A stretch of 64,000 bases of DNA. It comes from Capsulimonas corticalis. GTDB lineage: Bacteria; Armatimonadota; Armatimonadia; Armatimonadales; Capsulimonadaceae. Below, piece by piece: positions 1 through 64,000 of this stretch. The translations under genes were made by a program, and so were the position numbers. The notes below the pieces were generated by a model. It did no database searches, had not been told where the DNA came from, and worked only from the letters and a program-made list of their open reading frames with translations. The first letter of the stretch is position 1. Each line of letters begins with the position of its first letter. The stretch covers positions 6,882,001 through 6,946,000 of the forward strand of contig NZ_AP025739.1 in assembly GCF_003574315.2 (NCBI RefSeq), read 5' to 3'.

Positions 1-2
1 GC

Positions 3-425
3 GCTCTGCCGCGCGAAAACACCGACTACGGCCGCTCCATTCCCGCCGCCAGCGACGATCCCATGGAGCGCGCCGCCGCCAAGATCGCGGCCGCCCGAAA
101 CGCCGCCGCCGCCCGGCGCGAGATCACGCCGGAGCGCTACAACTTCAGCACGCCGTCCGAGGACGAAACGCCGGCGGCACCCAAAACGGCAAGCCTGGTC
201 GAGAACGCCTACAAAATCATCGGCGTTCCCTTAGGCTCCGCCTTCCCCACCGTGGAAAAGGCGGTCGTCAAACTGCGCGAACGCTGCGCGCCGGACAAGT
301 TCCCGGCGGGCTCGCCGGAGCAGGCGGAAGCGCGGCGCATCCTCTCCCGCATTGAGGACGCCTATCGGATTCTGCAGGATGCGCTCGGCGTACAGCAGGG
401 TCGTTTCGACCGCTTAGAATTGTGA
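3..425 (+). CDS. J-domain-like protein, C-terminal part (5' end outside window)
   Basis: The reading frame is open from the first bases of the window, so the gene starts to the left; an internal ATG at 63 exists but nothing marks it as the true start. The visible 140 residues begin with an Ala/Arg-rich linker and end with a helical segment (YKIIGVPLGS, then a CAPDKFP loop, then EDAYRILQDAL). That layout is typical of a DnaJ J-domain, with APD in place of HPD, so stimulation of a DnaK partner is doubtful. It is followed 13 bases later by a membrane protein on the same strand, probably co-transcribed. Family assignment is inferred from pattern only. Confidence 0.6.
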   Translation, partial: ALPRENTDYGRSIPAASDDPMERAAAKIAAARNAAAARREITPERYNFSTPSEDETPAAPKTASLVENAYKIIGVPLGSAFPTVEKAVVKLRERCAPDKFPAGSPEQAEARRILSRIEDAYRILQDALGVQQGRFDRLEL

Positions 426-438
426 CGGCGGTATCGCC

Positions 439-1032
439 ATGCTGCTGCAAGAAATCCCCGGCGCGATCGAGCGTCCCGCCGGCTGCAATATCCAGGTAAC
501 GCAGGAGCGGGACGCCGCCGAGATCACGATTCCGCCACGCCGAGCGACATGGATCGATAAGATCCCGACCACCCTGTACGTCTTCTCCCTCTTCACGTTT
601 TTCTACGTCGGTCTGGTCTTTTTCATCTCCAAGCGCCTGATCATCGGCCCGGAGCTGAACATGGACCACGGCCACATCTCCCGATACCTCAACCATTACA
701 TCTACTGGTTGCTCCCCGTCTGGCTCGCCTTCGAAGCCATTGGCTGGGGCACTGTGTACCTGGTCATGCGCCCGTTCTTCACCACCGAAACCCTGCGCAT
801 CAGCCGCGAAGGCGTCGCCATCACCCGCGCCGTCCCCTTCTCCCGCAAGCGCAGCCTCCTGCTGCGAGAAAACCTGCGCGGATTTCTCCTGCGCCGCGAC
901 CCGCAAGGCATGTGGGGCAGCACACTCGCGCTGCGCTCCGTAGGCGAGGAAATCGAAATCGGAGAATTTACCGGCGAAGCCGAACGCGAATGGCTGGCGT
1001 CCGTAGGAAACGCACTGCTGGGACGGTATTAA
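439..1032 (+). CDS. Two-span membrane protein of unknown function (PH-like tail)
   Basis: 197 residues. After a soluble N-terminus of about 50 residues there are two hydrophobic helices (around 47-66 and 90-112), followed by a charged cytoplasmic tail of about 80 residues rich in beta-strand patterns (ETLRISREGVAITRAV, LALRSVGEEIEIGEF). This resembles bacterial PH-like membrane proteins, but no diagnostic motif is present. It sits 13 bases after the J-domain-like gene and is followed at once by a large inverted repeat. Function unknown. Confidence 0.65.
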   Translation: MLLQEIPGAIERPAGCNIQVTQERDAAEITIPPRRATWIDKIPTTLYVFSLFTFFYVGLVFFISKRLIIGPELNMDHGHISRYLNHYIYWLLPVWLAFEAIGWGTVYLVMRPFFTTETLRISREGVAITRAVPFSRKRSLLLRENLRGFLLRRDPQGMWGSTLALRSVGEEIEIGEFTGEAEREWLASVGNALLGRY

Positions 1033-1035
1033 GAG

Positions 1036-1180
1036 CGGCCCTCACCCCCGGCCCCCTCTCCCAATTCTGGGAGAAGGGGAGTCAGAGTTTTGAGTTTTAA
1101 GATCTCAAATATAAAATCCTAACTCTTATTCCGACTCCCCCTCTCCCAGAATTGGGAGAGGGGGCCGGGGGTGAGGGCCG
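1036..1180. repeat. Long imperfect inverted repeat (~48-bp arms)
   Basis: Arms 1036-1083 and 1131-1180 are reverse complements with about one mismatch, around a 47-base AT-rich loop. Each arm carries GGCCCTCACCCCCGGCCCCC followed by the small palindrome CCCAATTCTGGG. It separates the convergent genes ending at 1032 and 1186, so it could end transcription from both sides. A half-copy of the motif (GGGGGTGAGGGCC) occurs at 10439-10451. This GC-rich repeat class is widespread between genes of high-GC bacteria. Confidence 0.85.
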
Positions 1181-1185
1181 CAGTT

Positions 1186-2232
1186 CTACGCCCCAATCAG
1201 CGCGCCGAGTTTTTTGAGCTGGTCAGGCGATCCGATCGCGATCAGAACGTCTCCGGGGCCGAGGACGAGGCTATCGGCGGGGTTGGGCAGAAAATGGCCG
1301 CCTTTGCCGACGCGGCGGACGGCGACGACGAGGGCGCCGCTGCGGTCGTGCAGGCGGCTTTCGCCGAAGGTCTTGTGGGCGAATTCACTTTCGGAGAGGA
1401 CGACGAACTCCCGAACCTGAAATTTGTCGTGGTCGGCGTCGGTCATCGCGGTGATGAAGTCCGTGACGGCGGGGTTGATCGCGGTAATGCCCATCCAGCG
1501 GCCGCCGAGGATGTGCGGGGAGACGACTTTGCTGGCGCCGGCGCGATAGAGCTTGGCTTCGTTGGAGGAGCTGTCGGCGCGGGCGACGATGTAGAGATCG
1601 GGACGCAGGCCCCGGGCGCTCAAAACAATAAATGTGTTGACGGCGTCGGTGGGCGTTACGGCGATCAGCGCGGCGGCGCGGTCGATCCCCGCGCGCTTGA
1701 GCGTTTCGTCGTCCGCGGCGTCGCCTTCGATGAAGGGGACCGAATTCTCGCGCAGCATCTCCACGCGGCCGGGATCGCGCTCCATCACCAGATGCGGAAC
1801 GTTGTTCTGTGAGTAGTTGAGGGAGATTTCCTGGCCGATGCGGCCGTAGCCGCAAATGATGTAATGGTTGTTGAGGCTGTCGACCACGCGCTTCATCCGC
1901 CTTTGTGTGAGGATAGCCAGCGATTGCTCGCTGACGAAAACTTCAATCACCGTGGAGAAGACCCAGGCGGCGGTGCCGAGACCAACGACGATCAGGAAAA
2001 TCGTAAAGATTTCGCCGGCGATGTCCAATGGACGCACCGTGCCGTACCCCACGCTGCTCAGCGTGATCACGGTCATGTACACGGCGTCCAGAAACCCGTA
2101 GTGCTCGATTCCCATGTACCCCGCCGTGCCGAACGCACCGAGGAGCGCGCCGACAAAGAGCGCCAGGCGCAGACGCACGAACGGGTTGCGGAGCATGTCC
2201 GTCAGTTTGGGATAAAGGTTGTTTCGCTTCAA
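1186..2232 (-). CDS. Potassium channel with RCK (TrkA-N/TrkA-C) domain
   Basis: 348 residues. Order: TM1 (about 20-42), pore helix with selectivity filter SSVGYGT (about 60), TM2 (about 72-94), then a RCK/TrkA-N Rossmann domain starting ICGYGRIGQ (about 125) and a TrkA-C-like ligand domain at about 260-348. This is the Kch/MthK two-TM plan: potassium flux across the inner membrane gated by a cytoplasmic nucleotide- or ion-binding ring. Its ATG overlaps the stop of the upstream GH65-type gene (ATGA, 2229-2232), so translation is coupled although the functions look unrelated. Confidence 0.9.
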   Translation of the reverse strand: MKRNNLYPKLTDMLRNPFVRLRLALFVGALLGAFGTAGYMGIEHYGFLDAVYMTVITLSSVGYGTVRPLDIAGEIFTIFLIVVGLGTAAWVFSTVIEVFVSEQSLAILTQRRMKRVVDSLNNHYIICGYGRIGQEISLNYSQNNVPHLVMERDPGRVEMLRENSVPFIEGDAADDETLKRAGIDRAAALIAVTPTDAVNTFIVLSARGLRPDLYIVARADSSSNEAKLYRAGASKVVSPHILGGRWMGITAINPAVTDFITAMTDADHDKFQVREFVVLSESEFAHKTFGESRLHDRSGALVVAVRRVGKGGHFLPNPADSLVLGPGDVLIAIGSPDQLKKLGALIGA

Positions 2233-3926
2233 GTGTTCCGGCGGGTGACCGACGCCTCGTTTTTGCTGTTGATATCAATATCCAGCATCTGGCCGTGGAA
2301 CCGAACGCCCTTGATAGTCAAGTGCGTCCAGCCCGGAGGCAGATGCGGATTTGCGCAAAGCGAGACGTCGTTGTCACCCGCCAATCGTATCCCAGGGCCG
2401 CCCTGGCCCTTTGTCCGAACCTGCAAGCCGGCGAAACCGTAGAGAACCGCCTGCAGCGATCCTCCCATGCCGGTATGGAAGTAGACATTGTTCGTGGTGC
2501 GTTTTTCAGAGAAAGCGTTCCACGGCCCGCGCATGAACGGGCGATACGATTCTCGGAAATACTCCAGGGCTTCGGAGCCCCGGTCCAGCTCGGACGCGAC
2601 GATGCTGTGGATGCAGGAGGTCATCGCCGGGCCGGTCTTGATGGTGTGCGTGGCGTAGAAATCGAGCATCTTGCCGGTCGTGGCGGCGTCAAACTTTTCA
2701 TTCAGCGGATGCACCAGCAGCAGCGTATCGGCCTGCTTGGCGGAGAAACGGTCCGTGATGTCGCCCGCATGCTCCGCCGGAATACCCCGGTCCGCGTCCG
2801 ACAGCGTGATCAGCGCGTCGGCGATATCCGCCCATTTCGGGTCGGCGCTCAGGCCCAGCGCCCCGGCGGCGGCCGTCGCGGCGTTGAGATTGTAGCGCGC
2901 GGCCCCGTTGGTGTAAGCATCGTCATCCACCACTCCCGCCGTTTCATCCGGCGGCATCACCTGGCGAATGTGATAGCTGCCGTCTCCGTCCTTGGTCACG
3001 CGCGACGCCCAATACTGCGCGGTCGCCTGCAAGATCGGCCAGCCTTCTTCGCGCAGATAGTTCTTATCTCCGGTCCAAAGATAGTACTGCCATGCGGCGT
3101 ACGCCACATCGGCGGTAATATGCCGCTCGTGTGAAAACTCCTCCGGCGCCACTTCCTCTCCGCTCACCGCGCTTTCCCACGGATACTCCGCGCCCGCGAA
3201 CTTGTGATGCGCGGCGTTCTTGCGCGCCTGCTCTAAACGCGCGAAGCGGTAGTTGATCACCGACTTCGCCAGGTCCGGATGCTGCGCGATCAGCGCGGGG
3301 AACATCCAGATCTCCGCGTCCCAGAAGATATGCCCTTGATAGACACTGCTGGACAATCCCATCGGGGGTATGGAATGGTCGCTGCCTGGGTACGTTGAGG
3401 AGAGCAGATAAAACAGGTTCGAATGGACGACCTGCTGCGCCTCCGGGTCTCCGTCAATCGCGATGTCCGACTGGTCCCATACGCCGGCCCAGTCGCGCGG
3501 CTGAAAGCCGGGCAAAGACAGCGTCACGGCCCCGGACGGCGTCTGCGTCGTCAGCGCGCCCGTGCGCAGATTGAGCGTCTGCACAAACGATCCCGCCTGG
3601 CCCTGCGCGGCGGCTTCCTTCTCCGGCGCGCCGCCCTGCAGGGCATTGTTGACGTAGCCGCCGGCGACGAACTTCTGGTTCGGCTTGCCGCCGCTGTCCA
3701 CCAGGTAAGCCTTGCGTCCATCGGACAGATACAGTGGGGCGACGCCGGATCCGCCGGGCGATTTCAGGATCCAGGGATCGTATGTCCCACGGTTCAAAAA
3801 CTGCTGATTGGCGGCTTCCGCAGCGGACGGCGGAGGGGAATTCCCCGGCGCCGGCGAACTAGCGTCATGACAGCCGCCCGCGAGAAGCGCGGCGGCGACG
3901 GCGAAAACAATCGGACGATACTCCAT
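2229..3926 (-). CDS. GH65-type (acid trehalase/ATHL1-like) glycoside hydrolase lipoprotein
   Basis: 565 residues from the ATG at 3926; a longer frame starts at 3965. The chosen start gives a clean lipoprotein signal (MEYRPIVFAVAAALLAGGC), so the enzyme is probably anchored outside the inner membrane. The middle has the (alpha/alpha)6-barrel signature of clan GH-L: GHIFWDAEIWMFP, then MPPDETAG...DAYTNGAARYN. The Glu of PPDE matches the general acid of GH65. Such enzymes act on alpha-glucosides such as trehalose, kojibiose or glucosyl-galactose; the substrate cannot be told from sequence. It is shorter than usual GH65 proteins (700 or more), mainly at the N-terminal beta-sandwich. Confidence 0.8.
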   Translation of the reverse strand: MEYRPIVFAVAAALLAGGCHDASSPAPGNSPPPSAAEAANQQFLNRGTYDPWILKSPGGSGVAPLYLSDGRKAYLVDSGGKPNQKFVAGGYVNNALQGGAPEKEAAAQGQAGSFVQTLNLRTGALTTQTPSGAVTLSLPGFQPRDWAGVWDQSDIAIDGDPEAQQVVHSNLFYLLSSTYPGSDHSIPPMGLSSSVYQGHIFWDAEIWMFPALIAQHPDLAKSVINYRFARLEQARKNAAHHKFAGAEYPWESAVSGEEVAPEEFSHERHITADVAYAAWQYYLWTGDKNYLREEGWPILQATAQYWASRVTKDGDGSYHIRQVMPPDETAGVVDDDAYTNGAARYNLNAATAAAGALGLSADPKWADIADALITLSDADRGIPAEHAGDITDRFSAKQADTLLLVHPLNEKFDAATTGKMLDFYATHTIKTGPAMTSCIHSIVASELDRGSEALEYFRESYRPFMRGPWNAFSEKRTTNNVYFHTGMGGSLQAVLYGFAGLQVRTKGQGGPGIRLAGDNDVSLCANPHLPPGWTHLTIKGVRFHGQMLDIDINSKNEASVTRRNT

Positions 3927-3995
3927 GGGAGTAAAATACGCGGCCAGCAGGCAAGACTCCTGCATCAGTTGACCGCCGGCAATGAGGGATCAGCA

Positions 3996-5009
3996 ATGAG
4001 CGACAAACGAAAAGTGCGCTGGGGCGTGATCGGTACGACATCGCGCGTGGCTCGGGAATCGGCGATCCCGGCATTGATGCGCAGCGAGCATGCGGAGCTC
4101 GTCGCGGTGGCCTCGCGCGACGCCGGCCATGCGGCGGAAGTGGCGGCCGGCGTCGGTCCAGACTGCAAGGCGTACGCGAACTACGACGCCTTGATCGCCG
4201 ACGACCGCATCGACGCCATTTACATCCCTCTGCCGAACAGCCTGCACGTCGGCTGGGCCGTCGAAGCGATGAACCACGGCAAGAATGTCCTGTGCGAGCA
4301 GCCGCTGACGGTCACCGGCGCGGAAGCCGAAGAAATGCGGGAGACCGCGCAGGACAACGGCGTTTTGATCAGCGAAAGCTTCAGCTACTGGTATCATCCG
4401 CTGCAGCGGGAAGTCGCGAAGGCGGTGCAGAGCGGCGCGATCGGAGCCATCAAACTCGTCCGCGTCTCCGTATCCTTCCTGCAAAGCGAGTGGAACGACT
4501 ATCGCCGCAGCCGCACGCTCGGCGGCGGCGCGCTGCTGGACTGCGGCGCCCACGGCGTCCACATCGCGCGCCAGGTCTGGGGCTCCGAGCCGCTCGCCGC
4601 CAGCGCCAGCGCGGTCGTCGATCCCAATCTGGGAATCGACACCACCACGACCGCGCTGCTGGAGTTCGCGGGCGGCGCCACCACTCTGCTGGACAGCTCC
4701 TTCACGCTTTACAGCCGTTCGACCTACGAGATCGTCGGCAGCGAGGGCGCCATCTGCGTGCCGAAGTTTCTTCTCGGCGCCGAGGAAACGTGCGTCTGGA
4801 CATTGACGCGCCCCGACGAAACGTGGGAAACACACTCAGTCGCCGCCACGGACACCTACGAGATCGAGATCGACTGCTTTTCGCGCAAGCTTCTTGGCGA
4901 GGACACGCCGATCCTTCCCATCGAAAACTCCCTCGCCAACGCCCGCGTCGTCGACGCCATCGCGCAAAGCGCACGCACAGGTCTGCGAATCAAGATTGGG
5001 GAAGCATAA
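3996..5009 (+). CDS. Gfo/Idh/MocA family NAD(P)-dependent oxidoreductase
   Basis: 337 residues from the ATG at 3996, preceded by GAGGGA nine bases upstream. The N-terminus is a Rossmann fold (VRWGVIGTTSRVA) and DAIYIPLPNSLHVGWAVEAM matches the family's nucleotide-binding domain. The usual EKP is EQP here (CEQPLTVTG), a rare change at the catalytic-lysine position. The C-terminal sheet domain begins near SFSYWYHP. Members oxidise or reduce sugars, inositols and related compounds. A GH16 gene starts one base after its stop, and the divergent GH65 gene starts 69 bases upstream, suggesting a carbohydrate-use locus. Confidence 0.87.
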   Translation: MSDKRKVRWGVIGTTSRVARESAIPALMRSEHAELVAVASRDAGHAAEVAAGVGPDCKAYANYDALIADDRIDAIYIPLPNSLHVGWAVEAMNHGKNVLCEQPLTVTGAEAEEMRETAQDNGVLISESFSYWYHPLQREVAKAVQSGAIGAIKLVRVSVSFLQSEWNDYRRSRTLGGGALLDCGAHGVHIARQVWGSEPLAASASAVVDPNLGIDTTTTALLEFAGGATTLLDSSFTLYSRSTYEIVGSEGAICVPKFLLGAEETCVWTLTRPDETWETHSVAATDTYEIEIDCFSRKLLGEDTPILPIENSLANARVVDAIAQSARTGLRIKIGEA

Positions 5010-5010
5010 A

Positions 5011-5874
5011 TTGCGCACAAAACGTCCGACAGCATTGACGCTTTTCCAAGTGGGCGTCGCCACCGTCCTGCTCTTTTCCACATCCCATGGCGTTTCGGCG
5101 AAGCCCAAGCGCGTCAAGGAGCCAGCGCCCATCGCGGGGCAGCGCTACCATCTCGTCAAGAACTGGGATTTTGGGAGCGCGATCACCAATCGAGCGCAGC
5201 TGGACGCCGAGTTCTTCACCCGTTTTATCTACAACGACGGCAAACTCGATACGCTGAACGACGAATGGGAGAGATATCGCGACAATAACAACCACGTCTT
5301 CGCCGATGGAGAATTAAAACTCACCGCGCGCGCGGTGGATGGCTTGAAGTCCGGCGGGATCGAGAGCGGCATGCTGCGCTCCAAGTGGACTGGGAAATAC
5401 GGCTATTACGAATGCTGCATGAAGGTCCCGAAAGGCCGGGGCATGTGGCCGGCCTTCTGGATCAACCCGCAGGTCGGCTGGCCACCCGAAATCGACGTCC
5501 TGGAGATCGTGGACAACGGCCGCGACTCTACAACGAACTCATTCCATTACGTCCACGGCAAGAACAAAGACAACGCCGACCTGGAAACGAAACTCGACAA
5601 ATGGGGAACCTACCGCCCCGGCTTCGACTACTCCGACGACTTCCACACCTTCGCCGTCCTCTGGACCCCCGACATGGTGGACCACTACGTCGACGGCGTC
5701 CGCGTCGCCCATCGCCGCTTCTCCTGGACCCACGACGACGGATCCGACGGCGGCCCCGCCCACGTCCTCCTCAACCTCGCCGTCGGCGGCTCCTGGCCCG
5801 GCCCGCCGCAAAGCGCGGACGAATTTCCGGCGGAGCTGGCGGTGAAGTATATTCGGGTATGGCAGGCCGACTAG
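5011..5874 (+). CDS. Secreted GH16 endo-glucanase/galactanase-type hydrolase
   Basis: 287 residues from the TTG at 5011, one base after the preceding stop and just behind GGGGAA. This start gives a standard signal peptide (RTKRPTALTLF, hydrophobic core, cleavage near GVSA). The catalytic strand reads PPEIDVLEIVDN, the EIDxxE motif of GH16 with both nucleophile and acid/base Glu. The jelly-roll strands around WPAFWINP and AVLWTPDMVDHYVDG are typical. The enzyme should cleave beta-1,3/1,4-glucans or galactans outside the cell; which one cannot be told. The pairing with an MocA-type oxidoreductase supports a role in polysaccharide use. Confidence 0.88.
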   Translation: MRTKRPTALTLFQVGVATVLLFSTSHGVSAKPKRVKEPAPIAGQRYHLVKNWDFGSAITNRAQLDAEFFTRFIYNDGKLDTLNDEWERYRDNNNHVFADGELKLTARAVDGLKSGGIESGMLRSKWTGKYGYYECCMKVPKGRGMWPAFWINPQVGWPPEIDVLEIVDNGRDSTTNSFHYVHGKNKDNADLETKLDKWGTYRPGFDYSDDFHTFAVLWTPDMVDHYVDGVRVAHRRFSWTHDDGSDGGPAHVLLNLAVGGSWPGPPQSADEFPAELAVKYIRVWQAD

Positions 5875-5886
5875 GGTTTTTAGAAA

Positions 5887-6429
5887 TCAGACAACGGCCG
5901 GGGCCTGTTCGATTGCGGCGAGGAGGGTTTCGGCGTCCCAGTAATCATCGTGGCGACGGCCGTTGATGAAGAATGTCGGTGTGCTGCGCACGCCGTCTTC
6001 TACTCCGAAATGCACGTATTCCCGCACGCGCTCGGCGTAGACCCCATCGGTCATATCGCGCACGAACCGATCTTCGTCGAGTTTGAGCACATGAGGATAA
6101 AGCAGCGGCATCCGCAGAAGATCGGCTTCGGCAAGCGATGCTTCAGGAGCCAGCAGCAGTCGATGGATGTCCCAGAAACGTCCCTGCGCGCCTGCCGCCA
6201 GCGCCGCCTCGGCGGCCCGCATTCCGGGCGAATTTCGCGTTTCACGCGGAAACGGCCGATACACAAAGCGCAGCCGATCTCCCAGCTGACGCTCGATGCC
6301 CTCGATAATCGCATACGCCTGACGGCAGTGGGGGCAATCGTAGTCGCCGTACTCCACGAGAGTCACCGCAGCGTCCTGCGGGCCTCGGCTAAAGTCCTGA
6401 TCCGTTACCGGCGCGCTCAGCTGTGCCAT
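5887..6429 (-). CDS. DsbA-family thioredoxin-fold oxidoreductase (CPHC)
   Basis: 180 residues, no signal peptide, so probably cytoplasmic. The active site is GDYDCPHCRQAY at about residue 30 and the cis-proline loop is RSTPTFFINGR near 155, with an alpha-helical insert between, as in DsbA/FrnE-like proteins. It probably acts as a thiol-disulfide oxidoreductase or isomerase. It is convergent with the GH16 gene and stands alone transcriptionally. Confidence 0.87.
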   Translation of the reverse strand: MAQLSAPVTDQDFSRGPQDAAVTLVEYGDYDCPHCRQAYAIIEGIERQLGDRLRFVYRPFPRETRNSPGMRAAEAALAAGAQGRFWDIHRLLLAPEASLAEADLLRMPLLYPHVLKLDEDRFVRDMTDGVYAERVREYVHFGVEDGVRSTPTFFINGRRHDDYWDAETLLAAIEQAPAVV

Positions 6430-6583
6430 CCAAATTCTCCTATTTCACTGTCCAAAGGCCATGCAAAGAGGACAATATCACTTCCGCAAACGATCAAGTT
6501 CCTAATCTACCCACGTTTTGACGCTTTGATTGTCTAAAATAAGAAACGCCTCAGAATTCCACCCTCAGGATCTCAAGAGCAAA

Positions 6584-7198
6584 TCAGTGCGCATCGTTCG
6601 GCGCTCGCTTGCCAAACGCTTCCCAATACCGTCCGCCAAGTTCCTGAAATTGATCGAGATCGTAATCGCCGCCATTCGTATCGGAAAATTGCACGGTGTT
6701 GGCGCGAATGAAAAGACGATAGAATGCTTCTCGATAGGCTTTTTCATCCCACAGCATCCCATCCAACTTCATGGCGACTTGATCGGAGTCCCGCGCCAAC
6801 TCCACATTGTAAATATCGATGGACTCTTCGTAAATGCGCAGTTGCTCCTCTAGGGCGCCCCAATCGACGGACTGCTCCCGCCACTTAGGATCGTACTTCT
6901 GGCGCAGTTGACGCGCTTCTTCTTTTGTCGCTATTGCTGGAATAATCGGTTCGGCAGGAAAGGGAAACGAGGAAATGGCCCGAACAGAGGATACGCCTTC
7001 GAATCGCAGGATGAACCGCGTACCACCTGGAAGCTGATGAAAACGAGCGACATATTCGACAAGAAACGTCAGCGTGATAGATCCCGCAGCCAGATCGGAG
7101 ACAATGCTTTCCAGATGCCCATCATGCAGAGTCACCCACAGAGACTCGGACGATATTCCTTCAGGGAGAGAAGTCCAATCCGCAGCAATATTTTCCAA
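6584..7198 (-). CDS. Hypothetical protein
   Basis: 204 residues, acidic, soluble, no signal peptide or clear motif. The N-terminal half is beta-rich (SLWVTLHDGHLESIVSD, GTRFILRFEGV); the C-terminal half is helical with many charged residues (EEARQLRQKYDPKWREQ). It lies one base downstream of metF on the same strand, so it may be read from the metF transcript. I do not recognise the family. Confidence 0.6.
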   Translation of the reverse strand: MENIAADWTSLPEGISSESLWVTLHDGHLESIVSDLAAGSITLTFLVEYVARFHQLPGGTRFILRFEGVSSVRAISSFPFPAEPIIPAIATKEEARQLRQKYDPKWREQSVDWGALEEQLRIYEESIDIYNVELARDSDQVAMKLDGMLWDEKAYREAFYRLFIRANTVQFSDTNGGDYDLDQFQELGGRYWEAFGKRAPNDAH

Positions 7199-7199
7199 G

Positions 7200-8102
7200 C
7201 TACTTCCCCGGCGCCGCCTTGGGCAAATGCCCAGACGCGCGCAGCGCCTGCGTGACTTTGACCGAGGAGACGGATTTGTTGAGTGTGTAGAGATGCACGC
7301 CGGCGACGCCGTTGTCGATTAAGTCGCGGCATTGGGCGGCGGCGTATTCGACGCCGCGCGGGACGATCTCTTCGTCGGAGCCTTGTCCGAGGAAATCCGT
7401 GAGCTTGGCGGGAATCTGGGAGCCGCCAAGTTCGGAGAAGCGCGGGAGCTGGCTGAGCGAGGTCACGGGCATGATCCCGGCGATCAGCGGCAGCGTGACG
7501 CCGGCGGCGTGGGCGCGGTCGCGGAACTGATAGAATGTGTCGTTGTCGAAAAAGAGCTGGGAAACGGCGAAGTCCGCGCCGACATCCTGCTTGGCCTTCA
7601 GGATCTCAATGTCCAGATCCATGGTGCTCGACTCCGGGTGCTTCTCGGGGTAGAACGCGCATCCGATGTGAAAATTGAAGTCCCGGTGGATGAAGTCGAC
7701 CAGATCGCAGCCGCGTCCGAAGCCTTCGGGGTGCGCCACAAACGCCGGATCATTCTTGGGCCGGTCGCCGCGCAGCGCCAGCACGGTCTTCACGCCGGCC
7801 GCCTCCAGCTGTTCGAGAATACCGCGCAATTCGCCTTGAGAATGGCCGACGCACGTCAGATGCGCCACCGTCTCGATCCCCAGCTCGCTTTGAATACGCC
7901 CGACCAGCTCCACCGTTTTCTGACGCGTGGAGCCGCCCGCGCCATAGGTCACGGACACAAAGTCCGGCGCCTGGCGGGCGATCGCGCCAAGCGACGAATA
8001 CAGCGTCCCCCACCCGCCCGAATTCTTGGGCGGGAAAAACTCATAGGACAGTGTCGGCGTCTTCGCCTTTAATTTCTCGATAAACGGCATCGTATCACTC
8101 AA
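7200..8102 (-). CDS. metF: 5,10-methylenetetrahydrofolate reductase
   Basis: 300 residues, the normal length of bacterial MetF. It begins with LSYEFFPPK, the family hallmark with the catalytic Glu, and has VSVTYGAGGSTR, HLTCVGHS and LALRGDRP of the FAD-binding TIM barrel. It reduces methylene-THF to methyl-THF for methionine synthesis in the cytosol. No riboswitch or S-box is visible upstream; the ~50 bases before the gene lead straight into a palindromic repeat at 8151-8300. Confidence 0.95.
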   Translation of the reverse strand: MSDTMPFIEKLKAKTPTLSYEFFPPKNSGGWGTLYSSLGAIARQAPDFVSVTYGAGGSTRQKTVELVGRIQSELGIETVAHLTCVGHSQGELRGILEQLEAAGVKTVLALRGDRPKNDPAFVAHPEGFGRGCDLVDFIHRDFNFHIGCAFYPEKHPESSTMDLDIEILKAKQDVGADFAVSQLFFDNDTFYQFRDRAHAAGVTLPLIAGIMPVTSLSQLPRFSELGGSQIPAKLTDFLGQGSDEEIVPRGVEYAAAQCRDLIDNGVAGVHLYTLNKSVSSVKVTQALRASGHLPKAAPGK

Positions 8103-8150
8103 TTTTTATTCTTCTTGCAGATCGTTCACGGCTCCGGGCGAGCCTCTCTT

Positions 8151-8300
8151 GCAAACCCACCCCGGCGCTTCGCGCCACCCCTCCCGCCGACGGGAAGGGT
8201 TATTTCAGAGTGTGTTATCGCAGGCGGCTTCGTCAGAGGCAATCTTACCAAACCTTCCCGTCGGCGGGAGGGGTGGCGCGAAGCGCCGGGGTGGGTTTGC
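8151..8300. repeat. Dispersed ~150-bp palindromic repeat, copy A
   Basis: Arms 8151-8201 and 8251-8300 are reverse complements with one length difference; each contains CCACCCCGGCGCTTCGCGCC and CCCGCCGACGGGAAGG. The ~49-base centre (ATTTCAGAGTGTGTTATCGC onward) is also conserved in copies at 10283-10429 and 30270-30418. Bases 8301-8338 add a partial extra arm of a variant type (GGCCGAAGGCCGGGGGTGGG). The copy lies between the starts of metF and the 3' end of gmhA. Confidence 0.9.
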
Positions 8301-8383
8301 CCCGGAGGGGTAGGCCGAAGGCCGGGGGTGGGTTTGCAGGAGAGAGGTGAGACGGTGCGAGTTTGCTCAGCCCCAGCCTCTCC

Positions 8384-8977
8384 TCACTCAATCCCCAGCA
8401 CAACCCGCTCGATTTTCTCGCACAGCACATGCAGCATCAACTGGTGGCACTCTTGAACGCGCATCGCCGAAGGATGTTCGCTCTGGACGATAAATTCGTA
8501 ATCGCAGAGTCCCTTCATCTTGCCGCCGGTTTTGCCGGAGAAGACAGCGGTGATGAGGCCGCGCTCCTTCGCTCTCTGGATTGCGCGCAGGACATTTTCG
8601 GAGTTGCCGCTGGTGGTGAAGCCGATCAGCACGTCGCCGGGGCGCCCGAGGGATTCGACCTGGCGCGCGAAGATCTCCTCAAAGCCGTAGTCGTTGCCGA
8701 TGCAGGTGAGTAATGTGCCGTCGATGGACAGGCACATGCCCGGCAGGGATTTACGCTCGCGGTAAAAGCGGCCGGTCAGTTCCTCGGCGAGATGCGCGGC
8801 TTCGGCGGCGGAGCCGCCGTTGCCGCAGGTGAGCATCTTGCCGCCCTGCGCGAACGACGCCAGGAGGGCGGCCGCGAGGCCGCTCAGCGCGGCTTCGTGG
8901 ACGAGGATTCCGTCCAAGTCGCGCTTCAATTGGGCGACATGGCCTTCTAAGGTTACTCCGAGAGTGGTGCTGGACAA
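8384..8977 (-). CDS. gmhA: Sedoheptulose-7-phosphate isomerase (SIS domain)
   Basis: 197 residues. The SIS fold shows the GmhA signature TCGNGGSAAEAAHLAEELTG, then GFTTSGNSENVLRAI for phosphate binding and HPSAMRVQECHQLMLHVLCE at the end. GmhA converts sedoheptulose 7-phosphate to D-glycero-manno-heptose 7-phosphate, the first step of ADP-heptose synthesis for the inner LPS core or S-layer glycans. Its start overlaps glcF by 25 bases. No other heptose gene is in the window. Confidence 0.92.
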   Translation of the reverse strand: MSSTTLGVTLEGHVAQLKRDLDGILVHEAALSGLAAALLASFAQGGKMLTCGNGGSAAEAAHLAEELTGRFYRERKSLPGMCLSIDGTLLTCIGNDYGFEEIFARQVESLGRPGDVLIGFTTSGNSENVLRAIQRAKERGLITAVFSGKTGGKMKGLCDYEFIVQSEHPSAMRVQECHQLMLHVLCEKIERVVLGIE

Positions 8978-10236
8978 AGCGCCTCCGCAAGCAGCGTGAC
9001 CGGATGGGCCACGCGGATGACATTTTCAGAATCGGCGGCCAATCCGGAGTTGATCCAGGACAGACAGCCAGGGTTGCCGGTGGCGACAATGCTCGCCCCG
9101 GTCGCCCGGATATGGGCGATTTTGCGCTCACGCAGACGAGTCGCCATCTCGGGCTCGGTCAAGTTATAGATTCCCGCCGAACCGCAGCAGATCTCACTTT
9201 CTTTGAGCGAAACCAACTTAGCGCCGGGAATAAGCCCCAGCAGCGCGCGGGGCGCGTCGCGCACTCCCTGCCCGTGCGCGAGATGACAGGCGTCATGGTA
9301 AGTCAGCGTCAGCGGCTCCGAAGACAGGGGCTGAAGAGGCGCCCCCCACCCCAGATCGTCCAGAAACTCGCTGATATCGCGCACTTTGGCGGCGAAGGCG
9401 CACGCCTTTTCTCGGTAACTTGGATCGTCCGCGAACAGCGTCTCGTAATCCTTCATCGTGCTGCCGCAACCGGCGGAGTTGACGATGATGGCGTCCAGGC
9501 CGTCCATCGGCGTGAAGGCGTCGATCAGCTGGCGCGCGAGTCCCCGGGCCTCTTCCAGCGCGCCGTTGTGCGCGTGCAGCGCGCCGCAGCAGCCCTGGCG
9601 TCGGTTCACCAAAACCTCGCACCCGTTCGCGGCCAGCACCCGCACGGTATTCGCGTTGGTGTCGCCGTACAGCACGCGCATCACGCATCCGGCGAGCACG
9701 CCCACTCGCGCGCGTTTTTTGCCCACGGCCGGCGTATAAGCCGGCGGCAGCGGCGGATTGATTTTGGCCGGCAGCGCGACATGCTGCGTCTTCGCGCCGG
9801 CGTCGCCCGATAGCATCTTGAGCGCGAGCGCGGGAACGTCCCCATCCGTCACGCGCCGCGCCACGGTCATCGCCGCCGCCATGCGCGACGGGTGCGTCAG
9901 CGTCCCCAACAGCGCCTTGCGACCCAGCGTCTCCGACACCGGCCGATCGCCTTCATGGTTGATTCTCCCACGCGCGACTTCGACCAGATGCCCGTACGGC
10001 ACGGCGGACGGACACGCAGTCTCGCAGGCGCGGCAGCCCAGACAGGCGTCGATATGCTGGCGCAGGTCTTCGTCCTTCGGCGACAGGCGTCCTTCATGCA
10101 GGGCGCGCATCAGCACGATCCGCCCACGCGGGCTATCCGCCTCGCTGCCCGTCTCCAGATAGGTGGGACAGGCGTTGAGGCAGAGGCCGCAGTGGACACA
10201 GGTCATTAAATCGTTTGTGTAGGCGTCGTCGATCAT
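8953..10236 (-). CDS. glcF: Glycolate oxidase iron-sulfur subunit
   Basis: 427 residues, the expected length for GlcF. Two 4Fe-4S motifs lie near the N-terminus (CVHCGLCLNACPTYL and CLGCRACETACPSAVPYG), followed by two CCG cysteine-rich domains (GCCGALHAHNG and EICCGSAGIYN). GlcF passes electrons from the flavoprotein subunits GlcD/GlcE to the quinone pool at the inner membrane during glycolate oxidation. glcE lies upstream beyond a repeat, but glcD is absent from this window. Confidence 0.92.
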   Translation of the reverse strand: MIDDAYTNDLMTCVHCGLCLNACPTYLETGSEADSPRGRIVLMRALHEGRLSPKDEDLRQHIDACLGCRACETACPSAVPYGHLVEVARGRINHEGDRPVSETLGRKALLGTLTHPSRMAAAMTVARRVTDGDVPALALKMLSGDAGAKTQHVALPAKINPPLPPAYTPAVGKKRARVGVLAGCVMRVLYGDTNANTVRVLAANGCEVLVNRRQGCCGALHAHNGALEEARGLARQLIDAFTPMDGLDAIIVNSAGCGSTMKDYETLFADDPSYREKACAFAAKVRDISEFLDDLGWGAPLQPLSSEPLTLTYHDACHLAHGQGVRDAPRALLGLIPGAKLVSLKESEICCGSAGIYNLTEPEMATRLRERKIAHIRATGASIVATGNPGCLSWINSGLAADSENVIRVAHPVTLLAEALCPAPLSE

Positions 10237-10282
10237 ACTTATCCTATCCAGACCTACTTCCGGCCTTCGGCCGGCCCTCTAG

Positions 10283-10429
10283 TAAACCCACCCCGGCGCT
10301 TCGCGCCACCCCTCCCGCCGACGGGAAGGGTTGATAGGATTGCCTCTTACGAAAGTCGCTTGCGATAACACACTCTAAAATAACCCTTCCCGTCGGCGGG
10401 AGGGGTCGGCCGACGGCCGGGGGTAGGTA
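10283..10429. repeat. Dispersed ~150-bp palindromic repeat, copy B (inverted)
   Basis: Same element as copies A and C, but the central segment reads as their reverse complement (GCGATAACACACTCTAAAAT at 10362-10381). Left arm about 10283-10333, right arm about 10382-10429. The right arm has the variant TCGGCCGACGGCCGGGGGTA end, as in copy C. It fills the gap between glcE and glcF. Confidence 0.88.
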
Positions 10430-10454
10430 GGACCGGGAGGGGGTGAGGGCCTCT

Positions 10455-11687
10455 CTACAACCGCCCCACAAACCGCCCCGGGTTCCAAAGCCGTCCCGGA
10501 TCCAATTTCTCTTTCAATCCCCGCATCAGCGCGAAGTCCGACAGCAGTGGGAACCAGATAGGTTTGTCTTCTGCCCGAAGCTCGTCCGGCATGCGCTCTA
10601 CGATGAAGCTGCCGCCGCAGCGGCTGGCTTTGTCGAAGAGGTCGGGCCAAAGCGTGCTCCAGTCGGATGCTTCTGACGCTGGGGCGAAGTGCGCCCACAT
10701 CATTCCTAGCGCGGCGTCGGTGGCGACCTGGGCGACAAAGCCCGCGCGGCGGGCGGTCCATTCCAGCATGCGCGAGAAGGCGCCGACCTGGGAGGAAAGG
10801 ATATGGAACGCACAGGTCATCGGCGACGGCGCGTGCGCGAAATCGCGCAGCCGGTCTCTTATTGTACCTGCTGTCTCGGAATCGAGCGCGCCCGCGCCGA
10901 GAGTCTCGACTTGCCAGGCGACCGATTCTTCATCGCCGTCGAAGCCGACGATCAGGAACTGTGTGGGTTCGACGCCGTCCGGAATTTCGAGAAGAACGCG
11001 CGCCGCCTGCGGGCTGAGAAGATATAAAAAGGATGGAACCAGCTCCGAGGCGAGCAGGGAATCGAGCGCGTCCTCGCTGTTGTGTTCGGCCTCCAGCGGC
11101 AGCAGCACGGTGGCCGAGGCTTGCGGCAGGGGCGAAACTTTGAACGAGGCTTCGACGATCAGGCCCAGCGTGCCCAGAGAGCCGCAGTACATCTTGGGGA
11201 GATCGTAACCTGAGACGTTCTTGACCACACGGCCGCCGCCTTTGACCAGTTCCGCGCGGGCGTCGATGACGCTGACGCCGATCAGGGAATCACGCACGCT
11301 CCCGTATTGGAAGCGGCGCAGGCTGTCCGCGCGGGCCGCGATGATTCCGCCGACGGTGCGGCGTTCGGGCTCGGCGACATCGAGGGCCAGGAACTGTCCC
11401 TGCTCGCCAAGCAGGGACTGCAAAGCGGCGACCGTGATCCCGGCTTCCACCGTAACAGTCATATCCGCCGGCTGATAATCGACCACGCGATTGAGGTTTC
11501 GCGTCGAAAGCGCGAGGTCGTAGCGCTCGGGCGCATAGCCCAAATGCTGCCGGGTTCCCCCGCCCCACGGGACAATCGCCGCGCCGGCGGGCGCCTCGCG
11601 CACGATATCCTGAATCTCGGTAATGGACGCCGGGAATACGGCGTCGCCCGGCGCAAGGCCAAACAGATCGAAAGAGCCATTCGTCAT
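10455..11687 (-). CDS. glcE: Glycolate oxidase FAD-binding subunit
   Basis: 410 residues from the ATG at 11687; a longer frame to 11861 overlaps the GMC gene's 3' end and its extra residues look non-coding. The FAD_binding_4 fold shows VPWGGGTRQHLGYAPE, AEPERRTVGGIIAARADS and NVSGYDLPKMYCGSLGTLGL, as in GlcE. With GlcD and GlcF it oxidises glycolate to glyoxylate. No clear Shine-Dalgarno precedes the ATG. The C-terminal half is longer than in E. coli GlcE (about 350 residues). Confidence 0.88.
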   Translation of the reverse strand: MTNGSFDLFGLAPGDAVFPASITEIQDIVREAPAGAAIVPWGGGTRQHLGYAPERYDLALSTRNLNRVVDYQPADMTVTVEAGITVAALQSLLGEQGQFLALDVAEPERRTVGGIIAARADSLRRFQYGSVRDSLIGVSVIDARAELVKGGGRVVKNVSGYDLPKMYCGSLGTLGLIVEASFKVSPLPQASATVLLPLEAEHNSEDALDSLLASELVPSFLYLLSPQAARVLLEIPDGVEPTQFLIVGFDGDEESVAWQVETLGAGALDSETAGTIRDRLRDFAHAPSPMTCAFHILSSQVGAFSRMLEWTARRAGFVAQVATDAALGMMWAHFAPASEASDWSTLWPDLFDKASRCGGSFIVERMPDELRAEDKPIWFPLLSDFALMRGLKEKLDPGRLWNPGRFVGRL

Positions 11688-11742
11688 AGAGGGAAAGTAT
11701 AGCACGGAGACTGGAGAGGGGTCAAATCCTGGCAAGCATTGC

Positions 11743-13389
11743 TCACCAGGATTCGGCGATGTGGCCGGCGACGCGGAACGCAAGCGCCAGAATCGTGAGG
11801 ACGGGGTTGAAGCCGCCGTTGGTGACGTGCAGAGACCCGTCGGCAATGTAAAGGTTGTCAAAACCGTGCACGCGGCCCCAGGTGTCCGTGACCGACGTCT
11901 TCGGATCGTGGCCCATCCGGCAAGTCCCTGCCTGATGCTGCCCTCCGCTCAGACTCAGCGTCGCCGCGTCGCTGTGGATATTTTTGGCGCCGCTTGCGCG
12001 CAGCCACTCCTCCGCGCGGGCGTTCATAAAGGCGTGGACGCGAAGGGTCTCGGGATGGGTCGCGCCGGAAATCCGCACGACGGGAATTCCCCAGCGGTCG
12101 CGCACGTCCGGATCGACCGAAATCCGCGCGTCCGGGCTGGGAATGTCATGGACGGGGCCGAACACCCGCAGCATGCGCGTGTAATTGTGACGCACCCACT
12201 CTTTGTGTTCTTTGCCCCAGCGAGGGACACCGCGCGGAACGCTTCCTTTGACGAAGTTGATCGGCTGCATGATAAAGTCATCGCAGAGCATTCCGCCCCC
12301 GACAATGCCGTCGTTGTCGTGGTTGAAGCGAATGGTCGCCGTGGTCGGTCCCGGCCCAACGCCGTCCCACACGGAATCGTCCATCCAGCCGACGGCGCCG
12401 GCGTAGAAGTGTCCCTGGAAATTGCGGCCGACCATATCGTGATCGTTGCCCAGGCCATTCGGATGCGCGTCCGTTTTGGAGTTGAGCATCAAACGCGCGG
12501 TCTCGACCGCGCCGCCGGACAGCACGACGACTTCCGACGTCGCCGTGATCTGCTCGCCGGCGCTGTTCCAGTAGACGACGCCCGTGGCGCGTCCCGCGCC
12601 ATCGGCGATTACGCGCTCGGTCATCGCCTCGGTCTCCAGGGTGCAGAGGCCGGTGGCGAGGGCGCGCGGGATCATCGTATTGTGCGTCCCATTCTTTGCG
12701 TCCGTCGGACAGGCGAAGCCGACGCACTGCTGGCAGTGCGCGCAGGCGTCGCGCCCCTGGCGCGGGACGCTGTTGATCAGCAGCGGCACATGCTGCGTGT
12801 CCCAGCCCAGCGCCTGCGCGCCGGCGCGCAGCACGCGGCCCTGAATGTTCAGCGGCAGCGGCGGCATGGGATACTCTTTGTGGCGCGGGCGGTTCCGGCC
12901 GGCGTCCGCTTCGTCGCCCGCCACGCCCAGTTCCCATTCGGCGCGCTCGTAGTACGGCGCGAGCTCTTCGTAGGAGATCGGCCAGTCGGCCAGTCCCGAT
13001 CCGGCGGGGACGCCGTACTTGGACGCCATGCGAAAGTCGTCGGGCAGATAGCGCCAGGCCTGCGCGCCATAAACTTGAGTGCCGCCGCCGACCGCCGCCG
13101 CGTTGTTCTGGTAAGCGCCGTCGGTGGCGTCGATGATGCGCGAGCGTCCCTGCGGATCGACAAACACGCGCGGATTGTCCGCCAGATTCGGTCCGGCGTT
13201 CACGCCGTGCTGCGAAAGCCGCTGGTTGCGCAGGTGGTCGCGCCCCACATCGGCGAACGTCATGCGGCGGCCTCGCTCCAGCAGCAAAACCGTTTTGCCG
13301 GCTTCCGCGAGCAGGGCGGCGGCCACGCCGCCACCGGCGCCGGCGCCGATAACAATCACATCGTACTTGTGGATGGCGCGATCCGTCAT
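11743..13389 (-). CDS. GMC-family FAD oxidoreductase (gluconate/glucoside dehydrogenase-type)
   Basis: 548 residues. The FAD-binding GAGAGGGVAAALLAEAG motif is at about residue 15, and the GMC C-terminal region ends with QHQAGTCRMG...NLYIADGSL. A cysteine cluster CAHCQQCVGFACP near 220 is typical of the large subunit of membrane-associated sugar dehydrogenases. Its ATG overlaps the stop of the preceding subunit-3 gene (13386-13389), so the two are translationally coupled. Likely oxidises a sugar or sugar acid and passes electrons to a cytochrome or quinone. No Tat signal is present. Confidence 0.88.
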   Translation of the reverse strand: MTDRAIHKYDVIVIGAGAGGGVAAALLAEAGKTVLLLERGRRMTFADVGRDHLRNQRLSQHGVNAGPNLADNPRVFVDPQGRSRIIDATDGAYQNNAAAVGGGTQVYGAQAWRYLPDDFRMASKYGVPAGSGLADWPISYEELAPYYERAEWELGVAGDEADAGRNRPRHKEYPMPPLPLNIQGRVLRAGAQALGWDTQHVPLLINSVPRQGRDACAHCQQCVGFACPTDAKNGTHNTMIPRALATGLCTLETEAMTERVIADGAGRATGVVYWNSAGEQITATSEVVVLSGGAVETARLMLNSKTDAHPNGLGNDHDMVGRNFQGHFYAGAVGWMDDSVWDGVGPGPTTATIRFNHDNDGIVGGGMLCDDFIMQPINFVKGSVPRGVPRWGKEHKEWVRHNYTRMLRVFGPVHDIPSPDARISVDPDVRDRWGIPVVRISGATHPETLRVHAFMNARAEEWLRASGAKNIHSDAATLSLSGGQHQAGTCRMGHDPKTSVTDTWGRVHGFDNLYIADGSLHVTNGGFNPVLTILALAFRVAGHIAESW

Positions 13390-13802
13390 ACCGTCACCTC
13401 ATAGCCCATCATGCGCCATACGACGCCGTCTTTGTTGCCGCCGTTGCCGGGATCGGCGTAATACCCTTCCATCACATGCCCGACCAGCATGGGGAAAAAT
13501 TCCTCCGGGGCGATTTCCCACTGACCGGGGATTTGTCCCTGCGCCACGCGGTTCAGGAAACCGTACTGTTCTTCTGGGGATAAGAACTCAAACTCCTTGC
13601 CGTATGCGTCCTTGGCGGCGGAGTCCATTCCATGAAGCCCTTGTCGATATATCGATAACAGTTTAAAATCGCTTCCCAGCAGCCGCTCCAAATAATCGCC
13701 GACGCCGGCGTCCCAGCCGCCGGGGAAATCGTCCGGGGGAATAATTTGGTTGATCGCGGCGCGAAGCGTGCGGACTTCCAGTGGGGTGAAGATTGCGCTC
13801 AT
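13386..13802 (-). CDS. Gluconate 2-dehydrogenase subunit 3 family protein
   Basis: 138 residues from the ATG at 13802. It carries the family pattern FTPLEVRTLRAAINQIIP, then repeated acidic helices and a C-terminal HVMEGYYADP...DGVVWRMMGY, which fits the small subunit of GMC dehydrogenases. Such subunits usually have a Tat signal that carries the complex out; none is seen here, so the complex may stay cytoplasmic or use another carrier. Stop and next start overlap as ATGA. Confidence 0.85.
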   Translation of the reverse strand: MSAIFTPLEVRTLRAAINQIIPPDDFPGGWDAGVGDYLERLLGSDFKLLSIYRQGLHGMDSAAKDAYGKEFEFLSPEEQYGFLNRVAQGQIPGQWEIAPEEFFPMLVGHVMEGYYADPGNGGNKDGVVWRMMGYEVTV

Positions 13803-13934
13803 GCGCAAAGTATAACACGAAGGTTGAAAGTCGTCAAATAAATTGGAACTTCCACGCAATTCGCTGCGTCACTACACACATCACCCGCATGGGAAGATCC
13901 ATGCGGAGAATTCGAAGACAGGGAGCTTAACAAG

Positions 13935-14342
13935 ATGTGGAATACAGGAAAACGCGCGGGTCTGGCGCTGGCGCTGACGATCGCAGCCGGAACAATGTCG
14001 GTTCAGGCGAACGCCGCGAGTCTGCGCTGGAGCGGAGACGTGGACGATACCGCGGTCATTAAAGTTTCGGGGAACGACGTCCGGGTTCACGCGAACGCCG
14101 AGGGTGTTCGCAACGATCGCTTTGACTTCCGGGGCGGCGCTCTGCCCAGCCGGCCGGTGATCGTGACGTTGCGGGAAGCGGATGGGCGCGGAGGCGTGCG
14201 TCTGGCGCAGCAGCCCAGCGAACGCAACGGCTATACGGCGGTCGTGCGCATCACGGACAAAGATCCCGGCCGCAATCACTACGATTTCGTTCTCCAATGG
14301 AACGATCGGCCCAATCGCCCCGGCAGGCGCTGGGATCGCTAA
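13935..14342 (+). CDS. Small secreted protein of unknown function
   Basis: 135 residues. N-terminal signal peptide (MWNTGKRAGLALALTIAAGT, cleavage near ANA-AS). The mature part is a short beta-rich domain (LRWSGDVDDTAVIKVSGNDV, FDFVLQW-like end) of about 110 residues, very rich in Arg/Asp. It is monocistronic: divergent from the GMC pair and followed by a strong hairpin. I do not know the family. Confidence 0.7.
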   Translation: MWNTGKRAGLALALTIAAGTMSVQANAASLRWSGDVDDTAVIKVSGNDVRVHANAEGVRNDRFDFRGGALPSRPVIVTLREADGRGGVRLAQQPSERNGYTAVVRITDKDPGRNHYDFVLQWNDRPNRPGRRWDR

Positions 14343-14362
14343 TTCGCGAACCTAAAGCCGTT

Positions 14363-14397
14363 TGACCTATCCCCGGCGGTCCGCCGGGGATAGGTCA
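14363..14397. terminator. Perfect palindromic hairpin after the small secreted gene
   Basis: TGACCTATCCCCGGCGG pairs perfectly with CCGCCGGGGATAGGTCA around one base. No T-run follows, so termination may need Rho, or the hairpin may only protect the mRNA end. A second inverted repeat follows (CGAGAATAT at 14404-14412, ATATTCTCG at 14433-14441). Confidence 0.65.
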
Positions 14398-14513
14398 GAC
14401 GGCCGAGAATATCTCATGTCGCGAGAATTCCCATATTCTCGTCGCGGCTTTGAGATTATGACCTCTTGCTTTCCCCCACGCCTGCGGTACACTCATTGCG
14501 CCAAAGGAGCCAG

Positions 14514-15614
14514 ATGATGACAACCACCGCCCCGACCATCCATACCAGCTCTCGCCTCTTTTACCGTGACGGATCCTCCGACAAAGAGTATCACGCGGCG
14601 ATCAACGAAGCCGACGGCGGCTACACCGTCACATTCGCCTACGGCCGTCGCGGCAGCGCGCTGTCGGCGGGAACGAAGACGAACGCGCCGGTGACGCTCG
14701 AAAAGGCCCGGCAAATCTATGATAAATTGATCGCAGAGAAGACGTCGAAGGGCTATACGCCGGATGGATCGGGCGCTTTGTTCGCCATGACCGACAGCGC
14801 GGAGCGCGTCTCCGGTCTGGTTCCACAGCTGCTGAACTCGATCGAGGAGGCTCATGCGCGGAAACATATCGAGGATGACGCCTGGTGCCTTCAGGAAAAG
14901 TTCGACGGCAAGCGCATCATGTCGGCCGTGACGAGCGGCGCGGTGACGGGATCGAACCGTAAGGGCCTGTGCGTCTCCATGCCGCAGGAGATCAGCGACG
15001 CCCTGGCCGCTCTTTCGGACTGTGTTCTGGATGGCGAGCTGCTCGGAGACAAATACGTCGTTTTCGATCTGCTGTCTCTGGGAGGCGACGATCTGCGCTC
15101 CCGCCCCTACCGAGAGCGTTTTGAAGCCCTGAGCGCGGCCGTGGAAAACGCGGACCGGGTGGTCGTGGCGGAAACGGCGTGGGACGCCACGGGGAAGCAG
15201 GCGATGTACGACGCCATCGCGGCGCGCGCCGGCGAGGGCGTAGTGTTCAAAAAGGCGGACGGCGTGAGCGTCGCCGGCCGGCCGGCGTCGGGCGGCTCAC
15301 AGGTGAAGTGCAAATTTTACGCCACCTGCACCTGCGAGGTCGCGGCGGTGAACGATCAGCGCAGTGTGCGTCTGCGTCTCTTTGACGAAGGCGGCGAAGC
15401 CGTTCCGGTCGGCAATGTCACCATTCCCGTCAACAAAACCGTTCCCGCCGCCGGCGCGCTTGTGGAGATTCGGTACCTCTACGCCTACAAAGGCGGCTCC
15501 TTGTATCAGCCCGCATATCTGGGCGAGCGCGACGATCTTTCTCCCTCGGACTGCGCGCTCTCACAACTAAAATACAAAGCCGAAGGATATCAGCCCGAAA
15601 ATATGGAAGGATAG
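14514..15614 (+). CDS. WGR domain - ATP-dependent DNA ligase-like nucleotidyltransferase fusion
   Basis: 366 residues. The ATG at 14514 sits six bases after AAAGGAG, so the longer frame from 14466 is rejected. Residues about 10-85 form a WGR domain (YHAAINEADGGYTVTFAYGR RG, in two parts), as found in PARPs. Residues about 125-290 show ligase-type motifs: EKFDGKR (motif I with the adenylated Lys), DGELLG, VFDLLSL, EGVVFK and QVKCKF. An OB-like C-terminal part follows. It may seal or end-process nucleic acids; the WGR part may bind DNA ends. It is shorter than true replicative ligases and stands alone. Confidence 0.85.
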   Translation: MMTTTAPTIHTSSRLFYRDGSSDKEYHAAINEADGGYTVTFAYGRRGSALSAGTKTNAPVTLEKARQIYDKLIAEKTSKGYTPDGSGALFAMTDSAERVSGLVPQLLNSIEEAHARKHIEDDAWCLQEKFDGKRIMSAVTSGAVTGSNRKGLCVSMPQEISDALAALSDCVLDGELLGDKYVVFDLLSLGGDDLRSRPYRERFEALSAAVENADRVVVAETAWDATGKQAMYDAIAARAGEGVVFKKADGVSVAGRPASGGSQVKCKFYATCTCEVAAVNDQRSVRLRLFDEGGEAVPVGNVTIPVNKTVPAAGALVEIRYLYAYKGGSLYQPAYLGERDDLSPSDCALSQLKYKAEGYQPENMEG

Positions 15615-15684
15615 CAGTACAGGAAAAGCACGCCCCGATGACGCAACGATGCGCCTGTCGCCCGATGCATGCTATACTTTACCC

Positions 15685-18213
15685 ATGACTCTTGGTCCAA
15701 ATTTTTCCTCGACAGAGCCAAAAACCGAGATAGCGGAGTCCGCCCCCTGGCGGCGCGACCTTATTCGATACGCCGGTGTTGTCACCAGCATCATCATCGC
15801 CGCCCTGGTGCGTCTGCCGCTGCATCATGTGCTCGGCCCCGCCGCGCCCTTCGTGACGTTTTTTCCGGCCGTCGTCTATAGCGCCTGGGTTCTGGGCGCC
15901 ACCGGCGGCCTCTTCGCGATGTCGCTGGCGCTGGCGATCGTCACGATGGTCATCCTCCCCGCGACACACGCGGATCTCAACGATCCGACAAACCAGCGAT
16001 CGCTGATCTTATTCGTCGCGGTGAGCGCCGCCGTGTCCGCCATGGGGCATACGCAGCAGCGCGCCCGTCGGCTGACGGAACAAAGCGAGGCGCTGAAGTC
16101 AACCATCCTCCAGGTGGCGATGGATGGCATTATCACGATCGACAAGGCCGGCCGGATCCATGAGTTCAATCCGGCGGCGGAAAAAATGTTCGGTTATTCG
16201 CGCAATGAGGTGCTGGGAAAACAGATCGGCGAAACACTCGTTCCTCCCACGCGCCGAGTTCAGGGGCGTCACGGCTTCGAACACTACTCGGCGCCGGAGG
16301 GCGAATCCGTTCTTGGCCGGCGAACCGAAGCCATCGCGATGCGCCGCACCGGGGAAGAGTTCCCCATCGAACTGGTCGTCATGCCGCTTTCGGGTTCGTG
16401 GGGCCATGTCGCCTATCTTTCCGACATCACCGACCGCAAAAAGGCCGAGGCCGAGGCGGAGGCGGCTCTGCGGCGCGAATCCATGCTGAACCGGGTCAGC
16501 GAAGCGATCCGCCAGACCACGGATCCCTGGCAGGTTCAAGATGTGGCGCTGGAAATGCTCGCGGAGGCGCTGGGCGTCGACCGCTGCCTGTCCATCGTCC
16601 TCGACCGCAAACGCGACTATGTGAGCTTCGTCGCCGAATGGCGCCGCCCGGACCTGCCCGATCTGCGCGGCGAATACTCGCTCTCCTCCTTCGATGTCCA
16701 GTTGGATGAAATCTTCCCGGCGTCCGCCCCGCTGACATGCGCGGATGTGCGCTCCGGCCAGTTTTCCGAAAAGTCCGCCGATCTGCTCACCAACATGGGC
16801 ATCCGCGCGCTGCTCGATGTGCCGATGTCCAGCGACGGGGAAGTGGTGGGCGTTCTGGGCGTTTACATGGCCGACGCGCCGCGCGTATGGAGCATCGAGG
16901 AGATCCGGTTTGTCGAAGCTGTCGCCGCCCAGCTGCGCTCCACGGCGGAGGCGGCCCGCCTGCTGGCCGACACGCAGTCGAGCGCCGAGCGAGAGACTTT
17001 GATCAACCGGATCGGCGTCGCCATCCGCGCCGCGAACGATCCCAACTCCATCCAGGAAGTCGCCGTGACCCAGCTCGGCGAAGCCCTCGGCGCCGACCGA
17101 TGCTATTTCGGGGTCTACGATTTCGCGAACAGCATGGTGACCGTCACCAACGAGTGGCGACGGAAGGACCTGGAGCCGATCGCCGGCGTCCATCCCTATT
17201 CCAACACGCGAGAGATGTTCCAGGAGCTCTACAAAGACGGCCCGACATCTGTGGAGCCCGATACGCAAAAGTCCGGGCTGTCCGCCCAGACCCGCGCCAA
17301 TATCGAGGAGCTGCGCCTGCGCTCACGTGTTTCGGTGGCGCTGTACGACAGCGAAAACTCCATGGGAACGCTGACCGCCGCGATGTCCGACGCTCCGCGC
17401 GACTGGACTCCGGACGAAGTGCAGCTGATCGAAACGGTCGCCACGCAAATGCGGTCCGCCGTGGAGATGGCGCGGGTGCAGCAGCGCGAGCACTTGATCG
17501 CCGAACAGCTCCAGGCGGCGCTCCAGCCGAAGCCGCCAAGCAGCGTGTCCGGCCTGGATATCCGGCTGCATTACAAGCCCGCGCTGGACGAAGCGGGCGT
17601 CGGCGGCGATTTCTACGATGTCTTCTCCTCGTCGCCCGGGGTAACGTTCCTGGTGGTCGGCGATCTCAGCGGCAAGGGACTGGCGGCGGCGTCGCAAGTG
17701 GCGACCGTGCGCAACATGCTCCGGTTTGCGCTTTACAACGAGGACGATCTGGGCGCGGCCGTCACGAGCGTCGGCCGGACGCTCTCGCAAAACGATCTGC
17801 TGACGGGATTCGCCACGCTGTTCGTCGGGCGCTGGGACTCAGAGACGCACCGGCTGTCGTATGTCAACTGCGGGCAGGAGCCGGGGCTGGTCCGGCGCGC
17901 CTCGGGGGAAGTGCTCGAACTGTCTCCGACCGGGCCAGTGCTGGCGATGCATGACGACGCCGTGTACGACGAGCGCGACGTGCAGCTCATGGCGGGAGAT
18001 GTTCTGGCGGTGTTTACGGATGGTTTGACCGAAGTGGGGCCGACGCGCGCGAACATGCTCGGCGTCGCCGGCGTCAGCGCGCTGCTCCAGGAAACGAGCC
18101 TTTCGGGCGACTCCGAAGCGCTGGTGCGCAGCCTCATCGATGAGGTGAACGCCTATGCGCGCGGCGGCGTCCGCGACGACCAATGTTTATTAGTAGGAGC
18201 GATCGAAGTATGA
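15685..18213 (+). CDS. SpoIIE-type PP2C phosphatase with membrane, PAS and two GAF domains
   Basis: 842 residues from the ATG at 15685 (an upstream in-frame ATG at 15649 adds 12 unlikely residues). Order: DUF4118/MASE-like hydrophobic helices (about 20-130), PAS (about 140-265, GIITIDKAGRIHEFNPAAEK), GAF (about 280-425), GAF (about 440-595), and a C-terminal SpoIIE phosphatase (about 620-840; GGDFYDVF, VGDLSGKGLAAA, FTDGLTE, DDQCLLVGAIEV). Such proteins dephosphorylate anti-anti-sigma proteins in response to signals. Its TGA overlaps the next ATG. Confidence 0.9.
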   Translation: MTLGPNFSSTEPKTEIAESAPWRRDLIRYAGVVTSIIIAALVRLPLHHVLGPAAPFVTFFPAVVYSAWVLGATGGLFAMSLALAIVTMVILPATHADLNDPTNQRSLILFVAVSAAVSAMGHTQQRARRLTEQSEALKSTILQVAMDGIITIDKAGRIHEFNPAAEKMFGYSRNEVLGKQIGETLVPPTRRVQGRHGFEHYSAPEGESVLGRRTEAIAMRRTGEEFPIELVVMPLSGSWGHVAYLSDITDRKKAEAEAEAALRRESMLNRVSEAIRQTTDPWQVQDVALEMLAEALGVDRCLSIVLDRKRDYVSFVAEWRRPDLPDLRGEYSLSSFDVQLDEIFPASAPLTCADVRSGQFSEKSADLLTNMGIRALLDVPMSSDGEVVGVLGVYMADAPRVWSIEEIRFVEAVAAQLRSTAEAARLLADTQSSAERETLINRIGVAIRAANDPNSIQEVAVTQLGEALGADRCYFGVYDFANSMVTVTNEWRRKDLEPIAGVHPYSNTREMFQELYKDGPTSVEPDTQKSGLSAQTRANIEELRLRSRVSVALYDSENSMGTLTAAMSDAPRDWTPDEVQLIETVATQMRSAVEMARVQQREHLIAEQLQAALQPKPPSSVSGLDIRLHYKPALDEAGVGGDFYDVFSSSPGVTFLVVGDLSGKGLAAASQVATVRNMLRFALYNEDDLGAAVTSVGRTLSQNDLLTGFATLFVGRWDSETHRLSYVNCGQEPGLVRRASGEVLELSPTGPVLAMHDDAVYDERDVQLMAGDVLAVFTDGLTEVGPTRANMLGVAGVSALLQETSLSGDSEALVRSLIDEVNAYARGGVRDDQCLLVGAIEV

Positions 18214-19499
18214 CCTTTGACCGTTCGGCTCAGCCTGCGTACAACGCAGGGCCAGGTTTACCACAGCGGCTTCTTCCCTGGATCATGCCTGTTTTTGTGC
18301 TGGTCGTCGCCTACTGCCTGCTTGGCCTGTCACTCACGGAGCAGCTGTCGCATGCCGAGATTATGAAGCGCTGCGTGCTGGTGGATCCCAACCGCGCCCG
18401 GATCTGGAGCGTCGGCAATGTCGAGATCGGCCTGGCCTACTTTGGCGTCTTCTTCGGGATGGTGTTTTATTTCCTGAGGATGTACTCACGCAGCCGCCAG
18501 CACCTCTGGGATCTGGCGCTGGCGCTCGTGTACCTGGTGGGATCGTTCGCGCTGGATTATTTCTGCGTTCAAACGTTCCACCCGTTTATGGCGCTGCTGG
18601 TGGGCGACGCCGCCGTGATGACGTTCACCGTGATGGTGTCGCGTCAGACATGGTTTCAGCGTCTGCTCGGCGTGTTCGTGCCGATCATCTTTCTGACCTG
18701 CGCCGTCGGGCACTTCCTCGAAGGGCTCTCCTACTGGCAGTTGACCTACAATGTCAACACGCCCTGGACGATGGTGACCGCCGACGTCGGCTTCGCGGTC
18801 CTGGTGAACGCCAGCCGGTTCCCCGCCTTTATTCGCGGCGAGGATGTTGTCGCGGAGCTGGCGATCGTCAAAACTCGCGCGGAGGAGCTTCAGATTGAGA
18901 TCGATGCTCGGAAGGAGGCCGAGGAAGCGCGCGCCAAATCCGAGAAGCTGCGCTTAGCCGCCGAAGCCCGGATGCGCACGTTCCTCTCCGATGTCCTCGC
19001 GAGCGTCACCGAAGGCAAGCTGCGCCTGATCGACGACGCCTCGGGACTGCCGCCCAAGCTTCCCGCCGCCTGCGATCCGATCCTGCTGACTATCTCCAGT
19101 GACATGCGCGTCCTGCGCGACGCCGCCAAGCAAGCGGCGCTGGCGCGGGGCTTCAGCGACCTGCGCTGGCAAAATCTCGTGACCGGCGTCTCCGAAGCCG
19201 CCATGAACGCCATCGTCCACGCCGGCGGCGGCGAATCGCATGTCTGCGCCGACCCCGATAAGACCGTCCAGATCTGGATCACGGACACCGGCAAAGGAAT
19301 CGCCGTGGACAACCTGCCCCGCGCCACCCTAGAGCGCGGCTGGACCACCGCCGGCAGCCTCGGCCACGGCTTCTGGCTGATGCTGCAAACCATCGACCGC
19401 GTCTATCTTCTCACCGGCCCCAGCGGAACCACCCTCGTGCTGGAGCAGGACAGCGTCGCCCCCCTGCCCGCGTGGGCGACGGACGATTTGCGAGTCTGA
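18210..19499 (+). CDS. Membrane protein with C-terminal HATPase (anti-sigma/serine-kinase-like)
   Basis: 429 residues, start at the ATGA overlap with the phosphatase. About six hydrophobic helices (30-215), then a charged coiled coil (AEELQIEIDARKEAEEARAKSEK) and a GHKL ATPase domain at about 290-420: GVSEAAMNAIVHAG is the N-box, WITDTGKGIAVDN the G1-box and GSLGHGFWLML the G2-box. No phospho-accepting His domain is seen, so it looks like an RsbW/RsbT-type partner-switching kinase fused to a membrane sensor. Confidence 0.82.
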   Translation: MTFDRSAQPAYNAGPGLPQRLLPWIMPVFVLVVAYCLLGLSLTEQLSHAEIMKRCVLVDPNRARIWSVGNVEIGLAYFGVFFGMVFYFLRMYSRSRQHLWDLALALVYLVGSFALDYFCVQTFHPFMALLVGDAAVMTFTVMVSRQTWFQRLLGVFVPIIFLTCAVGHFLEGLSYWQLTYNVNTPWTMVTADVGFAVLVNASRFPAFIRGEDVVAELAIVKTRAEELQIEIDARKEAEEARAKSEKLRLAAEARMRTFLSDVLASVTEGKLRLIDDASGLPPKLPAACDPILLTISSDMRVLRDAAKQAALARGFSDLRWQNLVTGVSEAAMNAIVHAGGGESHVCADPDKTVQIWITDTGKGIAVDNLPRATLERGWTTAGSLGHGFWLMLQTIDRVYLLTGPSGTTLVLEQDSVAPLPAWATDDLRV

Positions 19500-19502
19500 G
19501 CC

Positions 19503-20324
19503 ATGAGTGACGTCTCAAATCCCTCTTATCGCTTCGAGGATGCGCAAGTTTCCTCCATACCAAAGTCGCCAGGCTCTCTCAACGAGGACGCAGCGTCAGT
19601 GACGCCCATGTGCCTGGTGGCGGCGGATGGCGTCACGACCAAAACTGCCCAACCTTCCTGCGGCCATATCACGGGAGCGCAGATCGCACGCAGAGTTGTG
19701 GACGCGGCGATTTCATCCTCGAACAACGGCGCGGCGCTCGTGTCGGAGTTGAACGCAGATGTGGCGTCCCATTTCTATCCTCTGGGGATGAACGCCGCCG
19801 CGAGTCCACAGCCGGCATGCGTCTTCGCCTGCCTGCGCGTTCACGGCGACGAACTTCTCATCACCCAGGTCGGTGATGTCGGCGTCCGGATCAACGGGCG
19901 CGACCTGTATTTGAAGCCGGCGCTGATCGACACCCTGACTTCCTCGGCGCGAGCGCAATACATTCACCTGACAGGCGACGCGCAGGGCGGCCGCGAGTTC
20001 ATCCTGCCATTGCTGCAAGCGCAGTCACAGTATCGAAACAACGCCGTCCACCCTCTGGGATACGGAGTGATCGACGGCGGAGCGACGCCGGAAAAATTCG
20101 TCACGACAACGGCCATCGCCTTATCGGATGTTCGATGGGTCGAGATATTTACGGATGGTTATCCCGAGGCTCCGGCGGGGGCGTCGATTGAAGAATGGGA
20201 GCAGCGATATCTGGAAGTGACACGGCGGGACCCGGATCGATGCAAGGAATATCCCGCCACCAAGACGATCGATGATAGGACAGTGGTTATCGCCCGGGTA
20301 AATCGGATCCATTCGGATATTTAG
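19503..20324 (+). CDS. PP2C-like phosphatase domain protein
   Basis: 273 residues. The PP2C pattern is present but short: NEDA near residue 28, VAADGVTT at about 40, a VGDVG core strand, WVEIFTDGYPE near 215 and TIDDRTVVIARV at the end. These supply the metal-binding Asp residues. It follows the HATPase gene by three bases and completes a three-gene signalling unit (SpoIIE phosphatase, HATPase, PP2C-like). Target unknown. Confidence 0.75.
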   Translation: MSDVSNPSYRFEDAQVSSIPKSPGSLNEDAASVTPMCLVAADGVTTKTAQPSCGHITGAQIARRVVDAAISSSNNGAALVSELNADVASHFYPLGMNAAASPQPACVFACLRVHGDELLITQVGDVGVRINGRDLYLKPALIDTLTSSARAQYIHLTGDAQGGREFILPLLQAQSQYRNNAVHPLGYGVIDGGATPEKFVTTTAIALSDVRWVEIFTDGYPEAPAGASIEEWEQRYLEVTRRDPDRCKEYPATKTIDDRTVVIARVNRIHSDI

Positions 20325-20375
20325 CGACCGGACTGCACGCCCACACAACGAACCGCGCTCCGCGCTAAACGCTAC

Positions 20376-22430
20376 CTAAGCAGCCACAGCATCGTCCATT
20401 GCCGATGCAGACGCCGCCATCCGCCGCAGGAGGGCGTCGACGCAGGCGGGGTCCCACTGGGTTCCTTTTCCATTCCTGAGAATTTCGAGGGCTCTGTCGC
20501 GCTCCATGCCTTTGCGGTAGGGGCGGTCGGTGGTCATGGCGGAGAGGGCGTCGGCGACGGCCATGAGGCGGGCGATGAGCGGGGTTTCGGCGCCGCGCAG
20601 GCCGAAGGGGTAGCCGTCGCCGTCCCAGCGTTCGTGGTGATGGCGCACGGCGTCGAGGGTGTCTTCGAGGCCCGCGATCGCGCCGACCATGATGGCGCCC
20701 ATCATGGGATGCTGCTTGACCGTCTCATACTCTTCCGGCGTCAGCTTGCCCGGCTTGCGCAGGACGGCGTCCGGGATGCCGATCTTGCCGACATCGTGCA
20801 GCAGCGCGGAGACCGCGACGGTGTGGCGCGTCTTTTCCTCCAATCCCAGTTCTTCGGCGATCATCAGGCTGTACCACATCACATCTTCGGAGTGCTTGCG
20901 CGTATAGCGGTCTTTATTGTCCACGGCGGTGACGAGCGCGTCCAGCATGGAGAAGCCGTCGACTCGTCCCGTCATGGAGGCGCGGACCTGGTCGGCTTCG
21001 GCTTCGATGGCGCCGCCGGTCTTGACCCGGCGCAGGCGCTCGTCGGCCTGACGCACGACGCCGCGCCGGTCGGCCGCATTATGGGGCAGCAGCGAGGCGC
21101 CGAGCGAGACGGTGATCGGGACGGCGGCCTGGCGGTTCGGCAGAAGGTGCGTGATATTCTCCAGCCCCGCGCGAAGGCGCGCTTCGATCTCTCCGGCGGT
21201 GTTCGTCCCGACGCGCGGCAGCAGCAGAGCGAACTCGTCGCCGCCAAAGCGCGCCACGCAGTCGTATTGGCGGCAAAGAGCCTGGAGGCGAGTGGCGACA
21301 TGGCGCAGCACGTCGTCGCCGGTCGCGTGGCCGTAAGTGTCGTTGAAGAACTTGAAGTTGTCGATGTCCATCATCACGACGGCGAGGGTGGAGCCGTCGC
21401 GCTGGGCGCGGTTCGCCTCTTCGTCCAAACGCTTGTAAAATGTCCGGTGGTTCAGCAGATTGGTGAGCGGATCGCGGTCCGCGCGCTCCTCGGCGTCTTT
21501 GAGGGCGAGGTCTCGGTCCCGCTCCAGCGCCTTGCGCGCGCTGATATCCGTATTCGTGGCGAGCGTGCCCACGATCTGCTGCTTCTCATCGCGGTACGGA
21601 ACGACGTCGACCTCTACCCAGCGGCGCTCCCCATCTTTGCGCACGATCTCGATTTCATACCGTCCTGACGCGCCGCTCGATCGCTCGCGGTTATTGCCGC
21701 GCATCGTTTCCCGGTCTTCTGGAGACAAAAAGAGATCCAGCGCCCGCCGCCCCATAATCTCCGAGATTTCGTATCCCGTAATCTCGGCCATTCGCGGATT
21801 CGCGTATTGGATCACGTCGTCGAGATCGGTGAGCAGCAGGCCCGCGCCCAGACTTTCCGCGAACGAGCGAAAGCGCTGACGTTCCTGGCGCAGCGAGTCT
21901 TCGGCGCCCTGCCGCTCGCTGACCAGCTGTTCCTGCTCGGCGACGCGCCGGCGCAGCTCCAGCAGGTCCGTGATCTGATGGGACAGCATGCGCAGCGCCG
22001 ACGCCTGGTCCTCGGAGAGCTGTTTTGGCGCAAAGCCAATGACGCACAGCGCGCCGAGCGCGTAACCGGTGGACGTGATCAGGGGCGCAGCCGCGTAAAA
22101 CCGTACGCTGGGGTCTTTCGTGACGAACGGGTTATCGGCAAAGCGCGCATCCAGCGTGGTGTCGGGGATGATCATCAGATCCGTCCCGAGGATCGCGTGC
22201 GAGCAAAGGGTAGCCTCGCGCGACTGCTCGCTGGCGACGCCGCCAAAGACGGATTTCGGCCAGAGGCGCTGGGTATCGACAAAGGAGATGACTGCGATAT
22301 CCGCGCCGCAAATGAAAGCGGCGAGGCGCGTAATATCGTCATAACGAGGGTCTGAGGGAGTATCCAGGATTCCGTAGGAGTAAAGCGCGGCGATTCTTGC
22401 TCCTTCGTTGTTGGGTAGTGCGGCCTTCAT
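20376..22430 (-). CDS. GAF-PAS-GGDEF-HD-GYP cyclic-di-GMP turnover protein
   Basis: 684 residues. Order: GAF (about 25-165), PAS (about 190-305), GGDEF (about 315-470) and HD-GYP (about 495-660). The cyclase motif FGGDEFALLLP is intact. The phosphodiesterase motifs are also intact (SALLHDVGKIGIPDAVLRKP and HHERWDGDGYPFGL). So it could both make and break c-di-GMP, with one activity chosen by the sensors. It is a single cytoplasmic gene, convergent with the PP2C-like gene and divergent from the kdp histidine kinase. Confidence 0.92.
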   Translation of the reverse strand: MKAALPNNEGARIAALYSYGILDTPSDPRYDDITRLAAFICGADIAVISFVDTQRLWPKSVFGGVASEQSREATLCSHAILGTDLMIIPDTTLDARFADNPFVTKDPSVRFYAAAPLITSTGYALGALCVIGFAPKQLSEDQASALRMLSHQITDLLELRRRVAEQEQLVSERQGAEDSLRQERQRFRSFAESLGAGLLLTDLDDVIQYANPRMAEITGYEISEIMGRRALDLFLSPEDRETMRGNNRERSSGASGRYEIEIVRKDGERRWVEVDVVPYRDEKQQIVGTLATNTDISARKALERDRDLALKDAEERADRDPLTNLLNHRTFYKRLDEEANRAQRDGSTLAVVMMDIDNFKFFNDTYGHATGDDVLRHVATRLQALCRQYDCVARFGGDEFALLLPRVGTNTAGEIEARLRAGLENITHLLPNRQAAVPITVSLGASLLPHNAADRRGVVRQADERLRRVKTGGAIEAEADQVRASMTGRVDGFSMLDALVTAVDNKDRYTRKHSEDVMWYSLMIAEELGLEEKTRHTVAVSALLHDVGKIGIPDAVLRKPGKLTPEEYETVKQHPMMGAIMVGAIAGLEDTLDAVRHHHERWDGDGYPFGLRGAETPLIARLMAVADALSAMTTDRPYRKGMERDRALEILRNGKGTQWDPACVDALLRRMAASASAMDDAVAA

Positions 22431-22701
22431 TGTCGATCTGGCTCCTTGTGGAATTCATTCTGGCGCCGGCCGCAGGAGCCCGGGAGGTGATGATCCCTCT
22501 TTCCCTGTACCACAATTATTGTCGAATCCTCATGAAAAACTTCACGCGTGCGCCAAAACAAACAACCGGTTGCCGCAGTCATGCGCACTCTGGAAGGCGG
22601 AATCGGCAGGAGATCGGGCGCTTCGCCGTGAACAGTGCGAGGTGTCATTACTTTCGACGGATCATCGCCGCGCCGCAAACGGATCGGAGCGCGGACACGG
22701 C

Positions 22702-24291
22702 TTGCGCGCGGCGGCGTCCGTGACGCGGTCTTATTTATGGCCGGTCCTGAGCGTCGCGGCGGCGACGGGTTGTTTTTCCCTGCTTCGCCCCTATGTGGAC
22801 AAAGGCCAGGCGTCCCTTCTCTATCTGCCGATCGTTCTGGCCTGCGCCGTTCGATTTGGCTTTGGGCCGGCGATTTTGGGCGCGCTGCTCAGTTTCCTCT
22901 GCTGGGATCTCTTCTTTCTGCCGCCCTTTTACACGCTTGCCGTGGACGATCCCAAGGACTGGCTCTCGCTTGCGATCTTCCTCCTCGCCGCCGTGGTGAC
23001 GGCGCGCCTGGCGGCGCAGGCGCGCGCGCAGACGCAGGAAGCGCGCACGCGGGAAAGTGAGATCGAAACACTCTTTGAAGCGAGCGAGACGGTGAGCCGC
23101 GTGATCCGCGCCGACCGGGTTCTGGCCGCTCTCGCGGACCAGCTTCAAACGCTCTGCGGCGCGACCCGCTGCCTGGTCTTCCGCCGCCTGGGACCAGGCG
23201 TGGCGCTCCAGCTGGCTCCAGACGGCGCCAACGAGGTTCCTATCGACGCGCAGACGCTCGGGCGGATCGCCAGTCTGGCTGAAGCCGCCTGCGCCAACGA
23301 CCGGGTGATCGGCCTCGGCGCGAGCCAGCATCTCTGGGCAAAAGCGGTCACGGACACGGACGCCTCGCTCGGCGGCGACGGCGCCCGAATCGGCGTCTAC
23401 ATTCCGCTCCACGCCGCCGACGCGCTGGTGGGAGTCCTGCACGTCGGGCCGCGCGGCGACAGCCGCCCTTACTCCGCGCTGGAGGAGCGGCTGATCCTGA
23501 CGCTGGCGAACCACGCCGCCGTCGTGATCGCCCGTGACCGGCTCACTCAGCAGGCGGCGGAGGCCACGGCGCTGCGCGAGGCCGACACGCTCAAGGACGC
23601 CTTGGTGTCCCTGGTGTCGCACGAGCTGCGAACGCCGCTCGCCGCCATCAAAGCCTCGGTCAGCGGGCTGCTGCAGCCGGGCGCCGTGTGGGACCCGGAC
23701 GCTCGCCAGGAAGCCCTCGTCGCCATCGACGGCGAGGCCGACCGGTTGAGCGGCGTCGTCAACAATCTGCTGGATCTGTCGCGGCTGGAGGCGGGCGCCT
23801 GGCTGCCCCGCAAAGACTGGTGCGACCTCGCCGAAGTCGCCGGCACCGCGCTGGACCGCCTGCCGCCGGCCGAAGCCTCCCGCGTTGCCTTGGAGACACA
23901 GGACAATCTCCCTCTCGTCCAGGCCGACTACACGCAGATTGCCCTGGTGCTGACCAATTTGATGGAAAACGCGATCAAGTATACTCCGAGCGGCAGTCCG
24001 ATCCAGGTGACAATGCGCGCCGAGAACGACCGTACGAATTCGGGACAAGACGGCGTCCTTGTGACCGTCCGAGACTTCGGCCATGGGTTTGCGCTGGGCG
24101 ATGAAGAACGCCTCTTTGACCGTTTCTATCGCGGAGCCAAACACCAGGGCGGCGCCGTCCACGGCACGGGGCTCGGCCTCGCGCTCTGCCAGGCGGTCAT
24201 CCGCGCCCATGGCGGACGCATCTGGGCCGCGAACGCGCCCCCGGGCGAGCCAGACGGCGCGATCTTCTCATTTTTCTTGCCGAAGGGATAA
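22702..24291 (+). CDS. KdpD-type sensor histidine kinase (transmitter half)
   Basis: About 529 residues from the TTG at 22702 (GTG at 22720 or 22642 also possible; the frame extends to 22408 but that part looks non-coding). It has the KdpD-like DUF4118 four-helix region (LLYLPIVLACAVRFGFGPAI), a GAF domain, a HisKA H-box LVSHELRTPLAAIKAS, and HATPase boxes NLMENAIKYTP and GTGLGLALCQAV. It matches KdpD minus its N-terminal Kdp/Usp region, which is encoded separately at 31141. The response regulator follows eight bases later. Confidence 0.85.
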   Translation: MRAAASVTRSYLWPVLSVAAATGCFSLLRPYVDKGQASLLYLPIVLACAVRFGFGPAILGALLSFLCWDLFFLPPFYTLAVDDPKDWLSLAIFLLAAVVTARLAAQARAQTQEARTRESEIETLFEASETVSRVIRADRVLAALADQLQTLCGATRCLVFRRLGPGVALQLAPDGANEVPIDAQTLGRIASLAEAACANDRVIGLGASQHLWAKAVTDTDASLGGDGARIGVYIPLHAADALVGVLHVGPRGDSRPYSALEERLILTLANHAAVVIARDRLTQQAAEATALREADTLKDALVSLVSHELRTPLAAIKASVSGLLQPGAVWDPDARQEALVAIDGEADRLSGVVNNLLDLSRLEAGAWLPRKDWCDLAEVAGTALDRLPPAEASRVALETQDNLPLVQADYTQIALVLTNLMENAIKYTPSGSPIQVTMRAENDRTNSGQDGVLVTVRDFGHGFALGDEERLFDRFYRGAKHQGGAVHGTGLGLALCQAVIRAHGGRIWAANAPPGEPDGAIFSFFLPKG

Positions 24292-24298
24292 ATATTCG

Positions 24299-25009
24299 TT
24301 GTCCAGAAACACCGACAAGGCGACCATTCTCGTCGTCGACGATGAACCGGAGATCCTGCGCGCCGTCCGCGCGGGGCTGCTCGCGCAGGGCTACGACGTC
24401 CAATCCGCCATGAACGGCGAGGATGCCCTGCGCTCCGCCTCCGCCGCCGCGCCCGATCTGGTCATTCTCGACGTCATGCTCCCCGGCGACATCGACGGCC
24501 TCGAAGTCTGCCGCCGCATCCGCGAGTGGAGCGATGTCCCGATCCTCATGCTCTCCGCCCTCGGCCAGGAGCGCCAGAAAGTCGCCGCCTTAGACATGGG
24601 CGCCGACGACTACCTCACCAAACCCTTCGGCATGGACGAACTCACCGCCCGCGTCCGCGCCGCCCTCCGCCGCCGGCGCGCCGCCGCCCCCACCCCCGAA
24701 CCCGCCAACTTCGCCTGGGGCGACGTCACCCTCGACTACGCCCGCCGTCTCGTCACCAAGTCTGGAACCGAAGTCAAACTCACCCCCCTCGAATACGACA
24801 TCCTTCGATTCCTCACCCAGAACGCCGACCGCGTCGTCACCCACCGCCAATTGCTCTCCAACGTCTGGGGCGCCGAGTACGCCGAAGACACCCAGCTCCT
24901 CCGCGTCCACGTCGGCCATCTGCGCCGCAAGGTCGAGGACACGCCCGGCCGGCCGCGTATGATCGTGACCGATCCGGGGGTAGGATATCATATCAGAACA
25001 GCCGATTGA
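24299..25009 (+). CDS. kdpE: Response regulator, OmpR/KdpE family
   Basis: 236 residues from the TTG at 24299, behind GAAGGGA. The receiver starts ATILVVDDEPEILRAVRAGL; the phospho-Asp is in VILDVMLPG, and DDYLTKPF supplies the conserved Lys. The C-terminal winged helix (LTPLEYDILRFLTQNADRVVT, GVGYHIRTAD) is OmpR type. It should receive phosphate from the kinase just upstream and activate the kdp genes; three CTTTACAC repeats ahead of those genes are candidate binding sites. Earlier in-frame starts lie inside the kinase gene. Confidence 0.9.
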   Translation: MSRNTDKATILVVDDEPEILRAVRAGLLAQGYDVQSAMNGEDALRSASAAAPDLVILDVMLPGDIDGLEVCRRIREWSDVPILMLSALGQERQKVAALDMGADDYLTKPFGMDELTARVRAALRRRRAAAPTPEPANFAWGDVTLDYARRLVTKSGTEVKLTPLEYDILRFLTQNADRVVTHRQLLSNVWGAEYAEDTQLLRVHVGHLRRKVEDTPGRPRMIVTDPGVGYHIRTAD

Positions 25010-25035
25010 GTTTCGACGGAGGCAAAAGGGTACGT

Positions 25036-25473
25036 ATGAGCAGTTTCGATGAGAATGAGGACCCGTTTAATTTGGGCCGGTTTACCGTCGCGCAGGAGTC
25101 AGTCTACGATGACGCGCTTTCCGAGCTGAAACAGGGCCGCAAGCGAACGCACTGGATGTGGTACATCTTCCCGCAGATTGCGGGACTGGGATACAGCGCC
25201 ACGTCCAAGCAATACGCGATCCATGGCCTGGAGGAAGCGCGGGCCTACCTCGACCACCCCGAGCTGGGCGAAAATCTGCGCGAGTGCGCGGAAGCGGTGC
25301 TGGCCGTCGAAGACCGGTCGGCGTCGCAGATCTTCGGCTCACCCGATGACGTCAAGCTCCAGTCGTCGATGACCTTGTTCGCGCAGGCCGATGGCCCCGA
25401 TTCGGTGTTTACCCGCGTGCTGGAGAAGTACTTCGGCGGACAGACGGACAGCGAGACGCTCCGGCGGCTGTAG
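25036..25473 (+). CDS. DUF1810 family protein
   Basis: 145 residues. It shows the whole DUF1810 pattern: NLGRFTVAQESVYDDALSEL, GRKRTHWMWYIFPQIAGLGY, EEARAYLDHPELGENLREC and FGSPDDVKLQSSMTLFA. The function of this family is unknown. It sits 26 bases after kdpE and before the kdp promoter region, so it may be co-transcribed with the two-component system. A GC-rich hairpin (CATCCCC at about 25498, GGGGATG at 25525) follows. Confidence 0.9.
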   Translation: MSSFDENEDPFNLGRFTVAQESVYDDALSELKQGRKRTHWMWYIFPQIAGLGYSATSKQYAIHGLEEARAYLDHPELGENLRECAEAVLAVEDRSASQIFGSPDDVKLQSSMTLFAQADGPDSVFTRVLEKYFGGQTDSETLRRL

Positions 25474-25548
25474 AAGCCGCATCCCCGCCTGCGCCCCATC
25501 CCCCATCGAGCCAAAGCGAGTTGAGGGGATGAGGCTCCACTCCCCAAT

Positions 25549-25588
25549 CTTTACACTTTCTTTACACTCCCCTCCCCGGCCTTTACAC
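25549..25588 (+). promoter_or_regulatory. Three phased CTTTACAC direct repeats, candidate KdpE site
   Basis: CTTTACAC occurs at 25549-25556, 25560-25567 and 25581-25588: offsets of 11 and 21 bases, about one and two helical turns. OmpR-family regulators bind direct repeats with about 11-base phasing. A TATACG/TATACGCAAAAT stretch follows at about 25594, a plausible -10, placing the last repeat where the -35 would be. The first downstream gene starts at 25650. Confidence 0.6.
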
Positions 25589-25649
25589 CCGCGTTATACG
25601 CAAAATGGCACACTCTCCTTGTCACTGAGCAGTGGCGAAGGAGTCGTCG

Positions 25650-25739
25650 ATGAAGATATTTCAGGATCCGTTCCTACAGCGTCTGATGTTCGCGGCGACG
25701 CTTTACATCGTGACGATGGCGGCGTGGGCTCATGAGTAA
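25650..25739 (+). CDS. 29-residue single-span membrane peptide in the kdp locus
   Basis: MKIFQDPFLQRLMFAATLYI then VTMAAWAHE and stop. It starts with a short amphipathic segment and has one hydrophobic helix. A GAAGGAG ribosome site lies 8-9 bases upstream, and its stop overlaps the next start (ATGAGTAA, 25732-25739). Those two facts make translation likely despite the size. It could be a KdpF-like helper of the Kdp complex or of the MpsC-like protein behind it. Not recognised as a named family. Confidence 0.6.
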   Translation: MKIFQDPFLQRLMFAATLYIVTMAAWAHE

Positions 25740-26109
25740 CGCCATGACACGCCGCAAGCAATGGCTGGAGCTGGAAAGCGCGTTTCGATTGACGGAGTTC
25801 GTGAAACGGGAGTTCGGGCTGACGCCGGGCGAAGCGCACGCAGAGCTTTGCGGCGACGATCTCAAGGTCCATCTGACGCGGGCGCTGACGCCGATCGGCT
25901 TGATCATTTCTCAGGACGCGCAGGGCGCCGAGGCGCTGCGATGCGTTTATTCCGTTCTCTACAAGGCCAATCGTTCGGCGATGGAATCGATTGTAGGACG
26001 CATCGCTGGCGCTCCGGCGCGATGCCGCCAGATGGATATTGATTTGGAGAGCGCCAACGTCACGCTTTGTTTTCAGGTGGACGCCGTTTCCAGCGTTCAC
26101 CGCGAGTAG
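25732..26109 (+). CDS. DUF2294/MpsC-like protein
   Basis: 125 residues. The pattern fits DUF2294, now called the MpsC family of Na-translocating-system proteins: an N-terminal helix, GLTPGEAHAELCGDDLKVHL, TRALTPIGLIISQDAQGAEA, and a C-terminal DIDLESANVTLCFQVD strand. It starts inside the stop of the 29-residue peptide. MpsC belongs to a cation/bicarbonate transport system in staphylococci; its place in a kdp operon suggests a helper or sensor role in cation transport, which is inference. Family match is by eye. Confidence 0.6.
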   Translation: MSNAMTRRKQWLELESAFRLTEFVKREFGLTPGEAHAELCGDDLKVHLTRALTPIGLIISQDAQGAEALRCVYSVLYKANRSAMESIVGRIAGAPARCRQMDIDLESANVTLCFQVDAVSSVHRE

Positions 26110-26124
26110 ATCAAGGAGAGAGAC

Positions 26125-26208
26125 ATGCAGGACATTTCGTTTTTGGGGATCTCCATCCTCTTTTTCATTTTGGCGCTGGGAATGGCGCGCGGCTGCGCCA
26201 AGCTGTGA
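26125..26208 (+). CDS. 27-residue single-span membrane peptide in the kdp locus
   Basis: MQDISFLGISILFFILALGM then ARGCAKL and stop. One strong hydrophobic helix with a basic C-terminal end. An AAGGAGAG ribosome site lies five bases before the ATG. It sits between the MpsC-like gene and kdpF, each gap being about 15-25 bases. Probably another small subunit or stabiliser of the transport complex; not a recognised family. Confidence 0.6.
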   Translation: MQDISFLGISILFFILALGMARGCAKL

Positions 26209-26232
26209 CGCGGCCGCCCAAGGAGAAGACCG

Positions 26233-26322
26233 ATGTTATTTGCAAATTGTTTGGCGGGGGTGGCGGCGGCGGGGTTGTTTGTCTATCTGATGTACGCTCT
26301 GCTGCGGCCCGAAAGGTTCTAG
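26233..26322 (+). CDS. kdpF: KdpF-like small subunit of potassium-transporting ATPase
   Basis: 29 residues: hydrophobic helix followed by LMYALLRPERF. The ending (YAL..P/E..F) matches the KdpF signature, and the position directly before kdpA is the usual one. KdpF stabilises the KdpABC complex in the inner membrane. AGGAG precedes the ATG by eight bases. kdpA starts ten bases after its stop. Confidence 0.85.
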   Translation: MLFANCLAGVAAAGLFVYLMYALLRPERF

Positions 26323-26332
26323 GGAATCGACC

Positions 26333-28117
26333 ATGACGACCATTGGCTGGCTGCAGATCGCAGCCTACTTTCTGATATTGATACTGATCACGAAACCCAT
26401 CGGTATCTTTTTGCATCGCGTGATGGAAGGCGAACGAACGTGGCTGACGCCCGTGCTTGGCCCCATCGAGCGATGGATCTACAAAATCGGCGGCGTCAAC
26501 AAGGATGAAGACATGCCGTGGACGGTCTACGCCGCCGCGCTGCTCGCCTTCAGCCTGGTGACGCTGGTAATTACGTTCGGCCTGCTGCGCCTTCAGGCGA
26601 TGCTGCCGTTCGATCCACAGCACTTTGGCGCGAAGGAGATGACGCCGGACCTGGCGTTCAACACCGCCGTCTCGTTCACGACCAACACCAACTGGCAGGC
26701 GTATTCGGGCGAAAGCACAATGTCGTACTTTAGCCAGATGGTCTCGCTCGCCTCGCATAACTTTTTCTCGGCGGCGGCGGGCATCGCGGTGGCAATCGCT
26801 CTGGTGCGCGGACTGGCCCGGCGCTCGGCGGCGGGCGTAGGCAACTTCTGGGTGGATATCACCCGCTCGACGCTTTATATTCTGCTGCCGCTCTGCCTCG
26901 TCTTCGCGATGGTCTTTGTGCAGCAGGGCGTGATCCAGAACTTCCATCCTTACCAGACGGTAACGACGATGGAGGGCGGCAGCCAGATTATTCCCGGCGG
27001 CCCGGCGGCCTCGCAGGAGGCGATCAAGGAGCTGGGGACGAACGGCGGCGGCTTCTTCAACGCCAACTCCGCACACCCGTTCGAGAACCCCACCCCGTTC
27101 ACCAACTTCCTTCAGATGCTGATGATCTTCGCCATCGGCGCGGGCATGACATACGCCTTCGGGATCTATGTCGGCAACACGCGCCAGGGCTGGGCGCTCT
27201 TTGGAGCGATGTCGTTCCTATTTCTACTCGGCGTATCGGTCGCTTACGTGCAGGAGGCGAAGGGCAATCCCATGATCGCCGCGCAGGGCGTAGATGCAAC
27301 CACGCGGACGATGGGCGATCTCGGCGGCAACATGGAAGGCAAGGAAGTTCGCTTTGGACAGGCAGGGGCGACGCTCTTCGCGACCGTCACCACCGATGCC
27401 TCCTGCGGCGCGGTCAACGCGATGCACGATTCGTTCACGCCGCTCGGCGGCCTGGTCCCGATGGCGAATATCCTGTCGGGCGAAGTCATCTTCGGCGGCG
27501 TCGGCGCAGGACTCTACGGCATGTTGATGTACGCGATCCTGGCGGTCTTTATCGCCGGACTGATGGTCGGACGCACACCCGAATACCTGGGCAAGAAGGT
27601 CGAGGCGTATGAGGTCAAGATGGCGATGCTCGCCGCACTGATCCTCGCCGGCTCCATCTTAGGCGGCACGGCCATCGGCAGCGTAGCGCATGTGGCGAAC
27701 CCGGCGTATTGGAACACGGTCGGCGGAACGGCCAACGACCTGGTGGCGGCCAACGTGAACAACAGCGGCCCCCATGGCTTCTCGGAGATCTTTTACGCCT
27801 TCGACTCGGCGACGGGCAACAACGGCAGCGCCTTCGCGGGCATCTCCGTGAACACGCCGTTCTGGAATCTCGCACTCGGGATCGCGATGCTCGTCGGACG
27901 GTTTCTGATGATCATCCCATTGCTCGCCATCGCCGGCAGCATGGCGCGGAAAAAGCGCGTGGCGGCAAGCTCGGGGACATTCCCTACCGACAACGCGCTC
28001 TTTGCGGGACTGCTGGTGGGCACCGTCGTCATCGTCGGCGCGCTGGCCTACTTCCCCGCCGTCTCGCTCGGCCCCGTCGTGGAGCATTACTTGATGCACG
28101 GCGGACGCACCTTCTAG
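26333..28117 (+). CDS. kdpA: Potassium-transporting ATPase, potassium-binding subunit
   Basis: 594 residues with about ten membrane spans. The family's four pore-like repeats show [56 protein letters not shown] and the C-terminal GNNGSAFAG. KdpA selects and moves potassium within KdpFABC, a high-affinity pump made under potassium limitation. It is placed between kdpF and kdpB with a ten-base gap on each side. Confidence 0.96.
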
Positions 28118-28127
28118 GAGAACTTTC

Positions 28128-30272
28128 ATGGCGACCATCGTCAATAACTCGAATAGCCCAACGGCTCCCATCACGCCGCCCTCGGACCCATCCGGCCCGC
28201 AGCTCAAACGCGCGCGGCCGCTCTTTGACCCGCCCATCGTGCGGCGTGCTCTGGGCGACGCCTTCCGGAAACTCGATCCCCGAGTCCAGGCGAAGAACCC
28301 GGTTATGTTCGTGGTGTGGGTCGGCAGTTTCGTCTCCACTATCCTGTTTCTACAGGATTTGATGACGCATGTCGGCGGCTGGGAGACAGCCTTTGTCGGC
28401 CAGATCGCCCTCTGGCTCTGGTTCACCGTCCTCTTCGCCGGCTTCGCCGAAGCCATCGCCGAGGGACGCGGCAAGGCGCAGGCGGATGAACTGCGCAAGA
28501 CGCGCACAACCACGCTCGCCAAAAAGCTGGGCGCCAAAGGGGACATTGAGAACGTCGGCGCGTCTACGCTTCGCCGGGGCGACATCGTGATCTGCGATGT
28601 CGGCGACATCATCCCAAGCGACGGCACGGTCATCGAAGGCATCGCCAGCGTCGACGAATCGGCGATCACTGGAGAATCCGCGCCGGTCATCCGTGAGGCG
28701 GGCGGCGACCGCTCGGCGGTCACCGGCGGCACCAAGGTCATCTCGGACGGAATCAAAGTCGAGATCACGGCGAACCCTGGCGAGACCTTTATCGACCGTA
28801 TGATCGGATTGGTCGAAGGCGCCGCGCGGCAGAAGACGCCCAATGAGATCGCGCTCAATATTCTGATCGCGGGCCTGACGATCATTTTTCTTCTGGCGAC
28901 CGTGACGCTGCTGCCCTTCGGCCGTTACGCCGGCGTCAACATCTCGATCACGGTCCTGATCGCTCTGCTCGTGTGTTTGATCCCAACAACCATCGGCGGC
29001 CTGCTATCGGCCATCGGCATCGCGGGAATGGACCGGGTGATGCAGTACAACGTGCTGGCGATGTCCGGCAAAGCCGTCGAAGCGGCGGGCGACGTGGACG
29101 TGCTGCTGCTGGATAAAACCGGCACCATCACGCTCGGCAACCGCCAGGCGGCGGAGTTCCTGCCGCTTCCGGGCGTCAGCGTTCAGGAATTGGCCGACGC
29201 CGCCCAGCTTTCCAGTCTCGCCGACGAGACTCCCGAAGGCCGCTCCATCGTCGTCCTGGCGAAAGAGCAATACGGCCTGCGCGGCCGCCACCTCGACGAG
29301 AAAACGACCGAGTTCATTCCGTTCACTGCCCAAACGCGCATGTCCGGCGTCAACATCCCCGGCCAGCGCGTCCGCAAGGGCGCGGTGCAGGCGGTGATCG
29401 ATTACGTGAAGAGCAACGGATCCTCGGTTCCGGCCGAACTGCAAAATATCGCCGACGATATCTCCCGCCGAGGCGGCACGCCGCTCGCCGTCGCCCTGAA
29501 CGAGCGGCCTCTCGGGATTATCTATCTGAAAGACGTTGTGAAGGGCGGCATGCGCGAGCGGTTCGATCACCTGCGCGCCATGGGCATCAAAACGATCATG
29601 ATCACCGGCGACAACCCGCTGACGGCGGCGGCCATCGCCCAGGAAGCCGGCGTGGACGACTTCCTCGCACAAGCCAAGCCCGAAGACAAGATGGCGCTGA
29701 TCAAGAAAGAACAGGCCGAGGGACGCCTCGTCGCGATGACCGGCGACGGCACCAACGACGCGCCCGCCCTGGCCCAAGCCGACGTGGGCGTCGCGATGAA
29801 CTCGGGCACGCAGGCCGCCAAAGAGGCCGGCAATATGGTGGACTTAGATTCCAACCCCACCAAGCTGATCGAGATCGTCGAAATCGGCAAACAGCTCCTG
29901 ATGACGCGCGGCGCGCTGACCACGTTCTCCATCGCCAACGACGTCGCCAAATACTTCGCGATCATCCCCGCGATGTTCGCCACGCTCTACATCGGCGCCG
30001 GCCAAACACACGGACCGCTCTGGGCTTTGAACTTCATGCACCTGCACTCGCCCTACTCGGCGGTGCTCGCAGCGGTGATCTTCAACGCGCTGGTCATCAT
30101 CGCCCTGATCCCCGTCGCCCTGCGCGGCGTGCCGTATCGCCCAATGGGCGCCGCGCAAGTCCTGCGCCGCAACCTGGCCGTTTGGGGCCTGGGAGGAATA
30201 TTGGTCCCGTTCCCGTTCATCTGGCTGCTCGACCAGATACTGGTGCTGCTGCACTGCGCGCCGGCTCAATAA
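28128..30272 (+). CDS. kdpB: Potassium-transporting ATPase, ATP-binding subunit
   Basis: 714 residues, a P-type ATPase. The phosphorylation site DKTGTIT has Asp at residue 329, followed by [20 protein letters not shown] and [20 protein letters not shown] of the P domain; SIDESA-type TGES is seen as AITGESAPV. It powers KdpA. The N-terminus is about 25 residues longer than in E. coli. Its stop codon TAA coincides with the first bases of a palindromic repeat at 30270. Confidence 0.96.
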
Positions 30273-30418
30273 CCCACCCCGGCGCTTCGCGCCACCCCTC
30301 CCGCCGACGGGAAGGGTTATTTCAGAGTGTCTTATCGCAGGCGACTTTCATAAGAGGCAATCTTACTCACCCTTCCCGTCGGCGGGAGGGGTCGGCCGAA
30401 GGCCGGGGGTGGGTTTGC
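30270..30418. repeat. Dispersed ~150-bp palindromic repeat, copy C, inside the kdp operon
   Basis: Left arm about 30271-30318, right arm about 30369-30418, around the conserved centre ATTTCAGAGTGTCTTATCGC. The right arm has the variant end (GGTCGGCCGAAGGCCGGGGG), like copy B. It starts within the kdpB stop codon and separates kdpB from kdpC by 221 bases, whereas the other kdp gaps are 5-20 bases. It may alter the ratio of KdpC to KdpAB by folding in the mRNA. Confidence 0.9.
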
Positions 30419-30493
30419 AAGGGAGTCACCCGAAGCGCCAATGTAGGTTTGCTGGGGCAATAACCCGGGCTCCCAATCACGAAAGCCAAAACA

Positions 30494-31135
30494 ATGCTAA
30501 AACAAATACTCACATCCATCAGAATCACTCTCGTCCTGCTGCTGATTGTCAGCGGCGTCTACCCCCTTATCGTCTGGGGCCTCTCGCAAGCCGCGTTCGC
30601 CCATCAGGCGAACGGCAGTCTCACGAAAGACGCGCAGGGAAAAGTCGTTGGCTCCGCCCTGCTCGCGCAGGGCTTCACCAAGCCCGAGTACTTCCACCCG
30701 CGCCCATCGGCGGCGGGCAATGGCTATGACGCCACCGCGAGCAGCGGGACGAACCTGGGGCCGACCAGCGACAAGCTGATCAACGGGATCCACAAAAAGA
30801 CGGCGGACGGCAAGGATGATCCTTCCAACTTCGACGGCGTGAAGGATCTCGCGGCGCAGTATCGAACGGAGAATAGCCTGCCGGCTGGCGCGCCGGTTCC
30901 CGTCGACGCCGTCACGCGCTCGGCGTCGGGTCTGGATCCCGACATCAGCGTCGCGAACGCCAAAGTGCAGGCGGCGCGGGTGGCGAAGGCGCGCGGCGTC
31001 GGCGGCGAGGAGATCGATCGTCTGGTGGACGCCAATACCCAGGGGCGAGATCTGGGGTTGTTCGGCGAGCCGCGCGTGAATGTGCTTCAACTCAACCTGG
31101 CGCTCGACAAGCAGTATCCGAAGGCGGCGAAATAA
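30494..31135 (+). CDS. kdpC: Potassium-transporting ATPase, KdpC subunit
   Basis: 213 residues. One N-terminal membrane helix (IRITLVLLLIVSGVYPLIVW) and then the KdpC pattern: FHPRPSAAGNGYDATASSGTN in two parts, DAVTRSASGLDPDISVANA, ARGVGGEEIDRLVDAN and LFGEPRVNVLQLNLAL. KdpC completes the KdpFABC pump. A short gap of five bases leads to the KdpD sensory domain gene. Confidence 0.95.
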   Translation: MLKQILTSIRITLVLLLIVSGVYPLIVWGLSQAAFAHQANGSLTKDAQGKVVGSALLAQGFTKPEYFHPRPSAAGNGYDATASSGTNLGPTSDKLINGIHKKTADGKDDPSNFDGVKDLAAQYRTENSLPAGAPVPVDAVTRSASGLDPDISVANAKVQAARVAKARGVGGEEIDRLVDANTQGRDLGLFGEPRVNVLQLNLALDKQYPKAAK

Positions 31136-31140
31136 CGTCT

Positions 31141-32289
31141 ATGTCTTACTCCGAAGACAACAAGCGGCCGACTCCCGAGGAGCTTCTGGCCCGCCTGCAC
31201 CGCGATGAGCGCCAGGCGGGCCGGGGACGCCTCAAGCTCTTTCTCGGCTTTGCGGCGGGCGTCGGCAAAACGTACGAAATGCTGAATGAGGCGAACCGGC
31301 GCAAAGGTGAGCGCGGGCAGGATGTCGTGATCGGCTACGTCGTCACCCATGGGCGTAAGGACACCGAGGGGCAGATCGGCGATCTGGAGATCATTCCGCG
31401 CAAGCAGGTCGAGTACAAGGGATCGGCGTTCGAGGAGATGGACACCGCCGCGATCATCGGACGCAAGCCCCAGTGGGTCGTGGTGGATGAACTGGCGCAC
31501 ACGAATGTCCCCGGCGGCGCGCACGCCAAGCGCTATGAAGATGTCTTGGATATCCTCGCCGCCGGGATCAATGTGCTTTCGGCGATGAACGTACAGCATT
31601 TGGAGTCGCTGAACGACACGATCCAACAAATTACGGGCGTCAAAGTTCGTGAGACCGTTCCAGATTGGGTGTTGGGAGAAGCCGGGGAGATCGTCAGCAT
31701 CGACATTACGCCCCGTGCTCTGATACACAGATTGGAGCGCGGCGATGTGTACCCCAAGGAGAAAGTCCCGCAGGCGCTCGCGAACTTCTTCAGCGAGGGC
31801 AACTTATGCGCCCTGCGAGAGATCGCTCTGCGCGAGGTGGCGGGCGAAGTCGATCGGTCCGTCCAGATCTACCGCGAGGAGCACGACGTCACCGAACCCT
31901 GGCGCACTCAAGAAAAGATCATGATCTGCATCTCCCCTGACCAACCCTCCGACCGCCTGCTGCGCCGAGGCTGGCGCATCGCCCGCCGCCTCCGCGCCGA
32001 CCTCGTAGCCGTGTACGTCGCCTCGGAAACGATCACACCCCGCCAGCAGCAAATCCTGGACGCCGATTTCGCCCTCGCGTCCAGTCTGAGCATCCGCATG
32101 GAGCAAGTCACCAGCCGAGACATCGCCCACACGCTCGCCGAATACGCACGCAGCCATCAAGTCACCGAGATCATCATCGGCCATTCGGGACGCACGGCGT
32201 GGCAGGAGTTTCTGATGGGATCGATCATCAACAAGCTGATTCGGCTGGTGCGCGGGATTGACGTGCTGGTGGTGGCAAATAAGTTATGA
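31141..32289 (+). CDS. kdpD: Stand-alone KdpD N-terminal sensory domain (Kdp + Usp)
   Basis: 382 residues. Residues about 20-230 are the KdpD domain with the Walker-A-like FAAGVGKTYEMLNEANRRK, VVDELAHTNVPG and INVLSAMNVQHLESLND; about 250-380 form a Usp domain (MICISPDQPSDRLLRRGWRI, EIIIGHSG). Membrane helices and the kinase are missing: the protein ends after Usp with LVVANKL. The transmitter half is likely the kinase at 22702. Short KdpD proteins of this type are known in cyanobacteria and Deinococcus; they probably act with a separate kinase. Confidence 0.9.
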   Translation: MSYSEDNKRPTPEELLARLHRDERQAGRGRLKLFLGFAAGVGKTYEMLNEANRRKGERGQDVVIGYVVTHGRKDTEGQIGDLEIIPRKQVEYKGSAFEEMDTAAIIGRKPQWVVVDELAHTNVPGGAHAKRYEDVLDILAAGINVLSAMNVQHLESLNDTIQQITGVKVRETVPDWVLGEAGEIVSIDITPRALIHRLERGDVYPKEKVPQALANFFSEGNLCALREIALREVAGEVDRSVQIYREEHDVTEPWRTQEKIMICISPDQPSDRLLRRGWRIARRLRADLVAVYVASETITPRQQQILDADFALASSLSIRMEQVTSRDIAHTLAEYARSHQVTEIIIGHSGRTAWQEFLMGSIINKLIRLVRGIDVLVVANKL

Positions 32290-32362
32290 TGGAGTTGTAA
32301 AAGCAAGCATCCGATGGGGTCGGCGGTTTTGCATTTTGTCGATTTCGCGTCGCGATCCCCAT

Positions 32363-32609
32363 GGAGGAGCTCAGACGGGTAGGTTTCTCGCAACCGTTTA
32401 CTCACACGTTCCCCGGCTATAAAAGCCGGGTCTTGGGAGCCTTCGGCTAGACGTCCGTTCCGGACGAGGAACCTGTATGCGATCACTGGCATTTGCGTCC
32501 GGCACGCGGGTACCCTTTGGGTGGTTAGTCGCGAAGCGACTCCCAAGGCCCGAGTTTTATACTCGGGTTCAACGCCTGCGGGAGAAAACCTACCCTTCTG
32601 AGCTCCTCC
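32363..32609. mobile_element. MITE-like element with ~28-bp terminal inverted repeats
   Basis: The ends GGAGGAGCTCAGACGGGTAG (from 32363) and its near reverse complement (to 32609) frame 247 bases with no coding frame of note. Inside are short hairpins: CCGGCTATAAAAGCCGG at 32413-32429, GTCGCGAAGCGAC at 32529-32541 and CCCGAGTTTTATACTCGGG at about 32550-32568. No target-site duplication is clear. It lies between kdpD-N and the convergent decarboxylase-type gene. It may be a non-autonomous element or a structured RNA. Confidence 0.6.
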
Positions 32610-32620
32610 AAGGCGTAGAG

Positions 32621-33067
32621 TTAAGAATCGCGGCGCGCAGGGAACTTGCGGAAGGTGATCGCCATGCGGTTCCAGGAGTTGATGTCGACGACGGCCATCG
32701 CCAGATCGACAATCTCTTCGTCCGTAAATTCTGTCCGCGCGAGAGCGAAGATATCATCCGGGACATGGGTCTGCGAGATGAGCGTCACCGCCTCGGCGAA
32801 TTTGAATGCGGTCTGCTCGCGCGGCGTATAGAGATCGGTCTCGCTCCAGGCGACAAGGCAATCGATGCGCTGCTGAGTCTCGCCCAGCTTGCGCAGTTCC
32901 TGTGTATGCATGTCCACGCAGAAACCGCAGCCATTGACTTGCGACACCCGCAGCGTCACCAGCGTACGCAGGTGCTCATTGATCTTTCCCTTCTCAACAT
33001 AGGCATGCACTCCATACAAGGCTTTGACAGTTCCTGGGGCGATTTGGTCGTATTGGATTCTCGGCAT
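32621..33067 (-). CDS. Carboxymuconolactone decarboxylase-family (AhpD-like) protein
   Basis: 148 residues, soluble. The family core is present: RTLVTLRVSQVNGCGFCVDMHTQELRKLG (in parts), with the CxxC plus His of AhpD-like peroxidase or disulfide relays. Members reduce peroxides or act on gamma-carboxymuconolactone; a redox role is more likely with this CxxC. A palindrome, GGATAACTATTATCC, lies 22 bases before its start and recurs ahead of the Rrf2 gene, so it is probably controlled by that regulator. Confidence 0.9.
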   Translation of the reverse strand: MPRIQYDQIAPGTVKALYGVHAYVEKGKINEHLRTLVTLRVSQVNGCGFCVDMHTQELRKLGETQQRIDCLVAWSETDLYTPREQTAFKFAEAVTLISQTHVPDDIFALARTEFTDEEIVDLAMAVVDINSWNRMAITFRKFPARRDS

Positions 33068-33087
33068 GTTTTTTCTCCTCTGAATTC

Positions 33088-33109
33088 CGGATAACTATTA
33101 TCCGTGATT
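33088..33109 (-). promoter_or_regulatory. Candidate Rrf2 operator ahead of the AhpD-like gene
   Basis: GGATAACTATTATCC (33089-33103) is a perfect palindrome, and the wider 22 bases match the site at 33683-33704 at all but two positions. It lies 21 bases upstream of the ATG on the minus strand, where a repressor would block RNA polymerase. Confidence 0.65.
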
Positions 33110-33133
33110 GACCGCAAAAATAAATGCTGAGCA

Positions 33134-33655
33134 TTATGCTTCGCTCAGCTTCAGGGCGTTCTCGAACCAGCGGCGTGTGGCGTCGCGCCGCTCCACAGAC
33201 AGCACCCCGTCCAGCTCGCGGTCGATGTCGCCCAGCGTCCGCGTACGCAGGTGTCCGCGCACCTTTTCCTCCGCCTCCATCATCACGGCGTGGATGGCGC
33301 AGACGGTCGAGTTCGGCTGTTTGGGTTTTCCCGCATCCAGAATACAGCCGTCGATGATACTGCGGCATTGAAACAACTGGACTGGGCCTTCGACCGCTTC
33401 GACCACTTCCAGAAACGTGATTTGGTCGGCCGGCTTCGCCAGCTCGTATCCGCCTTTGACGCCAGGCGCCGAACGCACCACGCCCGCCTTCTTCAAGCGC
33501 ACAAAGATTTTAGAAAGATAGGACGGCGAGATGCCCTGATATTCCGCCAGCTCCGCGACACCCAAATGGCGTCCCGCCGGCGGATCGATCAAGTTGACCA
33601 GGCAGTGCAGAGCGTACTCCACCCCTACCCCAAACGCCACGCCCTTTTGTATCAT
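33134..33655 (-). CDS. Rrf2-family transcriptional regulator
   Basis: 173 residues. Winged helix near the N-terminus (LGVAELAEYQGISPSYLSKI, VVRSAPGVKGGYELAKP). Three cysteines follow in the sensor loop (FQCRSIIDGCILDAG, STVCAIH), the usual set for an Fe-S cluster in IscR/NsrR/RirA-type proteins, so it may sense redox, NO or iron. Its own operator-like site lies 28 bases upstream, suggesting self-control, and the same site precedes the AhpD-like gene behind it. Confidence 0.9.
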   Translation of the reverse strand: MIQKGVAFGVGVEYALHCLVNLIDPPAGRHLGVAELAEYQGISPSYLSKIFVRLKKAGVVRSAPGVKGGYELAKPADQITFLEVVEAVEGPVQLFQCRSIIDGCILDAGKPKQPNSTVCAIHAVMMEAEEKVRGHLRTRTLGDIDRELDGVLSVERRDATRRWFENALKLSEA

Positions 33656-33682
33656 TTGACTTTCTGACGGCTTTTCAAATTA

Positions 33683-33704
33683 CGGATAACTATTGTCTGT
33701 GATT
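33683..33704 (-). promoter_or_regulatory. Candidate Rrf2 operator ahead of the regulator gene
   Basis: Reads CGGATAACTATTGTCTGTGA at 33683-33702, nearly the same as the site at 33088-33109 but with one arm degraded. It starts 28 bases upstream of the Rrf2 start codon. Confidence 0.6.
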
Positions 33705-33749
33705 ATACTGCAAGAATATGCCGCCGTCAACCCTACCGGCGGCATCCCA

Positions 33750-34601
33750 TCAGAAATTATTTTTCGTGAAGAGCTGATTGGCTTCGGCGTAGGTCATCAC
33801 TTGCTCCGTGAAGCGCGTGTAGGTCCCCAAATCATGCAGTTCCGCCGCCACCGAACGCGTAAACGACATCGCAGCCCGCGCGGGGCCGCCCCCGACACTC
33901 ACGCGCCGTACGCCCAGCGCTTCCAATTCCGAGACCGAGGGGCTTCCCGGCAATGCGAGAATATTGAGCGGCCCACGAATGCCCTGCGCCAGTGCGGATA
34001 TCGTTGGCTCGTCTTTGACAAACGGGACGAACACGCAGTCCGCGCCAGAATCCAGATAACGATTGCCGCGCCGAATGGCTCGGTCAAGCTTCTCCTCAGC
34101 GCTGATACTCGCGAGAGAGAAGATGTCCGTGCGCGCGTTGATCACCAGCGGTATCCCGTGAGTATCCGCCAGCGCTCGAATCGTCCGGATCTTCTCCGAC
34201 TGAAGATCGGCGTCCGCCAGCGCCGCGCCGCCCTCCGCCAAATCTTCTAAATTGATCCCCACCGCGCCCGCCGCCAGAACTCCACGTACGGTCGTGAGAA
34301 CCTCATCCACGGAATCCGCGCCATAGCCGGCCTCAATATCCGCAGTGACGGGAACGCGCACGGTCGCGACGATACGCCGCAGCATAAACAGCATCTCGTC
34401 GCGCGGAATCACCTGCCCGTCGGGATACCCCAATGCAAACGCAATCCCCGCGCTCGTCGAGGCGATCGCGCCAAATCCCGCCTCCTCAAAAATCCGCGCG
34501 CTCGCGGCGTCCCAAGCGTTGGGCAAGACTAAGATCTTCGGCCCCTGATGCAACTGGCGCAGCAGGATCGCTTTTTCTTCCTGTGACAACAACTCCGTCA
34601 T
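33750..34601 (-). CDS. Isocitrate lyase/PEP mutase superfamily protein
   Basis: 283 residues. The PEP mutase/ICL barrel pattern is present: LVLPNAWDAASARIFEEAGF, STSAGIAFALGYPDG, VPVTADIEAGYG (metal-binding Asp/Glu), GINLEDLAEGG and NARTDIF. The 2-methylisocitrate-lyase KKCGH motif is not seen, which points to the oxaloacetate-hydrolase or phosphonomutase-like branch with unknown substrate. Its ATG overlaps the stop of the upstream gene (TGATG). Confidence 0.88.
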   Translation of the reverse strand: MTELLSQEEKAILLRQLHQGPKILVLPNAWDAASARIFEEAGFGAIASTSAGIAFALGYPDGQVIPRDEMLFMLRRIVATVRVPVTADIEAGYGADSVDEVLTTVRGVLAAGAVGINLEDLAEGGAALADADLQSEKIRTIRALADTHGIPLVINARTDIFSLASISAEEKLDRAIRRGNRYLDSGADCVFVPFVKDEPTISALAQGIRGPLNILALPGSPSVSELEALGVRRVSVGGGPARAAMSFTRSVAAELHDLGTYTRFTEQVMTYAEANQLFTKNNF

Positions 34602-35080
34602 CAGACGCTTTGCTCCACGGGAATGAGACTGCGCAGTTCGCCGTCGAAGATCGCGAACCAGCTGTTGGGAAAGGGATGCTCGTCGGTCGAAGGCAAGTTC
34701 TGGACGCCGTAGGCGGTGAGCACATCTCGCGTGTGATCCAGGCAGTTGTCTGTCGCCACGAAATAGCCCCGCAGCGCGGTCGCCTTCGCGACTTCGAGCG
34801 CGGCGTCCGGGTGAGCGTCGGCCACGCCTTCAAACTTGTAAGAATCGTAGGCGCGAAGCTGCATCGCATCGACCATCGCGGCGAGACTGTCCACTCGCTC
34901 GCCCCACCAGCCATTGTCGCCTCCTGGAAAAACAATCGGCGATCCTGAGGGGTTCTCCGTCGATCCACAGTAAAAGCCTCCGTCTTCCGGAAGGTAAAAG
35001 CCCCAGCCGACATGCCCCGCATAACCAAACGGCAGCGGAACATCCTCCGCGCGACAAAATACAAAAGCCACACCCGTCAT
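34601..35080 (-). CDS. Hypothetical protein
   Basis: 159 residues from the ATG at 35080; an earlier ATG at 35149 adds 23 residues. Acidic and soluble, with many aromatic residues (GHVGWGFYLPEDGGFYCGST, SFDGWWGERVDSL-type), and a C-terminal FPNSWFAIFDGELRSLIP. No motif that I recognise; the pattern suggests a small globular enzyme-like or Cys-protease-like fold, unproven. It overlaps the PEP-mutase-like gene by one base and is likely in one operon with it. Confidence 0.6.
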   Translation of the reverse strand: MTGVAFVFCRAEDVPLPFGYAGHVGWGFYLPEDGGFYCGSTENPSGSPIVFPGGDNGWWGERVDSLAAMVDAMQLRAYDSYKFEGVADAHPDAALEVAKATALRGYFVATDNCLDHTRDVLTAYGVQNLPSTDEHPFPNSWFAIFDGELRSLIPVEQSV

Positions 35081-35235
35081 AATACTCTCACGTTCCTCTA
35101 TTACTCTCGCAGAACTCACAATGGTTATGATCATGCCCTGGAAAGCCAAGACGATAAACCGTCAGCGTCCAATGCGCGCCACGCAAATACGATTCCTGGC
35201 CGTTCAAACGCCAGTCGTCTTCCATCGCCATTGGG

Positions 35236-35985
35236 TTACTCCCGCGCCTCGATGTCGTTCATAGGTACATCGGAATTCCGCGAATTCCTGCTTTCCGCGC
35301 GCCTTGTTTCCTGTCGGCGGCGACGCAGCATGCCTACGACTTCTTGCAAATCTTCCGCCATGCCATGCGCCTCGTCCTGAAAATGCCGCCGATCGGACCA
35401 CCGTTTATCCGGGATCGCGACCACGGTCATTCCCGCCGCCCTGCCCGCCCGGACTCCCGTGAGCGAATCTTCCACCGCAAGGCATTGGCGGGGAGGCAGC
35501 TTCAGCCGGCGGGCGGCAAGCAGATAGATATCGGGCGCAGGCTTGGCGTGCTTGACTTCCTCCCCTGTGACCACAACATCGAATTTCGCGGCAAGATCAT
35601 GCCGCTTCAGGAATGGAACAACGAGCCGGCGGGCGGAGCTTGTCACCAGCCCTACTGGCAGCTCCATCGCACGGACACTCGTGAGGACCTCCGACGCGTT
35701 GGGAAACAGATCGATGCGCGCAGCGTAGTAGTCCACGGCGATCTCATGGTAGCGCGCCAGCATCTCGTCCGGATCTAAAGCAAGATTGTAAGCGCCTTTA
35801 AAGAAATGCATCGCGCTGCGCGCAGCGACGCCCACAAGCGCCTGATGATGCTCGCCATCGTAGACGATCCCAAATTCGCCAAGAAACGCAGCATCAATTT
35901 GCGCCCACCAGATTTCCGAATCCGCGAGCGTACCGTCGAGATCGAATAAGACCGCGCGGATATGAGCGTCAATTTTCTTACTCAC
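35236..35985 (-). CDS. HAD-superfamily phosphatase, beta-phosphoglucomutase-like
   Basis: 249 residues from the GTG at 35985, with AAGGA seven bases upstream; the ATG at 36012 lies in the tRNA terminator and is rejected. Motif I is VLFDLDGTLADSE, motif II LVTSSARR, motif III with Lys HAKPAPDIYL, motif IV VEDSLTGVRAGRAAGM. The helical cap between motif I and II is of type C1. Such enzymes act on small phosphorylated sugars or similar compounds. The last 30 residues are Arg-rich and probably disordered. Confidence 0.88.
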   Translation of the reverse strand: MSKKIDAHIRAVLFDLDGTLADSEIWWAQIDAAFLGEFGIVYDGEHHQALVGVAARSAMHFFKGAYNLALDPDEMLARYHEIAVDYYAARIDLFPNASEVLTSVRAMELPVGLVTSSARRLVVPFLKRHDLAAKFDVVVTGEEVKHAKPAPDIYLLAARRLKLPPRQCLAVEDSLTGVRAGRAAGMTVVAIPDKRWSDRRHFQDEAHGMAEDLQEVVGMLRRRRQETRRAESRNSRNSDVPMNDIEARE

Positions 35986-36010
35986 ACAGATCCTTATGAC
36001 CGCCAGGCGC

Positions 36011-36057
36011 AAAAAACCCGCTTGCTTCGATATACAAATATCGAAACAGGCGGGTTT
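36011..36057 (-). terminator. Rho-independent terminator after the tRNA-Val remnant
   Basis: On the minus strand AAACCCGCC-TG-TTTCGATAT pairs with ATATCGAAGCAAGCGGGTTT and is followed by six Ts. It lies just beyond the CCA end of the tRNA sequence, as a tRNA terminator should. Confidence 0.85.
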
Positions 36058-36064
36058 GAGATCT

Positions 36065-36141
36065 TGGTGGGCGATGAGGGATTCGAACCCCCGACCTCCT
36101 CGATGTGAACGAGGCGCTCATTACCCAGTTACAGTACCCAA
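36065..36141 (-). tRNA. tRNA-Val(CAC), intact 3' part only; probable attachment site
   Basis: On the minus strand, bases 36119 down to 36065 give a perfect tRNA 3' portion: GAGC of the D stem, anticodon arm CCTCG-TTCACAT-CGAGG (anticodon CAC), variable AGGTC, T arm GGGGG-TTCGAAT-CCCTC, acceptor strand ATCGCCC, A, and encoded CCA. The part that should hold the D-arm 5' side and the 5' acceptor (36120-36141) does not pair properly (GGGTACT against ATCGCCC has two mismatches; no GCTC). So this is probably the 3' fragment left at one end of an element integrated into tRNA-Val, and not a working tRNA. Confidence 0.6.
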
Positions 36142-36298
36142 GACTACAATTTACCAAAACTCTTAACGAAATCTCGCGAGACTTGCATCATTTTCGGCTG
36201 TTCGATAGCATTATAGCCTATATTTTGACAATTTGCAGAGTTGGAGTCACCGATCATACTGTCCAGATCGCCAAGAAATAAACCGAAATTGAGCTGAT

Positions 36299-36523
36299 TT
36301 ATTCACGAAAAAGCGCTTTGGACTCTCGCACAGCTGCGCGGAGCTCTTTCTTCACATCCGCGTTAACCAACACACGCAGGCCGCGCCGATACTCAACAAT
36401 AGTCGTGGAGGCAAGTTCCCCCTCTTCAAGCTGTATCGTCATCTCAGCTCCCCCCTCGACTGTCTGATAGTCGTAACTCATTTTGACCCTATACGAGACA
36501 GTTACGGTTGTAATTTTCGCCAT
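36299..36523 (-). CDS. Small hypothetical protein
   Basis: 74 residues from the ATG at 36523 (frame extends to 36595). Begins AKITTVTVSYRVKMSYDYQT and ends with a charged helix (KKELRAAVRESKALFRE). Two antiparallel strands then a helix would fit a small single-domain protein, common in mobile elements. A TTAGG is five bases ahead of the ATG. Family unknown. Confidence 0.5.
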   Translation of the reverse strand: MAKITTVTVSYRVKMSYDYQTVEGGAEMTIQLEEGELASTTIVEYRRGLRVLVNADVKKELRAAVRESKALFRE

Positions 36524-36652
36524 CCTAAGTTTCCTTCCCAGATGTGATTCCGCGGTTTTGCCGTCGCGGCTCTGAGGCCAAATCGTCCTCTGCATCTGTT
36601 ATCGTGCTGGTTGCGGCGTAACCGCACTGGAGAGGCGAAATTATTTTTCTGA

Positions 36653-36892
36653 TTGGGGGCGTCCAGGCGCAAAATCTGTCACGCCATATTTCGAACCGCG
36701 CCTTTCGGCGCAGGATCGACTAATCTGAACATATTGGACCGCGACGTGGCGAAACTGATGGTTGGTCACAAATCCGAAGATGTGCATGATCTCTACCACG
36801 TGATTGGAACCGAGCACATCGCAAAAATCCTTGCGGTCAAAGAGAAGGCGGGCATGTTCTGGTCGCCAGCCAAGAAAACCGACAAAAAATAG
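36653..36892 (+). pseudogene. C-terminal remnant of a tyrosine recombinase/integrase
   Basis: The visible frame contains LDRDVAKLMVGHKSEDVHDLYHVIG, which matches the end of phage-type integrases: the helix before the catalytic His/Trp site (VGHKS) and the Tyr nucleophile region (LYH). The upstream catalytic Arg and most of the fold are missing, so it is a remnant. It lies 530 bases from the tRNA-Val fragment, the usual place for an integrase of a tRNA-targeted island. Confidence 0.6.
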
Positions 36893-36939
36893 ATTGCGCC
36901 GCTGTGCAACTTTTCTAAACTGTCACGTGTCTAATTGTT

Positions 36940-37794
36940 ATGGCAAATTTGATGATCCGTAAAGCCCACTTTTGGGGAGGCGTCCCGAGCGCGGAGTGGC
37001 TCTCGAAAGCCGTCCTGCTATATGATAAGGTTCTGGTAGAACCTGCTGCAGAGATTCGGGCACAGCTCAATGATCCCACCTTCCATCGTGATTCACGCGA
37101 TGAATTGATGAAGAACTTGGAGTTCCAGGAGTTCATCGAGTCGCTAGGAGGCGTGACTGAGCCATACATGAGTACGCTGCTCAGTGGCGTTACGCGCGAG
37201 CAGGCGCAGGCTACGAGTTCTGATCCCGACGCAGGCTTTCTCGGAGCGATTATCCATACGCTCAAGAAAGTGGAGGAGTTCCATCCAGAAATTGATTTCT
37301 ACGGCCATGTTTGGAACATGCAGACCGAAGGCACCATCATGTCTGCGGTTGAAACGTTTGTGCCAGCACATCCAGAAAAATTGTCAAGAACTCAAATCGT
37401 AGATTTCCGTGGCGAGAACGAATTGCGGCGCGCGCGCTTTATGTCCGTTGCGGACGAACTTATCGCATCTTTCGGCGCGGCGAGGGATGTTGAAGAATTG
37501 ACTCGTGTCTTGCGTCTTACCGAGAAGACAGTGGCTGAGGAATATCAAAATCTGGAAGTGATGATGCGGAAGGCCAAAATCGAGTATGTTGGGAAGGCAA
37601 TGGGACTGTCTTGGGCTCCACCCGCCGTCGCGACAGCGCTTGCATCATTGCTCGCTATAACACCAATTGCTCCGCTTGCAGCGATTTCATCACTTTCATT
37701 GGTTGCAGCCCAGGTATTGCAAGCACGAGACGAAGTAGAAGTTTCGTTGCGTCAATCGCCTTGGAGCTATCTCTGGGAGTTGAAGCGCCTCTGA
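36940..37794 (+). CDS. Hypothetical protein with C-terminal hydrophobic helices
   Basis: 284 residues. The N-terminal 190 residues are soluble and helical (VPSAEWLSKAVLLYDKVLVE, TLKKVEEFHPEIDFYGHVWN), then about 205-245 is strongly hydrophobic (PPAVATALASLLAITPIAPL), with a short charged tail. It may be a membrane-tethered protein made to order by the element. No motif recognised. It is followed by a clear terminator. Confidence 0.65.
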   Translation: MANLMIRKAHFWGGVPSAEWLSKAVLLYDKVLVEPAAEIRAQLNDPTFHRDSRDELMKNLEFQEFIESLGGVTEPYMSTLLSGVTREQAQATSSDPDAGFLGAIIHTLKKVEEFHPEIDFYGHVWNMQTEGTIMSAVETFVPAHPEKLSRTQIVDFRGENELRRARFMSVADELIASFGAARDVEELTRVLRLTEKTVAEEYQNLEVMMRKAKIEYVGKAMGLSWAPPAVATALASLLAITPIAPLAAISSLSLVAAQVLQARDEVEVSLRQSPWSYLWELKRL

Positions 37795-37891
37795 GGATGT
37801 AATGACCAGCGCGATATTTGGGGCAAGAGCGCAACGCAGAGCCTTCAGCCCTTACCCTACGGCGACATTCTTGCCAAACCGCGTAACAAAG

Positions 37892-37931
37892 AAGCCCCAA
37901 GGATTTTCTCTTAGGAATCCTTGGGGCTTTT
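37892..37931. terminator. Strong intrinsic terminator (works on both strands)
   Basis: AAGCCCCAAGGATT pairs perfectly with AATCCTTGGGGCTT around a ten-base loop; a T-rich end follows on plus and an A-rich start precedes it (T-rich on minus). It ends the gene at 37794. Confidence 0.85.
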
Positions 37932-37974
37932 GGCGTTCGTGATATGCTATGGTGGCCAATAGAGGAGTTGAAAA

Positions 37975-38244
37975 ATGCAAAACTATATTTCAGCAGATGT
38001 AGTCGCACGTGAGGGGCATGTTGGCGCAGGACAGAGCATTCGTGACGCCGCTACGGCGTCACCTTTCACGGCACAACTTGCAGCCCTTGCCGATGTAGTG
38101 ACCAGCGATATATGGTTTGCAAGCCGCGGCTCCGCTGGCCGAAAGAATTACCAAAGCGTCTTACTTCTCGACTGGCGGCGGATGCAGGTCGGGAATTGCG
38201 CACATGAGCGCGACTTGCTGGTGATGCGACTCGATCAGGTAAGG
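37975..38244 (+). pseudogene. 5' part of an unknown gene cut by the IS3 element
   Basis: The frame begins MQNYISADVVAREGHVGAGQ and reads well for about 90 residues (SDIWFASRGSAGRKNYQSV, RRMQVGNCAHERDLLVMRL), then runs into the IS end at 38245; the last residues of the ORF are IS sequence. A ribosome site (GAGGAG) lies eight bases before the ATG. No continuation is seen on the far side of the IS, so a deletion may have gone with the insertion. Confidence 0.55.
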
Positions 38245-38309
38245 TGGTCCAATTTGTCAAGACAGTCTGACGGCCTTTTTTAAGGTGGACTTTGTCCTTT
38301 CGTTTTCGA

Positions 38310-39065
38310 TCATTTTCTAGCCAATCGGTGCGGTTCGGCATGGACGAGCGCAGGCGTCAGATTGCCCAACGACTGGTGTGGCCGAACCTCATTGTAAAAC
38401 TTCAAATAAGACGTAAGACCTTGGCGGGCCTCACGCGGCGTTTCATAATTCGCCAGGTAAACTTCCTCTTGTTTGACACTGCGCCACAGGCGCTCCGTGA
38501 AAATGTTATCCACATAGCGTCCGCGACTATCCATCGAGATGCGCGCTCCCGCCGCCAGAAATCGGCTAGTAAATCGCGCGCTCGTAAAGTGGCTGCCCTG
38601 ATCCGAGTTGACAATTTCAGGCACAGCATGGCCCAAGGCCGTTTCTATACAAGTGAGAACGAACGGCATCTCCAGAGTATCGGACAGTTCACAGGCGACG
38701 ACGTGTCTGGAAAACCAGTCCAAAAACGCGACCAGATAAAGGAAGCCGCCGCGAAGCCGAATGTACGTGATGTCCACGCCCCAGACCTGATTGGGCCGAT
38801 CAATGGACAAGCCGCGCAGTAAATACGGATAGACCTTGTGGCCTGGACCACTCGGTTTGGACAGATTCGGAGCCGAATACAGAGTAAATAGGCCCATCTC
38901 CGCGCGATAGCGACGGATGGTGTGCCGACTAACGAGGATGCCTTCCCGCGCTAGAAGCGTCACGAGTTTACGTGTTCCAAGACATGGCCGATCCGTATAC
39001 CATTCGTCGAGCCTATGCTTGATGGCGATCTCCGCATCGCGTGCGGGACGTGGCTCATAATACAA
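38310..39065 (-). CDS. IS3-family transposase OrfB (DDE domain)
   Basis: 251 residues from a TTG at 39065. The HTH_21 part (YYEPRPARDAEIAIKHRLDE, GTRKLVTLLAREGILVSRHT) is followed by the rve integrase core with the DDE set: VWGVDITYI, NSDQGSHFTS and NIFTERLWRSVKQEEVYL. The ~90 bases before the TTG read, in the neighbouring frame, ERLALVEREDCDALPLLWQA and then ELLYLS, which looks like the missing OrfB N-terminus; a 2-base gain near 39072-39080 (CGCGC) would explain the split. So the protein is likely truncated. Confidence 0.85.
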   Translation of the reverse strand: MYYEPRPARDAEIAIKHRLDEWYTDRPCLGTRKLVTLLAREGILVSRHTIRRYRAEMGLFTLYSAPNLSKPSGPGHKVYPYLLRGLSIDRPNQVWGVDITYIRLRGGFLYLVAFLDWFSRHVVACELSDTLEMPFVLTCIETALGHAVPEIVNSDQGSHFTSARFTSRFLAAGARISMDSRGRYVDNIFTERLWRSVKQEEVYLANYETPREARQGLTSYLKFYNEVRPHQSLGNLTPALVHAEPHRLARK

Positions 39066-39155
39066 ACGGCTGCGCGAGAGAGATATAAAAGTTCCGCCTG
39101 CCAGAGCAGAGGGAGAGCGTCGCAGTCTTCGCGTTCGACCAGAGCTAATCGTTCG

Positions 39156-39470
39156 TCAGGCGTCAGGTTTGAGACCAGATTTTAATAAGCTTCTAGTTTT
39201 CAGCCAGTTCACCTGCGTTGTAAGGCGACCGATTTCCTGATAAAGCTGCTCGACTTTTTGCTCCTGGGCTTCCTGAACATTGGCCTGCGAGTTTTTGCGC
39301 TCGAAGACCAGAGCCAAGTCCGTGACAGCTTCCTGCTTCCATTTGGTCAGCAGGTTCGGATGAATCTGGTGCTCGGAAGCGAGCTGGGCGACGGTTTTCG
39401 TTTCTTTGAGCGCCTCCAAAACGACCTGCGCTTTGAAGGTGGCGGAATACTGTTTTCGAGTGTTTGGCAT
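39156..39470 (-). CDS. IS3-family transposase OrfA (HTH)
   Basis: 104 residues: RKQYSATFKAQVVLEALKET and VAQLASEHQIHPNLLTKWKQ are the HTH_Tnp_1 pattern, followed by a leucine-zipper-like helix (QKVEQLYQEIGRLTTQVNWL). OrfA normally joins OrfB by frameshifting to make the full transposase. Here its end and OrfB lie in the same frame with one stop between. Confidence 0.88.
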   Translation of the reverse strand: MPNTRKQYSATFKAQVVLEALKETKTVAQLASEHQIHPNLLTKWKQEAVTDLALVFERKNSQANVQEAQEQKVEQLYQEIGRLTTQVNWLKTRSLLKSGLKPDA

Positions 39471-39572
39471 GGTGGTGAATCCACCTTAATTGTGCCCGAT
39501 TTGCTGTCCTAATTTATAGGACCATTATAATCCTCGCCGTCGGCTACCGTTGATCTGGAGCATCTTTGCCTC

Positions 39573-40541
39573 CTACGACTCATTGTATATCCTGATCATC
39601 CCAGCGCGGATAAGGCGTTCGCTGGGGTCTTTCCCCACGCCGTAGAAGAGTGCGCCGCGAACACGTAGGTCATCCTGTTGCTGCTGTGGCAGGCCCTCGA
39701 TCATGGCCCAGGTGGCATCAGCATCCTCTCGCTGTCGCGCCACTGCATCATCGGCCTTGGCTGCGCGCTTTGTGTCTGCGGCCTTCTTCTGCTCAATTTC
39801 GGCGAGCCAGGGGTGTTTGACATTGTTGCGGATCATCGACGCCAGCCAGCCACCGACGTTTCGGAATGTCTTCTTCTGCGTCCTGAGCGCCTTGAGCGCC
39901 GCCAAATTGTGCTTCACGATCTCTGGGGCTTCTTGGACCATCTGCGTCGCCTGTTTACTATCCACGCCTTCGGCGGTGAGCGCGGCGAGAAGCTCCCTCT
40001 GCTCCGAATCCAAATCAGCCTGAACCGAAACAACAGAAGAATTTTTAGCCATCGGTGACGCTGGACGCGGTGGAGACGCCGCGCGGCGTCCGCTTTCTGT
40101 TGTTGTAATTAGATTCTTAGTTTCACAGACAGAGTCTAAGATTATGTGCGACATCGGTGGGACATTAGTCACCTCGGGATGCGACATCGGTGGGACATCG
40201 GTGGGACATTGGGCGACCGATTTACGCGCGTTTTTGATGGCGGCATGCAGAGCCCTGCCAGCTTCCGTCAGGTGGATACGGCGAGGACGGGGTTTGCCGC
40301 GCAAAATTTCGACGCGAACCAAGCCCGCCGCCGTCAGCGTAGCGTTCCAGCGGGGGATGGTGCGGCGATTAATGCCATATTTTTCGGCTAGGTATGGATT
40401 AAGCGCATAGCAGTATCCGTACTCGTTTTCAGTCAATAAGCCGACTAATCCAAAAAAATTTTTGATATCGCTTGACATCTCTGTCCAAGCGGAGTAAACG
40501 GTCGCTAACACGTAAATAGCGCCTTTCTTGATTCGATTCAA
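39573..40541 (-). CDS. Winged-helix replication-type protein
   Basis: 322 residues if the TTG at 40541 is used (overlapping the stop of a small upstream ORF as TTGA), or 301 from the ATG at 40478. Residues about 20-110 read as a winged helix (KNFFGLVGLLTENEYGYCYA, LAEKYGINRRTIPRWNATL, RRIHLTEAGRALHAAIKNA). The C-terminal half has helical repeats (GVDSKQATQMVQEAPEIVKH) as in DnaD/RepA-type plasmid initiators, with PMSH twice in a linker (VPPMSHPEVTNVPPMSH). A DNA-binding replication or regulatory role on the element is likely; the exact family is not certain. Confidence 0.6.
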   Translation of the reverse strand: MNRIKKGAIYVLATVYSAWTEMSSDIKNFFGLVGLLTENEYGYCYALNPYLAEKYGINRRTIPRWNATLTAAGLVRVEILRGKPRPRRIHLTEAGRALHAAIKNARKSVAQCPTDVPPMSHPEVTNVPPMSHIILDSVCETKNLITTTESGRRAASPPRPASPMAKNSSVVSVQADLDSEQRELLAALTAEGVDSKQATQMVQEAPEIVKHNLAALKALRTQKKTFRNVGGWLASMIRNNVKHPWLAEIEQKKAADTKRAAKADDAVARQREDADATWAMIEGLPQQQQDDLRVRGALFYGVGKDPSERLIRAGMIRIYNES

Positions 40542-40588
40542 AATTGGCCGCAGGATTGAGCCGATGTCCTAGCAGACATCGGCTTTTT
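40507..40588 (+). ncRNA. Candidate antisense RNA over the start of the replication-type gene
   Basis: On the plus strand, opposite the gene at 39573-40541, TTGACA (40472-40477), a 17-base gap and TAAACG (40495-40500) make a plausible promoter. A perfect hairpin GCCGATGTC-CTAGCA-GACATCGGC (40560-40583) followed by TTTTTCTT ends such a transcript. The only use for a plus-strand terminator here would be such an RNA of about 80 bases, covering the start region of the gene, as in copy-number control of plasmids. No experimental support. Confidence 0.45.
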
Positions 40589-40732
40589 CTTGTCTGCGAC
40601 CATGGCCGTAAGCATCCCAGCCATGGGACATTTACCGTCTAATACTTCATGATCTGTATAGCAATAATCGCGATCACTCCATGACCACCCCAAGTCTTTC
40701 AGCGGCTTCTTCCCGCTGCCTCTGCTGCACAT
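40538..40732 (-). CDS. Small ORF coupled to the replication-type gene (possible leader peptide)
   Basis: 64 residues ending at a TGA that overlaps the next start (TTGA). Sequence features: DLGWSWSDRDYCYTDHEVLD and CPMAGMLTAMVADKKKP, with four Cys. A perfect AGGAGG (40752-40747) is best placed for another overlapping frame, a 21-residue ORF from the ATG at 40739 to 40674 (MTDVQQRQREEAAERLGVVM, then E). One of these may be a leader peptide that controls the gene behind it. Weak evidence for either. Confidence 0.35.
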   Translation of the reverse strand: MCSRGSGKKPLKDLGWSWSDRDYCYTDHEVLDGKCPMAGMLTAMVADKKKPMSARTSAQSCGQF

Positions 40733-40741
40733 CAGTCATTT

Positions 40742-41766
40742 TCATCCTCCTCTTATTTTCGCCCTACGAATCTAACATAGCGCTTTTCGTACTTTTCTTC
40801 ACGGGATTTTCAAAACTTTTTTTCGGCGGCTCACCAAATTACAATCACGCCTAACTCGAACCGCAGGTCCATCTGCGCAGCAGCGGCCCCTACGCTTTGG
40901 GCGACGATAAGCTCAAGTTCAGCCCCTGAGGGCTAGACAAGTGCCCGATCCAGCTGTGCCGCCGATCATTTCCCCTTCCATATCTTTAACTTACCGCTTT
41001 CCAAATTTTTCTTCATCGTCAATCCTGGTAATTTTTCGTTGAGCGTTTTAAGCTGCTTTTTAAAAGTGTTAGACGCAACCATTTTAGAAACAATTGACCC
41101 CCTACCTTGGCGGAATTTGTCGCTTCGATTCGACTTAATTCGCAAAATCTACCTAAGAATGATCTTTGAGAGGCTGATATTGAGGTCTGACCTACTCAAC
41201 CAAGCGATGGCAAAGTATGATGAGTACGACTTGACATGCATTCGTCGTTGGAATATTCCACTCGAATCACCGCGTGACGCGCCAGTCAGCAAACGGCTAC
41301 TCCTGATGATTGTTATCTCGCCTTCAGGCTCCACATCGATGGCGAGGCAGGATTAATTTTCGTAACTGCGGAATTTGTAGCGAACATTAATCAATTAGCA
41401 CGAAAATTAATTCGTTTAACTGGTCAAAATTTCGGGTTATCTAGGAACACAACGCTTGACAAATCGTCACCGTGTTCCTCATAGAAACATGAATCTTCGA
41501 ACAATAAGCACTTTATTCGGTGGAGCAGGCGTTCACGTGTATTCTCGTCGATACATGTCGCGGGAAGTCGTGAATCGTTTCCGCCACAACTCTAATGTCT
41601 TATCGATTGCCGATCCAGTCATAGCACCAGGGCACACACACTCAATAACGGGTGGCCGCTGAACCAAGACTATATTCATCATATTCCGAGCAAGGGGGCT
41701 TCATAACCATTGCGGAAAATATTACCATCACGAGGAAACCGAAGATCAGCAAGAGAGCGCCCCACC
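40742..41766. other. Gene-poor stretch, about 1 kb
   Basis: No convincing gene. Bases 40856-40930 read LEPQVHLRSSGPYALGDDKL then KFSP-stop, which looks like the last residues of a lost gene. A possible 38-residue peptide runs on the minus strand from 41082 to 40966 (MVASNTFKKQLKTLNEKLPG...) without a ribosome site. Frames at 41039-41356 (+) and 41149-41334 (-) overlap each other, lack patterns and contain a palindromic TGGAATATTCCACT (41249-41262). The rest is AT-rich and appears non-coding. Confidence 0.5.
41249..41262. promoter_or_regulatory. Palindrome TGGAATATTCCA, site 1 of 5
   Basis: TTGGAATATTCCACT; the right arm keeps the longer AGTGGAATATTCCACT form, the left does not. Lies in the gene-poor stretch about 500 bases ahead of the gene at 41767. 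Confidence 0.5.
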
Positions 41767-42735
41767 ATGAACGATACAGACCTAATCGACCAAATAATCC
41801 AACTCGTCGCCAAAGCCCGAAACCTCGACATCTGCGGCAAGCACGCAGCCGCCGACACAGTTGACCGCAGGATCGCCTCTGCACCGCGTATTAGCATAGC
41901 CCAGGTAAATGCACCACCCGCGGCGCAGTCTCAGCAACAGCCGACAACGGCATATCCATCTGCCGCCAATTACCCGCCTACGAGCAATTTTATGGGTAGC
42001 CTGTGGACCGATTTGAACAACAAGGTAGGCGCATGGACGAATCAGGCGGTCCTGCACAACAATCAGCGCAACATCCAGATGCTGTCAGAGAGAATCGTCG
42101 GCTTCCGACAGGACGTAGCCCAGAACGCCAATCAACTTCCGCGCGAACTGATCCGATCGATGTGCGCAGTCCTTGATCAGATGGCGCAACAGATCGCCCC
42201 CTACGTACAGCGTCGCTCTGCGGGGCGAGTTCGGACACTAAGGCGCATACGATATGGCGGAGTTGGGGATATTTCAGGGCTTGAGGGGATGATCGATAGT
42301 TTGAAGACCCTGACCGAGCAAATCCTGGGCAACGTGAATCCAGTGCTGGAACGCTCTCAATTGTCGCAGATCGCCATTCTCGAAAACTATCTCGGCCAAT
42401 TTGAGGAAGGGGTTGCAAGCGGGTACGCAGCCAATTATCAGGCACAGCAATATGCACATAACAGTCAGTACGATTATCCCATCGCCTCGCAAACTAAGCC
42501 CGCGGAGGGTCTTTCACCTCGCCCACAACAGCAGCAATCGGGCGACTGGTACTCTGATAACGGCACCACACGCGAGCTGTTTTTGGCGCGCTGCAGAGCA
42601 TGGGGGGATGCCAACAACGGGATTAGCGCACTGAAAGGTCATCTGGAAGATAATTCGATTCCGCAAGATGTTATGTCTGATGCAATTCGTGATTACGGCG
42701 AAAATGGCAAGCCCAATGGTTTTGCGCCGAGCTAG
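41767..42735 (+). CDS. Hypothetical protein, low-complexity N-terminal region
   Basis: 322 residues from the ATG at 41767; the frame extends to 41710. N-terminal 35 residues are helical (NDTDLIDQIIQLVAKARNLD), then a Gln/Pro/Ala linker (PPAAQSQQQPTTAYPSAANY), a helical core of about 140 residues (VPVLERSQLSQIAILENYLG-like), another Gln-rich linker and a C-terminal helix pair ending DAIRDYGENGKPNGF. No signal peptide. Looks like a structural or phage-like protein of the element; family unknown. Confidence 0.6.
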   Translation: MNDTDLIDQIIQLVAKARNLDICGKHAAADTVDRRIASAPRISIAQVNAPPAAQSQQQPTTAYPSAANYPPTSNFMGSLWTDLNNKVGAWTNQAVLHNNQRNIQMLSERIVGFRQDVAQNANQLPRELIRSMCAVLDQMAQQIAPYVQRRSAGRVRTLRRIRYGGVGDISGLEGMIDSLKTLTEQILGNVNPVLERSQLSQIAILENYLGQFEEGVASGYAANYQAQQYAHNSQYDYPIASQTKPAEGLSPRPQQQQSGDWYSDNGTTRELFLARCRAWGDANNGISALKGHLEDNSIPQDVMSDAIRDYGENGKPNGFAPS

Positions 42736-42847
42736 TATGTGTCTGCGGCGCACGTCGTTTTCCTGTACCTCAACGTGCGCCGCAACTACGGTTGCCATAG
42801 GATCATCAATACGAGAAATCCGACCGACTTCCTCGCCACGCTATCAC

Positions 42848-43411
42848 TCAATTGATAGGCGTGTTGCCACGCAGTCCCGCAACAGTACCGTCGCTCCAAT
42901 CGACAGTGCAGATAGTGTCCTCAGCACCATCACCGTAACGCACCCGTCCACTCATTTGAACAGTGTCGATCATACGTGACATCGACTCGACGATAACCGT
43001 CTTCGTAGTTGCATCCGATACCGTGAGGTCCAAAACCGATCCGTGAATACGATACAAGGAAGCACGAAGCGATTCGTATGTCCAATCCGCCACAGGCCAG
43101 CTTGGGATCGCCGCTAAATCCGCGAGATCGACAATTACTCCCTTGCCGTTGTGGCCATCCTCAACCAAACGGGCCGTTAGCAGTCTATACAGCGCAACAT
43201 CCAGTTGGGTAACAAGCCCACGCGAACTAGCCAATATTTTTTTATCTCGCTGAACAACGCGCCCGCTCGGCAGGCGGATGAGGTCAATTGTTTCCCCCAT
43301 ATCTGGTTCGCCGCGCTGTTGCGTTGCGGCGGCTGCGTCCAGTAGGTGCAGGATATCTTGGGCTGTCAATTGGTCACTTGGGCGCTCTTCGATGGGCTGG
43401 TCCGTGGTCAT
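42848..43411 (-). CDS. Hypothetical protein, possible winged-helix initiator-like
   Basis: 187 residues. The middle (TQLDVALYRLLTARLVED, VIVDLADLAAIPSWPVADWT, ESLRASLYRIHGSVLDLTVS) has the rhythm of a winged-helix replication-initiator domain: short helices, then a two-stranded wing. It stops soon after, so it is shorter than plasmid Rep proteins (about 300). The palindrome at 43541-43552 lies 130 bases upstream. Assignment is tentative. Confidence 0.5.
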   Translation of the reverse strand: MTTDQPIEERPSDQLTAQDILHLLDAAAATQQRGEPDMGETIDLIRLPSGRVVQRDKKILASSRGLVTQLDVALYRLLTARLVEDGHNGKGVIVDLADLAAIPSWPVADWTYESLRASLYRIHGSVLDLTVSDATTKTVIVESMSRMIDTVQMSGRVRYGDGAEDTICTVDWSDGTVAGLRGNTPIN

Positions 43412-43537
43412 AGCTTGGTTTTCCTTTTTGCGATTGGCACATTATTTTCGTTCAACATTTTCATAGCGGCAGCTTTTAACTATTTGAGGATAAGTGCCAA
43501 GTGTTGAGGCAAGCCTCTCAGTCTGCCGATCACACCC

Positions 43538-43555
43538 CACTGGAATATTCCACTG
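43538..43555. promoter_or_regulatory. Palindrome TGGAATATTCCA, site 2 of 5
   Basis: ACTGGAATATTCCACTGG, between the start of the gene ending at 42848 (start 43411) and the 3' end of the gene ending at 43660. Could act on the promoter of the former. Confidence 0.55.
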
Positions 43556-43659
43556 GAAGAATCGGCGCGTGTCACGCAGGATCGTCTACTATTTTCTAGC
43601 GTAGTAACGATCTTAGGTGAACGGATGTTCCTTCTAAAAAAGAAAGAATACGCGGCACC

Positions 43660-44625
43660 TTACCCCACGCACAGCCCCACTATCCGCTCGACGACATCAC
43701 CCAAATGCTCCTCGATCTCTCTGCCATCGATCAGCATTCCGCGCCAGTCTGCTGGGCGAAGTGCAAGTATGGCGTCGCCAGCGAGGCGAGCGGCATCGTT
43801 GCCCGACCAGTTTTTTACCTCGATCATGAGGCGAGCTTCGGGGATCGTTAGGTCGGCGTAGATATTGTCGTGCGGATCGCCAATCTGCGTCTCGGTTGAT
43901 ACGTTCATTTGAGGAAGAGCTTCAGAAAGAGCGCGCCCGAGTTTCGCCACAGTGTTCGCCTCGAAGGTATTGGCGATTGTGTTGGCCGCACTCGATGGAC
44001 AAGCGGAGAAACTATCGAAGGCACCAGATAACTCGGAATGCTGCTCATCAGGATCGAAATCCCCAACATCATCCCAATCGCCTTTGAGTTCTGGAGCGCA
44101 CATAATCATAGCCGTAGCTATTTGATTTTCGAGCTCGAGTCTGCTGACCTCATGAGCGCGAATGTCTCCCGCGTGGCGCAGGATGACCCGATTTTTACGC
44201 GTGGCGCTTATAGTCGTTGCATCAACATCGAGCAGAAAATCGACCTTCCCAAATGGATCACCCTGCCCCACCTCTGTTGATTTCGACCACTCCCACATAG
44301 CGTCCATATATCGAGACAGCTCCTCACGACCAACAACCAATGGGCGCAGTTGTTGCCGTACTGCAATCTCTGGCCAGCTCGGAGTCGGCGCGGCGGGATC
44401 ACGCAGCCATGTGACCAGTTCCGCCCCTGCACGCGCCAATGTTACTGCCGTGTTAGAATCGCCAGTAAGCCCCGCCGCAGTCGCTTCGGCGGCCATTTTA
44501 TCTGCCCAAGCCCGCGCGAGGCTTTTAGCGTCAAAAATAAGGAGCGGCCAAGCGGAGATGGTAATTGAGCGGATGCGGCCTTCGCGTAGGATCAGGCCAG
44601 TGATCGACGAGTTGTTGATATTCAT
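43660..44625 (-). CDS. Protein with C-terminal PD-(D/E)XK-like nuclease motif
   Basis: 321 residues from the ATG at 44625. The C-terminal 100 residues hold DNIYADLTIPEARLMIEVKN, i.e. D...ExK with a following Trp, the core of PD-(D/E)XK nucleases, preceded by a helix with a conserved-looking Glu (ALSEALPQMNVSTETQIGD). The N-terminal 200 residues are helical with no known motif. Such proteins cut DNA in restriction, repair or mobile-element defence. Catalysis is a prediction only. It starts 34 bases after the membrane protein gene upstream ends. Confidence 0.55.
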   Translation of the reverse strand: MNINNSSITGLILREGRIRSITISAWPLLIFDAKSLARAWADKMAAEATAAGLTGDSNTAVTLARAGAELVTWLRDPAAPTPSWPEIAVRQQLRPLVVGREELSRYMDAMWEWSKSTEVGQGDPFGKVDFLLDVDATTISATRKNRVILRHAGDIRAHEVSRLELENQIATAMIMCAPELKGDWDDVGDFDPDEQHSELSGAFDSFSACPSSAANTIANTFEANTVAKLGRALSEALPQMNVSTETQIGDPHDNIYADLTIPEARLMIEVKNWSGNDAARLAGDAILALRPADWRGMLIDGREIEEHLGDVVERIVGLCVG

Positions 44626-44658
44626 AAAGTCTTTGCATGCTGTTAGGCGAGCCCGCAC

Positions 44659-45519
44659 CTAATTCGTTGCGATACTCCCGTCAGGGTTAAATTGGGGCGG
44701 CGTGGGCGATGGTATCGTCGTGTCGGCCTGACCGTATCCATCGGGGGTATTTGCAACTGGAGTCCGAAAAATATTTGGCGGCGGCGGCGCATCCGCACCT
44801 TCTGGCATCGCAGAAACGGTGATGGTTCCAGGCCCAGTCGGCGTGTCTGCTGAAATCTGAACATTGTTGACCTTGAGATTGTTGACATCAAAGCGCAGCC
44901 CAGTGGCGGCAGTAAATTCCGACAACGGCACGGTGAGAACATAACCCGCTGCCAGTCCAGTACCTCGACCGCTAAAAGGCAAGCCGCCATTGGGATTAAT
45001 TGTTACTCGTATATTGCTCCATGCGTAGTTGTTCTGGTTGGTAATCACCAGTGTCATTCCTCGATCACCGCGCATCTGGTTGTAGCCAACTTCCGCCTTG
45101 GCCGCCAATTGGACGGACGCTGGCTGAGGCACTGGCTGATATGCAGCTTGTGGCGTGCGTGGAGACACCTGCGACGACGTGGGGGCAGTATAGGACGACG
45201 ACTCGGCATGCGGGAGTGATTGCGCCAATGAACGTGTGTAGTGCAACTGAGACGTGATTGCAAACCCGATGAGAAATATGGCAAGTATCGCAAAAATCGA
45301 GGCTTTGGACGCTGGATTTGCGCCGTTCCATTTGCTGGTCGCCTGTCGGATCGCCTGTTCCTGCTGGGTCGGAGCGCGTGGCGGCCAGTATTCTGTTCGG
45401 TTTTCGCCTTCCTCGCCTGCGGGAGGAACAGGGTGTTGGAAAACCTGCCCGCACTTTTGACACATTTGCAATCCAGGCATGAGGGTCTGCCCACACTGAG
45501 CGCAATAAAAATAGACCAT
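44659..45519 (-). CDS. Zinc-ribbon membrane-anchored protein
   Basis: 286 residues. An N-terminal zinc ribbon (FYCAQCGQTLMPGLQMCQKC), a Pro-rich linker, one membrane helix at about 72-92 (SIFAILAIFLIGFAITSQL), a low-complexity Ser/Pro stretch, and an extracytoplasmic beta domain (MTLVITNQNNYAWSNIRVTI, LTVPLSEFTAATGLRFDVN). This zinc-ribbon-then-TM layout is common in Gram-positive and Armatimonadota-like proteins of unknown role. The C-terminus is Pro-rich. Confidence 0.7.
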   Translation of the reverse strand: MVYFYCAQCGQTLMPGLQMCQKCGQVFQHPVPPAGEEGENRTEYWPPRAPTQQEQAIRQATSKWNGANPASKASIFAILAIFLIGFAITSQLHYTRSLAQSLPHAESSSYTAPTSSQVSPRTPQAAYQPVPQPASVQLAAKAEVGYNQMRGDRGMTLVITNQNNYAWSNIRVTINPNGGLPFSGRGTGLAAGYVLTVPLSEFTAATGLRFDVNNLKVNNVQISADTPTGPGTITVSAMPEGADAPPPPNIFRTPVANTPDGYGQADTTIPSPTPPQFNPDGSIATN

Positions 45520-45552
45520 AGATCGATTTCCCCAGGGTCAATCCAGCTTTTC

Positions 45553-45996
45553 CTACTGCCTGATAAATTTCACAATAGTACCACTGCGGTTAGTGTAGGA
45601 GAGGGATTGCCCATTGTCGGTGAGTTTCAGTAGCATAACCTCTCCGTTGTCATTGGAAGGTGATAATGTAGAAAGTCCTCGTCCAAGCGGAGTCGCCTCG
45701 CCACCTTCCAAACGCACCGTGTCACCGATCAAAGTAAATTTCGCCCTTCTCAAAATGCAGTCGCCATAGGTCGTATTTTTGGCCTTGTCGTAACTCGCGT
45801 TTAGAAAAACGTTAGCTCCCAGGCGATCAAATGACATGGCCATTGATGACCCTGTCGAGCCTTCAATATAAACACCATGAAGCGTCGCCACCGACACCGT
45901 CCCGCATCCCACCGCACATACAGAGAAGACAAAAACGATCAGGCTAATTACCATCGGTATGGACAGCCGAAGTCTCGTGCTCTTAAATTTGTTCAA
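45553..45996 (-). CDS. Putative small lipoprotein
   Basis: 147 residues. The N-terminal hydrophobic stretch ends in VCAVGC, a lipobox-like site at about Cys31. The mature part is beta-rich with a DUF-like pattern (HGVYIEGSTGSSMAMSFDRL, GDTVRLEGGEATPLGRGLST, LSYTNRSGTIVKFIRQ), similar to small copper-resistance/DUF-type lipocalin-like domains but not identified. It precedes the zinc-ribbon gene by 33 bases on the same strand, so they may be co-expressed. Confidence 0.65.
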   Translation of the reverse strand: MNKFKSTRLRLSIPMVISLIVFVFSVCAVGCGTVSVATLHGVYIEGSTGSSMAMSFDRLGANVFLNASYDKAKNTTYGDCILRRAKFTLIGDTVRLEGGEATPLGRGLSTLSPSNDNGEVMLLKLTDNGQSLSYTNRSGTIVKFIRQ

Positions 45997-46181
45997 TTGT
46001 ATGCCTCTCTGTTGTTGGCAAGAGCCCCTCCTAAAACGACCGTACTAGCATATACATATTATACCTGTTGCCTAGACCGTAGCACACAATACCTTCCATT
46101 TTTTTATAATTGGAGACATTGAGTACCCATGAAGCACATTCCACAGGAAGTCCAAAAGCGTTAATCCGCATACGAGGGCGT

Positions 46182-46454
46182 ATGAACGTCTGCGGGGAGC
46201 GGGTAAAGTTGCGCCGTGAAGAGCTGCAACTCACCCAAAGTGAATTGTGTGGCCGATTGGCCACAGTAACTCACGGAATATGGAATGGTGACCGACGAGA
46301 CATTCACAGGGTTGAGCGAGGAACCCGAAAAGTTTCCGACGCTGAACTCATTGCTTTGACAATCTCATTGGAAACCACGCCACAATGGCTCCTAATTGGC
46401 GAAGGTACCGAGGAGGAAGAGACAGGTTTCGCTCGGCCCATGTGGACATTCTGA
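46182..46454 (+). CDS. XRE-family helix-turn-helix regulator
   Basis: 90 residues from the ATG at 46182; the frame extends to 46110. MNVCGERVKLRREELQLTQS is the first helix pair of a Cro/CI HTH, followed by LATVTHGIWNGDRRDIHRVE and SLETTPQWLLIGEG. The insert GIWNGDRRDI between HTH helices 2 and 3 is a variant seen in some element-borne XRE proteins. Likely a repressor of element genes; divergent from the lipoprotein gene. Confidence 0.8.
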   Translation: MNVCGERVKLRREELQLTQSELCGRLATVTHGIWNGDRRDIHRVERGTRKVSDAELIALTISLETTPQWLLIGEGTEEEETGFARPMWTF

Positions 46455-46619
46455 TTCGGGGGCACGCCAACAGTCTAAATACATGCTGCGGACGCAGCAA
46501 CGCTCAACCATATTAGCTAACGCCACGCAAGGTGAACGCACCATCCGTTTTGCCGCCATGGCCCAGCTGATCAGCCAAATCTATACAGTGGCTTGACTAT
46601 CAACATGTCTAAATATCGT

Positions 46620-46642
46620 TATTCCATATAATATCTGGAATA
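46620..46642 (+). promoter_or_regulatory. Inverted repeat TATTCCA-N9-TGGAATA, candidate operator
   Basis: TATTCCA (46620-46626) and TGGAATA (46636-46642) face each other 7 bases before the XRE gene's ATG. The same heptamers, back to back, form the palindrome TGGAATATTCCA found at five other places in the island, so one regulator may bind both. Confidence 0.5.
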
Positions 46643-46649
46643 CATATAA

Positions 46650-46937
46650 ATGTCAAGGGTATCTTATACTCATGGGGTGAAAAAGACGTTGTACTCCGCC
46701 GAGCAAAAAGTGTTTCTGGGCCTGTTAAGACAAATTCGCCAGAATGCTGGCCTCAGTCAGCAGGAAATTGCAGACCGCCTGGAGGTGGCTCAGAGCCGCA
46801 TCTCCGACTATGAGCGCGGCGAACGTCAGCTTGACCTCATGGAACTGCGGCAGTATTGCGCTGCTGCAGAAACTTCACTGGAGGAATTTGTGCGTCGGTT
46901 CGAGGTAGGCATCAGAGATTCGACGCCAGAGGCGTAA
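46650..46937 (+). CDS. XRE-family helix-turn-helix regulator
   Basis: 95 residues. LRQIRQNAGLSQQEIADRLE and VAQSRISDYERGERQLDLME form a typical Cro/CI HTH, then a short helix dimer region. A GTG at 46677 is an alternative start after the first ten residues. The inverted repeat right upstream suggests autoregulation. Likely a phage- or ICE-type switch protein. Confidence 0.85.
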   Translation: MSRVSYTHGVKKTLYSAEQKVFLGLLRQIRQNAGLSQQEIADRLEVAQSRISDYERGERQLDLMELRQYCAAAETSLEEFVRRFEVGIRDSTPEA

Positions 46938-46987
46938 ATCCCGCAGCCTTCTTAGCGACGCCTGCAATTCTGCGCACCACCGTAGCG

Positions 46988-47524
46988 TCACTTAAACCAC
47001 ACCCCAGCAATGTGCCAGCCCAACTCCCTCACCAGCTCTCGGAGCATCTTCCTCCTCAAATAGACAGCCACATCCGACCGATCAGGATCGGGACCAATAA
47101 TCCACGCGCGGATTCTGGAATCTTTGGCGCAGCACATCATCGACATAGCGATGTCATATCGTAGCGGCCTACGCAGAATCATCATTTCCTCGACTTCCCC
47201 GCCCGCCGCGCCGCAGACGATGTCCTCGCTACCGATCTCGACTCTCTCATCAATGCGCCTATCTGCGGCGGCAACGGAAACCGTCGCTCGAAGCAAGATT
47301 CCAGCGTCGCACGACACTTCAAAACTGATCGCCTCGCAGCCATTCCCATCCCCCACCCGCTGATTTTTGTCATCCACCCGCGCCCACAGCTCTCCGAACA
47401 CTGTGTCCAGGACCGCGCCGCCGTGATGCATGGCGCAGGCGGAGCTCGTGGGTGATGTGCAGTAAGACTTACCTGGCTGTTCAAATTCGACACGGTCGCT
47501 TCTCGTCTGGGTCATCAATCTCAT
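46988..47524 (-). CDS. Hypothetical protein
   Basis: 178 residues (ATG at 47524, or 47515). Looks real by amino-acid make-up: alternating beta-like stretches (AISFEVSCDAGILLRATVSV, MMILRRPLRYDIAMSM) and charged helices at the end (RRKMLRELVRELGWHIAGVW). No motif recognised. Divergent from the primase-like gene, with a hairpin-rich gap of 330 bases between. Confidence 0.5.
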   Translation of the reverse strand: MRLMTQTRSDRVEFEQPGKSYCTSPTSSACAMHHGGAVLDTVFGELWARVDDKNQRVGDGNGCEAISFEVSCDAGILLRATVSVAAADRRIDERVEIGSEDIVCGAAGGEVEEMMILRRPLRYDIAMSMMCCAKDSRIRAWIIGPDPDRSDVAVYLRRKMLRELVRELGWHIAGVWFK

Positions 47525-47723
47525 CTTTCAGTTTCACATCAATTTACTCTCCTTCTTTTATCGTGCCTTTTGGGCCAATATCGCACCGCAATTATTTTTC
47601 ATGGCCTGGTGCGATTCTGCTCGAAAACGCACGAAAAAGAATTAGGGCCAGGATGGAATTCCCCTGCCCCAGTAATACACATCAGCGACCTGTGATCTGT
47701 CAGTCACAGAATGCTCAGTATTT

Positions 47724-47842
47724 ATCATCGGAGTGGCGATACAGGCTGCACCGATGATTATCAATGTCGTGTCTGACAGCGCGACTGACGAAAAACACCG
47801 TGTGGTGAGAGAGCTGTATCCTCCCTCATCGCGCGGTGTTTT
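47724..47842 (+). other. Hairpin-rich leader between divergent genes, possible origin or attenuator
   Basis: ATCATCGG (47724-47731) pairs with CCGATGAT (47751-47758). Further on, AAAACACCG (47792-47800) pairs with CGGTGTTTT (47834-47842), with inner pairing GTGAG/CTCAT, and is followed by TTGTTGT 12 bases before the primase-like start codon. This could be a terminator/attenuator in the leader or part of a replication origin. The gap 47525-47853 has no gene. Confidence 0.5.
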
Positions 47843-47853
47843 GTTGTCGTCCT

Positions 47854-49767
47854 ATGTCAATAGATTTCTTAGATTGGCCCGATTGGGTGCTAGAAGACGA
47901 TCCTAATTTCGTTGAAATAGTGCAGCCGATTTATATGCCCCCCAATACTCCTATCTACGTCCCCCCGACCTGGAGTCCTGATCCATTTGCATGGCATCAA
48001 GAACCTTTCGGGGCCGTGTTGGAGCCTGAAGGCTACGAGATCATGCAAACAAAGAAACGGCGCACTACGGCAGATTACGCCCAACAAATGCCAATGACGT
48101 ATACAGCAGCAATGGCCATTTTTGAATCAGTCGTCGATCCAAGTGTATGGGGTAAGCATCTCGTTACGGACAAGCCATCGAAATTCGATGATGCAGGGCG
48201 TTCGCTGCAGGATGTATCGTGGAAGACCATTATTGCAGGTAAATGGATTGACGGCAAGAATGGCAAACGTGGATTTCCGCAGCAACCGATGAAGTTGCTT
48301 GATGTCATTAAGACTCTTGCTGATCCCGATCACTGTAGCATCGGAAACATTGATAGATGGGATCGTGATCTCACCCATTACAAGGTCCGACATATTCGGA
48401 TTGATATTGACCTTGATCGGGTCTTTGAGCGGGACGATATCGAAGCACTCCGCAGTGAGATTCAGCTGGTAAAATGCATTTTTGCCGAATTTGCCTTAGA
48501 AGCTCATGTGATGCGCACGGGTAATCGAGGAATACAAGTTACCGCACCGATCCGACCTCTGCCGTTGCAAATAGCCGCAGTGTTGGTCGAAGCCATCCAA
48601 TCAGTGCTGCGTAGTGCTTCACGCTATTGGATCGCCAAAGACTTTCAGAGCAATCTGGACGGCATTTTGCGCCTGCCTCTTGGTAGGCACGCCTGGAGTA
48701 AATCAATATCGTGGATGCTTGGTGACGATGGATCAATTTTGCCGCTCGAAGAGCAGATCAATGCCGTCCAGAGTGCTTTCGGGCGAAATGGCGATCTCGA
48801 TGATACATGGACCCACAACATTACGGAAATTATCGCAAAACAACGACACAACACATCCGCCTCCGACATCCTCGCAGCGCTTGCCTACGAGATGCCAGCA
48901 CACCCACTCATCGAAGCGTGGAGGCGCGCTAAGTCGCTGTATTGCAAAGATGAATCCAGTATATACGCTCAACCTAGCCAAGTCATTCAGCAAATCTCAA
49001 CGCGCGAGGATTCTAAGGCAAGCATAAAACATATTCCCCGCCCGCATGGCGCGCCGATTAATAAAACCAAGGCGTGGCAGATATTAAACGCGGGATTTGA
49101 GCCTGGCGAGAGCTATGCATATTACACCAATCAAACGTTTGCTGGTGTCCGTGGCAAAGACGCAATTGGGTGTGCGATCACCGCATTTGGTGGGAACTGT
49201 GATCTGGCGAGAGAGTGGCTAGAGGATCAGGCGCGAAGTATACCTGGGTCCACGGAGAGAGCGATCTCTGATCGACTTGGTTTGATTGGGCGACTAATTT
49301 ATAAGAATAACACCTATGAGCGCCTCCAGAAGCAAGTGGTCGCCAAGAAATCCAAAGATTTGGCGGGTGAGGTATTGGCGGAAGAGACCCTTTTAGCGAA
49401 TCAGATCGTGGCGTTCCTTCCTGGACTTCGGAAAGCTTCAAGTTGCCGCACGAAAACTTTTCAACCCCAGGCGCTCGTCACGATTCGGCATATCCTGGAA
49501 CTAATGCAACTCGCCTGTCGGATCACTGATGATGGATTGATCGATCTGTCGTTTCGGACCCTGGATGCGGCGATAAAGGATCGCTGGCCAGAACATGCCA
49601 CAAGCGCCATGGATGTGTCTCGCCAAATGGAGTGGATTGTGGAAGGGGAGAGATGCTTGTTTCAGGCTTTGAGGGTAAAGGAGATGCCGACTTCCAAATT
49701 CGATCCGATTCGGTATGCGCTTGGAAATGACTTTATTGCCATACTCGATGTAGTCGATGGTAGATAA
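47854..49767 (+). CDS. AEP-superfamily primase-like protein
   Basis: 637 residues from the ATG at 47854. The first 150 residues have no motif. At about 190-290 the archaeo-eukaryotic primase pattern appears: HIRIDIDLDRV (hhhDhD metal site), MRTGNRGIQVTAPIRPL (sGxxGhhh, with Gln where His is usual) and ILRLPLGRHAWSK (the R.P.G.H strand). The rest is helical. In mobile elements such proteins prime replication, often next to an origin, which fits the hairpins just upstream. The Gln for His change makes catalytic activity uncertain. Confidence 0.6.
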   Translation: MSIDFLDWPDWVLEDDPNFVEIVQPIYMPPNTPIYVPPTWSPDPFAWHQEPFGAVLEPEGYEIMQTKKRRTTADYAQQMPMTYTAAMAIFESVVDPSVWGKHLVTDKPSKFDDAGRSLQDVSWKTIIAGKWIDGKNGKRGFPQQPMKLLDVIKTLADPDHCSIGNIDRWDRDLTHYKVRHIRIDIDLDRVFERDDIEALRSEIQLVKCIFAEFALEAHVMRTGNRGIQVTAPIRPLPLQIAAVLVEAIQSVLRSASRYWIAKDFQSNLDGILRLPLGRHAWSKSISWMLGDDGSILPLEEQINAVQSAFGRNGDLDDTWTHNITEIIAKQRHNTSASDILAALAYEMPAHPLIEAWRRAKSLYCKDESSIYAQPSQVIQQISTREDSKASIKHIPRPHGAPINKTKAWQILNAGFEPGESYAYYTNQTFAGVRGKDAIGCAITAFGGNCDLAREWLEDQARSIPGSTERAISDRLGLIGRLIYKNNTYERLQKQVVAKKSKDLAGEVLAEETLLANQIVAFLPGLRKASSCRTKTFQPQALVTIRHILELMQLACRITDDGLIDLSFRTLDAAIKDRWPEHATSAMDVSRQMEWIVEGERCLFQALRVKEMPTSKFDPIRYALGNDFIAILDVVDGR

Positions 49768-49877
49768 ATTTGCTTGGGGATTGGGCTCGCCAGGCTCGCT
49801 CCCCTCCCCAAGCGGCGCTCCCTCGGCGCTCGCAAGCTCACAACCGAGAGATCGCCAATTGGAGGGAATAGAGGTTG

Positions 49878-50099
49878 GTGATCTTGGAGTTAGACTCTAA
49901 TGATAAACAAAGAGTAGGATGTGTAACAAGTTCGGCTAGGCCCGATGATATTGATTCTGATGATAAACACCGAGTAGGACGTGTAACAAGTTCACGCTCT
50001 GGGAAGGACTCGATCTATTGTGAGTATGTCTATTGCCGACGGCTAACGCCACAAGGTCCAGAATGTATCCACGATCAATCGATGGCAAGTGTTTTGTAA
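49878..50099 (+). CDS. Small ORF with internal 60-bp tandem duplication
   Basis: About 73 residues. Two near-identical segments (DSNDKQRVGCVTSS and DSDDKHRVGRVTSS) are followed by YCEYVYCRRLTPQGPEC, a Cys-rich tail. Several base differences between the copies are silent or conservative, which favours coding. GGAGGGA lies about ten bases upstream of the TTG/GTG starts. Function unknown. Confidence 0.4.
   Translation: MILELDSNDKQRVGCVTSSARPDDIDSDDKHRVGRVTSSRSGKDSIYCEYVYCRRLTPQGPECIHDQSMASVL
49901..49993 (+). repeat. Two direct repeats with 60-base period
   Basis: TGATAAACAAAGAGTAGGAT (from 49901) recurs as TGATAAACACCGAGTAGGAC (from 49961), and both continue with GTGTAACAAGTTC. 33 bases each, exactly 60 bases apart, six differences. 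Confidence 0.8.
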
Positions 50100-50137
50100 G
50101 GCGACACTAAGTTGAGGACGTTTCTAACGGTTGTGCC

Positions 50138-50153
50138 AGTAGAATATTCCACT
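50138..50153. promoter_or_regulatory. Palindrome AGTGGAATATTCCACT, site 3 of 5
   Basis: AGTAGAATATTCCACT, one mismatch from the consensus. Lies in the 245-base gap between the small ORF at 49878 and the methyltransferase end. Confidence 0.5.
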
Positions 50154-50294
50154 GCGATTTACAGGTCAGCCCGCAATCGGCCAAATTAGCGATTCTAAAG
50201 CCCCAAGTAGGTTGGTCATGACCATTGAGGTGTGACACGTCACAAAAGGCGGTCTCGTTTGAAACTGGAGTGCCCTGAACATGATCCCGCTCTG

Positions 50295-50320
50295 GCCTCA
50301 GTGGAATATTCCACTGAGGC
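50295..50320. promoter_or_regulatory. Palindrome AGTGGAATATTCCACT, site 4 of 5 (26-bp perfect)
   Basis: The consensus is extended by GCCTC/GAGGC to a perfect 26-base palindrome. It lies 25 bases beyond the 3' end of the methyltransferase gene. Confidence 0.6.
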
Positions 50321-50344
50321 TACGTCTGCTCCCAGGCACACTAC

Positions 50345-51514
50345 TCACCCATCATTCATTTCCACCAACAACGGCATCAAATAATTTCGACTGATCCACT
50401 CCACCACTGGCACACACACCGCGTCTCCAAAGCCAAATAGGGCCTGATTCCGCGGAACATCAATAACATATTCTTCGGCTCCCATTAGTCGTGCGCACTC
50501 GCGCGGCGTGAGATTGCGAACCGAAACCGTGCCAAATCCCGCCTTGATCAGTATCTGCTGAGAGCTGCCGCCTTTGGGAGTGCGCAAACAGCCCGCGATG
50601 CCATCGGATCGAAGTTCCGCCACATACACGCCATTTCTCGTGCGCCGAAACACTGTGCCGTAGCTCAATTTGTCGTTTGCGATCATTTTTTCGGCAACCT
50701 CGCGATGGCGATCACTCATCTGGCTCAGCAGATACATCGAGCGCTTCTCGTCCCACCACTCGCTCGCATTAGCTGGCAGGTCTTCCAATATTTCGTCCAG
50801 CGTCGCCGATCCACTCGGTAGCTCAGGCAGCACTCGCAACCGCCAATTGATGTCGAGGTGGCTGGAGATAAAGGAGGTCAGCGCCTTCGGTCTCAGCTTA
50901 CTCAAGAAGGTGTCGGTTTTGACTTCAATGGGCAATTCCTGCTGAACCGCTATTACGAAGAGGCGCTGGCGCGATTGCGGAACGAACCATGCTGCGTCAA
51001 TAATCACGGCGTCCACAGCGTAGCCAAGATCGTTGAGCGCGCACATAGCGCGATGGAAGTCTTGGCCTCCATGGGAGGTCAGGAAGCTCGGGACGTTTTC
51101 CAGCAGCACAATCGGCGGCCTTCGGGTTTCCATTCCCTTCAGGATATTCAAAAATCCCCAGAAGGCTCCCGACTGGGCCCCCGCAAGCCCTGCGCGCCCG
51201 CCAGCCAGCGACAAATCCGTACAGGGAAAAGACGCTGTGGCGAGAGTAACCGTCGGCACGGTTGCGGGATCAATCAGATGGATGTCTCCGAGCACAAAAT
51301 GATTTGCAGGGTAATTGGTAGCATACATTTGCCACTTCTTCGGGTCGATATCGTTGGCGAATTCTACAGACCAGCCCGCTCGCTCCAGCCCCATGCGCAT
51401 TAAGCCGATACCCGCGAAAAATTCGGCAACTGTCGGCGGAAGCGAGTTGTAATGGTTGGTAGCGGCGGGGTGGTTGGTGAATGTTGCAGCGGTCACCACA
51501 GGTTCGTTCATCAT
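50345..51514 (-). CDS. C5-cytosine DNA methyltransferase
   Basis: 389 residues from the ATG at 51514. All main motifs are present: I (VAEFFAGIGLMRMGLERAGW), IV with catalytic Cys (ASFPCTDLSLAGGR), VI (LLENVPSFL), VIII (QSRQRLFVIAV) and X (QALFGFGDAVCVPVVEWI). The target-recognition region is between VIII and IX (about 230-320). It methylates cytosine at an unknown site. No restriction enzyme gene adjoins, so it looks like an orphan enzyme of a mobile element that guards DNA or controls expression. Confidence 0.93.
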   Translation of the reverse strand: MMNEPVVTAATFTNHPAATNHYNSLPPTVAEFFAGIGLMRMGLERAGWSVEFANDIDPKKWQMYATNYPANHFVLGDIHLIDPATVPTVTLATASFPCTDLSLAGGRAGLAGAQSGAFWGFLNILKGMETRRPPIVLLENVPSFLTSHGGQDFHRAMCALNDLGYAVDAVIIDAAWFVPQSRQRLFVIAVQQELPIEVKTDTFLSKLRPKALTSFISSHLDINWRLRVLPELPSGSATLDEILEDLPANASEWWDEKRSMYLLSQMSDRHREVAEKMIANDKLSYGTVFRRTRNGVYVAELRSDGIAGCLRTPKGGSSQQILIKAGFGTVSVRNLTPRECARLMGAEEYVIDVPRNQALFGFGDAVCVPVVEWISRNYLMPLLVEMNDG

Positions 51515-51696
51515 GCTCTCAATTCGCGATTTGAAATGACAGGTAGCCCGCAGCACTGCTGACCCTGTCTCGACTACCTTATACAGATTGAATGCTCTGG
51601 CGAATGAGATGAACGAAATGAAAGCCTCAGGTCAGGAGATTGTCGAGTCATGGATGGGCGGTGAGGTATAGATTGGGCATCCGTCTTCAAACGAAC

Positions 51697-51720
51697 CTCA
51701 GTGGAATATTCCACTGGTCG
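51697..51720. promoter_or_regulatory. Palindrome AGTGGAATATTCCACT, site 5 of 5
   Basis: CCTCAGTGGAATATTCCACT from 51697. Lies between the divergent methyltransferase (start 51514) and the gene at 51815, i.e. in a shared promoter region of 300 bases. Confidence 0.6.
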
Positions 51721-51814
51721 GATATGCTTTGGCGAACCCATTCTGCCAGGTAAAATATTTCTGTGGGATTACTCGTCCTCAGCAGCGAGCTCACTTCAAA
51801 GGCCAAATGACCGT

Positions 51815-52252
51815 ATGCCCAATCCACCGTCCCCACCCCACTGCGAATCCCAATCCGCGATAGCCACCCTTGACCGTCTCCTTTTCGCTGGCAACGGCAC
51901 TGGCGAATACTCCCAGGACTGGGACTTGATCGTTACCGATCCAAATCGTCTCTACGAATTTTGTGATCTCTACGAGCGCGGCGACCTGGACTCAGACACG
52001 AAATTCGCTTTGATGCTGGTGATCCTTGTCTCCCTGGACGATGGAGGGCGCGACGGCGAAATTGCTGGCGACACGGGGTCCGTGGCGCGGATCGAAGAAC
52101 TTCTGCGGGCAGATTTTGTGCTTCACTTTCACACGGTGCGCCATTGGGCGTTGCTAGGCGAAAGCGATCTGAAGGAGACGTTTCCCATCACACCGATGAT
52201 GCAGCGAATGTGGGATGATGGTTTTAGAGAAGAATATCGACAGTGGCTGTAG
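51815..52252 (+). CDS. Hypothetical acidic protein
   Basis: 145 residues from the ATG at 51815; the frame extends to 51701 over the palindrome. Acidic and helical: AIATLDRLLFAGNGTGEYSQ, EFCDLYERGDLDSDTKFALM, VLVSLDDGGRDGEIAG. The ending MWDDGFREEYRQWL suggests an antirestriction- or immunity-like small acidic protein, but no family is recognised. Two more small hypothetical genes follow in the same direction. Confidence 0.55.
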   Translation: MPNPPSPPHCESQSAIATLDRLLFAGNGTGEYSQDWDLIVTDPNRLYEFCDLYERGDLDSDTKFALMLVILVSLDDGGRDGEIAGDTGSVARIEELLRADFVLHFHTVRHWALLGESDLKETFPITPMMQRMWDDGFREEYRQWL

Positions 52253-52310
52253 TATCCTAAAAGTATCGTGCGTCGAAAAACAGCACGTCGTGCCCCTGAA
52301 ACAGAAAGCA

Positions 52311-52727
52311 ATGAACAAAAACCCAATCGGGAAATCTTGGGACTTCATCGAAAGCACCAATTTTGAGTGGGATCAAGCAAACAACGAGCAGCGTGCCTAT
52401 TTCAGGGATGTTTGCGCATCGTTTCTCCGCACTGTCTTCACCCCGCCGCCTGGCTATGCCATTGAATCTATTGAGGCCGAATGGATGGGTAAATTCCCTG
52501 TCGTTGCCCTCGGATGCGATTTTGACATTGAGCCGATCCCAAAAGCGGCGTATGAAGTGCTCATTGAAACCATGCGCGCGGCGCTGGATCGGTTCATAGA
52601 CTCCGTGGATTGGGATGTGATCTCGCACATAAAGTTCGGCTCAACGACGCCAGAAGCAGGTGATCGAGAATTTGGTTCTGCCGCCGTAACATGGCTGGAG
52701 GGCTTCAGGCCAGGCCGTGCGATATAA
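52311..52727 (+). CDS. Hypothetical protein
   Basis: 138 residues from the ATG at 52311 (frame extends to 52215). Sequence features: KSWDFIESTNFEWDQANNEQ, PPGYAIESIEAEWMGKFPVV, and helix YEVLIETMRAALDRFIDSVD. It resembles small immunity-type proteins in length and acidity. Family unknown. Confidence 0.55.
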   Translation: MNKNPIGKSWDFIESTNFEWDQANNEQRAYFRDVCASFLRTVFTPPPGYAIESIEAEWMGKFPVVALGCDFDIEPIPKAAYEVLIETMRAALDRFIDSVDWDVISHIKFGSTTPEAGDREFGSAAVTWLEGFRPGRAI

Positions 52728-52763
52728 ATGCTGAATGGGTTTGCCTTTACTTGTTGCAGCGAA

Positions 52764-53069
52764 ATGGAAATTATCATAGGATTAGAATATCGCGTCGAAT
52801 TCACGCACGGTTGAAGAAAACCAATTGATCAGGTACTCCGCTGCGCGCCTCATTTCGCACGCTACGAAGAGCAGTACGGCAATTACGAATACCGCACGCC
52901 TGAACATGGCGACTTCAACAAAATGCCTGACGCAGTGATGGCGGTGAGAGAATGGGGCGTGTATTTATGCGAATACGGGAGCCGCGACGTTTTCAAAGAC
53001 TTGCTGAATTATCTGTTCTGGCACGTGAATGGCCTGGGTCAGAAGTTCGTCGTTGATGACTTGGAATAA
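52764..53069 (+). pseudogene. Small gene broken by an in-frame TGA
   Basis: From the ATG at 52764 one frame runs for 102 codons to TAA at 53067, with a single TGA at 52812-52814. After the TGA it reads PIDQVLRCAPHFARYEEQYG, PDAVMAVREWGVYLCEYGSR and NYLFWHVNGLGQKFVVDDLE, which has clear protein character but no good start codon before residue 40. So the first 16 codons plus the later part look like one gene cut by a nonsense change. Unknown family. Confidence 0.45.
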
Positions 53070-53113
53070 GGGCTACAGCGACTGGCAGTTATCGTGAGGG
53101 ATCGAGATCACCT

Positions 53114-53494
53114 ATGCATGACAAGGAATTTGAAACAGTTTCAGCTCTCCCCTTCCAGGAGCGCTACGCGCATTTCATCAAGCGCGTTGCCGACCATGAA
53201 CACCTTTGGAGCCTATGGAACGATGGCTGGGTATTGGCCGCAGACAACGACAGGCATGAAGTCGTTCCAGTATGGCCGCACGAACGATATGCAGCGGCAT
53301 GCGCCATTGATGAATGGGCTGGTCATACACCACGCGCCATTGACCTAGACGAATGGTTGGAGAAATGGATACCTGGCTTGGAGCGGGATGGGCGGCTTGT
53401 CGTGGTTTTCTTGACGCCTAGCAGCGCTGGCGCCACGGTTACGCCTGAAAATATGCGCCAGGAACTGGAGGATGAGTTGCTGTGGTATGAGTGA
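53114..53494 (+). CDS. DUF2750 family protein
   Basis: 126 residues. It follows the DUF2750 pattern: VSALPFQERYAHFIKRVADH, WVLAADNDRHEVVPVWPHER, AIDLDEWLEKWIPGLERDGR and VVFLTPSSAGATVTPENMRQ. The family occurs widely as a small cytoplasmic protein, often near immunity genes; function unknown. The previous hypothetical genes have the same direction and size class. Confidence 0.85.
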   Translation: MHDKEFETVSALPFQERYAHFIKRVADHEHLWSLWNDGWVLAADNDRHEVVPVWPHERYAAACAIDEWAGHTPRAIDLDEWLEKWIPGLERDGRLVVVFLTPSSAGATVTPENMRQELEDELLWYE

Positions 53495-53558
53495 AGGTGA
53501 GATCGGCAAGTACTGTTCGTCGGCTCGCCAGGTCAAATCCCGATAGAATAATTTCGAA

Positions 53559-53762
53559 ATGCTGCCCATTCTCATTATCCTGTATTTTTTCGGTGGCCTC
53601 GCCAGCTTTATCTTCCTGGTCATCCAATATCTACGTTTTGCCATACGCCGACAGCGACAAATCATGGACGCCATCTATTCACTCGGACAGGGATCAGCCA
53701 CTCAAGTTAACGAGTGGCTGTTGTGTTCTCTTATTACTGGTGATCGTCCAGCGTACACGTGA
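53559..53762 (+). CDS. Small membrane protein
   Basis: 67 residues, one or two hydrophobic helices at the start ([20 protein letters not shown]) and a basic region after ([17 protein letters not shown]), i.e. positive-inside tail. Its last 29 bases overlap the end of the convergent prepilin-like gene. Plausible but small. Confidence 0.5.
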
Positions 53763-54513
53763 TCGTAGGATCACTCCCGCCAGTAACCATTTGGTTCGCG
53801 ATGATATCGGACACCAGATGCCATTTCGCATGACCATCGATATAATTAATGTTCTGACCTTCGGAGTGGCGCTGGGAGAGACCGTCAGTCATCCAATCGA
53901 AATAGCCATCGTTGGTTGATCCCGCAGTATTATCCCCAGCGCCATCATCTCCAAAGTTCTCTTCTCCAAATAGCATCCATGAAGAAGGATTGTCGAAAGC
54001 GGAGAGATGTCGGCCAATTCTTAATCCATTGACGACCTTCCCCTTATCAACACAGGCGTTGATGGCATAAGAATCCCCAGACTTCTGCCCTACGGTGTCA
54101 TCAGTGCAGATGAAGACTCCCTTATTGCGCACATAGGGGTACAAGCTCCCCTGCGATGGATCGTAGGCTCCTGGCGTTGTCGCGGGATACGCCTTGTAGA
54201 AGATCCATCCGCCGTGTATATTCGCGCCCCAGGTGTTGTCCGCAGCGGCGGGCATTTCCTCGTCGCTATCCTGCACGTATTGCATCACGGCGATTCCCAA
54301 CTGTCTCATGTTCGACATACACGCCATCTGGCGAGCCTTTTCGCGCGCCTTAACAAAGGCTGGAAAGAGCAGGCCAGCGAGAATCGCGATGACAGAGATC
54401 ACAACGAGCAGTTCGATCAGCGTAAAACCGAAAGTGCGGCCCCGACGTGTATTCCGAGCGCCATTCGGCGTCTGCTTGGGCGGAATGCGTGAGACGGTAA
54501 TTTGCGGAGACAT
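53734..54513 (-). CDS. Prepilin-like protein with H-X9-DG ending (DUF1559-like)
   Basis: 259 residues from the ATG at 54513, which has AGGGAAAG two bases before it; the frame extends to 54561. After about 28 residues comes the class III prepilin signal [20 protein letters not shown], with Glu5 intact. The C-terminus has [17 protein letters not shown], the H-X9-DG motif. Such pseudopilins are cut and methylated by PilD-type peptidase and used by type II secretion-like systems. It is the last gene of the six-gene operon. Confidence 0.88.
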
Positions 54514-54567
54514 ATCTTTCCCTAATTCCTGCATCGGCAGCCGTAGCTTCTTCGACGCCAATCGATC

Positions 54568-55242
54568 TTAATGGAGCGTGAACGACGAGAGTGTCCAAGG
54601 ATCGGTGACACCCTGGCGCGTTTGCACCACTTTGACGTAGCGGGCCGTTTGGGGGCCGAGTGCGATGATCGTGATCGGGGCCTGACCCTCGCCACGAACC
54701 ACTGAGCTTCCCCAATGGTCGCCGTCAGCTGAGAGATAGACGGCATAGCCGCGCGGATACGCATTGGCGTCACCCCCCGTATCCAGCACGATCTGATGAA
54801 ACTTCTGCGGGCGTTTCATATCCACGGCAAACCAGTTCGTTGGCCCCTGAGCGCCCTGCGTTGTCCAAGGAGCCTGTGACTTTCCGTCAATCGCGCCATG
54901 TGCCATGTCGGAGGAGGGATAGGCAGTCGCCTTCCAGCCTGTCATCGGCAGGGCGGGACCGTCAATTGTCGGTGGACGCAGTCGTATCATCACATACACA
55001 CCTCCGCAGATAAACAGAACAAGAAGGATGATGGGTTTGCGTATCCAGAGCCAGGCCAGAGTCAGTACGAACACGAATGGCCGCAGAATCCACGCCAGCG
55101 CCTCTCCAAGAACGGTCTTCGGGGAAGACGGCTTGGGTTTGCCTGGCAGAGGCGGCTGTTCGACTCCCTCTTTTGGAGTCGTCGTAACGTCATATCGCGG
55201 GCGCGCTTCGCCGAAACGTGATCTTCGAGGCGATGTCTTCAT
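54568..55242 (-). CDS. Membrane-anchored discoidin (F5/8 type C)-like protein
   Basis: 224 residues. Basic, Pro-rich N-terminus, two hydrophobic segments at about 48-88 (LAWILRPFVFVLTLAWLWIR and KPIILLVLFICGGVYVMI), then a beta domain at about 95-224: SSDMAHGAIDGKSQAPWTTQ, TNWFAVDMKRPQKFHQIVLD, RGYAVYLSADGDHW and ARYVKVVQTRQG. That is the F5/8 type C fold, which binds glycans. So it would present a sugar-binding domain outside the inner membrane. Gaps of 18 and 54 bases place it within the operon. Confidence 0.8.
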   Translation of the reverse strand: MKTSPRRSRFGEARPRYDVTTTPKEGVEQPPLPGKPKPSSPKTVLGEALAWILRPFVFVLTLAWLWIRKPIILLVLFICGGVYVMIRLRPPTIDGPALPMTGWKATAYPSSDMAHGAIDGKSQAPWTTQGAQGPTNWFAVDMKRPQKFHQIVLDTGGDANAYPRGYAVYLSADGDHWGSSVVRGEGQAPITIIALGPQTARYVKVVQTRQGVTDPWTLSSFTLH

Positions 55243-55260
55243 AGCAAAATCCCCGTAAAA

Positions 55261-56085
55261 TCATTGAGTGCTGAACGTCATCTGCACAGGTGTCGCGCCA
55301 TCGGAGAGATACATCTGATCCGTTGCTGCCGCCTGATCAGCCTTCAGATGATCTTGAGCATTCCCCGACCTTCCGTCCGTACCGCTGGAAACCTGCCCGC
55401 CAAGAAGGTACGACACATGTCCATCCGCTCCCAAGAAATTCGAGCCGCCGCCGTGGCGGGGAGTATTGTCGGCTCCAGAATCGATCCCTTTGCGTTCGCC
55501 CAAATTGCCCGTGGCGTAGGTGATGTGGGCTCCCTCCCCCCACTGGCCGTAGGGACGCCCTTGATTGCTGGCGAGCAGCCCAAATCCGCACGGCGAGAGC
55601 ATTTTGCTGGCGGGCTGGACCTTCCACTGATTGCTGCCTTCATCGGCCTTTCTCACATCAACCTGTACGCCGCCGACCTCAAACAGCATGACCGTGCTGG
55701 CGGGCGCCTTGAGCTTGGAGAACTGGTCGATCAGATTCGCATTGATCCCATAAGAGACAGGAACGGCGCCTCCACTAGCAAGCCCGAGGTCGTCGGGACA
55801 CTTGTAAGGCGCGGCAGATTTCACGTAAGGGTAAATACGTCCAGCCCAGCCCTGCGGCCCCTCAAAAAACTTTGGTGGAAAGCATTGGTCATTGTCCTGA
55901 ACATACTGCGCCAACCCCAGCCCGAGGCGGCGCATATTGGAGGCGCAGGTGATCTGCGGAGAAGGCTTCAAACGCGCGAGGAGAATAGCGCCGAGAACCG
56001 AAACGGCGGCGACGGAGATCAGGGTATGGATGAGAGTAAAACCGACTTCGGCGGTATGCGATCCGCGCCGAGAATTTGTGGACAT
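55261..56085 (-). CDS. Prepilin-like protein with H-X9-DG, lacking Glu5
   Basis: 274 residues from the ATG at 56085 (56106 also possible). The signal reads GFTLIHTLISVAAVSVLGAI: the usual Glu at +5 is His. The rest follows the H-X9-DG family (CASNMRRLGLGLAQYVQDND, CPDDLGLASG) with RHGGGSNFLGADGHVSYL at the C-terminal third. Loss of Glu5 in pilins normally stops methylation or assembly contacts, so this protein may be a terminal or minor pilin, as in GspK-type subunits. It precedes the discoidin-like gene by 18 bases. Confidence 0.82.
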   Translation of the reverse strand: MSTNSRRGSHTAEVGFTLIHTLISVAAVSVLGAILLARLKPSPQITCASNMRRLGLGLAQYVQDNDQCFPPKFFEGPQGWAGRIYPYVKSAAPYKCPDDLGLASGGAVPVSYGINANLIDQFSKLKAPASTVMLFEVGGVQVDVRKADEGSNQWKVQPASKMLSPCGFGLLASNQGRPYGQWGEGAHITYATGNLGERKGIDSGADNTPRHGGGSNFLGADGHVSYLLGGQVSSGTDGRSGNAQDHLKADQAAATDQMYLSDGATPVQMTFSTQ

Positions 56086-56129
56086 GATTTCTATTCCTTG
56101 ATGCAATATGGCTCACGCTAAAAAGGCGC

Positions 56130-59100
56130 TCACTTCTTCTGGGAATGACTCTTCGGCGTGATCTTCAGCGGATTGGCGGGATGCGATAAAGATCGCGATG
56201 CGGGCGCCGTGATTGGCGAGAGGACAAACTGGCATTGTCCACGCTCACTCTCTCTGTTGAGCCCAAGAACCTCGCCGCTATTGTTAATTGACAGCGCCAA
56301 GCAAGAGTGGGCCATCTTCTTCTGACGCGCGGGATCCACGACCAGCAAGGGGATCAAGTCTCGCATGCCATGAGCGCTGTCCCATAGAAAGGGTCTGCCG
56401 CCAGGGTAGGCGATCTGGTTGTCGGGGCGGCTCTCGCCGATCACCTGTCCAGCGTCGTTCACTCCCAGGGCTCGGGAGTAGACATCACCAGGAAGCGCTC
56501 CCAAATCGTGCAGAACGCCATTCTCCCAAAGAAACGCCGTGACGGAGCCGTCAGCGTGGTCGGCGGATCCAACCACCTGTCCAGCGTTATTCATTGCATT
56601 CGCGACGCTCACATGCCCATCCCCGAACACACCGATATCGTTCATGACGCCATCCTCCCACACCATCGCATGTGTTCGGCCATCGACGGTTAGTACCCAG
56701 CCTGCGATCTGACCAGCATCGTTAATGGCATAGGCTCGGCTGCTGACGCAGTTCGGTAAAACCCCAAGGTCTTTCATATGACCATCTTCCCAGAGGACCG
56801 CGCGGGAAGAGTTTTCAATTGGCGAGTCTGCTTCCGCCGTACTGTTGAAAGCGTAGCCAACGACCTGTCCTTTGTCGTTGATCGCCTCAGCACGGCTATT
56901 CGTAAATCCTGGCAGCGTTCCCAGGTCACGAACCGCGCCATTCCTATCCCAAAGGGCGGCGTGGTCTGCCCCATTCTCAGGGTTAGACCAGCCGACAGCC
57001 TGACCTGCGTCATTCACCTTAACCGCCGCGCCATTCCCTTCGCGAGTCAACGTCTCCAGCATCTCAAATCGCCCATTTCTCCAGAGATAGGGCCGCGTGT
57101 TGCTGTGGGTCACCACATACGAAGCGACCAATCCTTGCTGATTGATTCCTCCGTCATGTATCATAAACTGCATGTCGGGAATTGGATTGAATACCTGACA
57201 TTGATATTGCGTCGCTTCAGCGGAAGTGTACGCCGACGCCTCCCATCTGCGCTGAAACCTTGGAGAGGAATCCGTATCCAGCGGCTGACGCCCCAGGAGA
57301 AAAAGCGCGTCCGACGTGGAGAGCGCCTCTGGCCGCTTGTGGAAGTAATATTGGCTTGCTTGTTCGAGACCGCCTGTTGGCGCTCCATAATCACGGTCGT
57401 TTAAATACAGCTCTTTGATGCGCGCTTCGGGAATGAGGGTGCTGATCATGGAAGCCAGAACTGTTGATGATATTATTGTGAACGGATTCCGCCGTCGATC
57501 ACCTCCGACGACTCGCCGCGCAATCGTAACAGCCATTCGCGGCGACATTTGAATACGCGATCCAAAAGCCTGGCGAAAAATATCGTGCTCATCTTGACGG
57601 GACACAGCAGCGGGCATGCCACTTGGCAGCGCGTTTTGCAGCGTTCCAGGCATTGAGCTCCACGGGACGAATGCGGCGACGCCGATTGGGGAGCCAGAGC
57701 CAGTCATCGACCACGCGATCCCCCACAAAGCGCAAAACCAGACGACAGGCGCCAGAACGCAAATCGCGCCAATCGCCAAATGAGGCTTTCGGAAAGGAAT
57801 GGGGAATAAGACACGAAAGGCCCGCGCCGATGACTGCCTCGAAGTAACGCCAGAGATCGCCAGCGAGGCGATGCACAACGCCAGCACCCACACACCTGAA
57901 GTGTTGTTCGCGATCCGCCCGAACGCCAGCAGCGCAACGAGCGTCGTGACTGCGCTGGCTGCAAGAGCCTGGGCGTCGTGGTTGGCGCGTAAGCGCTGAT
58001 CGGGGCGACGAGTATCAGCCCCCGCAGTCAGGCGCGCGTCACATGACGCCTTCATCAGGGCATCCCAGCTTCGGCACAGTGCATCCACAAGCAGCAGGCC
58101 AAGGATCCCCCAGAAAATCCATCCCTCCTGAGCAATGAAGGAGGAAATGGACCCAGGCGAACCTCCCGAAGTTCTCAGACCCGTTCCAGCAAGCATCTCT
58201 CGGACACTCTGATCCGTATTCCACGCCTCGGCGGCAAGGTATGTACGGAAGACATATAGCGCACCGCAAAGCACGAATACCGCGATAGTTCCCCAATAGG
58301 GCGGCGTGATGCGTTGTCCAAATGCTCTCCCTGACCACAACATAGCTCCTAGACAGCATGCGACCAGCGCAATGCTGGTCCATCCCGCCCCGCCAGAAAT
58401 TTCGACCGCTGGATCGAGTATGATCGCCGCGCCGCCAGCCAGCGCCGCCAGAGCGTAAGGTAAGTAAGAAAGCCTCGACACGGAACCGCTGGTGAGGCGG
58501 TCACTTTCGGTAAAGAGCGAAGGCAGAGCAAGCGACAACACGGCGACCGCTGGGAGGCCCGCCTGAGCGTGCAATCCGATCAAGGAACATGTCGCCACGG
58601 CAAGAAGTAGATCCCGCCAGGCTGCGGGTCTGCGCACCGTGCGGACGGCAACTACGGCAGCAAGAACGGCGAGGCTCACGCCCAGCGAGCTGCTATAAGG
58701 ATAGTCTCGTACATTTGATGTCAGCCAATCCTTCAAGCACAGCCAGACCAGGGCGCCCCCGAACGCTATTCTCCCAAGAATTGCTGTCTTATCCGTTCTC
58801 GAAGTTCGCGAACTCTCCTTCGCCGCAGACCCGTCTAAAGGCTGGACTGTGGAGTGCGGAATAGCGACATCGCGGAATACAAAGACTTGAAAAGCGCGTC
58901 TCTGCTGCTGAGAAGACTGGAGAGTACCACTATGGATTTTCCGACGTAACCATCGGAAGATCGCAATGGGTCTGCGCCACAACGAGTTGATTCGCGGCAA
59001 TGCTGCGACCAAGGAGACTGGCTCTAAACGCTGCCGCAAGCGAACCTTGACGCTCGTCAGTGATTGTGGATCCACGGCGACATGCTGTCGCTCGCACATA

Positions 59101-60119
59101 CCCACGAATGAATAAGCAAGAATCGCCAAAGTTCCCGCCGCGAAAGCAAACCACCATATCCGCGCTCCTGTGTTGTTATATGTAAGGACAGTTGCAGCCT
59201 GGCAATACCCGAGCAACCCATATAGCGCACCTGCTGCTCCTGCAAAGAGATTTATCCTACCTATCTGATCCTGATTACCGTCGATCAGGAATGTGGCTGC
59301 TCGCCATTTCTCTCGCCCAGGAAGACATCTGTAAACTCCACAGCCCGTCGCACACAAGACCAGCAATAAAAGAAAGCGTATTAAACCGCCTGCCGCAAAA
59401 ATGACGGAGATCGTCACTGCTCCCAACCCCATCATAAGCAGAACGAAACGAGCTGTTCCAAGAAAAGCATTGGGAATCACAATCGAAATCTGTCGCTCCT
59501 GCGATTCCAATATCCAGTTGTCTTCAGGGGAGAGACGCCAGGAAGCGAGGCTGGACGCGCCCAAGATGAGCACTACAAGCACACCCCACTGTGGCAACGC
59601 CGTCATGCCGACATTTTGTCGTAAAAGCGCCGCTCCTTCATCTTCTTGGGGGAAGAAACACAATGTGAACAACGATGTCGCGACGACGATCAGATGGAGC
59701 TGATTATGGGCGCGAGACGCCGATTGCCCCTGCGCCGATCCCAAAATCGACGCCCAGGACAGACTGAGTGCGATGATGGCAAGCATTGGATAGAGGCCAT
59801 TCTCTCGCAACCATAACGCCAGACTCGATTGGCTGAACGTCATGAGAACCAGGAAACTTAGAATACTGGTGACGCCCAGCAACGCGGCAAAATCCGCCGC
59901 TCGGAGGCGCCGAACGCCATCCCGCATTACTGATCGTAGTTCTTTCCCCCACACACGAAATGTGTCAGCCCCCAACGGCTGATTCAGAGGCTGCGCGAGC
60001 TTCTGGATATCATTTGCGTCCAAAGGCCGATTGAGGCGCGACCATAAGGCTTTGAAAATGTTTGGCGAGCGGGGCGGATCGCTTGTCTGTTGACCAGCGC
60101 TCTCTGTCGAATGTCGCAT
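56130..60119 (-). CDS. Giant multi-span protein with degenerate GT51 region and HAF repeats
   Basis: 1,329 residues. About 1-80 soluble; about 18 hydrophobic spans between 75 and 805, in two blocks split by a loop at 355-440. The second block has a faint SEDS (FtsW/RodA) look (GSISSFIAQEGWIFWGILGL). Residues about 835-945 resemble GT51: RIKELYLNDRDYGAPTGGLE and ASQYYFHKRPEALS match the paralogue at 60581, and Glu844 sits where the first catalytic Glu is expected, but GGSTITQQ is replaced by NPFTIISS. About 980-1300 hold five or six HAF repeats (DLGTLPGFTNSRAEAINDKG), a predicted extracytoplasmic beta structure. Likely a scaffold or pseudoenzyme. Confidence 0.75.
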   Translation of the reverse strand: MRHSTESAGQQTSDPPRSPNIFKALWSRLNRPLDANDIQKLAQPLNQPLGADTFRVWGKELRSVMRDGVRRLRAADFAALLGVTSILSFLVLMTFSQSSLALWLRENGLYPMLAIIALSLSWASILGSAQGQSASRAHNQLHLIVVATSLFTLCFFPQEDEGAALLRQNVGMTALPQWGVLVVLILGASSLASWRLSPEDNWILESQERQISIVIPNAFLGTARFVLLMMGLGAVTISVIFAAGGLIRFLLLLVLCATGCGVYRCLPGREKWRAATFLIDGNQDQIGRINLFAGAAGALYGLLGYCQAATVLTYNNTGARIWWFAFAAGTLAILAYSFVGMCERQHVAVDPQSLTSVKVRLRQRLEPVSLVAALPRINSLWRRPIAIFRWLRRKIHSGTLQSSQQQRRAFQVFVFRDVAIPHSTVQPLDGSAAKESSRTSRTDKTAILGRIAFGGALVWLCLKDWLTSNVRDYPYSSSLGVSLAVLAAVVAVRTVRRPAAWRDLLLAVATCSLIGLHAQAGLPAVAVLSLALPSLFTESDRLTSGSVSRLSYLPYALAALAGGAAIILDPAVEISGGAGWTSIALVACCLGAMLWSGRAFGQRITPPYWGTIAVFVLCGALYVFRTYLAAEAWNTDQSVREMLAGTGLRTSGGSPGSISSFIAQEGWIFWGILGLLLVDALCRSWDALMKASCDARLTAGADTRRPDQRLRANHDAQALAASAVTTLVALLAFGRIANNTSGVWVLALCIASLAISGVTSRQSSARAFRVLFPIPFRKPHLAIGAICVLAPVVWFCALWGIAWSMTGSGSPIGVAAFVPWSSMPGTLQNALPSGMPAAVSRQDEHDIFRQAFGSRIQMSPRMAVTIARRVVGGDRRRNPFTIISSTVLASMISTLIPEARIKELYLNDRDYGAPTGGLEQASQYYFHKRPEALSTSDALFLLGRQPLDTDSSPRFQRRWEASAYTSAEATQYQCQVFNPIPDMQFMIHDGGINQQGLVASYVVTHSNTRPYLWRNGRFEMLETLTREGNGAAVKVNDAGQAVGWSNPENGADHAALWDRNGAVRDLGTLPGFTNSRAEAINDKGQVVGYAFNSTAEADSPIENSSRAVLWEDGHMKDLGVLPNCVSSRAYAINDAGQIAGWVLTVDGRTHAMVWEDGVMNDIGVFGDGHVSVANAMNNAGQVVGSADHADGSVTAFLWENGVLHDLGALPGDVYSRALGVNDAGQVIGESRPDNQIAYPGGRPFLWDSAHGMRDLIPLLVVDPARQKKMAHSCLALSINNSGEVLGLNRESERGQCQFVLSPITAPASRSLSHPANPLKITPKSHSQKK

Positions 60120-60149
60120 TAAACCATCCTCGGCAAATACTAATCCTGA

Positions 60150-60584
60150 TTATTTTTGCCCTGAATTCAGGATTTTTTGTTCTGTGCCCACATGCCCAGT
60201 AAGCAAGAGCCACGTTTCAACTTTCTGGTCTCCATGCGTCGTCGCGAAACACCCACCAGATGAAATCTCCTTCGTATCTTCAAGCTTCACATTCAGCGTC
60301 ACGTCCGCCTGTCCGTGTGGAGGAATAACGGGAGCAGACACGCTGGCGGTCGTACATTCGCATCCTGTCGTGACAATCGACAGGCCCACAGGAAATGAAT
60401 GAGGATTGCTCAGTCGAAAGGCGTGGGTTAGCGGATGGTCAGCAGGAATGGTCCCTACGTCATAAACGGTTCCTCCTGCGACTTCCACCGCAGGCTTTTC
60501 ATGGCCACGCATTTTAAAGGCAATGCCGACTCCAAAAAGCAACGAAACGGCGATCAGAAGCACTATTGAAATCCGAGTGCTCAT
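60150..60584 (-). CDS. DUF1573 family protein
   Basis: 144 residues from the ATG at 60584, which overlaps the stop of the upstream gene (ATGA). An N-terminal membrane anchor (ISIVLLIAVSLLFGVGIAF) is followed by an Ig-like ASH/DUF1573 fold: TVYDVGTIPADHPLTHAFRL, the strand FPVGLSIVTTGCECTTASVS, and IPPHGQADVTLNVKL. DUF1573 proteins are extracytoplasmic and of unknown role. The CEC pair may form a disulfide. Confidence 0.88.
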   Translation of the reverse strand: MSTRISIVLLIAVSLLFGVGIAFKMRGHEKPAVEVAGGTVYDVGTIPADHPLTHAFRLSNPHSFPVGLSIVTTGCECTTASVSAPVIPPHGQADVTLNVKLEDTKEISSGGCFATTHGDQKVETWLLLTGHVGTEQKILNSGQK

Positions 60585-63028
60585 AGGTTTGCCTTCTCGA
60601 CACAAACACTCTCACCATCAGATCGCGCATAGAACTCATTCTTCGGCAGGAGCAGATTTCCTCGCTGCGGATCGGACACCAGGAGATAATCTCCCCACTC
60701 GCCCACCACGACGATCCAATGTTCCGTAGGACGGGTCAAGGTGACAATGGCTGGTATCCCAGTTGTAGCGATATCGTCCAAAAGTTCATCCGAAGTCGCG
60801 ACAGTGTCGACCGTTTGCACTCCATGCGCTTTGAATGCCCGAATCAATTCGTCACTCCTAGTGCAGCGAGCACCTCCTGTGTCCAACAGATGCATAAGTT
60901 GAAGTTCACTGGTCGGTTTCTTGAGATAATCGGACAGGATCGCCGCAACACAAGCCTCTCCGCACGAGTGGCCCGTTGTTTGCCGAACGAACGTCCCACT
61001 TAGCCATGTGGCAATACGGGCAGGTAAGTGTTTAGTCTGATGTATCTCCGCCATCGTTTCTTCGACGGATTTGGCAGGAGGATCTTGCACAGGACGTGGA
61101 GTTGTTGAGCGTGGCCCCTTCACTTCGGTGTGAAAGTGTGTCTGATGGCGCTTAGGGTCGTCATTCCAATCCACCACGGCGTCGAAGTGGCGATTGAGCA
61201 TCGCCTCCAACGGCGCGAGACGCGCCATCACCTTCGGATTGTTATGATCCTTGACACTCACTCGCGAGCCATCCGCGAATCGAAAGCCAGAGATATCAAT
61301 GGCTTGTCCATATGCGTGCGACGAAATGACTTTCTCCTCCTGGCGCGTGCTTCGGTCGTTATATACACCCAGGTGGTCGATCCCCACCACATGCAAATGC
61401 TGATGCGCCTCAACTAGAAATCCCGCGAGGCGAACCTTTAAAGAAAGCGACGCATTATCGATGGGCAGCGGCTCATATGGATTCTCAAAAAAATAGAACT
61501 TCACGCCATGCCAATCGGCTGGTATTTCGCATGTCGCTCCTCGATCCCAGGCGTCCTTATTAGGATAGACCAGCATGTTGAGCGGATACCCCGAAGCCAG
61601 ATCGCATTGTTCTTGAGAATATCGATTGGGGAAGAAGTATCGAATACGACTGAAAGCTGTGTGCTGGCCTACTATTAGCCTCTGGGGATCGACCTGCTTT
61701 TGCATGGGGTCGGACACAATCCCGACAAGAATTGCGCTTTCCGCTAGGGTCAGTTTATCTGGCGTTTTATGGAAATAATATTGCGCTGCGGCTTTAAGCC
61801 CCCGCTGCCCCATTCCATAGTCAATCGTGTTCAAATATAGCTCAAGAATACGCGACTTGGGCAGCATGCGCTCCAGCTCCAAGGTGTAGGCCGCCTCCTC
61901 AATCTTGCGCCATATAGTTCGATCACTCGTAAGGAACAGATTCTTGGCAAGCTGCTGGGTGATTGTGCTGCCCCCCTCTTTGACCTGTCCTTCACTTAGA
62001 TCAACACGTAGGGCATGGTGCATGGCGATCCAATCGAAGCCATGGTGTCTGTAGAAGGCATGGTCTTCCATGGCAATGGTGGCATCCTGCATTGATGGTG
62101 AGATATTTTCTAAATAGACGAAATCTGCCTTTGTAGCTGAATAATGGCTGTATGGCAATACTCTCCATTCAAGTAAGTGGTCAAAAGAGATAAGTACGCC
62201 AGTCAGAATGAGAAGGACAGTCATAAAAAAAAATGGATGTCGTCTCTTGCGTGTTCTAGATAATATCTTATTAGGCGGTAAATCTGAGCCACTTAAAATA
62301 GCTATTGATAGGAAAAACAGACATAAGCCAAAGGGTTCTTGCAGACTTATCCTTGCTCGCACGCCACATAAAAATATTGATAGCAGTATGCAAGCAGGAA
62401 CAAAAAACAGAGCACAACTTATATATATAAACTCCAAATCACTTTTACGGCTCAGATTAGTGAATAATGCACTCCAGCCAAGAAACAATGAAGCGATAAG
62501 CGAGGTAAGAAGAACAGGCAAAATACTCCATCCTAGTTCTTCACATAGAAATTGGGCAGGTGATATGCCAGAGGCGATGCCTTTCGCTCTGATTCCCTCC
62601 CCCAGCCAAATAGAATTAGCAAGAGACGAAGATACAGGAGTTGGATACAGGATAAAAATACGTATAGCACAAAGTGATAAAAGAATTATGAATCCAGCAG
62701 CTATTAAGAGAATCAAATTGAAAATGAAAGAGCTTATTTCCTTTCGTTCGAGATTGCGCTTTCCTTGAATGCGGTAAAATTTCGAAAAATATCGATATAA
62801 CATCCATGGCGCGAACACGGCAAACAAGGTCTGGAGGAAAGCGATATAGGGATATGGGCTTGCGCTAGAAAAAAGAGCGTCTTTTATGACCAATATAAGG
62901 CAAACTGCAAATCCTATTTCAAAAGTAGCACTAATTGCCCCTTTCCAGTTCAGGCACAGCCCTAATCTATTTACTATACCATGGAGGCAATCAGCCTTTT
63001 GTTCTAATGCTTCTTGTGAACGTGGCAC
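60581..63028 (-). CDS. Membrane - GT51 - M15/extensin-like - C39 peptidase fusion
   Basis: 815 residues from a GTG at 63028. Order: about seven membrane spans (32-282); GT51 peptidoglycan glycosyltransferase (about 300-470) with Glu321 in MEDHAFYRHHGFDW, GGSTITQQ at 352-359 and second Glu378; an M15/extensin-like Zn peptidase (about 520-640) with His571, Asp578 and the HFH pair at 631/633; and a C39-type cysteine peptidase (about 675-810) with Gln683, Cys689, His770 and Asp786. All three catalytic sets look intact. It could extend glycan strands, trim stem peptides and cut a target protein at the inner membrane. First gene of the operon. Confidence 0.88.
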   Translation of the reverse strand: MPRSQEALEQKADCLHGIVNRLGLCLNWKGAISATFEIGFAVCLILVIKDALFSSASPYPYIAFLQTLFAVFAPWMLYRYFSKFYRIQGKRNLERKEISSFIFNLILLIAAGFIILLSLCAIRIFILYPTPVSSSLANSIWLGEGIRAKGIASGISPAQFLCEELGWSILPVLLTSLIASLFLGWSALFTNLSRKSDLEFIYISCALFFVPACILLSIFLCGVRARISLQEPFGLCLFFLSIAILSGSDLPPNKILSRTRKRRHPFFFMTVLLILTGVLISFDHLLEWRVLPYSHYSATKADFVYLENISPSMQDATIAMEDHAFYRHHGFDWIAMHHALRVDLSEGQVKEGGSTITQQLAKNLFLTSDRTIWRKIEEAAYTLELERMLPKSRILELYLNTIDYGMGQRGLKAAAQYYFHKTPDKLTLAESAILVGIVSDPMQKQVDPQRLIVGQHTAFSRIRYFFPNRYSQEQCDLASGYPLNMLVYPNKDAWDRGATCEIPADWHGVKFYFFENPYEPLPIDNASLSLKVRLAGFLVEAHQHLHVVGIDHLGVYNDRSTRQEEKVISSHAYGQAIDISGFRFADGSRVSVKDHNNPKVMARLAPLEAMLNRHFDAVVDWNDDPKRHQTHFHTEVKGPRSTTPRPVQDPPAKSVEETMAEIHQTKHLPARIATWLSGTFVRQTTGHSCGEACVAAILSDYLKKPTSELQLMHLLDTGGARCTRSDELIRAFKAHGVQTVDTVATSDELLDDIATTGIPAIVTLTRPTEHWIVVVGEWGDYLLVSDPQRGNLLLPKNEFYARSDGESVCVEKANL

Positions 63029-63532
63029 AGGTATTGTTCCCTATTGAATCAAAGCTTATTCTCCAACCCATCGATCGTAGAGAGACCTCTCCTATATCCG
63101 ATGCAATGGGATAAAGCTTAGTCTGAGATATTTTGACTTGTTTTCCTCACATCATCGACATGAATGAAGTATTCCGTAACAATATTGGGAATGGTTGTGG
63201 CGAAAATTAGTGCGAGATTAGCGTAATTCCCTCAACGCAATTTTTGTCACGACAGTTTGCAAAAAACAATATATACGGATAGATTTTAAGTACATACTCT
63301 TAAATTTAGTTTATTTGGAGACAATCTCCACCCTCATTTTCGTAAATTCTTCTTATCTTTTACTTGCATCGGACGAAAAGCCCCGAGATGCATAGAATCC
63401 CTGCATTTAACGGTCTTGATGAGGTGAATTAAAGTTAAATCAATGTTTTATCCATTAGTTCCTAAGACCTCATGCACAATATAGAACTGATGCGGAGGCA
63501 TCGACAATACGAAACGCGACAATAAAAATCGC
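63029..63532. other. AT-rich intergenic region, 504 bases
   Basis: No gene in either strand. It lies upstream of the six-gene operon (minus strand) and downstream of the gene at 63533, so it should hold the operon promoter. TTGCGT at about 63242-63237 with TAATCT 19 bases further on the minus strand is a weak candidate. Base composition is far more AT-rich than the first 36 kb. Confidence 0.5.
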
Positions 63533-64000
63533 CTAGCGCCGCCTTCTCCATAATAAAATAGCGACAAACGCGATCATTACCCCACATACCACATATACAC
63601 CTACTGCACTGCGTCGAGGTTTAGTTGTAAGTTTATCGTCCTTTATTGGACGAATACTAAAGACTTTTTGATCACTAGGAATCCCATGATTTGCTGCATA
63701 TGATACAGGAATATTCTTATCAAACCGATAATCATCTAAGTGCGTACCGATTGGTAGACCGTTAGAAATCAGGTCAGTTTTCGCCAAAGCATTAAATTTG
63801 GCGCTTATTAGATTATACTCTTCATCTTGAAGAACTGCTCCCGATTCAGTCATTTGCAAAATTTGTACATGTGATGGAAACCAAATCGAATCATTATATA
63901 ATTTATATCCATCTGCAGTATATTTATTTCTTGTTTTTCCATTGGTTCCATCAACGATCTCTATCATTATTGGTCGAGAATATTTATCGGAAACATGGCA
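63533..64000 (-). CDS. C-terminal part of a surface protein with tail anchor (start outside window)
   Basis: The frame is open to the window edge (codons ahead of the ATG at 63967 read CHVSDKYSRPI). Visible: a beta-rich domain (YNDSIWFPSHVQILQMTESG), then a membrane helix at the very end (GVYVVCGVMIAFVAILLW) and RRRR. That is an extracytoplasmic domain with a C-terminal anchor. The part with KLYNDSIWFPSHVQ resembles LolA-type outer-membrane-lipoprotein-sorting proteins, uncertain. AT-rich like the rest of this end of the window. Confidence 0.6.
   Translation of the reverse strand, partial: CHVSDKYSRPIMIEIVDGTNGKTRNKYTADGYKLYNDSIWFPSHVQILQMTESGAVLQDEEYNLISAKFNALAKTDLISNGLPIGTHLDDYRFDKNIPVSYAANHGIPSDQKVFSIRPIKDDKLTTKPRRSAVGVYVVCGVMIAFVAILLWRRRR

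Follow-up and report, generated by a model that had tools for sequence, protein, structure and literature searches.

The stretch of DNA analysed here (the window, 64,000 nucleotides) contains the left border and the core of E1, a ~105-kb island inserted at tRNA-Val; two further islands of the same genome, E2 (~3.117-3.174 Mb) and E3 (1.504-1.524 Mb), were compared with it. The borders of E1 are 60-bp repeats located 105,162 bp apart; the island is much larger than supposed in the preliminary description (not ~10-17 kb). The 'tRNA' of the window is a mere 60-bp fragment, and the true gene and the integrase are found at 7.023 Mb, where the integrase (PF00589, 9.1e-33) adjoins attR. The GC content is mostly 0.46-0.55 (0.41-0.57) inside E1 vs about 0.55-0.65 outside. 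E1 shows a directly repeated tRNA 3' end at its two borders, an integrase at one of them and a lower GC, as expected for a tRNA-integrated island. An empty site was looked for in a relative whose genome is only 69% complete: a single contig (G001:C92) carries the left flank (74%) together with an intact tRNA-Val and the right flank (92% over 128 bp).

Table 1. Borders, genes and palindrome sites of E1 (window positions, except for attR).
Feature	Position	Strand	Description
attL	36060-36119	-	60-bp 3' fragment of tRNA-Val(CAC), identical to attR
Replication-initiator-like protein	39573-40541	-	PHROG replication initiation 3.1e-06; HTH_36 5e-05, just under Pfam cut-off
Site 1	41246-41263		Core 41249-41260, cgt TGGAATATTCCA ctc; divergent gene gap
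Y	42848-43411	-	30% relative of plasmid Replication initiator protein A, N-terminal part
Site 2	43538-43555		CACTGGAATATTCCACTG; gap between X(-) and Y(-)
X	43660-44658	-	Weak E2 counterpart, 27% identity, single-comparison E 8e-04
Zinc-ribbon protein	44659-45519	-	Common to E1, E2, E3
Second XRE-type regulator	46110-46454	+	Weak HTH matches under Pfam cut-offs; 38% to E3 XRE
Everted half sites TATTCCA-N9-TGGAATA	46620-46642		Upstream of XRE 46650, over promoter-like sequence
Small XRE regulator	46650-46937	+	95 aa, HTH_3 1.6e-13; candidate binder
PrimPol-like protein	47836-49767	+	LigD_Prim-Pol 3.5e-04, under Pfam cut-off
Site 3	50137-50154		CAGTAGAATATTCCACTG, 1 mismatch; gap of convergent PrimPol-like(+) / dcm(-)
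Site 4	50295-50320		GCCTCAGTGGAATATTCCACTGAGGC, perfect 26-bp palindrome; 32 bp past dcm stop
C5 cytosine methyltransferase (dcm)	50345-51556	-	PF00145 5.8e-50; sites 4 and 5 on either side
Site 5	51699-51716		CAGTGGAATATTCCACTG, perfect 18-bp palindrome; divergent dcm(-) / g51815(+) gap
attR	G000:C1:7023222-7023281		Inside intact tRNA-Val gene

Among the genes of the core, the one encoding the replication-initiator-like protein contains GTGGGACAT repeats (40146-40215), and matches to the O-like (initiator-like) protein were detected, among 291 genomes, in its own genome only. No confident Pfam match of its own was obtained for Y, and its search against viral contigs found nothing. The PDB sequence matches of the XRE protein encoded at 46650 included C.BclI.

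The 12-bp core TGGAATATTCCA is present in four exact copies between positions 41249 and 51713 of the window (41249, 43541, 50302 and 51702), and a fifth copy at 50140, TAGAATATTCCA, differs from it by one mismatch. Thus, the five sites of the preliminary description are all there, although the exact 12-base core recurs only four times; its perfect 26-base palindrome was also found, as site 4. All five sites lie outside accepted genes, in line with their earlier assignment to intergenic DNA or doubtful ORFs (p about 0.002, with 28.5% of window 39573-53494 being non-coding under the accepted gene list). The gaps that hold them are of divergent, tandem and convergent types, with two sites in convergent gaps, where no promoter is needed. 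Site 1 is separated by 517 bp from the start of ORF 40538-40732(-) and by 507 bp from g41767(+). Site 2 lies 108 bp beyond the X stop and upstream of the start of Y by 130 bp.

The half sites described earlier in front of XRE 46650 are real (TATTCCA at 46620-46626 and TGGAATA at 46636-46642), and the best promoter-like match of the 40.5-52.5 kb region, TTGACA-17-TATTAT on the minus strand (11/12), overlaps them. No full palindrome was found at either XRE promoter, these everted half sites being the only related sequence there. Such half sites at the promoter of XRE 46650 point to a conventional regulator and speak against the explanation preferred below.

When the 16-mer AGTGGAATATTCCACT was searched with up to 3 mismatches, 5 matches were obtained, a number that was never attained in 100 shuffles (mean 0.12). 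The result was less extreme for the 12-mer alone at up to 2 mismatches (5 matches vs a shuffle mean of 1.76, with at least 5 in 6 of 100 shuffles). When a 17.5-kb stretch was simulated 300 times (first-order), any 12-bp palindrome appeared twice at most, and the real stretch has one that appears four times. Neither shuffled nor simulated sequence reproduces the recurrence, which, as stated in the preliminary description, is not due to chance.

The genome-wide scan that had been proposed to look for an even spread revealed the opposite: of 11 exact copies of TGGAATATTCCA in the 7.645 Mb genome, 5 are in E1, 5 in E2 and 1 elsewhere. E2 carries four longer palindromes of the form AAACTC-TGGAATATTCCA-GAGTTT, whereas the arms in E1 are CAG-TGGAATATTCCA-CTG; the core is common and the arms differ. 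With up to 3 mismatches, AACTCTGGAATATTCCAGAGTT gave 4 matches genome-wide, all of them in E2, and CAGTGGAATATTCCACTG gave 11, six of which were in E1 (the five sites plus 7017541). Six of the nine strong sites are perfectly symmetric over 18-28 bp. The set of nine leaves out two degraded E2 candidates at 3124680 (6/24 mismatches) and 3164262 (7/24), and the AATATT centre is invariant in the sites of both islands. Two copies of TGGAAAATTCCA, at 6991237 and 6995861, were left uncounted as they are inside ORFs. As the DNA segments common to E1 and E2 contain none of their palindrome sites, the palindromes were not simply inherited along with those segments, an observation that speaks against the explanation preferred below. 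No such palindrome family was found in E3, though it has the zinc-ribbon protein and an XRE in common with the other islands.

Chance, or a signal used host-wide, is thus an extremely improbable source of the motif, being contradicted by the shuffles, the simulations, the genome-wide spread, the matches of CAGTGGAATATTCCACTG and the restriction of the long form to E2. Chance was excluded for the nine strong sites of E1 and E2, and the genome-wide counts of TGGAATATTCCA ruled out a host-wide motif. What chance does probably explain is the three copies of TGGAATATTCCA besides the strong sites, all in reading frames: one at 7017544 is inside a NERD-domain gene, and those at 3156885 and 4251280, together with a partial one at 3157545, are coding and encode the PAS-kinase motif QWNIPE.

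Beyond this genome, an exact core was found in 33 of 291 genomes (its own included). The remaining 32 genomes have 48 sites, 36 of which had their flanks read, and a perfect palindrome of at least 16 bp was present in two of these 36 (20 bp in G013 and 16 bp in G064); one contig, G088:C51, has two core sites, neither of them extended. A conserved motif of the phylum was rejected on these figures. Among viral contigs, the 16-mer was found in 13 and the E2 18-mer in 1, with one core per stretch examined. In a collection of 84,980 species, CWSTGGAATATTCCASWG was detected at 75 loci with one core each, near the ~60 reckoned for chance by plain arithmetic. Neither the 36 flank-read sites nor these 75 loci included a multi-copy extended palindrome.

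A different dispersed palindrome, TATTGATCGATCAATA, belongs to a prophage-like region of this genome, where all five of its exact genome copies are located. This region carries phage-type genes and encodes a ParB (domains ParB_N and HTH_ParB), for which a protein search of viral contigs found nothing. One-mismatch copies of TATTGATCGATCAATA are found in two genes of the region (6399143 and 6431293) and far away at 69151, an observation that speaks against the explanation preferred below.

Similar arrangements are known from other elements. The phage-plasmid N15 has a few centromere inverted repeats dispersed over the element, resembling the sites described here in this respect, and encodes its own partition proteins. 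The IncC plasmid R55 has 14 parS scattered along it; these are 22-bp inverted repeats in which the 14-bp core is symmetric and the arms are conserved to a lesser degree (PMC10954446). SGI1, an integrated island like E1, has two parS copies and relies on the ParB of the plasmid, that is, on the partition proteins of another element (PMC10954446). The likeness to E1 and E2 is one of arrangement: sites of 20-odd bp are dispersed along the element, and they have the same symmetric core while their arms vary more. The IncC sites differ in being bound by a plasmid-supplied ParB (PMC10954446). KorB of RK2 is loaded at distal OB sites and exerts long-range silencing (PMC11790492). Its OB sites are also symmetric, on a mobile element and in some cases distant from promoters, and KorB is regulator and partition protein in one; E1 and E2 differ in being without a ParB_N protein. 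Mycobacteriophage stoperators are also many repressor sites spread over an element but, according to the title of PMC9283540, they are asymmetric and bound by a monomer, in contrast to the perfect palindromes of E1 and E2.

The repeated signal is probably the landing site of a protein involved in controlling or maintaining the island. Our best explanation, held tentatively, is that one dimeric protein, which is linked to the island and binds DNA in a sequence-specific manner, recognises the palindromes. This reading is based on the concentration of exact cores in E1 and E2 (10 of 11), the high symmetry, the location of sites in gaps of all orientations, the att repeats and integrase of E1, the prophage-like region with its own palindrome and ParB, and the precedents of IncC parS/SGI1 and KorB in the papers cited above. 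We infer from these data that a protein binds the sites, that a single binder is involved and that its action does not require a position at a promoter. The sites would then mark a plasmid-like maintenance core of the ~105-kb tRNA-Val island, with genes for replication, regulation and modification. The binder may be an island XRE or initiator-like protein, or else a ParB acting in trans that comes from the host or from a different element.

The main rival, which we regard as somewhat unlikely, is that of ordinary operators for an island-encoded XRE repressor, similar in type to prophage repressors or C-proteins, that acts at each promoter separately. A palindrome length of 14-18 bp suits dimers of XRE proteins, the core has two XRE genes, one of them with inverted TGGAATA half sites over the best promoter-like sequence, and in all three islands the zinc-ribbon gene has XRE genes as neighbours. 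However, the lack of a full palindrome at the XRE promoters weakens the simple version with two XRE proteins, and the sites between convergent genes, along with distances to gene starts ranging from ~100 to >500 bp, do not fit action at promoters. Moreover, phmmer did not match the E2 XRE with those of E1 and, in the prophage-like region, the XRE gene is flanked by sequences of the AACAAATTGTT type, which differ by eye from the dispersed palindrome. Operators of an initiator-like protein (Y or O-like), whose dimers would control replication or copy number from the inverted repeat, are unlikely: Y resembles the N-terminus of plasmid RepA and has site 2 upstream, but the other four sites are not near Y, no relationship was detected between Y and its candidate counterpart in E2, and the single-sequence structure model of Y (mean pLDDT 41) was unusable.

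Recombination or cassette boundary sites would account for the 21-nt perfect inverted repeats of sites 4 and 5 on both sides of dcm and for the sigma-70-like gene between the E2 sites 3119042 and 3119906. Nevertheless, the remaining sites enclose nothing in common, perfect symmetry gives a recombinase no direction, and relatives in which a segment is missing or exchanged were not found, making this quite improbable. Even less probable are RNA hairpins or intrinsic terminators, despite one terminator-pattern match (51699-51716) and the short T runs that end the E2 arms on the minus strand. A T-tract is missing, as 0-3 of the 8 bases beyond either arm of the E1 sites are T, the would-be loop AATATT is the invariant part in both islands, and Rfam returned tRNA alone for 36-54 kb.

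The alternative of the preliminary description (sites of one regulator, or a partition/replication signal) is partly supported and points in the right direction, because the motif is confined to mobile islands and the core carries replication-initiator-like, PrimPol-like and two XRE genes; either half of the alternative may apply. As in ParB-parS systems, several near-identical symmetric sites are present on the element, but ParB_N (PF02195) was detected at four places genome-wide, none in E1 or E2, which speaks against such a system and against our preferred explanation, and no ParA was noticed among the part of the E1 and E2 ORFs scanned with Pfam. E1 is now chromosomal, where partition sites have no obvious job, and this too speaks against the preferred explanation. 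A more speculative and rather doubtful view is that each island has a private centromere or silencer code, in which the ParB-less E1 and E2 would borrow ParB from the host or another element, in a hijack like that of SGI1, and the arms would tune incompatibility; ParB paralogues are encoded elsewhere in the genome, one at 4510699.

If the palindromes are indeed recognition sites of a dimeric island protein, a short symmetric code would make it possible to recognise the sites from which mobile islands are controlled, in a phylum where experimental genetics is scarce. E1 and E2, which have a common core and different arms within one cell, would be a natural pair for studying a switch of specificity and the way in which islands residing together escape mutual interference.

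The genome of Capsulimonas corticalis consists of one contig of 7,645,051 bases, of which the window covers 6882001-6946000. All five palindromes listed for the window in the preliminary description were present, although the exact 12-bp core TGGAATATTCCA was found in only four (41249, 43541, 50302 and 51702), the copy at 50140 having one mismatch. With arms, their consensus is CAGTGGAATATTCCACTG, and the perfect 26-base palindrome also described there was borne out at site 4. As had been argued, the recurrence was not one expected by chance: the 16-mer, allowing up to three mismatches, gave 5 matches in the window compared to a mean of 0.12 in shuffled sequences, and in 300 simulations of 17.5 kb no 12-bp palindrome exceeded two copies. 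The excess of the bare 12-mer with two mismatches was weaker, at least five copies being reached in 6 of 100 shuffles.

A tRNA-Val predicted at 36060-36139 has a broken 5' half and acceptor stem, and 60 bp of it (attL) are repeated identically 105,162 bp rightward within an intact tRNA-Val(CAC). Between the repeats the GC content is mostly 0.46-0.55 (range 0.41-0.57), compared to about 0.55-0.65 outside. In G001, the one genome of the same genus compared, the left flank (74%) shares a contig with an intact tRNA-Val, after which comes the right flank (92% over 128 bp); this arrangement fits a putative empty site. Therefore, from the repeats, the adjoining integrase and the GC drop, the palindromes lie in an island (E1) spanning about 6918060-7023281.

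Coordinates of palindromes and associated features (five-digit positions, window; seven-digit positions, contig NZ_AP025739.1)
Feature	Position	Remark
attL	36060-36119	60-bp 3' fragment of tRNA-Val
Intact tRNA-Val(CAC)	7023227-7023301	carries exact 60-bp repeat
Tyrosine integrase	7022097-7023095	PF00589, 9.1e-33; adjoins intact tRNA-Val
Site 4	50295-50320	perfect 26-bp palindrome
Site 5	core 51702	perfect 18-bp palindrome
Exact cores, island E2 (n=5)	3119042, 3119906, 3137649, 3156885, 3169567
Remaining exact cores	4251280 (n=1); window sites (n=4); 7017544 (n=1)
Replication-initiator-like gene	39573-40541	same core region as the five sites
Y, gene flanking site 2	42848-43411	30% to N-terminus of a RepA of genome G252
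Other core-region genes		X, zinc-ribbon protein, two XRE genes, PrimPol-like (weak match), C5 methyltransferase

The genome-wide scan that had been proposed as a check returned 11 exact cores, five of them in a second island (E2, ~3.117-3.174 Mb), four at window sites and two at 4251280 and 7017544. Those at 3156885 and 4251280 are codons for the PAS-kinase motif QWNIPE, and that at 7017544 is within a NERD-domain gene; therefore, these three were treated as chance matches, although the last, located in E1 and agreeing with its consensus in 15 of 18 bases, may be a genuine site. The strong sites number nine, five in E1 (one mismatched) and four in E2, where the perfect palindromes measure 28, 26, 18 and 20 bp and the arms are AAACTC / GAGTTT. 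With up to three mismatches, AACTCTGGAATATTCCAGAGTT had four matches genome-wide, all in E2. Therefore, the core is common to both islands, whereas the arms differ. Among 53 distinct perfect 14-bp palindromes in 524 kb of the genome, two had at least four copies, namely the E2 type (4) and that of a prophage-like region (5); the E1 14-mer had two exact copies. More than one copy of the extended palindrome was not found in any other genome or viral contig with flanks examined; within the phylum, this covered 36 of the 48 core sites outside the present genome. So far, the system has been found in this genome only.

Both islands carry ImuB, DnaE2, SRAP, PAS kinase and type I restriction genes, and an inverted 4.8-kb block of PAS/kinase-type signalling genes (6967702-6972483 / 3158979-3163760), 99% identical, is most probably a recent exchange. 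No palindrome was located in the shared blocks. ImuB, DnaE2 and SRAP sets, apparently SOS mutagenesis cassettes moving on islands, occur at 6992188-6998394 (E1), 3138189-3144430 (E2) and 6343117-6349415 (near prophage genes). Another island, E3, has a perfect 38-bp palindrome (1513671-1513708) beside a transposase-like gene.

The gaps holding sites 1 and 5 are divergent, that of site 2 tandem and that of sites 3 and 4 convergent; the latter also contains two 41-nt direct repeats (88%, 60 bp spacing, 49893-49993). In E2, two sites flank a sigma-70-like gene, one is downstream of a GIY-YIG gene and one downstream of an integrase gene. Iteron-like GTGGGACAT repeats (40146-40215) within the initiator-like gene resemble an origin-in-initiator-gene layout, and the G252 RepA adjoins, by eye, a ParA-like frame.

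Symmetry, multiplicity, restriction to islands and island-private arms are features of the sites themselves. A dimer would bind the palindromes, probably a single binder for each island, acting at a distance from promoters. The closest experimentally tested counterparts are the parS sites of the IncC plasmid R55, 14 and scattered, with two mimics on SGI1 (PMC10954446), and KorB (PMC11790492). A genome-wide search found no ParB_N protein encoded on E1 or E2; this defining feature of ParABS is missing from both, and therefore the system is said to work like ParABS, not to be one. A serious rival, possible though on balance unlikely, is that the sites are XRE operators; the half sites noticed earlier ahead of the XRE gene at 46650 are indeed present, everted and overlapping its best promoter-like sequence.

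Bearing on this rival is the prophage-like region, reached via the initiator-like gene (roughly 6.34-6.44 Mb; 6355151-6437900). It holds all five exact genomic copies of TATTGATCGATCAATA, and one-mismatch copies lie in its genes at 6399143 and 6431293 and elsewhere at 69151. By eye, its XRE gene is surrounded by AACAAATTGTT-type repeats, not by the dispersed TATTGATCGATCAATA palindrome. A further chromosomal ParB-like protein (396 aa, encoded within 4509199-4512492), with zinc-ribbon-like C-terminal cysteine pairs, adjoins a penicillin-binding-protein-like gene. The prophage-like region itself encodes an 842-aa protein combining a methyltransferase-like N-terminal part with ParB_N and HTH_ParB. 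These ParB domains, together with the different XRE repeats, suggest that it may be a ParB-like or global binder, rather than an XRE switch, to which dispersed palindromes on the elements of this genome are tied.

Follow-up and report, generated by a model that had tools for sequence, protein, structure and literature searches.

A putative pseudo-GT51 membrane protein with HAF repeats in a recurring Wzy-GT51-prepilin cassette of Armatimonadota

GT51 enzymes are peptidoglycan polymerases, and Wzy_C enzymes are polymerases or ligases of surface glycans. SEDS polymerases (FtsW/RodA) are multi-span proteins that are tied to glycan polymerisation as well. The genes of pglL homologues often adjoin a prepilin-type gene, according to passages of PMC3643930. 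The cassette described herein resembles such PglL-type pilin oligosaccharyltransferases in that its ligase belongs to Wzy_C (PF04932) and adjoins a prepilin-type gene. It differs from them by its coupling to GT51, which those passages do not describe, and its DUF1559 proteins differ from classical pilins. In the literature, we found no description of a GT51 enzyme fused to or lying beside an O-antigen-ligase-type enzyme.

The cassette recurs in Armatimonadota and encodes a Wzy_C ligase, a GT51 protein (plus an M15-like extensin domain), a prepilin-type DUF1559 protein, a Cys-rich secreted protein, and an anchored protein of 330-420 aa; a Chthonomonas isolate is an example of a cultivable carrier. 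The 330-420-aa protein gave no Pfam match in the three proteins scanned, and its label "LolA-like" was withdrawn on these grounds. Wzy_C and GT51 form one polypeptide in some families and are encoded by separate genes of the same cassette elsewhere; the membrane-body/Wzy-GT51 proteins include the 815-aa neighbor described below, L034, L035, L097, and L098, as well as the fused proteins L102-L106 and L158. A prepilin-type ORF lies within 4 kb downstream of 14 of 19 cassette GT51 genes, compared with 1 of 15 ordinary PBP genes, as counted after motif and offset had been loosened upon noticing missed prepilins, and with 5 of 20 control loci dropped because the pattern found no GT51 gene in them. 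With the stricter motif, the counts are 10/18 for the cassette and 0/13 for the controls. All prepilin-type ORFs scanned downstream of cassette GT51 genes (10/10) belong to DUF1559.

One such cassette lies partly in the window, meaning the whole stretch of 64,000 nucleotides from Capsulimonas corticalis that was analyzed, and its features are collected in Table 1. Its GT51 slot, 23 nt ahead of a prepilin-like gene, is filled by the protein termed P0001. The gene is part of a tightly spaced run, with distances of 30 and 23 nt to its neighbors, and a GAGGA stretch precedes its ATG. The same run contains an 815-aa paralogue in which every GT51 motif is intact, which bears out the proposed linkage of the two. 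The prepilin-like protein matches DUF1559 with 27.0 bits (cut-off 23.3) and carries FTLIH in place of FTLIE. Past the gene of the 397-aa protein, outside the window, follow a Cys-rich protein and a Wzy_C gene. A search for related loci with the 815-aa protein alone as query found none.

Table 1. Features of the P0001 locus, with positions counted within the window and residues within P0001.
Feature	Position	Strand	Basis
P0001, 1,329-aa multi-span protein, pseudo-GT51 + HAF repeats	56130..60119	minus	ORF, Pfam, TIGR02913
Orphan membrane module, residues 1-440, 6-7 hydrophobic segments, then basic stretch 343-444	58800..60119	minus	hydropathy
Membrane body, residues 441-832, homologous to body of cassette GT51 proteins	57624..58799	minus	hhalign, collinear global alignment
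Wzy/TM-GT51 family signature DWLTSNVRDYPY, residues 464-475	58695..58730	minus	pattern search
Region expected to hold GT51 motifs 1-3, residues 835-882, all lost	57474..57617	minus	alignment, motif search
Remaining GT51 C-terminal half, residues 883-951	57267..57473	minus	Pfam PF00912, 31.5 bits, cut-off 27
HAF repeat domain, residues 970-1300	56220..57212	minus	TIGR02913 E 9.1e-42, DUF3466 E 1.1e-11
DUF1573 protein	60150..60605	minus	Pfam; overlaps 815-aa gene end by 25 nt
Active-type paralogue, 815 aa: membrane body + GT51 + Extensin-like_C + Peptidase_C39	60581..63028	minus	Pfam
End of conserved 397-aa cassette protein, remainder beyond window	63533..64000	minus	
DUF1559 prepilin-like protein	55261..56106	minus	Pfam; directly downstream of P0001, 23 nt
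Membrane-anchored F5/8 type C domain protein	54568..55242	minus	Pfam
Second DUF1559 prepilin-type protein, FTLIELL	53734..54561	minus	Pfam

P0001 consists of four parts: an orphan multi-span N terminus, a second multi-span body, the C-terminal half of a GT51 domain, and HAF repeats. The ORF boundaries given by an earlier, sequence-only reading are exact, and the minus strand is now added to them. Its count of about 18 spans ahead of GT51 comes close to the 13 (strict) or 17 (loose threshold) hydrophobic segments seen by hydropathy, which also supports the multi-span body it described. At the composition of the window, 1,329 codons would stay free of stops by chance with a probability of ~3e-21; an open frame alone does not prove function. 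An assembly or frame artefact, joining separate genes or hiding an intact GT51, would explain why so uncommon a domain arrangement occurs in a single genome. It is barely credible, given that the genome is one contig, that one frame runs through all four segments without a stop while the others contain stops, and that no GT51 motif occurs in other frames.

Only the C-terminal half of GT51 is recognizable in P0001, since the PF00912 match is limited to profile positions 89-157 of 178. Hence, the GT51-like stretch proposed for residues 835-945 is not recognizable over its whole length, the match covering residues 883-951. A weak match to A. aeolicus PBP1A (E 0.023) was found in addition. ELYLN (residue 903) and QYYFHK (residue 923) occur as described, and GGSTITQQ is indeed lost. 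Glu844 had been regarded as a kept catalytic residue, which the family alignment does not support: Gln842/Asp843 align with the Glu-Asp of motif 1, and the Glu present at 844 could be called conserved only by introducing a one-residue gap. The catalytic motif 1 is E-D-x-x-F-x-x-H-x-G. Motif 1, motif 2 (GGSTITQQ), and motif 3 (RKxxE) are all absent from P0001 and kept in 13/13 relatives, with H replaced by N in motif 1 of three and with small variations in motif 2. Judging from these losses, catalysis by P0001 is very unlikely, and the designation as a pseudo-GT51 stands, the motifs being absent from the other frames, too. It is highly improbable that P0001 still works through altered residues; the C-terminal half does remain recognizable above the cut-off, but motifs 1-3 are gone and the alignment shows the motif region to be shorter than in the relatives. 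Compared with class A PBPs and MGT, P0001 shares this half of PF00912 and differs by the missing motifs, by 13-17 hydrophobic segments in front, and by the lack of a transpeptidase domain match in Pfam, with NCBIfam PBP models matching the GT51 part only. A search of the literature found no report of a GT51 pseudoenzyme; P0001 would be one.

The membrane body is homologous to the bodies of cassette GT51 proteins beyond hydropathy alone, because residues 430-832 score 40.1 against them in hhalign, and none of 100 block shuffles reached this value (maximum 24.6). The body also retains the family signature at residue 464. This pattern, which was built from the same Wzy/TM-GT51 family proteins that it matches, occurs 36 times in 267,593 residues, every time in one of 11 distinct proteins of that family. 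P0001 and the cassette GT51 proteins are thus alike in membrane body, signature, GT51 order, and place before a prepilin-like gene; P0001 is set apart by its extra N-terminal module, by HAF repeats replacing Extensin-like_C, and by a GT51 part that is predicted to be dead. These comparisons show P0001 to be a strongly diverged member of the cassette membrane-body and GT51 family. A SEDS identity of the body was rejected, for despite the multi-span likeness no FtsW/RodA Pfam match appeared up to E 10 in P0001, three like relatives, or three fused relatives. The suggested O-antigen-ligase relationship holds in part: the body is homologous to bodies related to those of the Wzy_C-GT51 fusions, but unlike O-antigen ligase and PglL-type enzymes, P0001 gives no Wzy_C (PF04932) match, either as a whole protein or with residues 1-450 and 424-820 searched apart. 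A weak sequence match to the structure 7TPG (E 0.0026) was seen as well.

For the N-terminal module, no Pfam match was obtained, and a search of 291 genomes returned P0001 itself as the sole convincing match. A second Wzy body was rejected: the hhalign score against the separate Wzy was reached by 51/100 shuffles, and that against the fused Wzy, over residues ~305-334, by 2/100. An internal duplication was likewise discarded, the two halves of P0001 showing no real similarity. AlphaFold2 models of P0001 and the 815-aa paralogue, built from 7-row alignments, were poor (mean pLDDT 45.6 and 56.4) and uninformative as to pairing; in Foldseek, the model of the paralogue matched GT51 structures, and its body gave no usable match.

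The HAF repeats that had been noticed at the C terminus are confirmed by TIGR02913 with 140.7 bits (cut-off 22.65) in five repeat stretches; compared with other HAF repeat proteins, P0001 shares these stretches and differs by their fusion to a pseudo-GT51 membrane protein. In two relatives, HAF domains are located C-terminally on M56/BlaR1 membrane proteins. The small ORFs beside these genes read like BlaI by eye. This arrangement, together with 19 K+R within residues 343-444, would suit a BlaR1-like sensor, in which HAF senses an extracellular ligand, the N-terminal module and the basic stretch signal inward, and the pseudo-GT51 is just a linker or a lipid-binding remnant. Such a sensor is improbable here, as profile searches detect no M56 or signaling domain in P0001, and no regulator gene was seen beside it.

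No orthologue of P0001 was found in 291 genomes of the phylum, which include one of the same genus (G001, 69% complete), which suggests that P0001 is a diverged duplicate specific to its lineage. Homologues whose active site is intact, on which the sequence-only reading had made its proposal depend, do exist, but only among paralogues. The GT51 tree was built without 5 of 13 selected ordinary-PBP loci, which yielded no row; P0001 sits in it on a terminal branch of ~8.6 changes per column, and its position is not placeable. The main rival explanation builds on this: P0001 would be a relic, a duplicated cassette gene now drifting after the loss of its enzymatic activity, joined by chance to orphan membrane and HAF genes and doing nothing specific. 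Its singleton state and extreme divergence fit this, and a chance fusion would be easy in this genome, where HAF genes abound (most of 19 matches). The stop-free frame, close spacing, and GAGGA speak against it, as does the retained membrane-body signature, and the divergence appears to exceed by far what a dead gene could accumulate with its frame still open. A relic is unlikely.

We give an even chance to P0001 being a pseudo-GT51 membrane partner that arose by duplication, displays the HAF domain, and places or regulates glycan polymerization and transfer. In favor of this partner role are the ORF open over 1,329 codons despite the branch of ~8.6, the GT51-slot position 23 nt before the prepilin-like gene (14/19 versus 1/15 by the loosened counts), and the fusion of Wzy_C and GT51 or their presence in one cassette. 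Further support comes from the occurrence of HAF domains behind M56/BlaR1 membrane domains in relatives, and from the HAF domain of a sister cassette in the same genome, whose best non-self match is that of P0001. The lack of an orthologue in the 291 genomes counts against the partner role. The pseudoenzyme, derived from a duplicated cassette GT51 gene, would be produced alongside the pilin-like proteins and the active 815-aa paralogue and, via the common membrane body, would pair with either this paralogue or the Wzy ligase. Its HAF domain, on the periplasmic side, might bind a ligand, a glycan, or a pilin-like protein and thereby position or regulate the polymerization and transfer of the glycan. 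Toward the 815-aa protein, P0001 may act as a scaffold or regulator. The whole cassette likely builds a glycan and attaches it at or near a pilin-like protein.

A bolder and rather improbable proposal is that the cassette is a glycosylation machine for DUF1559/H-X9-DG proteins, in which GT51 and the Wzy-type transferase are one unit and P0001 is a pseudo-GT51 subunit. Herein, a lipid-II-type GT51 polymerase and an O-antigen-ligase-type transferase, fused in some families, would put a peptidoglycan-like or lipid-II-derived glycan onto these proteins, and the HAF domain of P0001 would recognize the acceptor or the product. A literature search on DUF1559/H-X9-DG proteins found nothing relevant; the present finding supplies a candidate partner for them. 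P0001 alone is a modest find. The surrounding Wzy-GT51-prepilin cassette is of more interest. A GT51 and a Wzy_C enzyme that are either fused or encoded together ahead of a prepilin-type gene suggest that both chemistries serve one product.

P0001, the 1,329-residue multi-span protein counted from its ATG, carries all four of its segments open in a single frame, with stops in the other frames: a membrane module (residues 1–440), a membrane body (441–832), a GT51 remnant (883–951) and a HAF domain (970–1300). A stop-free run of this length would be expected by chance with a probability of ~3e-21 at the window GC of 0.579. In Pfam, Transgly (PF00912) matches the remnant with 31.5 bits (cut-off 27), covering profile positions 89–157 only, and DUF3466 is matched as well. 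The HAF repeats proposed in the sequence-only reading were recovered by NCBIfam (E 9.1e-42). The same reading placed about 18 membrane spans before the GT51 part; 13 hydrophobic segments are counted strictly and 17 loosely.

The remnant has lost the GT51 active site. Motifs 1, 2, and 3 are found in all 13 relatives and none of them in P0001 (motif scan of 14 proteins, with N accepted in place of H in motif 1), and the motif-4 pattern is unmatched in P0001 and in one relative from genome G085. ELYLN (903) and QYYFHK (923) are present as described; residue 844 is a Glu but does not align opposite the motif-1 Glu, so that the alignment does not support the suggestion that a catalytic residue had been kept there. 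A tblastn search with 13 GT51 domains for the missing part in another frame returned only the in-frame remnant above chance scores. In a tree, the remnant forms a branch of ~8.6 changes per column, which allows no placement.

P0001 belongs to the cassette GT51 family by its membrane body. With the GT51 part excluded, residues 430–832 align to the bodies of five GT51 proteins (the 815-aa active-type paralogue of the window, that of the sister cassette L034 in the same genome, and those of G039, G083, and G085) with an hhalign score of 40.1, compared with at most 24.6 in 100 shuffles that retained the hydropathy pattern. In the global alignment, the bodies are collinear, running from K-D-W-x-x-S...Y-P-Y over G-x-G-L...Q/E-G to the segment directly preceding GT51. 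Across the fetched ORFs (267,593 residues), the signature D[WAFPIL]xxS, followed after four residues by [YF]x[YFE], has 36 occurrences, which all fall within 11 distinct family members, P0001 (position 464) among them, many loci being redundant; because it was derived from the family itself, the informative point is the absence of matches elsewhere. Residues 1–440 match no Pfam family, find nothing better than E 0.01 except themselves in 291 Armatimonadota genomes, and give profile scores at shuffle level, apart from a weak 2/100 against the fused Wzy_C–GT51 set. The whole-query search scored at most two candidates per genome; hence, the parts were searched again separately. No orthologue was found in the 291 genomes with residues 1–980, 1–440, or 441–832. 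We infer that P0001 arose by duplication.

Coordinates and loci of the features discussed
Feature	Locus	Position
P0001 (minus strand)	window	56130–60119
Prepilin-like protein adjoining P0001	window	55261–56106
C39 peptidase domain of the 815-aa GT51 protein	window	60593–60991
ORF resembling cytosine-5 DNA methyltransferase (by eye)	window	50345–51556
Small secreted Cys-rich protein, cassette head	L183	2182–2604
Small secreted Cys-rich protein, cassette head	L103	2013–2480
Small secreted Cys-rich proteins, cassette head	L106	482–844; 2114–2485
DUF1559-like pilin protein with HAF domain	L034	7703–9742
M56/BlaR1 peptidase with HAF repeats	L155	5398–7386
M56/BlaR1 peptidase with HAF repeats	L156	4898–7078
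Fused Wzy_C–GT51 ORFs above both cut-offs	L102, L103, L104 (two), L106, L158	
Split-type loci	window with L183, L034, G039 with L185, L097, L098, L099, L100, L101, L159, L160	
Cassette GT51 genes without prepilin-motif ORF in the 4-kb scan	L034, L036 (window), one L104 gene, L158, L162	

The cassettes of this family occur in a fused and a split form. Wzy_C and GT51 share one ORF, both above cut-off, in six ORFs from four genomes; two further fused ORFs (L161, L162) have Wzy_C slightly below it. Other strong, mostly incomplete matches to the fused profile are in G021, G035, G208, and G048. Over the phylum set as a whole, 18 of 291 genomes match this profile at E 1e-50 or better, some via the GT51 part alone. 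Each of the 10 split-type loci examined has a Wzy_C gene in the same cassette, above cut-off in nine and 0.2 bits short in G039, and none of the split-type GT51 bodies scanned matches Wzy_C. Split-type and fused bodies nevertheless align as profiles (E 1.6e-7, 107 columns). The body may derive from the Wzy domain of a fusion, its ligase signature having disappeared once a separate Wzy took over. The fused profile weakly matches the solved polysaccharide polymerase/ligase 7TPG (WaaL), with E 0.0026. In one genome (L103, L104), three fused genes share near-identical GT51 domains but differ greatly in their Wzy domains, a pattern that would fit diversification or exchange of the ligase part alongside homogenisation of GT51.

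The cassettes are linked to prepilin-like genes. A prepilin-motif ORF starts within 4 kb downstream of 14/19 cassette GT51 genes versus 1/15 ordinary PBP genes, 13 of the 14 within 250 nt; a stricter first scan gave 10/18 versus 0/13. All 10 such ORFs scanned exceed the DUF1559 cut-off. In the window, the active GT51 gene is followed by P0001 and the prepilin-like gene, P0001 lying 30 nt from the preceding DUF1573 gene and 23 nt from the prepilin-like gene. The latter's protein reads FTLIH, elsewhere FTLIE, and hence lacks the conserved Glu5. The C39 domain is an additional C-terminal domain of the active GT51 protein, not listed for the relatives scanned. Two further kinds of protein recur among the neighbours, one secreted and rich in Cys, the other of 330–420 aa with a C-terminal span, neither with a Pfam match in the examples scanned (among the tabulated Cys-rich proteins, that of L183 was the one scanned); a sigma-70-like gene also adjoins the G039 cassette. 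The small Cys-rich proteins may serve the cassette as substrates or be among its products.

Among 32 HAF ORFs from 30 loci, P0001 gives the highest score, self excluded, to the HAF domain of L034 (134 bits), which is placed after a DUF1559-like pilin protein with a decayed prepilin motif; for P0001, L034 is the best match in its own genome, three ORFs of other genomes scoring higher. A HAF gene also adjoins the L106 cassette. Hence, HAF travels with the cassette in at least two genomes. Elsewhere, HAF repeats are fused C-terminally to M56/BlaR1 peptidase domains (L155, L156), with a small ORF of BlaI-like appearance ahead of each fusion; the repeats are a candidate new sensor domain of BlaR1-type proteins. 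A search by title and abstract, with most subscription journals outside its coverage, found no description of HAF repeats in such a context, of DUF1559/H-X9-DG in such a cassette role, of the Wzy_C/GT51 or O-antigen-ligase/transglycosylase combination, or of GT51 pseudoenzymes like P0001.

A ligase gene adjoining its pilin target has a precedent in PglL (PMC3643930). P0001 would pair with the active GT51 enzyme, its HAF domain presumably on the periplasmic side since it is positioned after GT51, and may have a role in the transfer of glycan to the pilin-like protein.

Follow-up and report, generated by a model that had tools for sequence, protein, structure and literature searches.

The window analysed here, a stretch of 64,000 nucleotides from Capsulimonas corticalis, holds a gene whose product carries a peptidoglycan glycosyltransferase (GT51) domain, an M15/extensin-like zinc peptidase domain and a C39 peptidase domain behind a membrane part. 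What might a protein with all three do, and does the combination exist as one protein? The gene is a single unbroken frame with a GTG start codon, reading from 63028 down to 60581 on the minus strand of a 7.65 Mb genome assembled on a single contig, and its stop overlaps the likely ATG of the downstream DUF1573 gene as ATGA. The single frame, this overlap and the conservation of the GT51-M15 pair rule out a frame fusion or assembly artefact. The extent and the 815-residue length given in an earlier note on this DNA were confirmed. The features are presented in Table 1.

Table 1. Features in the window and at related loci. Positions are those of the window unless a locus (L) is named.
Feature	Position	Strand	Remarks
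Fusion gene, membrane part-GT51-M15/extensin-like-C39	60581..63028	-	815 aa; ORF and Pfam
Membrane part, residues 1-296	62141..63028	-	six predicted spans; probably shortened Wzy_C; AT-rich, GC3 0.33
GT51 peptidoglycan glycosyltransferase domain, residues 297-444	61697..62140	-	Pfam; catalytic Glu321 and Glu378 intact
Extensin-like_C/M15-type zinc peptidase domain, residues 544-636	61121..61399	-	Pfam; His571, Asp578, His631-x-His633
Peptidase C39 domain, residues 680-812	60593..60991	-	Pfam; Gln683, Cys689, His770, Asp786
DUF1573 (Ig-like) membrane-anchored protein	60150..60605	-	likely ATG at 60584
1329-aa membrane protein	56130..60119	-	degenerate GT51, then HAF repeats; catalytic motif absent
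DUF1559 prepilin-like protein	55261..56106	-	Pfam
DUF1559 prepilin-like protein	53734..54561	-	Pfam; type IV N-terminal methylation motif
397-aa secreted protein, C-terminal part	63533..64000	-	C-terminal anchor and RRRR tail; whole at L032:9534-10727
Separate Wzy_C gene of the window cluster	L032:13256-14545		past the window edge
AT-rich stretch, ~7 kb	62100..64000 (start); L032:7800-15000		GC 0.37-0.45 vs 0.51-0.59; through Cys-rich, DUF1573-like and Wzy_C genes
Complete Wzy_C-GT51 fusions	L095:7260-9479; L096:6704-8785; L097:7724-9901; L109:6625-8799; L110:1061-3169
G044 Wzy_C-GT51 cluster copies (n=3)	L095:5001-14956; L096:4315-9716
Small Cys-rich secreted proteins	L032:11182-11604; L096:5013-5480; L109:3482-3844

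The Pfam matches of all three domains exceed the curated gathering cut-offs: Transgly (PF00912) yields 178 bits against a cut-off of 27 (E 1.5e-52), Extensin-like_C 53.6 bits against 25.4 (E 4e-14), and Peptidase_C39 (PF03412) 49.9 bits against 22 (E 3.6e-13). With these scores, the protein belongs to the GT51 family by its two catalytic Glu and GGSTITQQ (E321, 352-359 and E378, read directly), to the Extensin-like_C/M15 peptidases by its H-x6-D ... HxH site, and to the C39 peptidases by a complete Gln, Cys, His and Asp set. Both the identities that the earlier note had assigned to the domains and the catalytic residues that it had named (Glu321, GGSTITQQ, Glu378, His571, Asp578, HFH at 631-633, Cys689, His770 and Asp786) thus held up. 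Hydropathy gives six membrane spans instead of the approximately seven previously counted, all before residue 287 (the last at 268-286), so that the three catalytic domains share one membrane side. The topology of GT51 is established and, together with the spans, indicates that all three domains should be extracytoplasmic. When the structural check proposed for the three sites was made with AlphaFold, the M15 part of an M15+C39 model was obtained at high pLDDT, the C39 part did not resolve, and the whole protein, modelled with six sequences, reached a pLDDT of 49.

The solved structures that best match the GT51 domain are Aquifex and penicillin-binding protein (PBP) transglycosylases, the top match being the Aquifex PBP1A transglycosylase. 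In class A PBPs, GT51 has a transpeptidase as its partner, which crosslinks the newly made strand. The fusion protein shares with class A PBPs and MtgA both catalytic Glu and the GGSTITQQ motif, yet Pfam finds no transpeptidase domain (PF00905) after its GT51, which sets it apart from class A PBPs, and a polytopic membrane part replaces the single anchor. It also falls below the MtgA equivalog cut-off (TIGR02070, 162.5 against 182.65 bits). Because the same genome also encodes a true class A PBP, in which GT51 is followed by a transpeptidase, the GT51 of the window would be accessory.

The M15-type domain resembles the Extensin-like_C/M15 (LAS) peptidases (PF06904, PF13539) in its H-x6-D and HxH metal-site pattern and through a profile link to M15_4. 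Compared as profiles, this domain and the M15_4 proteins of the phylum match with a probability of 95% (E 2.4e-8), against 0.2% for a reversed control, whereas the fusion protein scores only 14.8 bits directly with Peptidase_M15_4 (cut-off 25). It differs from known members in sitting behind GT51 in the same chain. Foldseek with the M15 model returned no significant structural match, and no solved extensin-like relative came up when the PDB was searched with the M15 profile. A free-standing Armatimonadota relative of the domain carries PG_binding_1, which fits wall peptide as the substrate. In another genome (G159, L089:88-1863), a 592-aa protein has a C-terminal M15_4 domain behind a CapA-type polyglutamate-synthesis-like domain.

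The C39 domain aligns with the peptidase domain of PCAT1 across the whole Q683-C689-H770-D786 set (E 3e-4 to 4e-4). Despite this match, an ABC-transporter-type peptidase was rejected on the Pfam architecture, given that the protein has no ABC domain and its C39 is not N-terminal: in PCAT transporters such as PCAT1 and ComA, C39 is N-terminal, cytosolic and joined to an ABC domain, whereas that of the window is C-terminal and predicted to be extracytoplasmic. Its position downstream of GT51 likewise implies that it should act outside the membrane. The nearest C39, with 29% over 171 residues (E 1e-22), is a secreted peptidase encoded by another genome of the phylum. It has FapD/FilB similarity, and the protein next to it resembles FilC and has an N-terminal domain of the pilus-formation type. 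FapD itself is a C39 peptidase of the periplasm; amyloid secretion in Pseudomonas requires its catalytic Cys (PMC5557850), and its substrate is unproven (PMC5557850; PMC6173800). The secreted-side location (predicted), the Q-C-H-D set and the FilC-like neighbour of the nearest relative suggest that the window C39 resembles periplasmic FapD/FilB-type peptidases more than ABC-transporter ones. A role in periplasmic maturation or as a chaperone is then the nearest precedent, and a canonical double-glycine leader need not be the substrate. The likeness stops short of membership (NCBIfam FapD/FilB, 17.8 vs 330 and 20.9 vs 475 bits); the window C39 is the C-terminal domain of a membrane protein, and no Fap fibre or pore genes were seen in the cluster. 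A search for a GG-motif client among the cluster proteins found GG sites, VEVAGG/TVYD of the DUF1573 protein among them, none of them C39-specific, and is uninformative because the DUF1573 protein beside a C39-less paralogue has a similar GG. At L012:2-2160 (genome G019), a C39 peptidase that is secreted and its FilC-like neighbour, with a pilus-formation-type N-terminal domain, form a possible Fap/Fil-like secretion pair in Armatimonadota. C39 domains also occur in long proteins at L038 (G057:C75), where C39 precedes RHS/YD-repeat-like sequence, and at L040 (G000:C1:7192530-7192772).

Pfam finds nothing above cut-off on residues 1-296, and O-antigen ligase/polymerase (Wzy_C, PF04932) gives no match there at E<=1. 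When the N-terminal parts of the window's protein family were compared as a profile with the Wzy_C half that adjoins GT51 in complete fusions, the probability was 92% (E 6.6e-7; reversed 0.7%). This signal comes mostly from members in Chthonomonadaceae (f9); the probability is 5% when only the N-terminal parts of this genome's two sequences are used. With moderate confidence, the membrane part is probably a shortened Wzy_C domain, in which the ligase loop looks degraded; complete Wzy_C domains are fused directly ahead of GT51 in three other families of the phylum. A SEDS (FtsW/RodA) origin, prompted by a GxGxG...EEQG motif, was rejected at a profile probability of 0.3%, with no PF01098 match up to E=10 at the locus, and a similarity to SecY (17.6 bits, below cut-off) was treated as hydrophobic noise. 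A chain of ~1000 residues that does join a SEDS (FtsW/RodA-type) and a penicillin-binding transpeptidase domain lies at L055:1-2976 (G000), and similar long SEDS frames are found in other genomes with SEDS matches.

A profile of the region after GT51, including M15, was run against 291 genomes of the phylum and gave full-length matches in eight genes of seven genomes: two copies in the window genome and one in each of six other Armatimonadota genomes. GT51 and M15 are joined in every one of these relatives, contrary to the refutation that the earlier note had allowed for, namely a frame fusion of genes that are separate in close relatives. Across the eight aligned proteins, E321 and E378 of GT51 and H571, D578, H631 and H633 of the M15-type domain are invariant. 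One conserved peptide pattern, scanned across 84,980 species, found five of the profile-found loci and none outside the group, the pattern being strict enough that divergent cases may be missed. A plasmid search gave no record that covered 80% of its query; what it listed were places with PBP-type GT51 matches. The paralogue in the same genome has GT51 and M15 without C39, and it too precedes a DUF1573 gene. Among the eight genes, only that of the window carries C39, and no close C39 was found in other genomes of the order. No second protein with GT51, M15 and C39 in one chain was found either, in line with the earlier note, which knew of no such described protein. Only one genome extends the conserved GT51-M15 protein into the triple fusion; judged from sequence, the GT51-M15 fusion is inherited and C39 is a separate gain.

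The composition of the locus breaks inside the fusion gene. The AT-rich stretch covers the upstream genes and residues 1-296, with its edge between the membrane part and GT51; GC is back up to about 0.50-0.56 across the GT51-M15 part, and the GC3 of the C39 part is host-like. At the same Wzy/GT51 junction, the identity between the fusion protein and its paralogue rises from 30% to 79%. A comparable pattern is seen in genome G044, whose three Wzy_C-GT51 cluster copies are roughly 89-98% identical in DNA over ~500-690 bases upstream and over the GT51 part, with the prepilin at 99% in two of the three; between these shared ends, Wzy_C half included, they are at or near the level of unrelated sequence. 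A copy in G080 repeats the conserved ends and unrelated middle. Near-identical ends around unrelated middles suggest cassette exchange, and the G044 pattern, combined with the break in composition and identity in the window, places a likely recombination boundary at the Wzy/GT51 junction. Hence, the front half of the cluster appears to have been exchanged between lineages as a cassette.

The fusion gene belongs to a conserved and widespread gene set, seen in neighbourhoods from 13 genomes, although not every member was seen in each cluster. The set comprises a small Cys-rich secreted protein, an anchored secreted protein, Wzy_C, GT51 and a DUF1559 prepilin; DUF1573 is often part of it, as is a sigma factor or regulator. 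GT51 is joined to Wzy_C, stands alone, or occurs with M15 and C39; where unfused, the Wzy_C and GT51 genes adjoin, and a DUF1559 prepilin is nearly always beside them. The anchored proteins are secreted, of 330-510 aa, with a membrane anchor at the end and mostly a basic tail. Across families they fall into several recognisable homology groups; at E 1e-3, the anchored proteins of one G044 cluster and of the window cluster have no match among the others. The small Cys-rich secreted proteins, one or two per cluster, are highly variable and have no family match where tested. In the window, the 1329-aa protein is a putative pseudoenzyme relative of the fusion protein. The literature searches made found no published description of such a cluster or of an O-antigen ligase-GT51 fusion, and nothing on extensin-like proteins in connection with M15. 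The Wzy_C-GT51-prepilin cluster is apparently undescribed, and it is a more important find than the triple fusion.

With about even confidence, we regard the fusion protein as a wall-remodelling enzyme, tethered to the membrane and acting outside the cytoplasm, in the service of a dedicated surface-assembly cluster. GT51 would build a local glycan strand by polymerising lipid II, and the M15-type domain would prevent crosslinking of the strand by trimming its stem peptides. C39 would act on a secreted protein of the same operon, by cleaving or chaperoning it, in the manner of FapD in Pseudomonas amyloid export. The membrane part would be a shortened ligase domain, its ligase function now residing in the cluster's separate Wzy_C gene, and, on the simplest reading, local synthesis, trimming and client maturation would all be kept at one membrane site. 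We infer from sequence features that the three domains are active, as well as the direction of trimming and the client. Of the earlier interpretation, the domain identities stand; its further proposal, that a client is processed as the wall is built or opened, we likewise infer.

Three other explanations were weighed. GT51 and Wzy_C might instead cooperate on a lipid-linked glycan specific to the cluster, in a machine for glycan-protein or glycan-wall ligation in which GT51 makes the strand, Wzy_C moves the glycan onto the strand, a prepilin or an anchored protein, and M15 and C39 are accessory. The Wzy_C family includes ligases that glycosylate pilins, which favours this reading, as do the complete Wzy_C-GT51 fusions of three families and the adjacency of the unfused genes to each other and to the prepilin. 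We consider it less likely than the wall-remodelling reading: GT51 retains ordinary lipid II motifs, the Wzy_C part is degraded in the window protein, and the candidate glycan and acceptor are only hypothetical.

The other two concern the peptidases. One or both could be non-cutting, C39 serving as a leader-binding domain or chaperone and the M15-type domain as a wall-binding anchor for the glycosyltransferase. Catalytically dead C39-like domains do occur in type 1 secretion (noted in PMC5557850), and the lack of a solved extensin-like relative in the PDB search points the same way; the intact Q-C-H-D and H-D-HxH sets, the latter invariant across relatives, argue against it and leave this option improbable. 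That C39 was added recently, is non-adaptive and plays no part in the operon would agree with its presence in one of eight GT51-M15 genes and with the absence of a close C39 elsewhere in the order. Against this, the C39 part has intact catalytic residues, an unbroken frame and host-like GC3, and the gene overlaps the next one as ATGA; we regard this option as very improbable.

Beyond the wall-remodelling enzyme itself, we tentatively propose, at somewhat less than even confidence, that the cluster is an undescribed surface-assembly system of Armatimonadota. An O-antigen-ligase-type enzyme would be physically coupled to GT51 and a dedicated prepilin, and the secreted proteins and the ligase would be swapped as a cassette between conserved ends, as in capsule loci; the window protein would represent a branch in which the ligase decayed and two peptidases were added. 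Whereas class A PBPs pair GT51 with a transpeptidase, the window protein pairs it with a peptidase, and relatives pair it with a lipid-linked-glycan ligase. Such partners would allow a direct test, with single proteins, of how wall synthesis is coupled to the assembly of surface polymers or pilins, and the cluster offers a handle on the role of some DUF1559 prepilins and DUF1573 proteins in the phylum.
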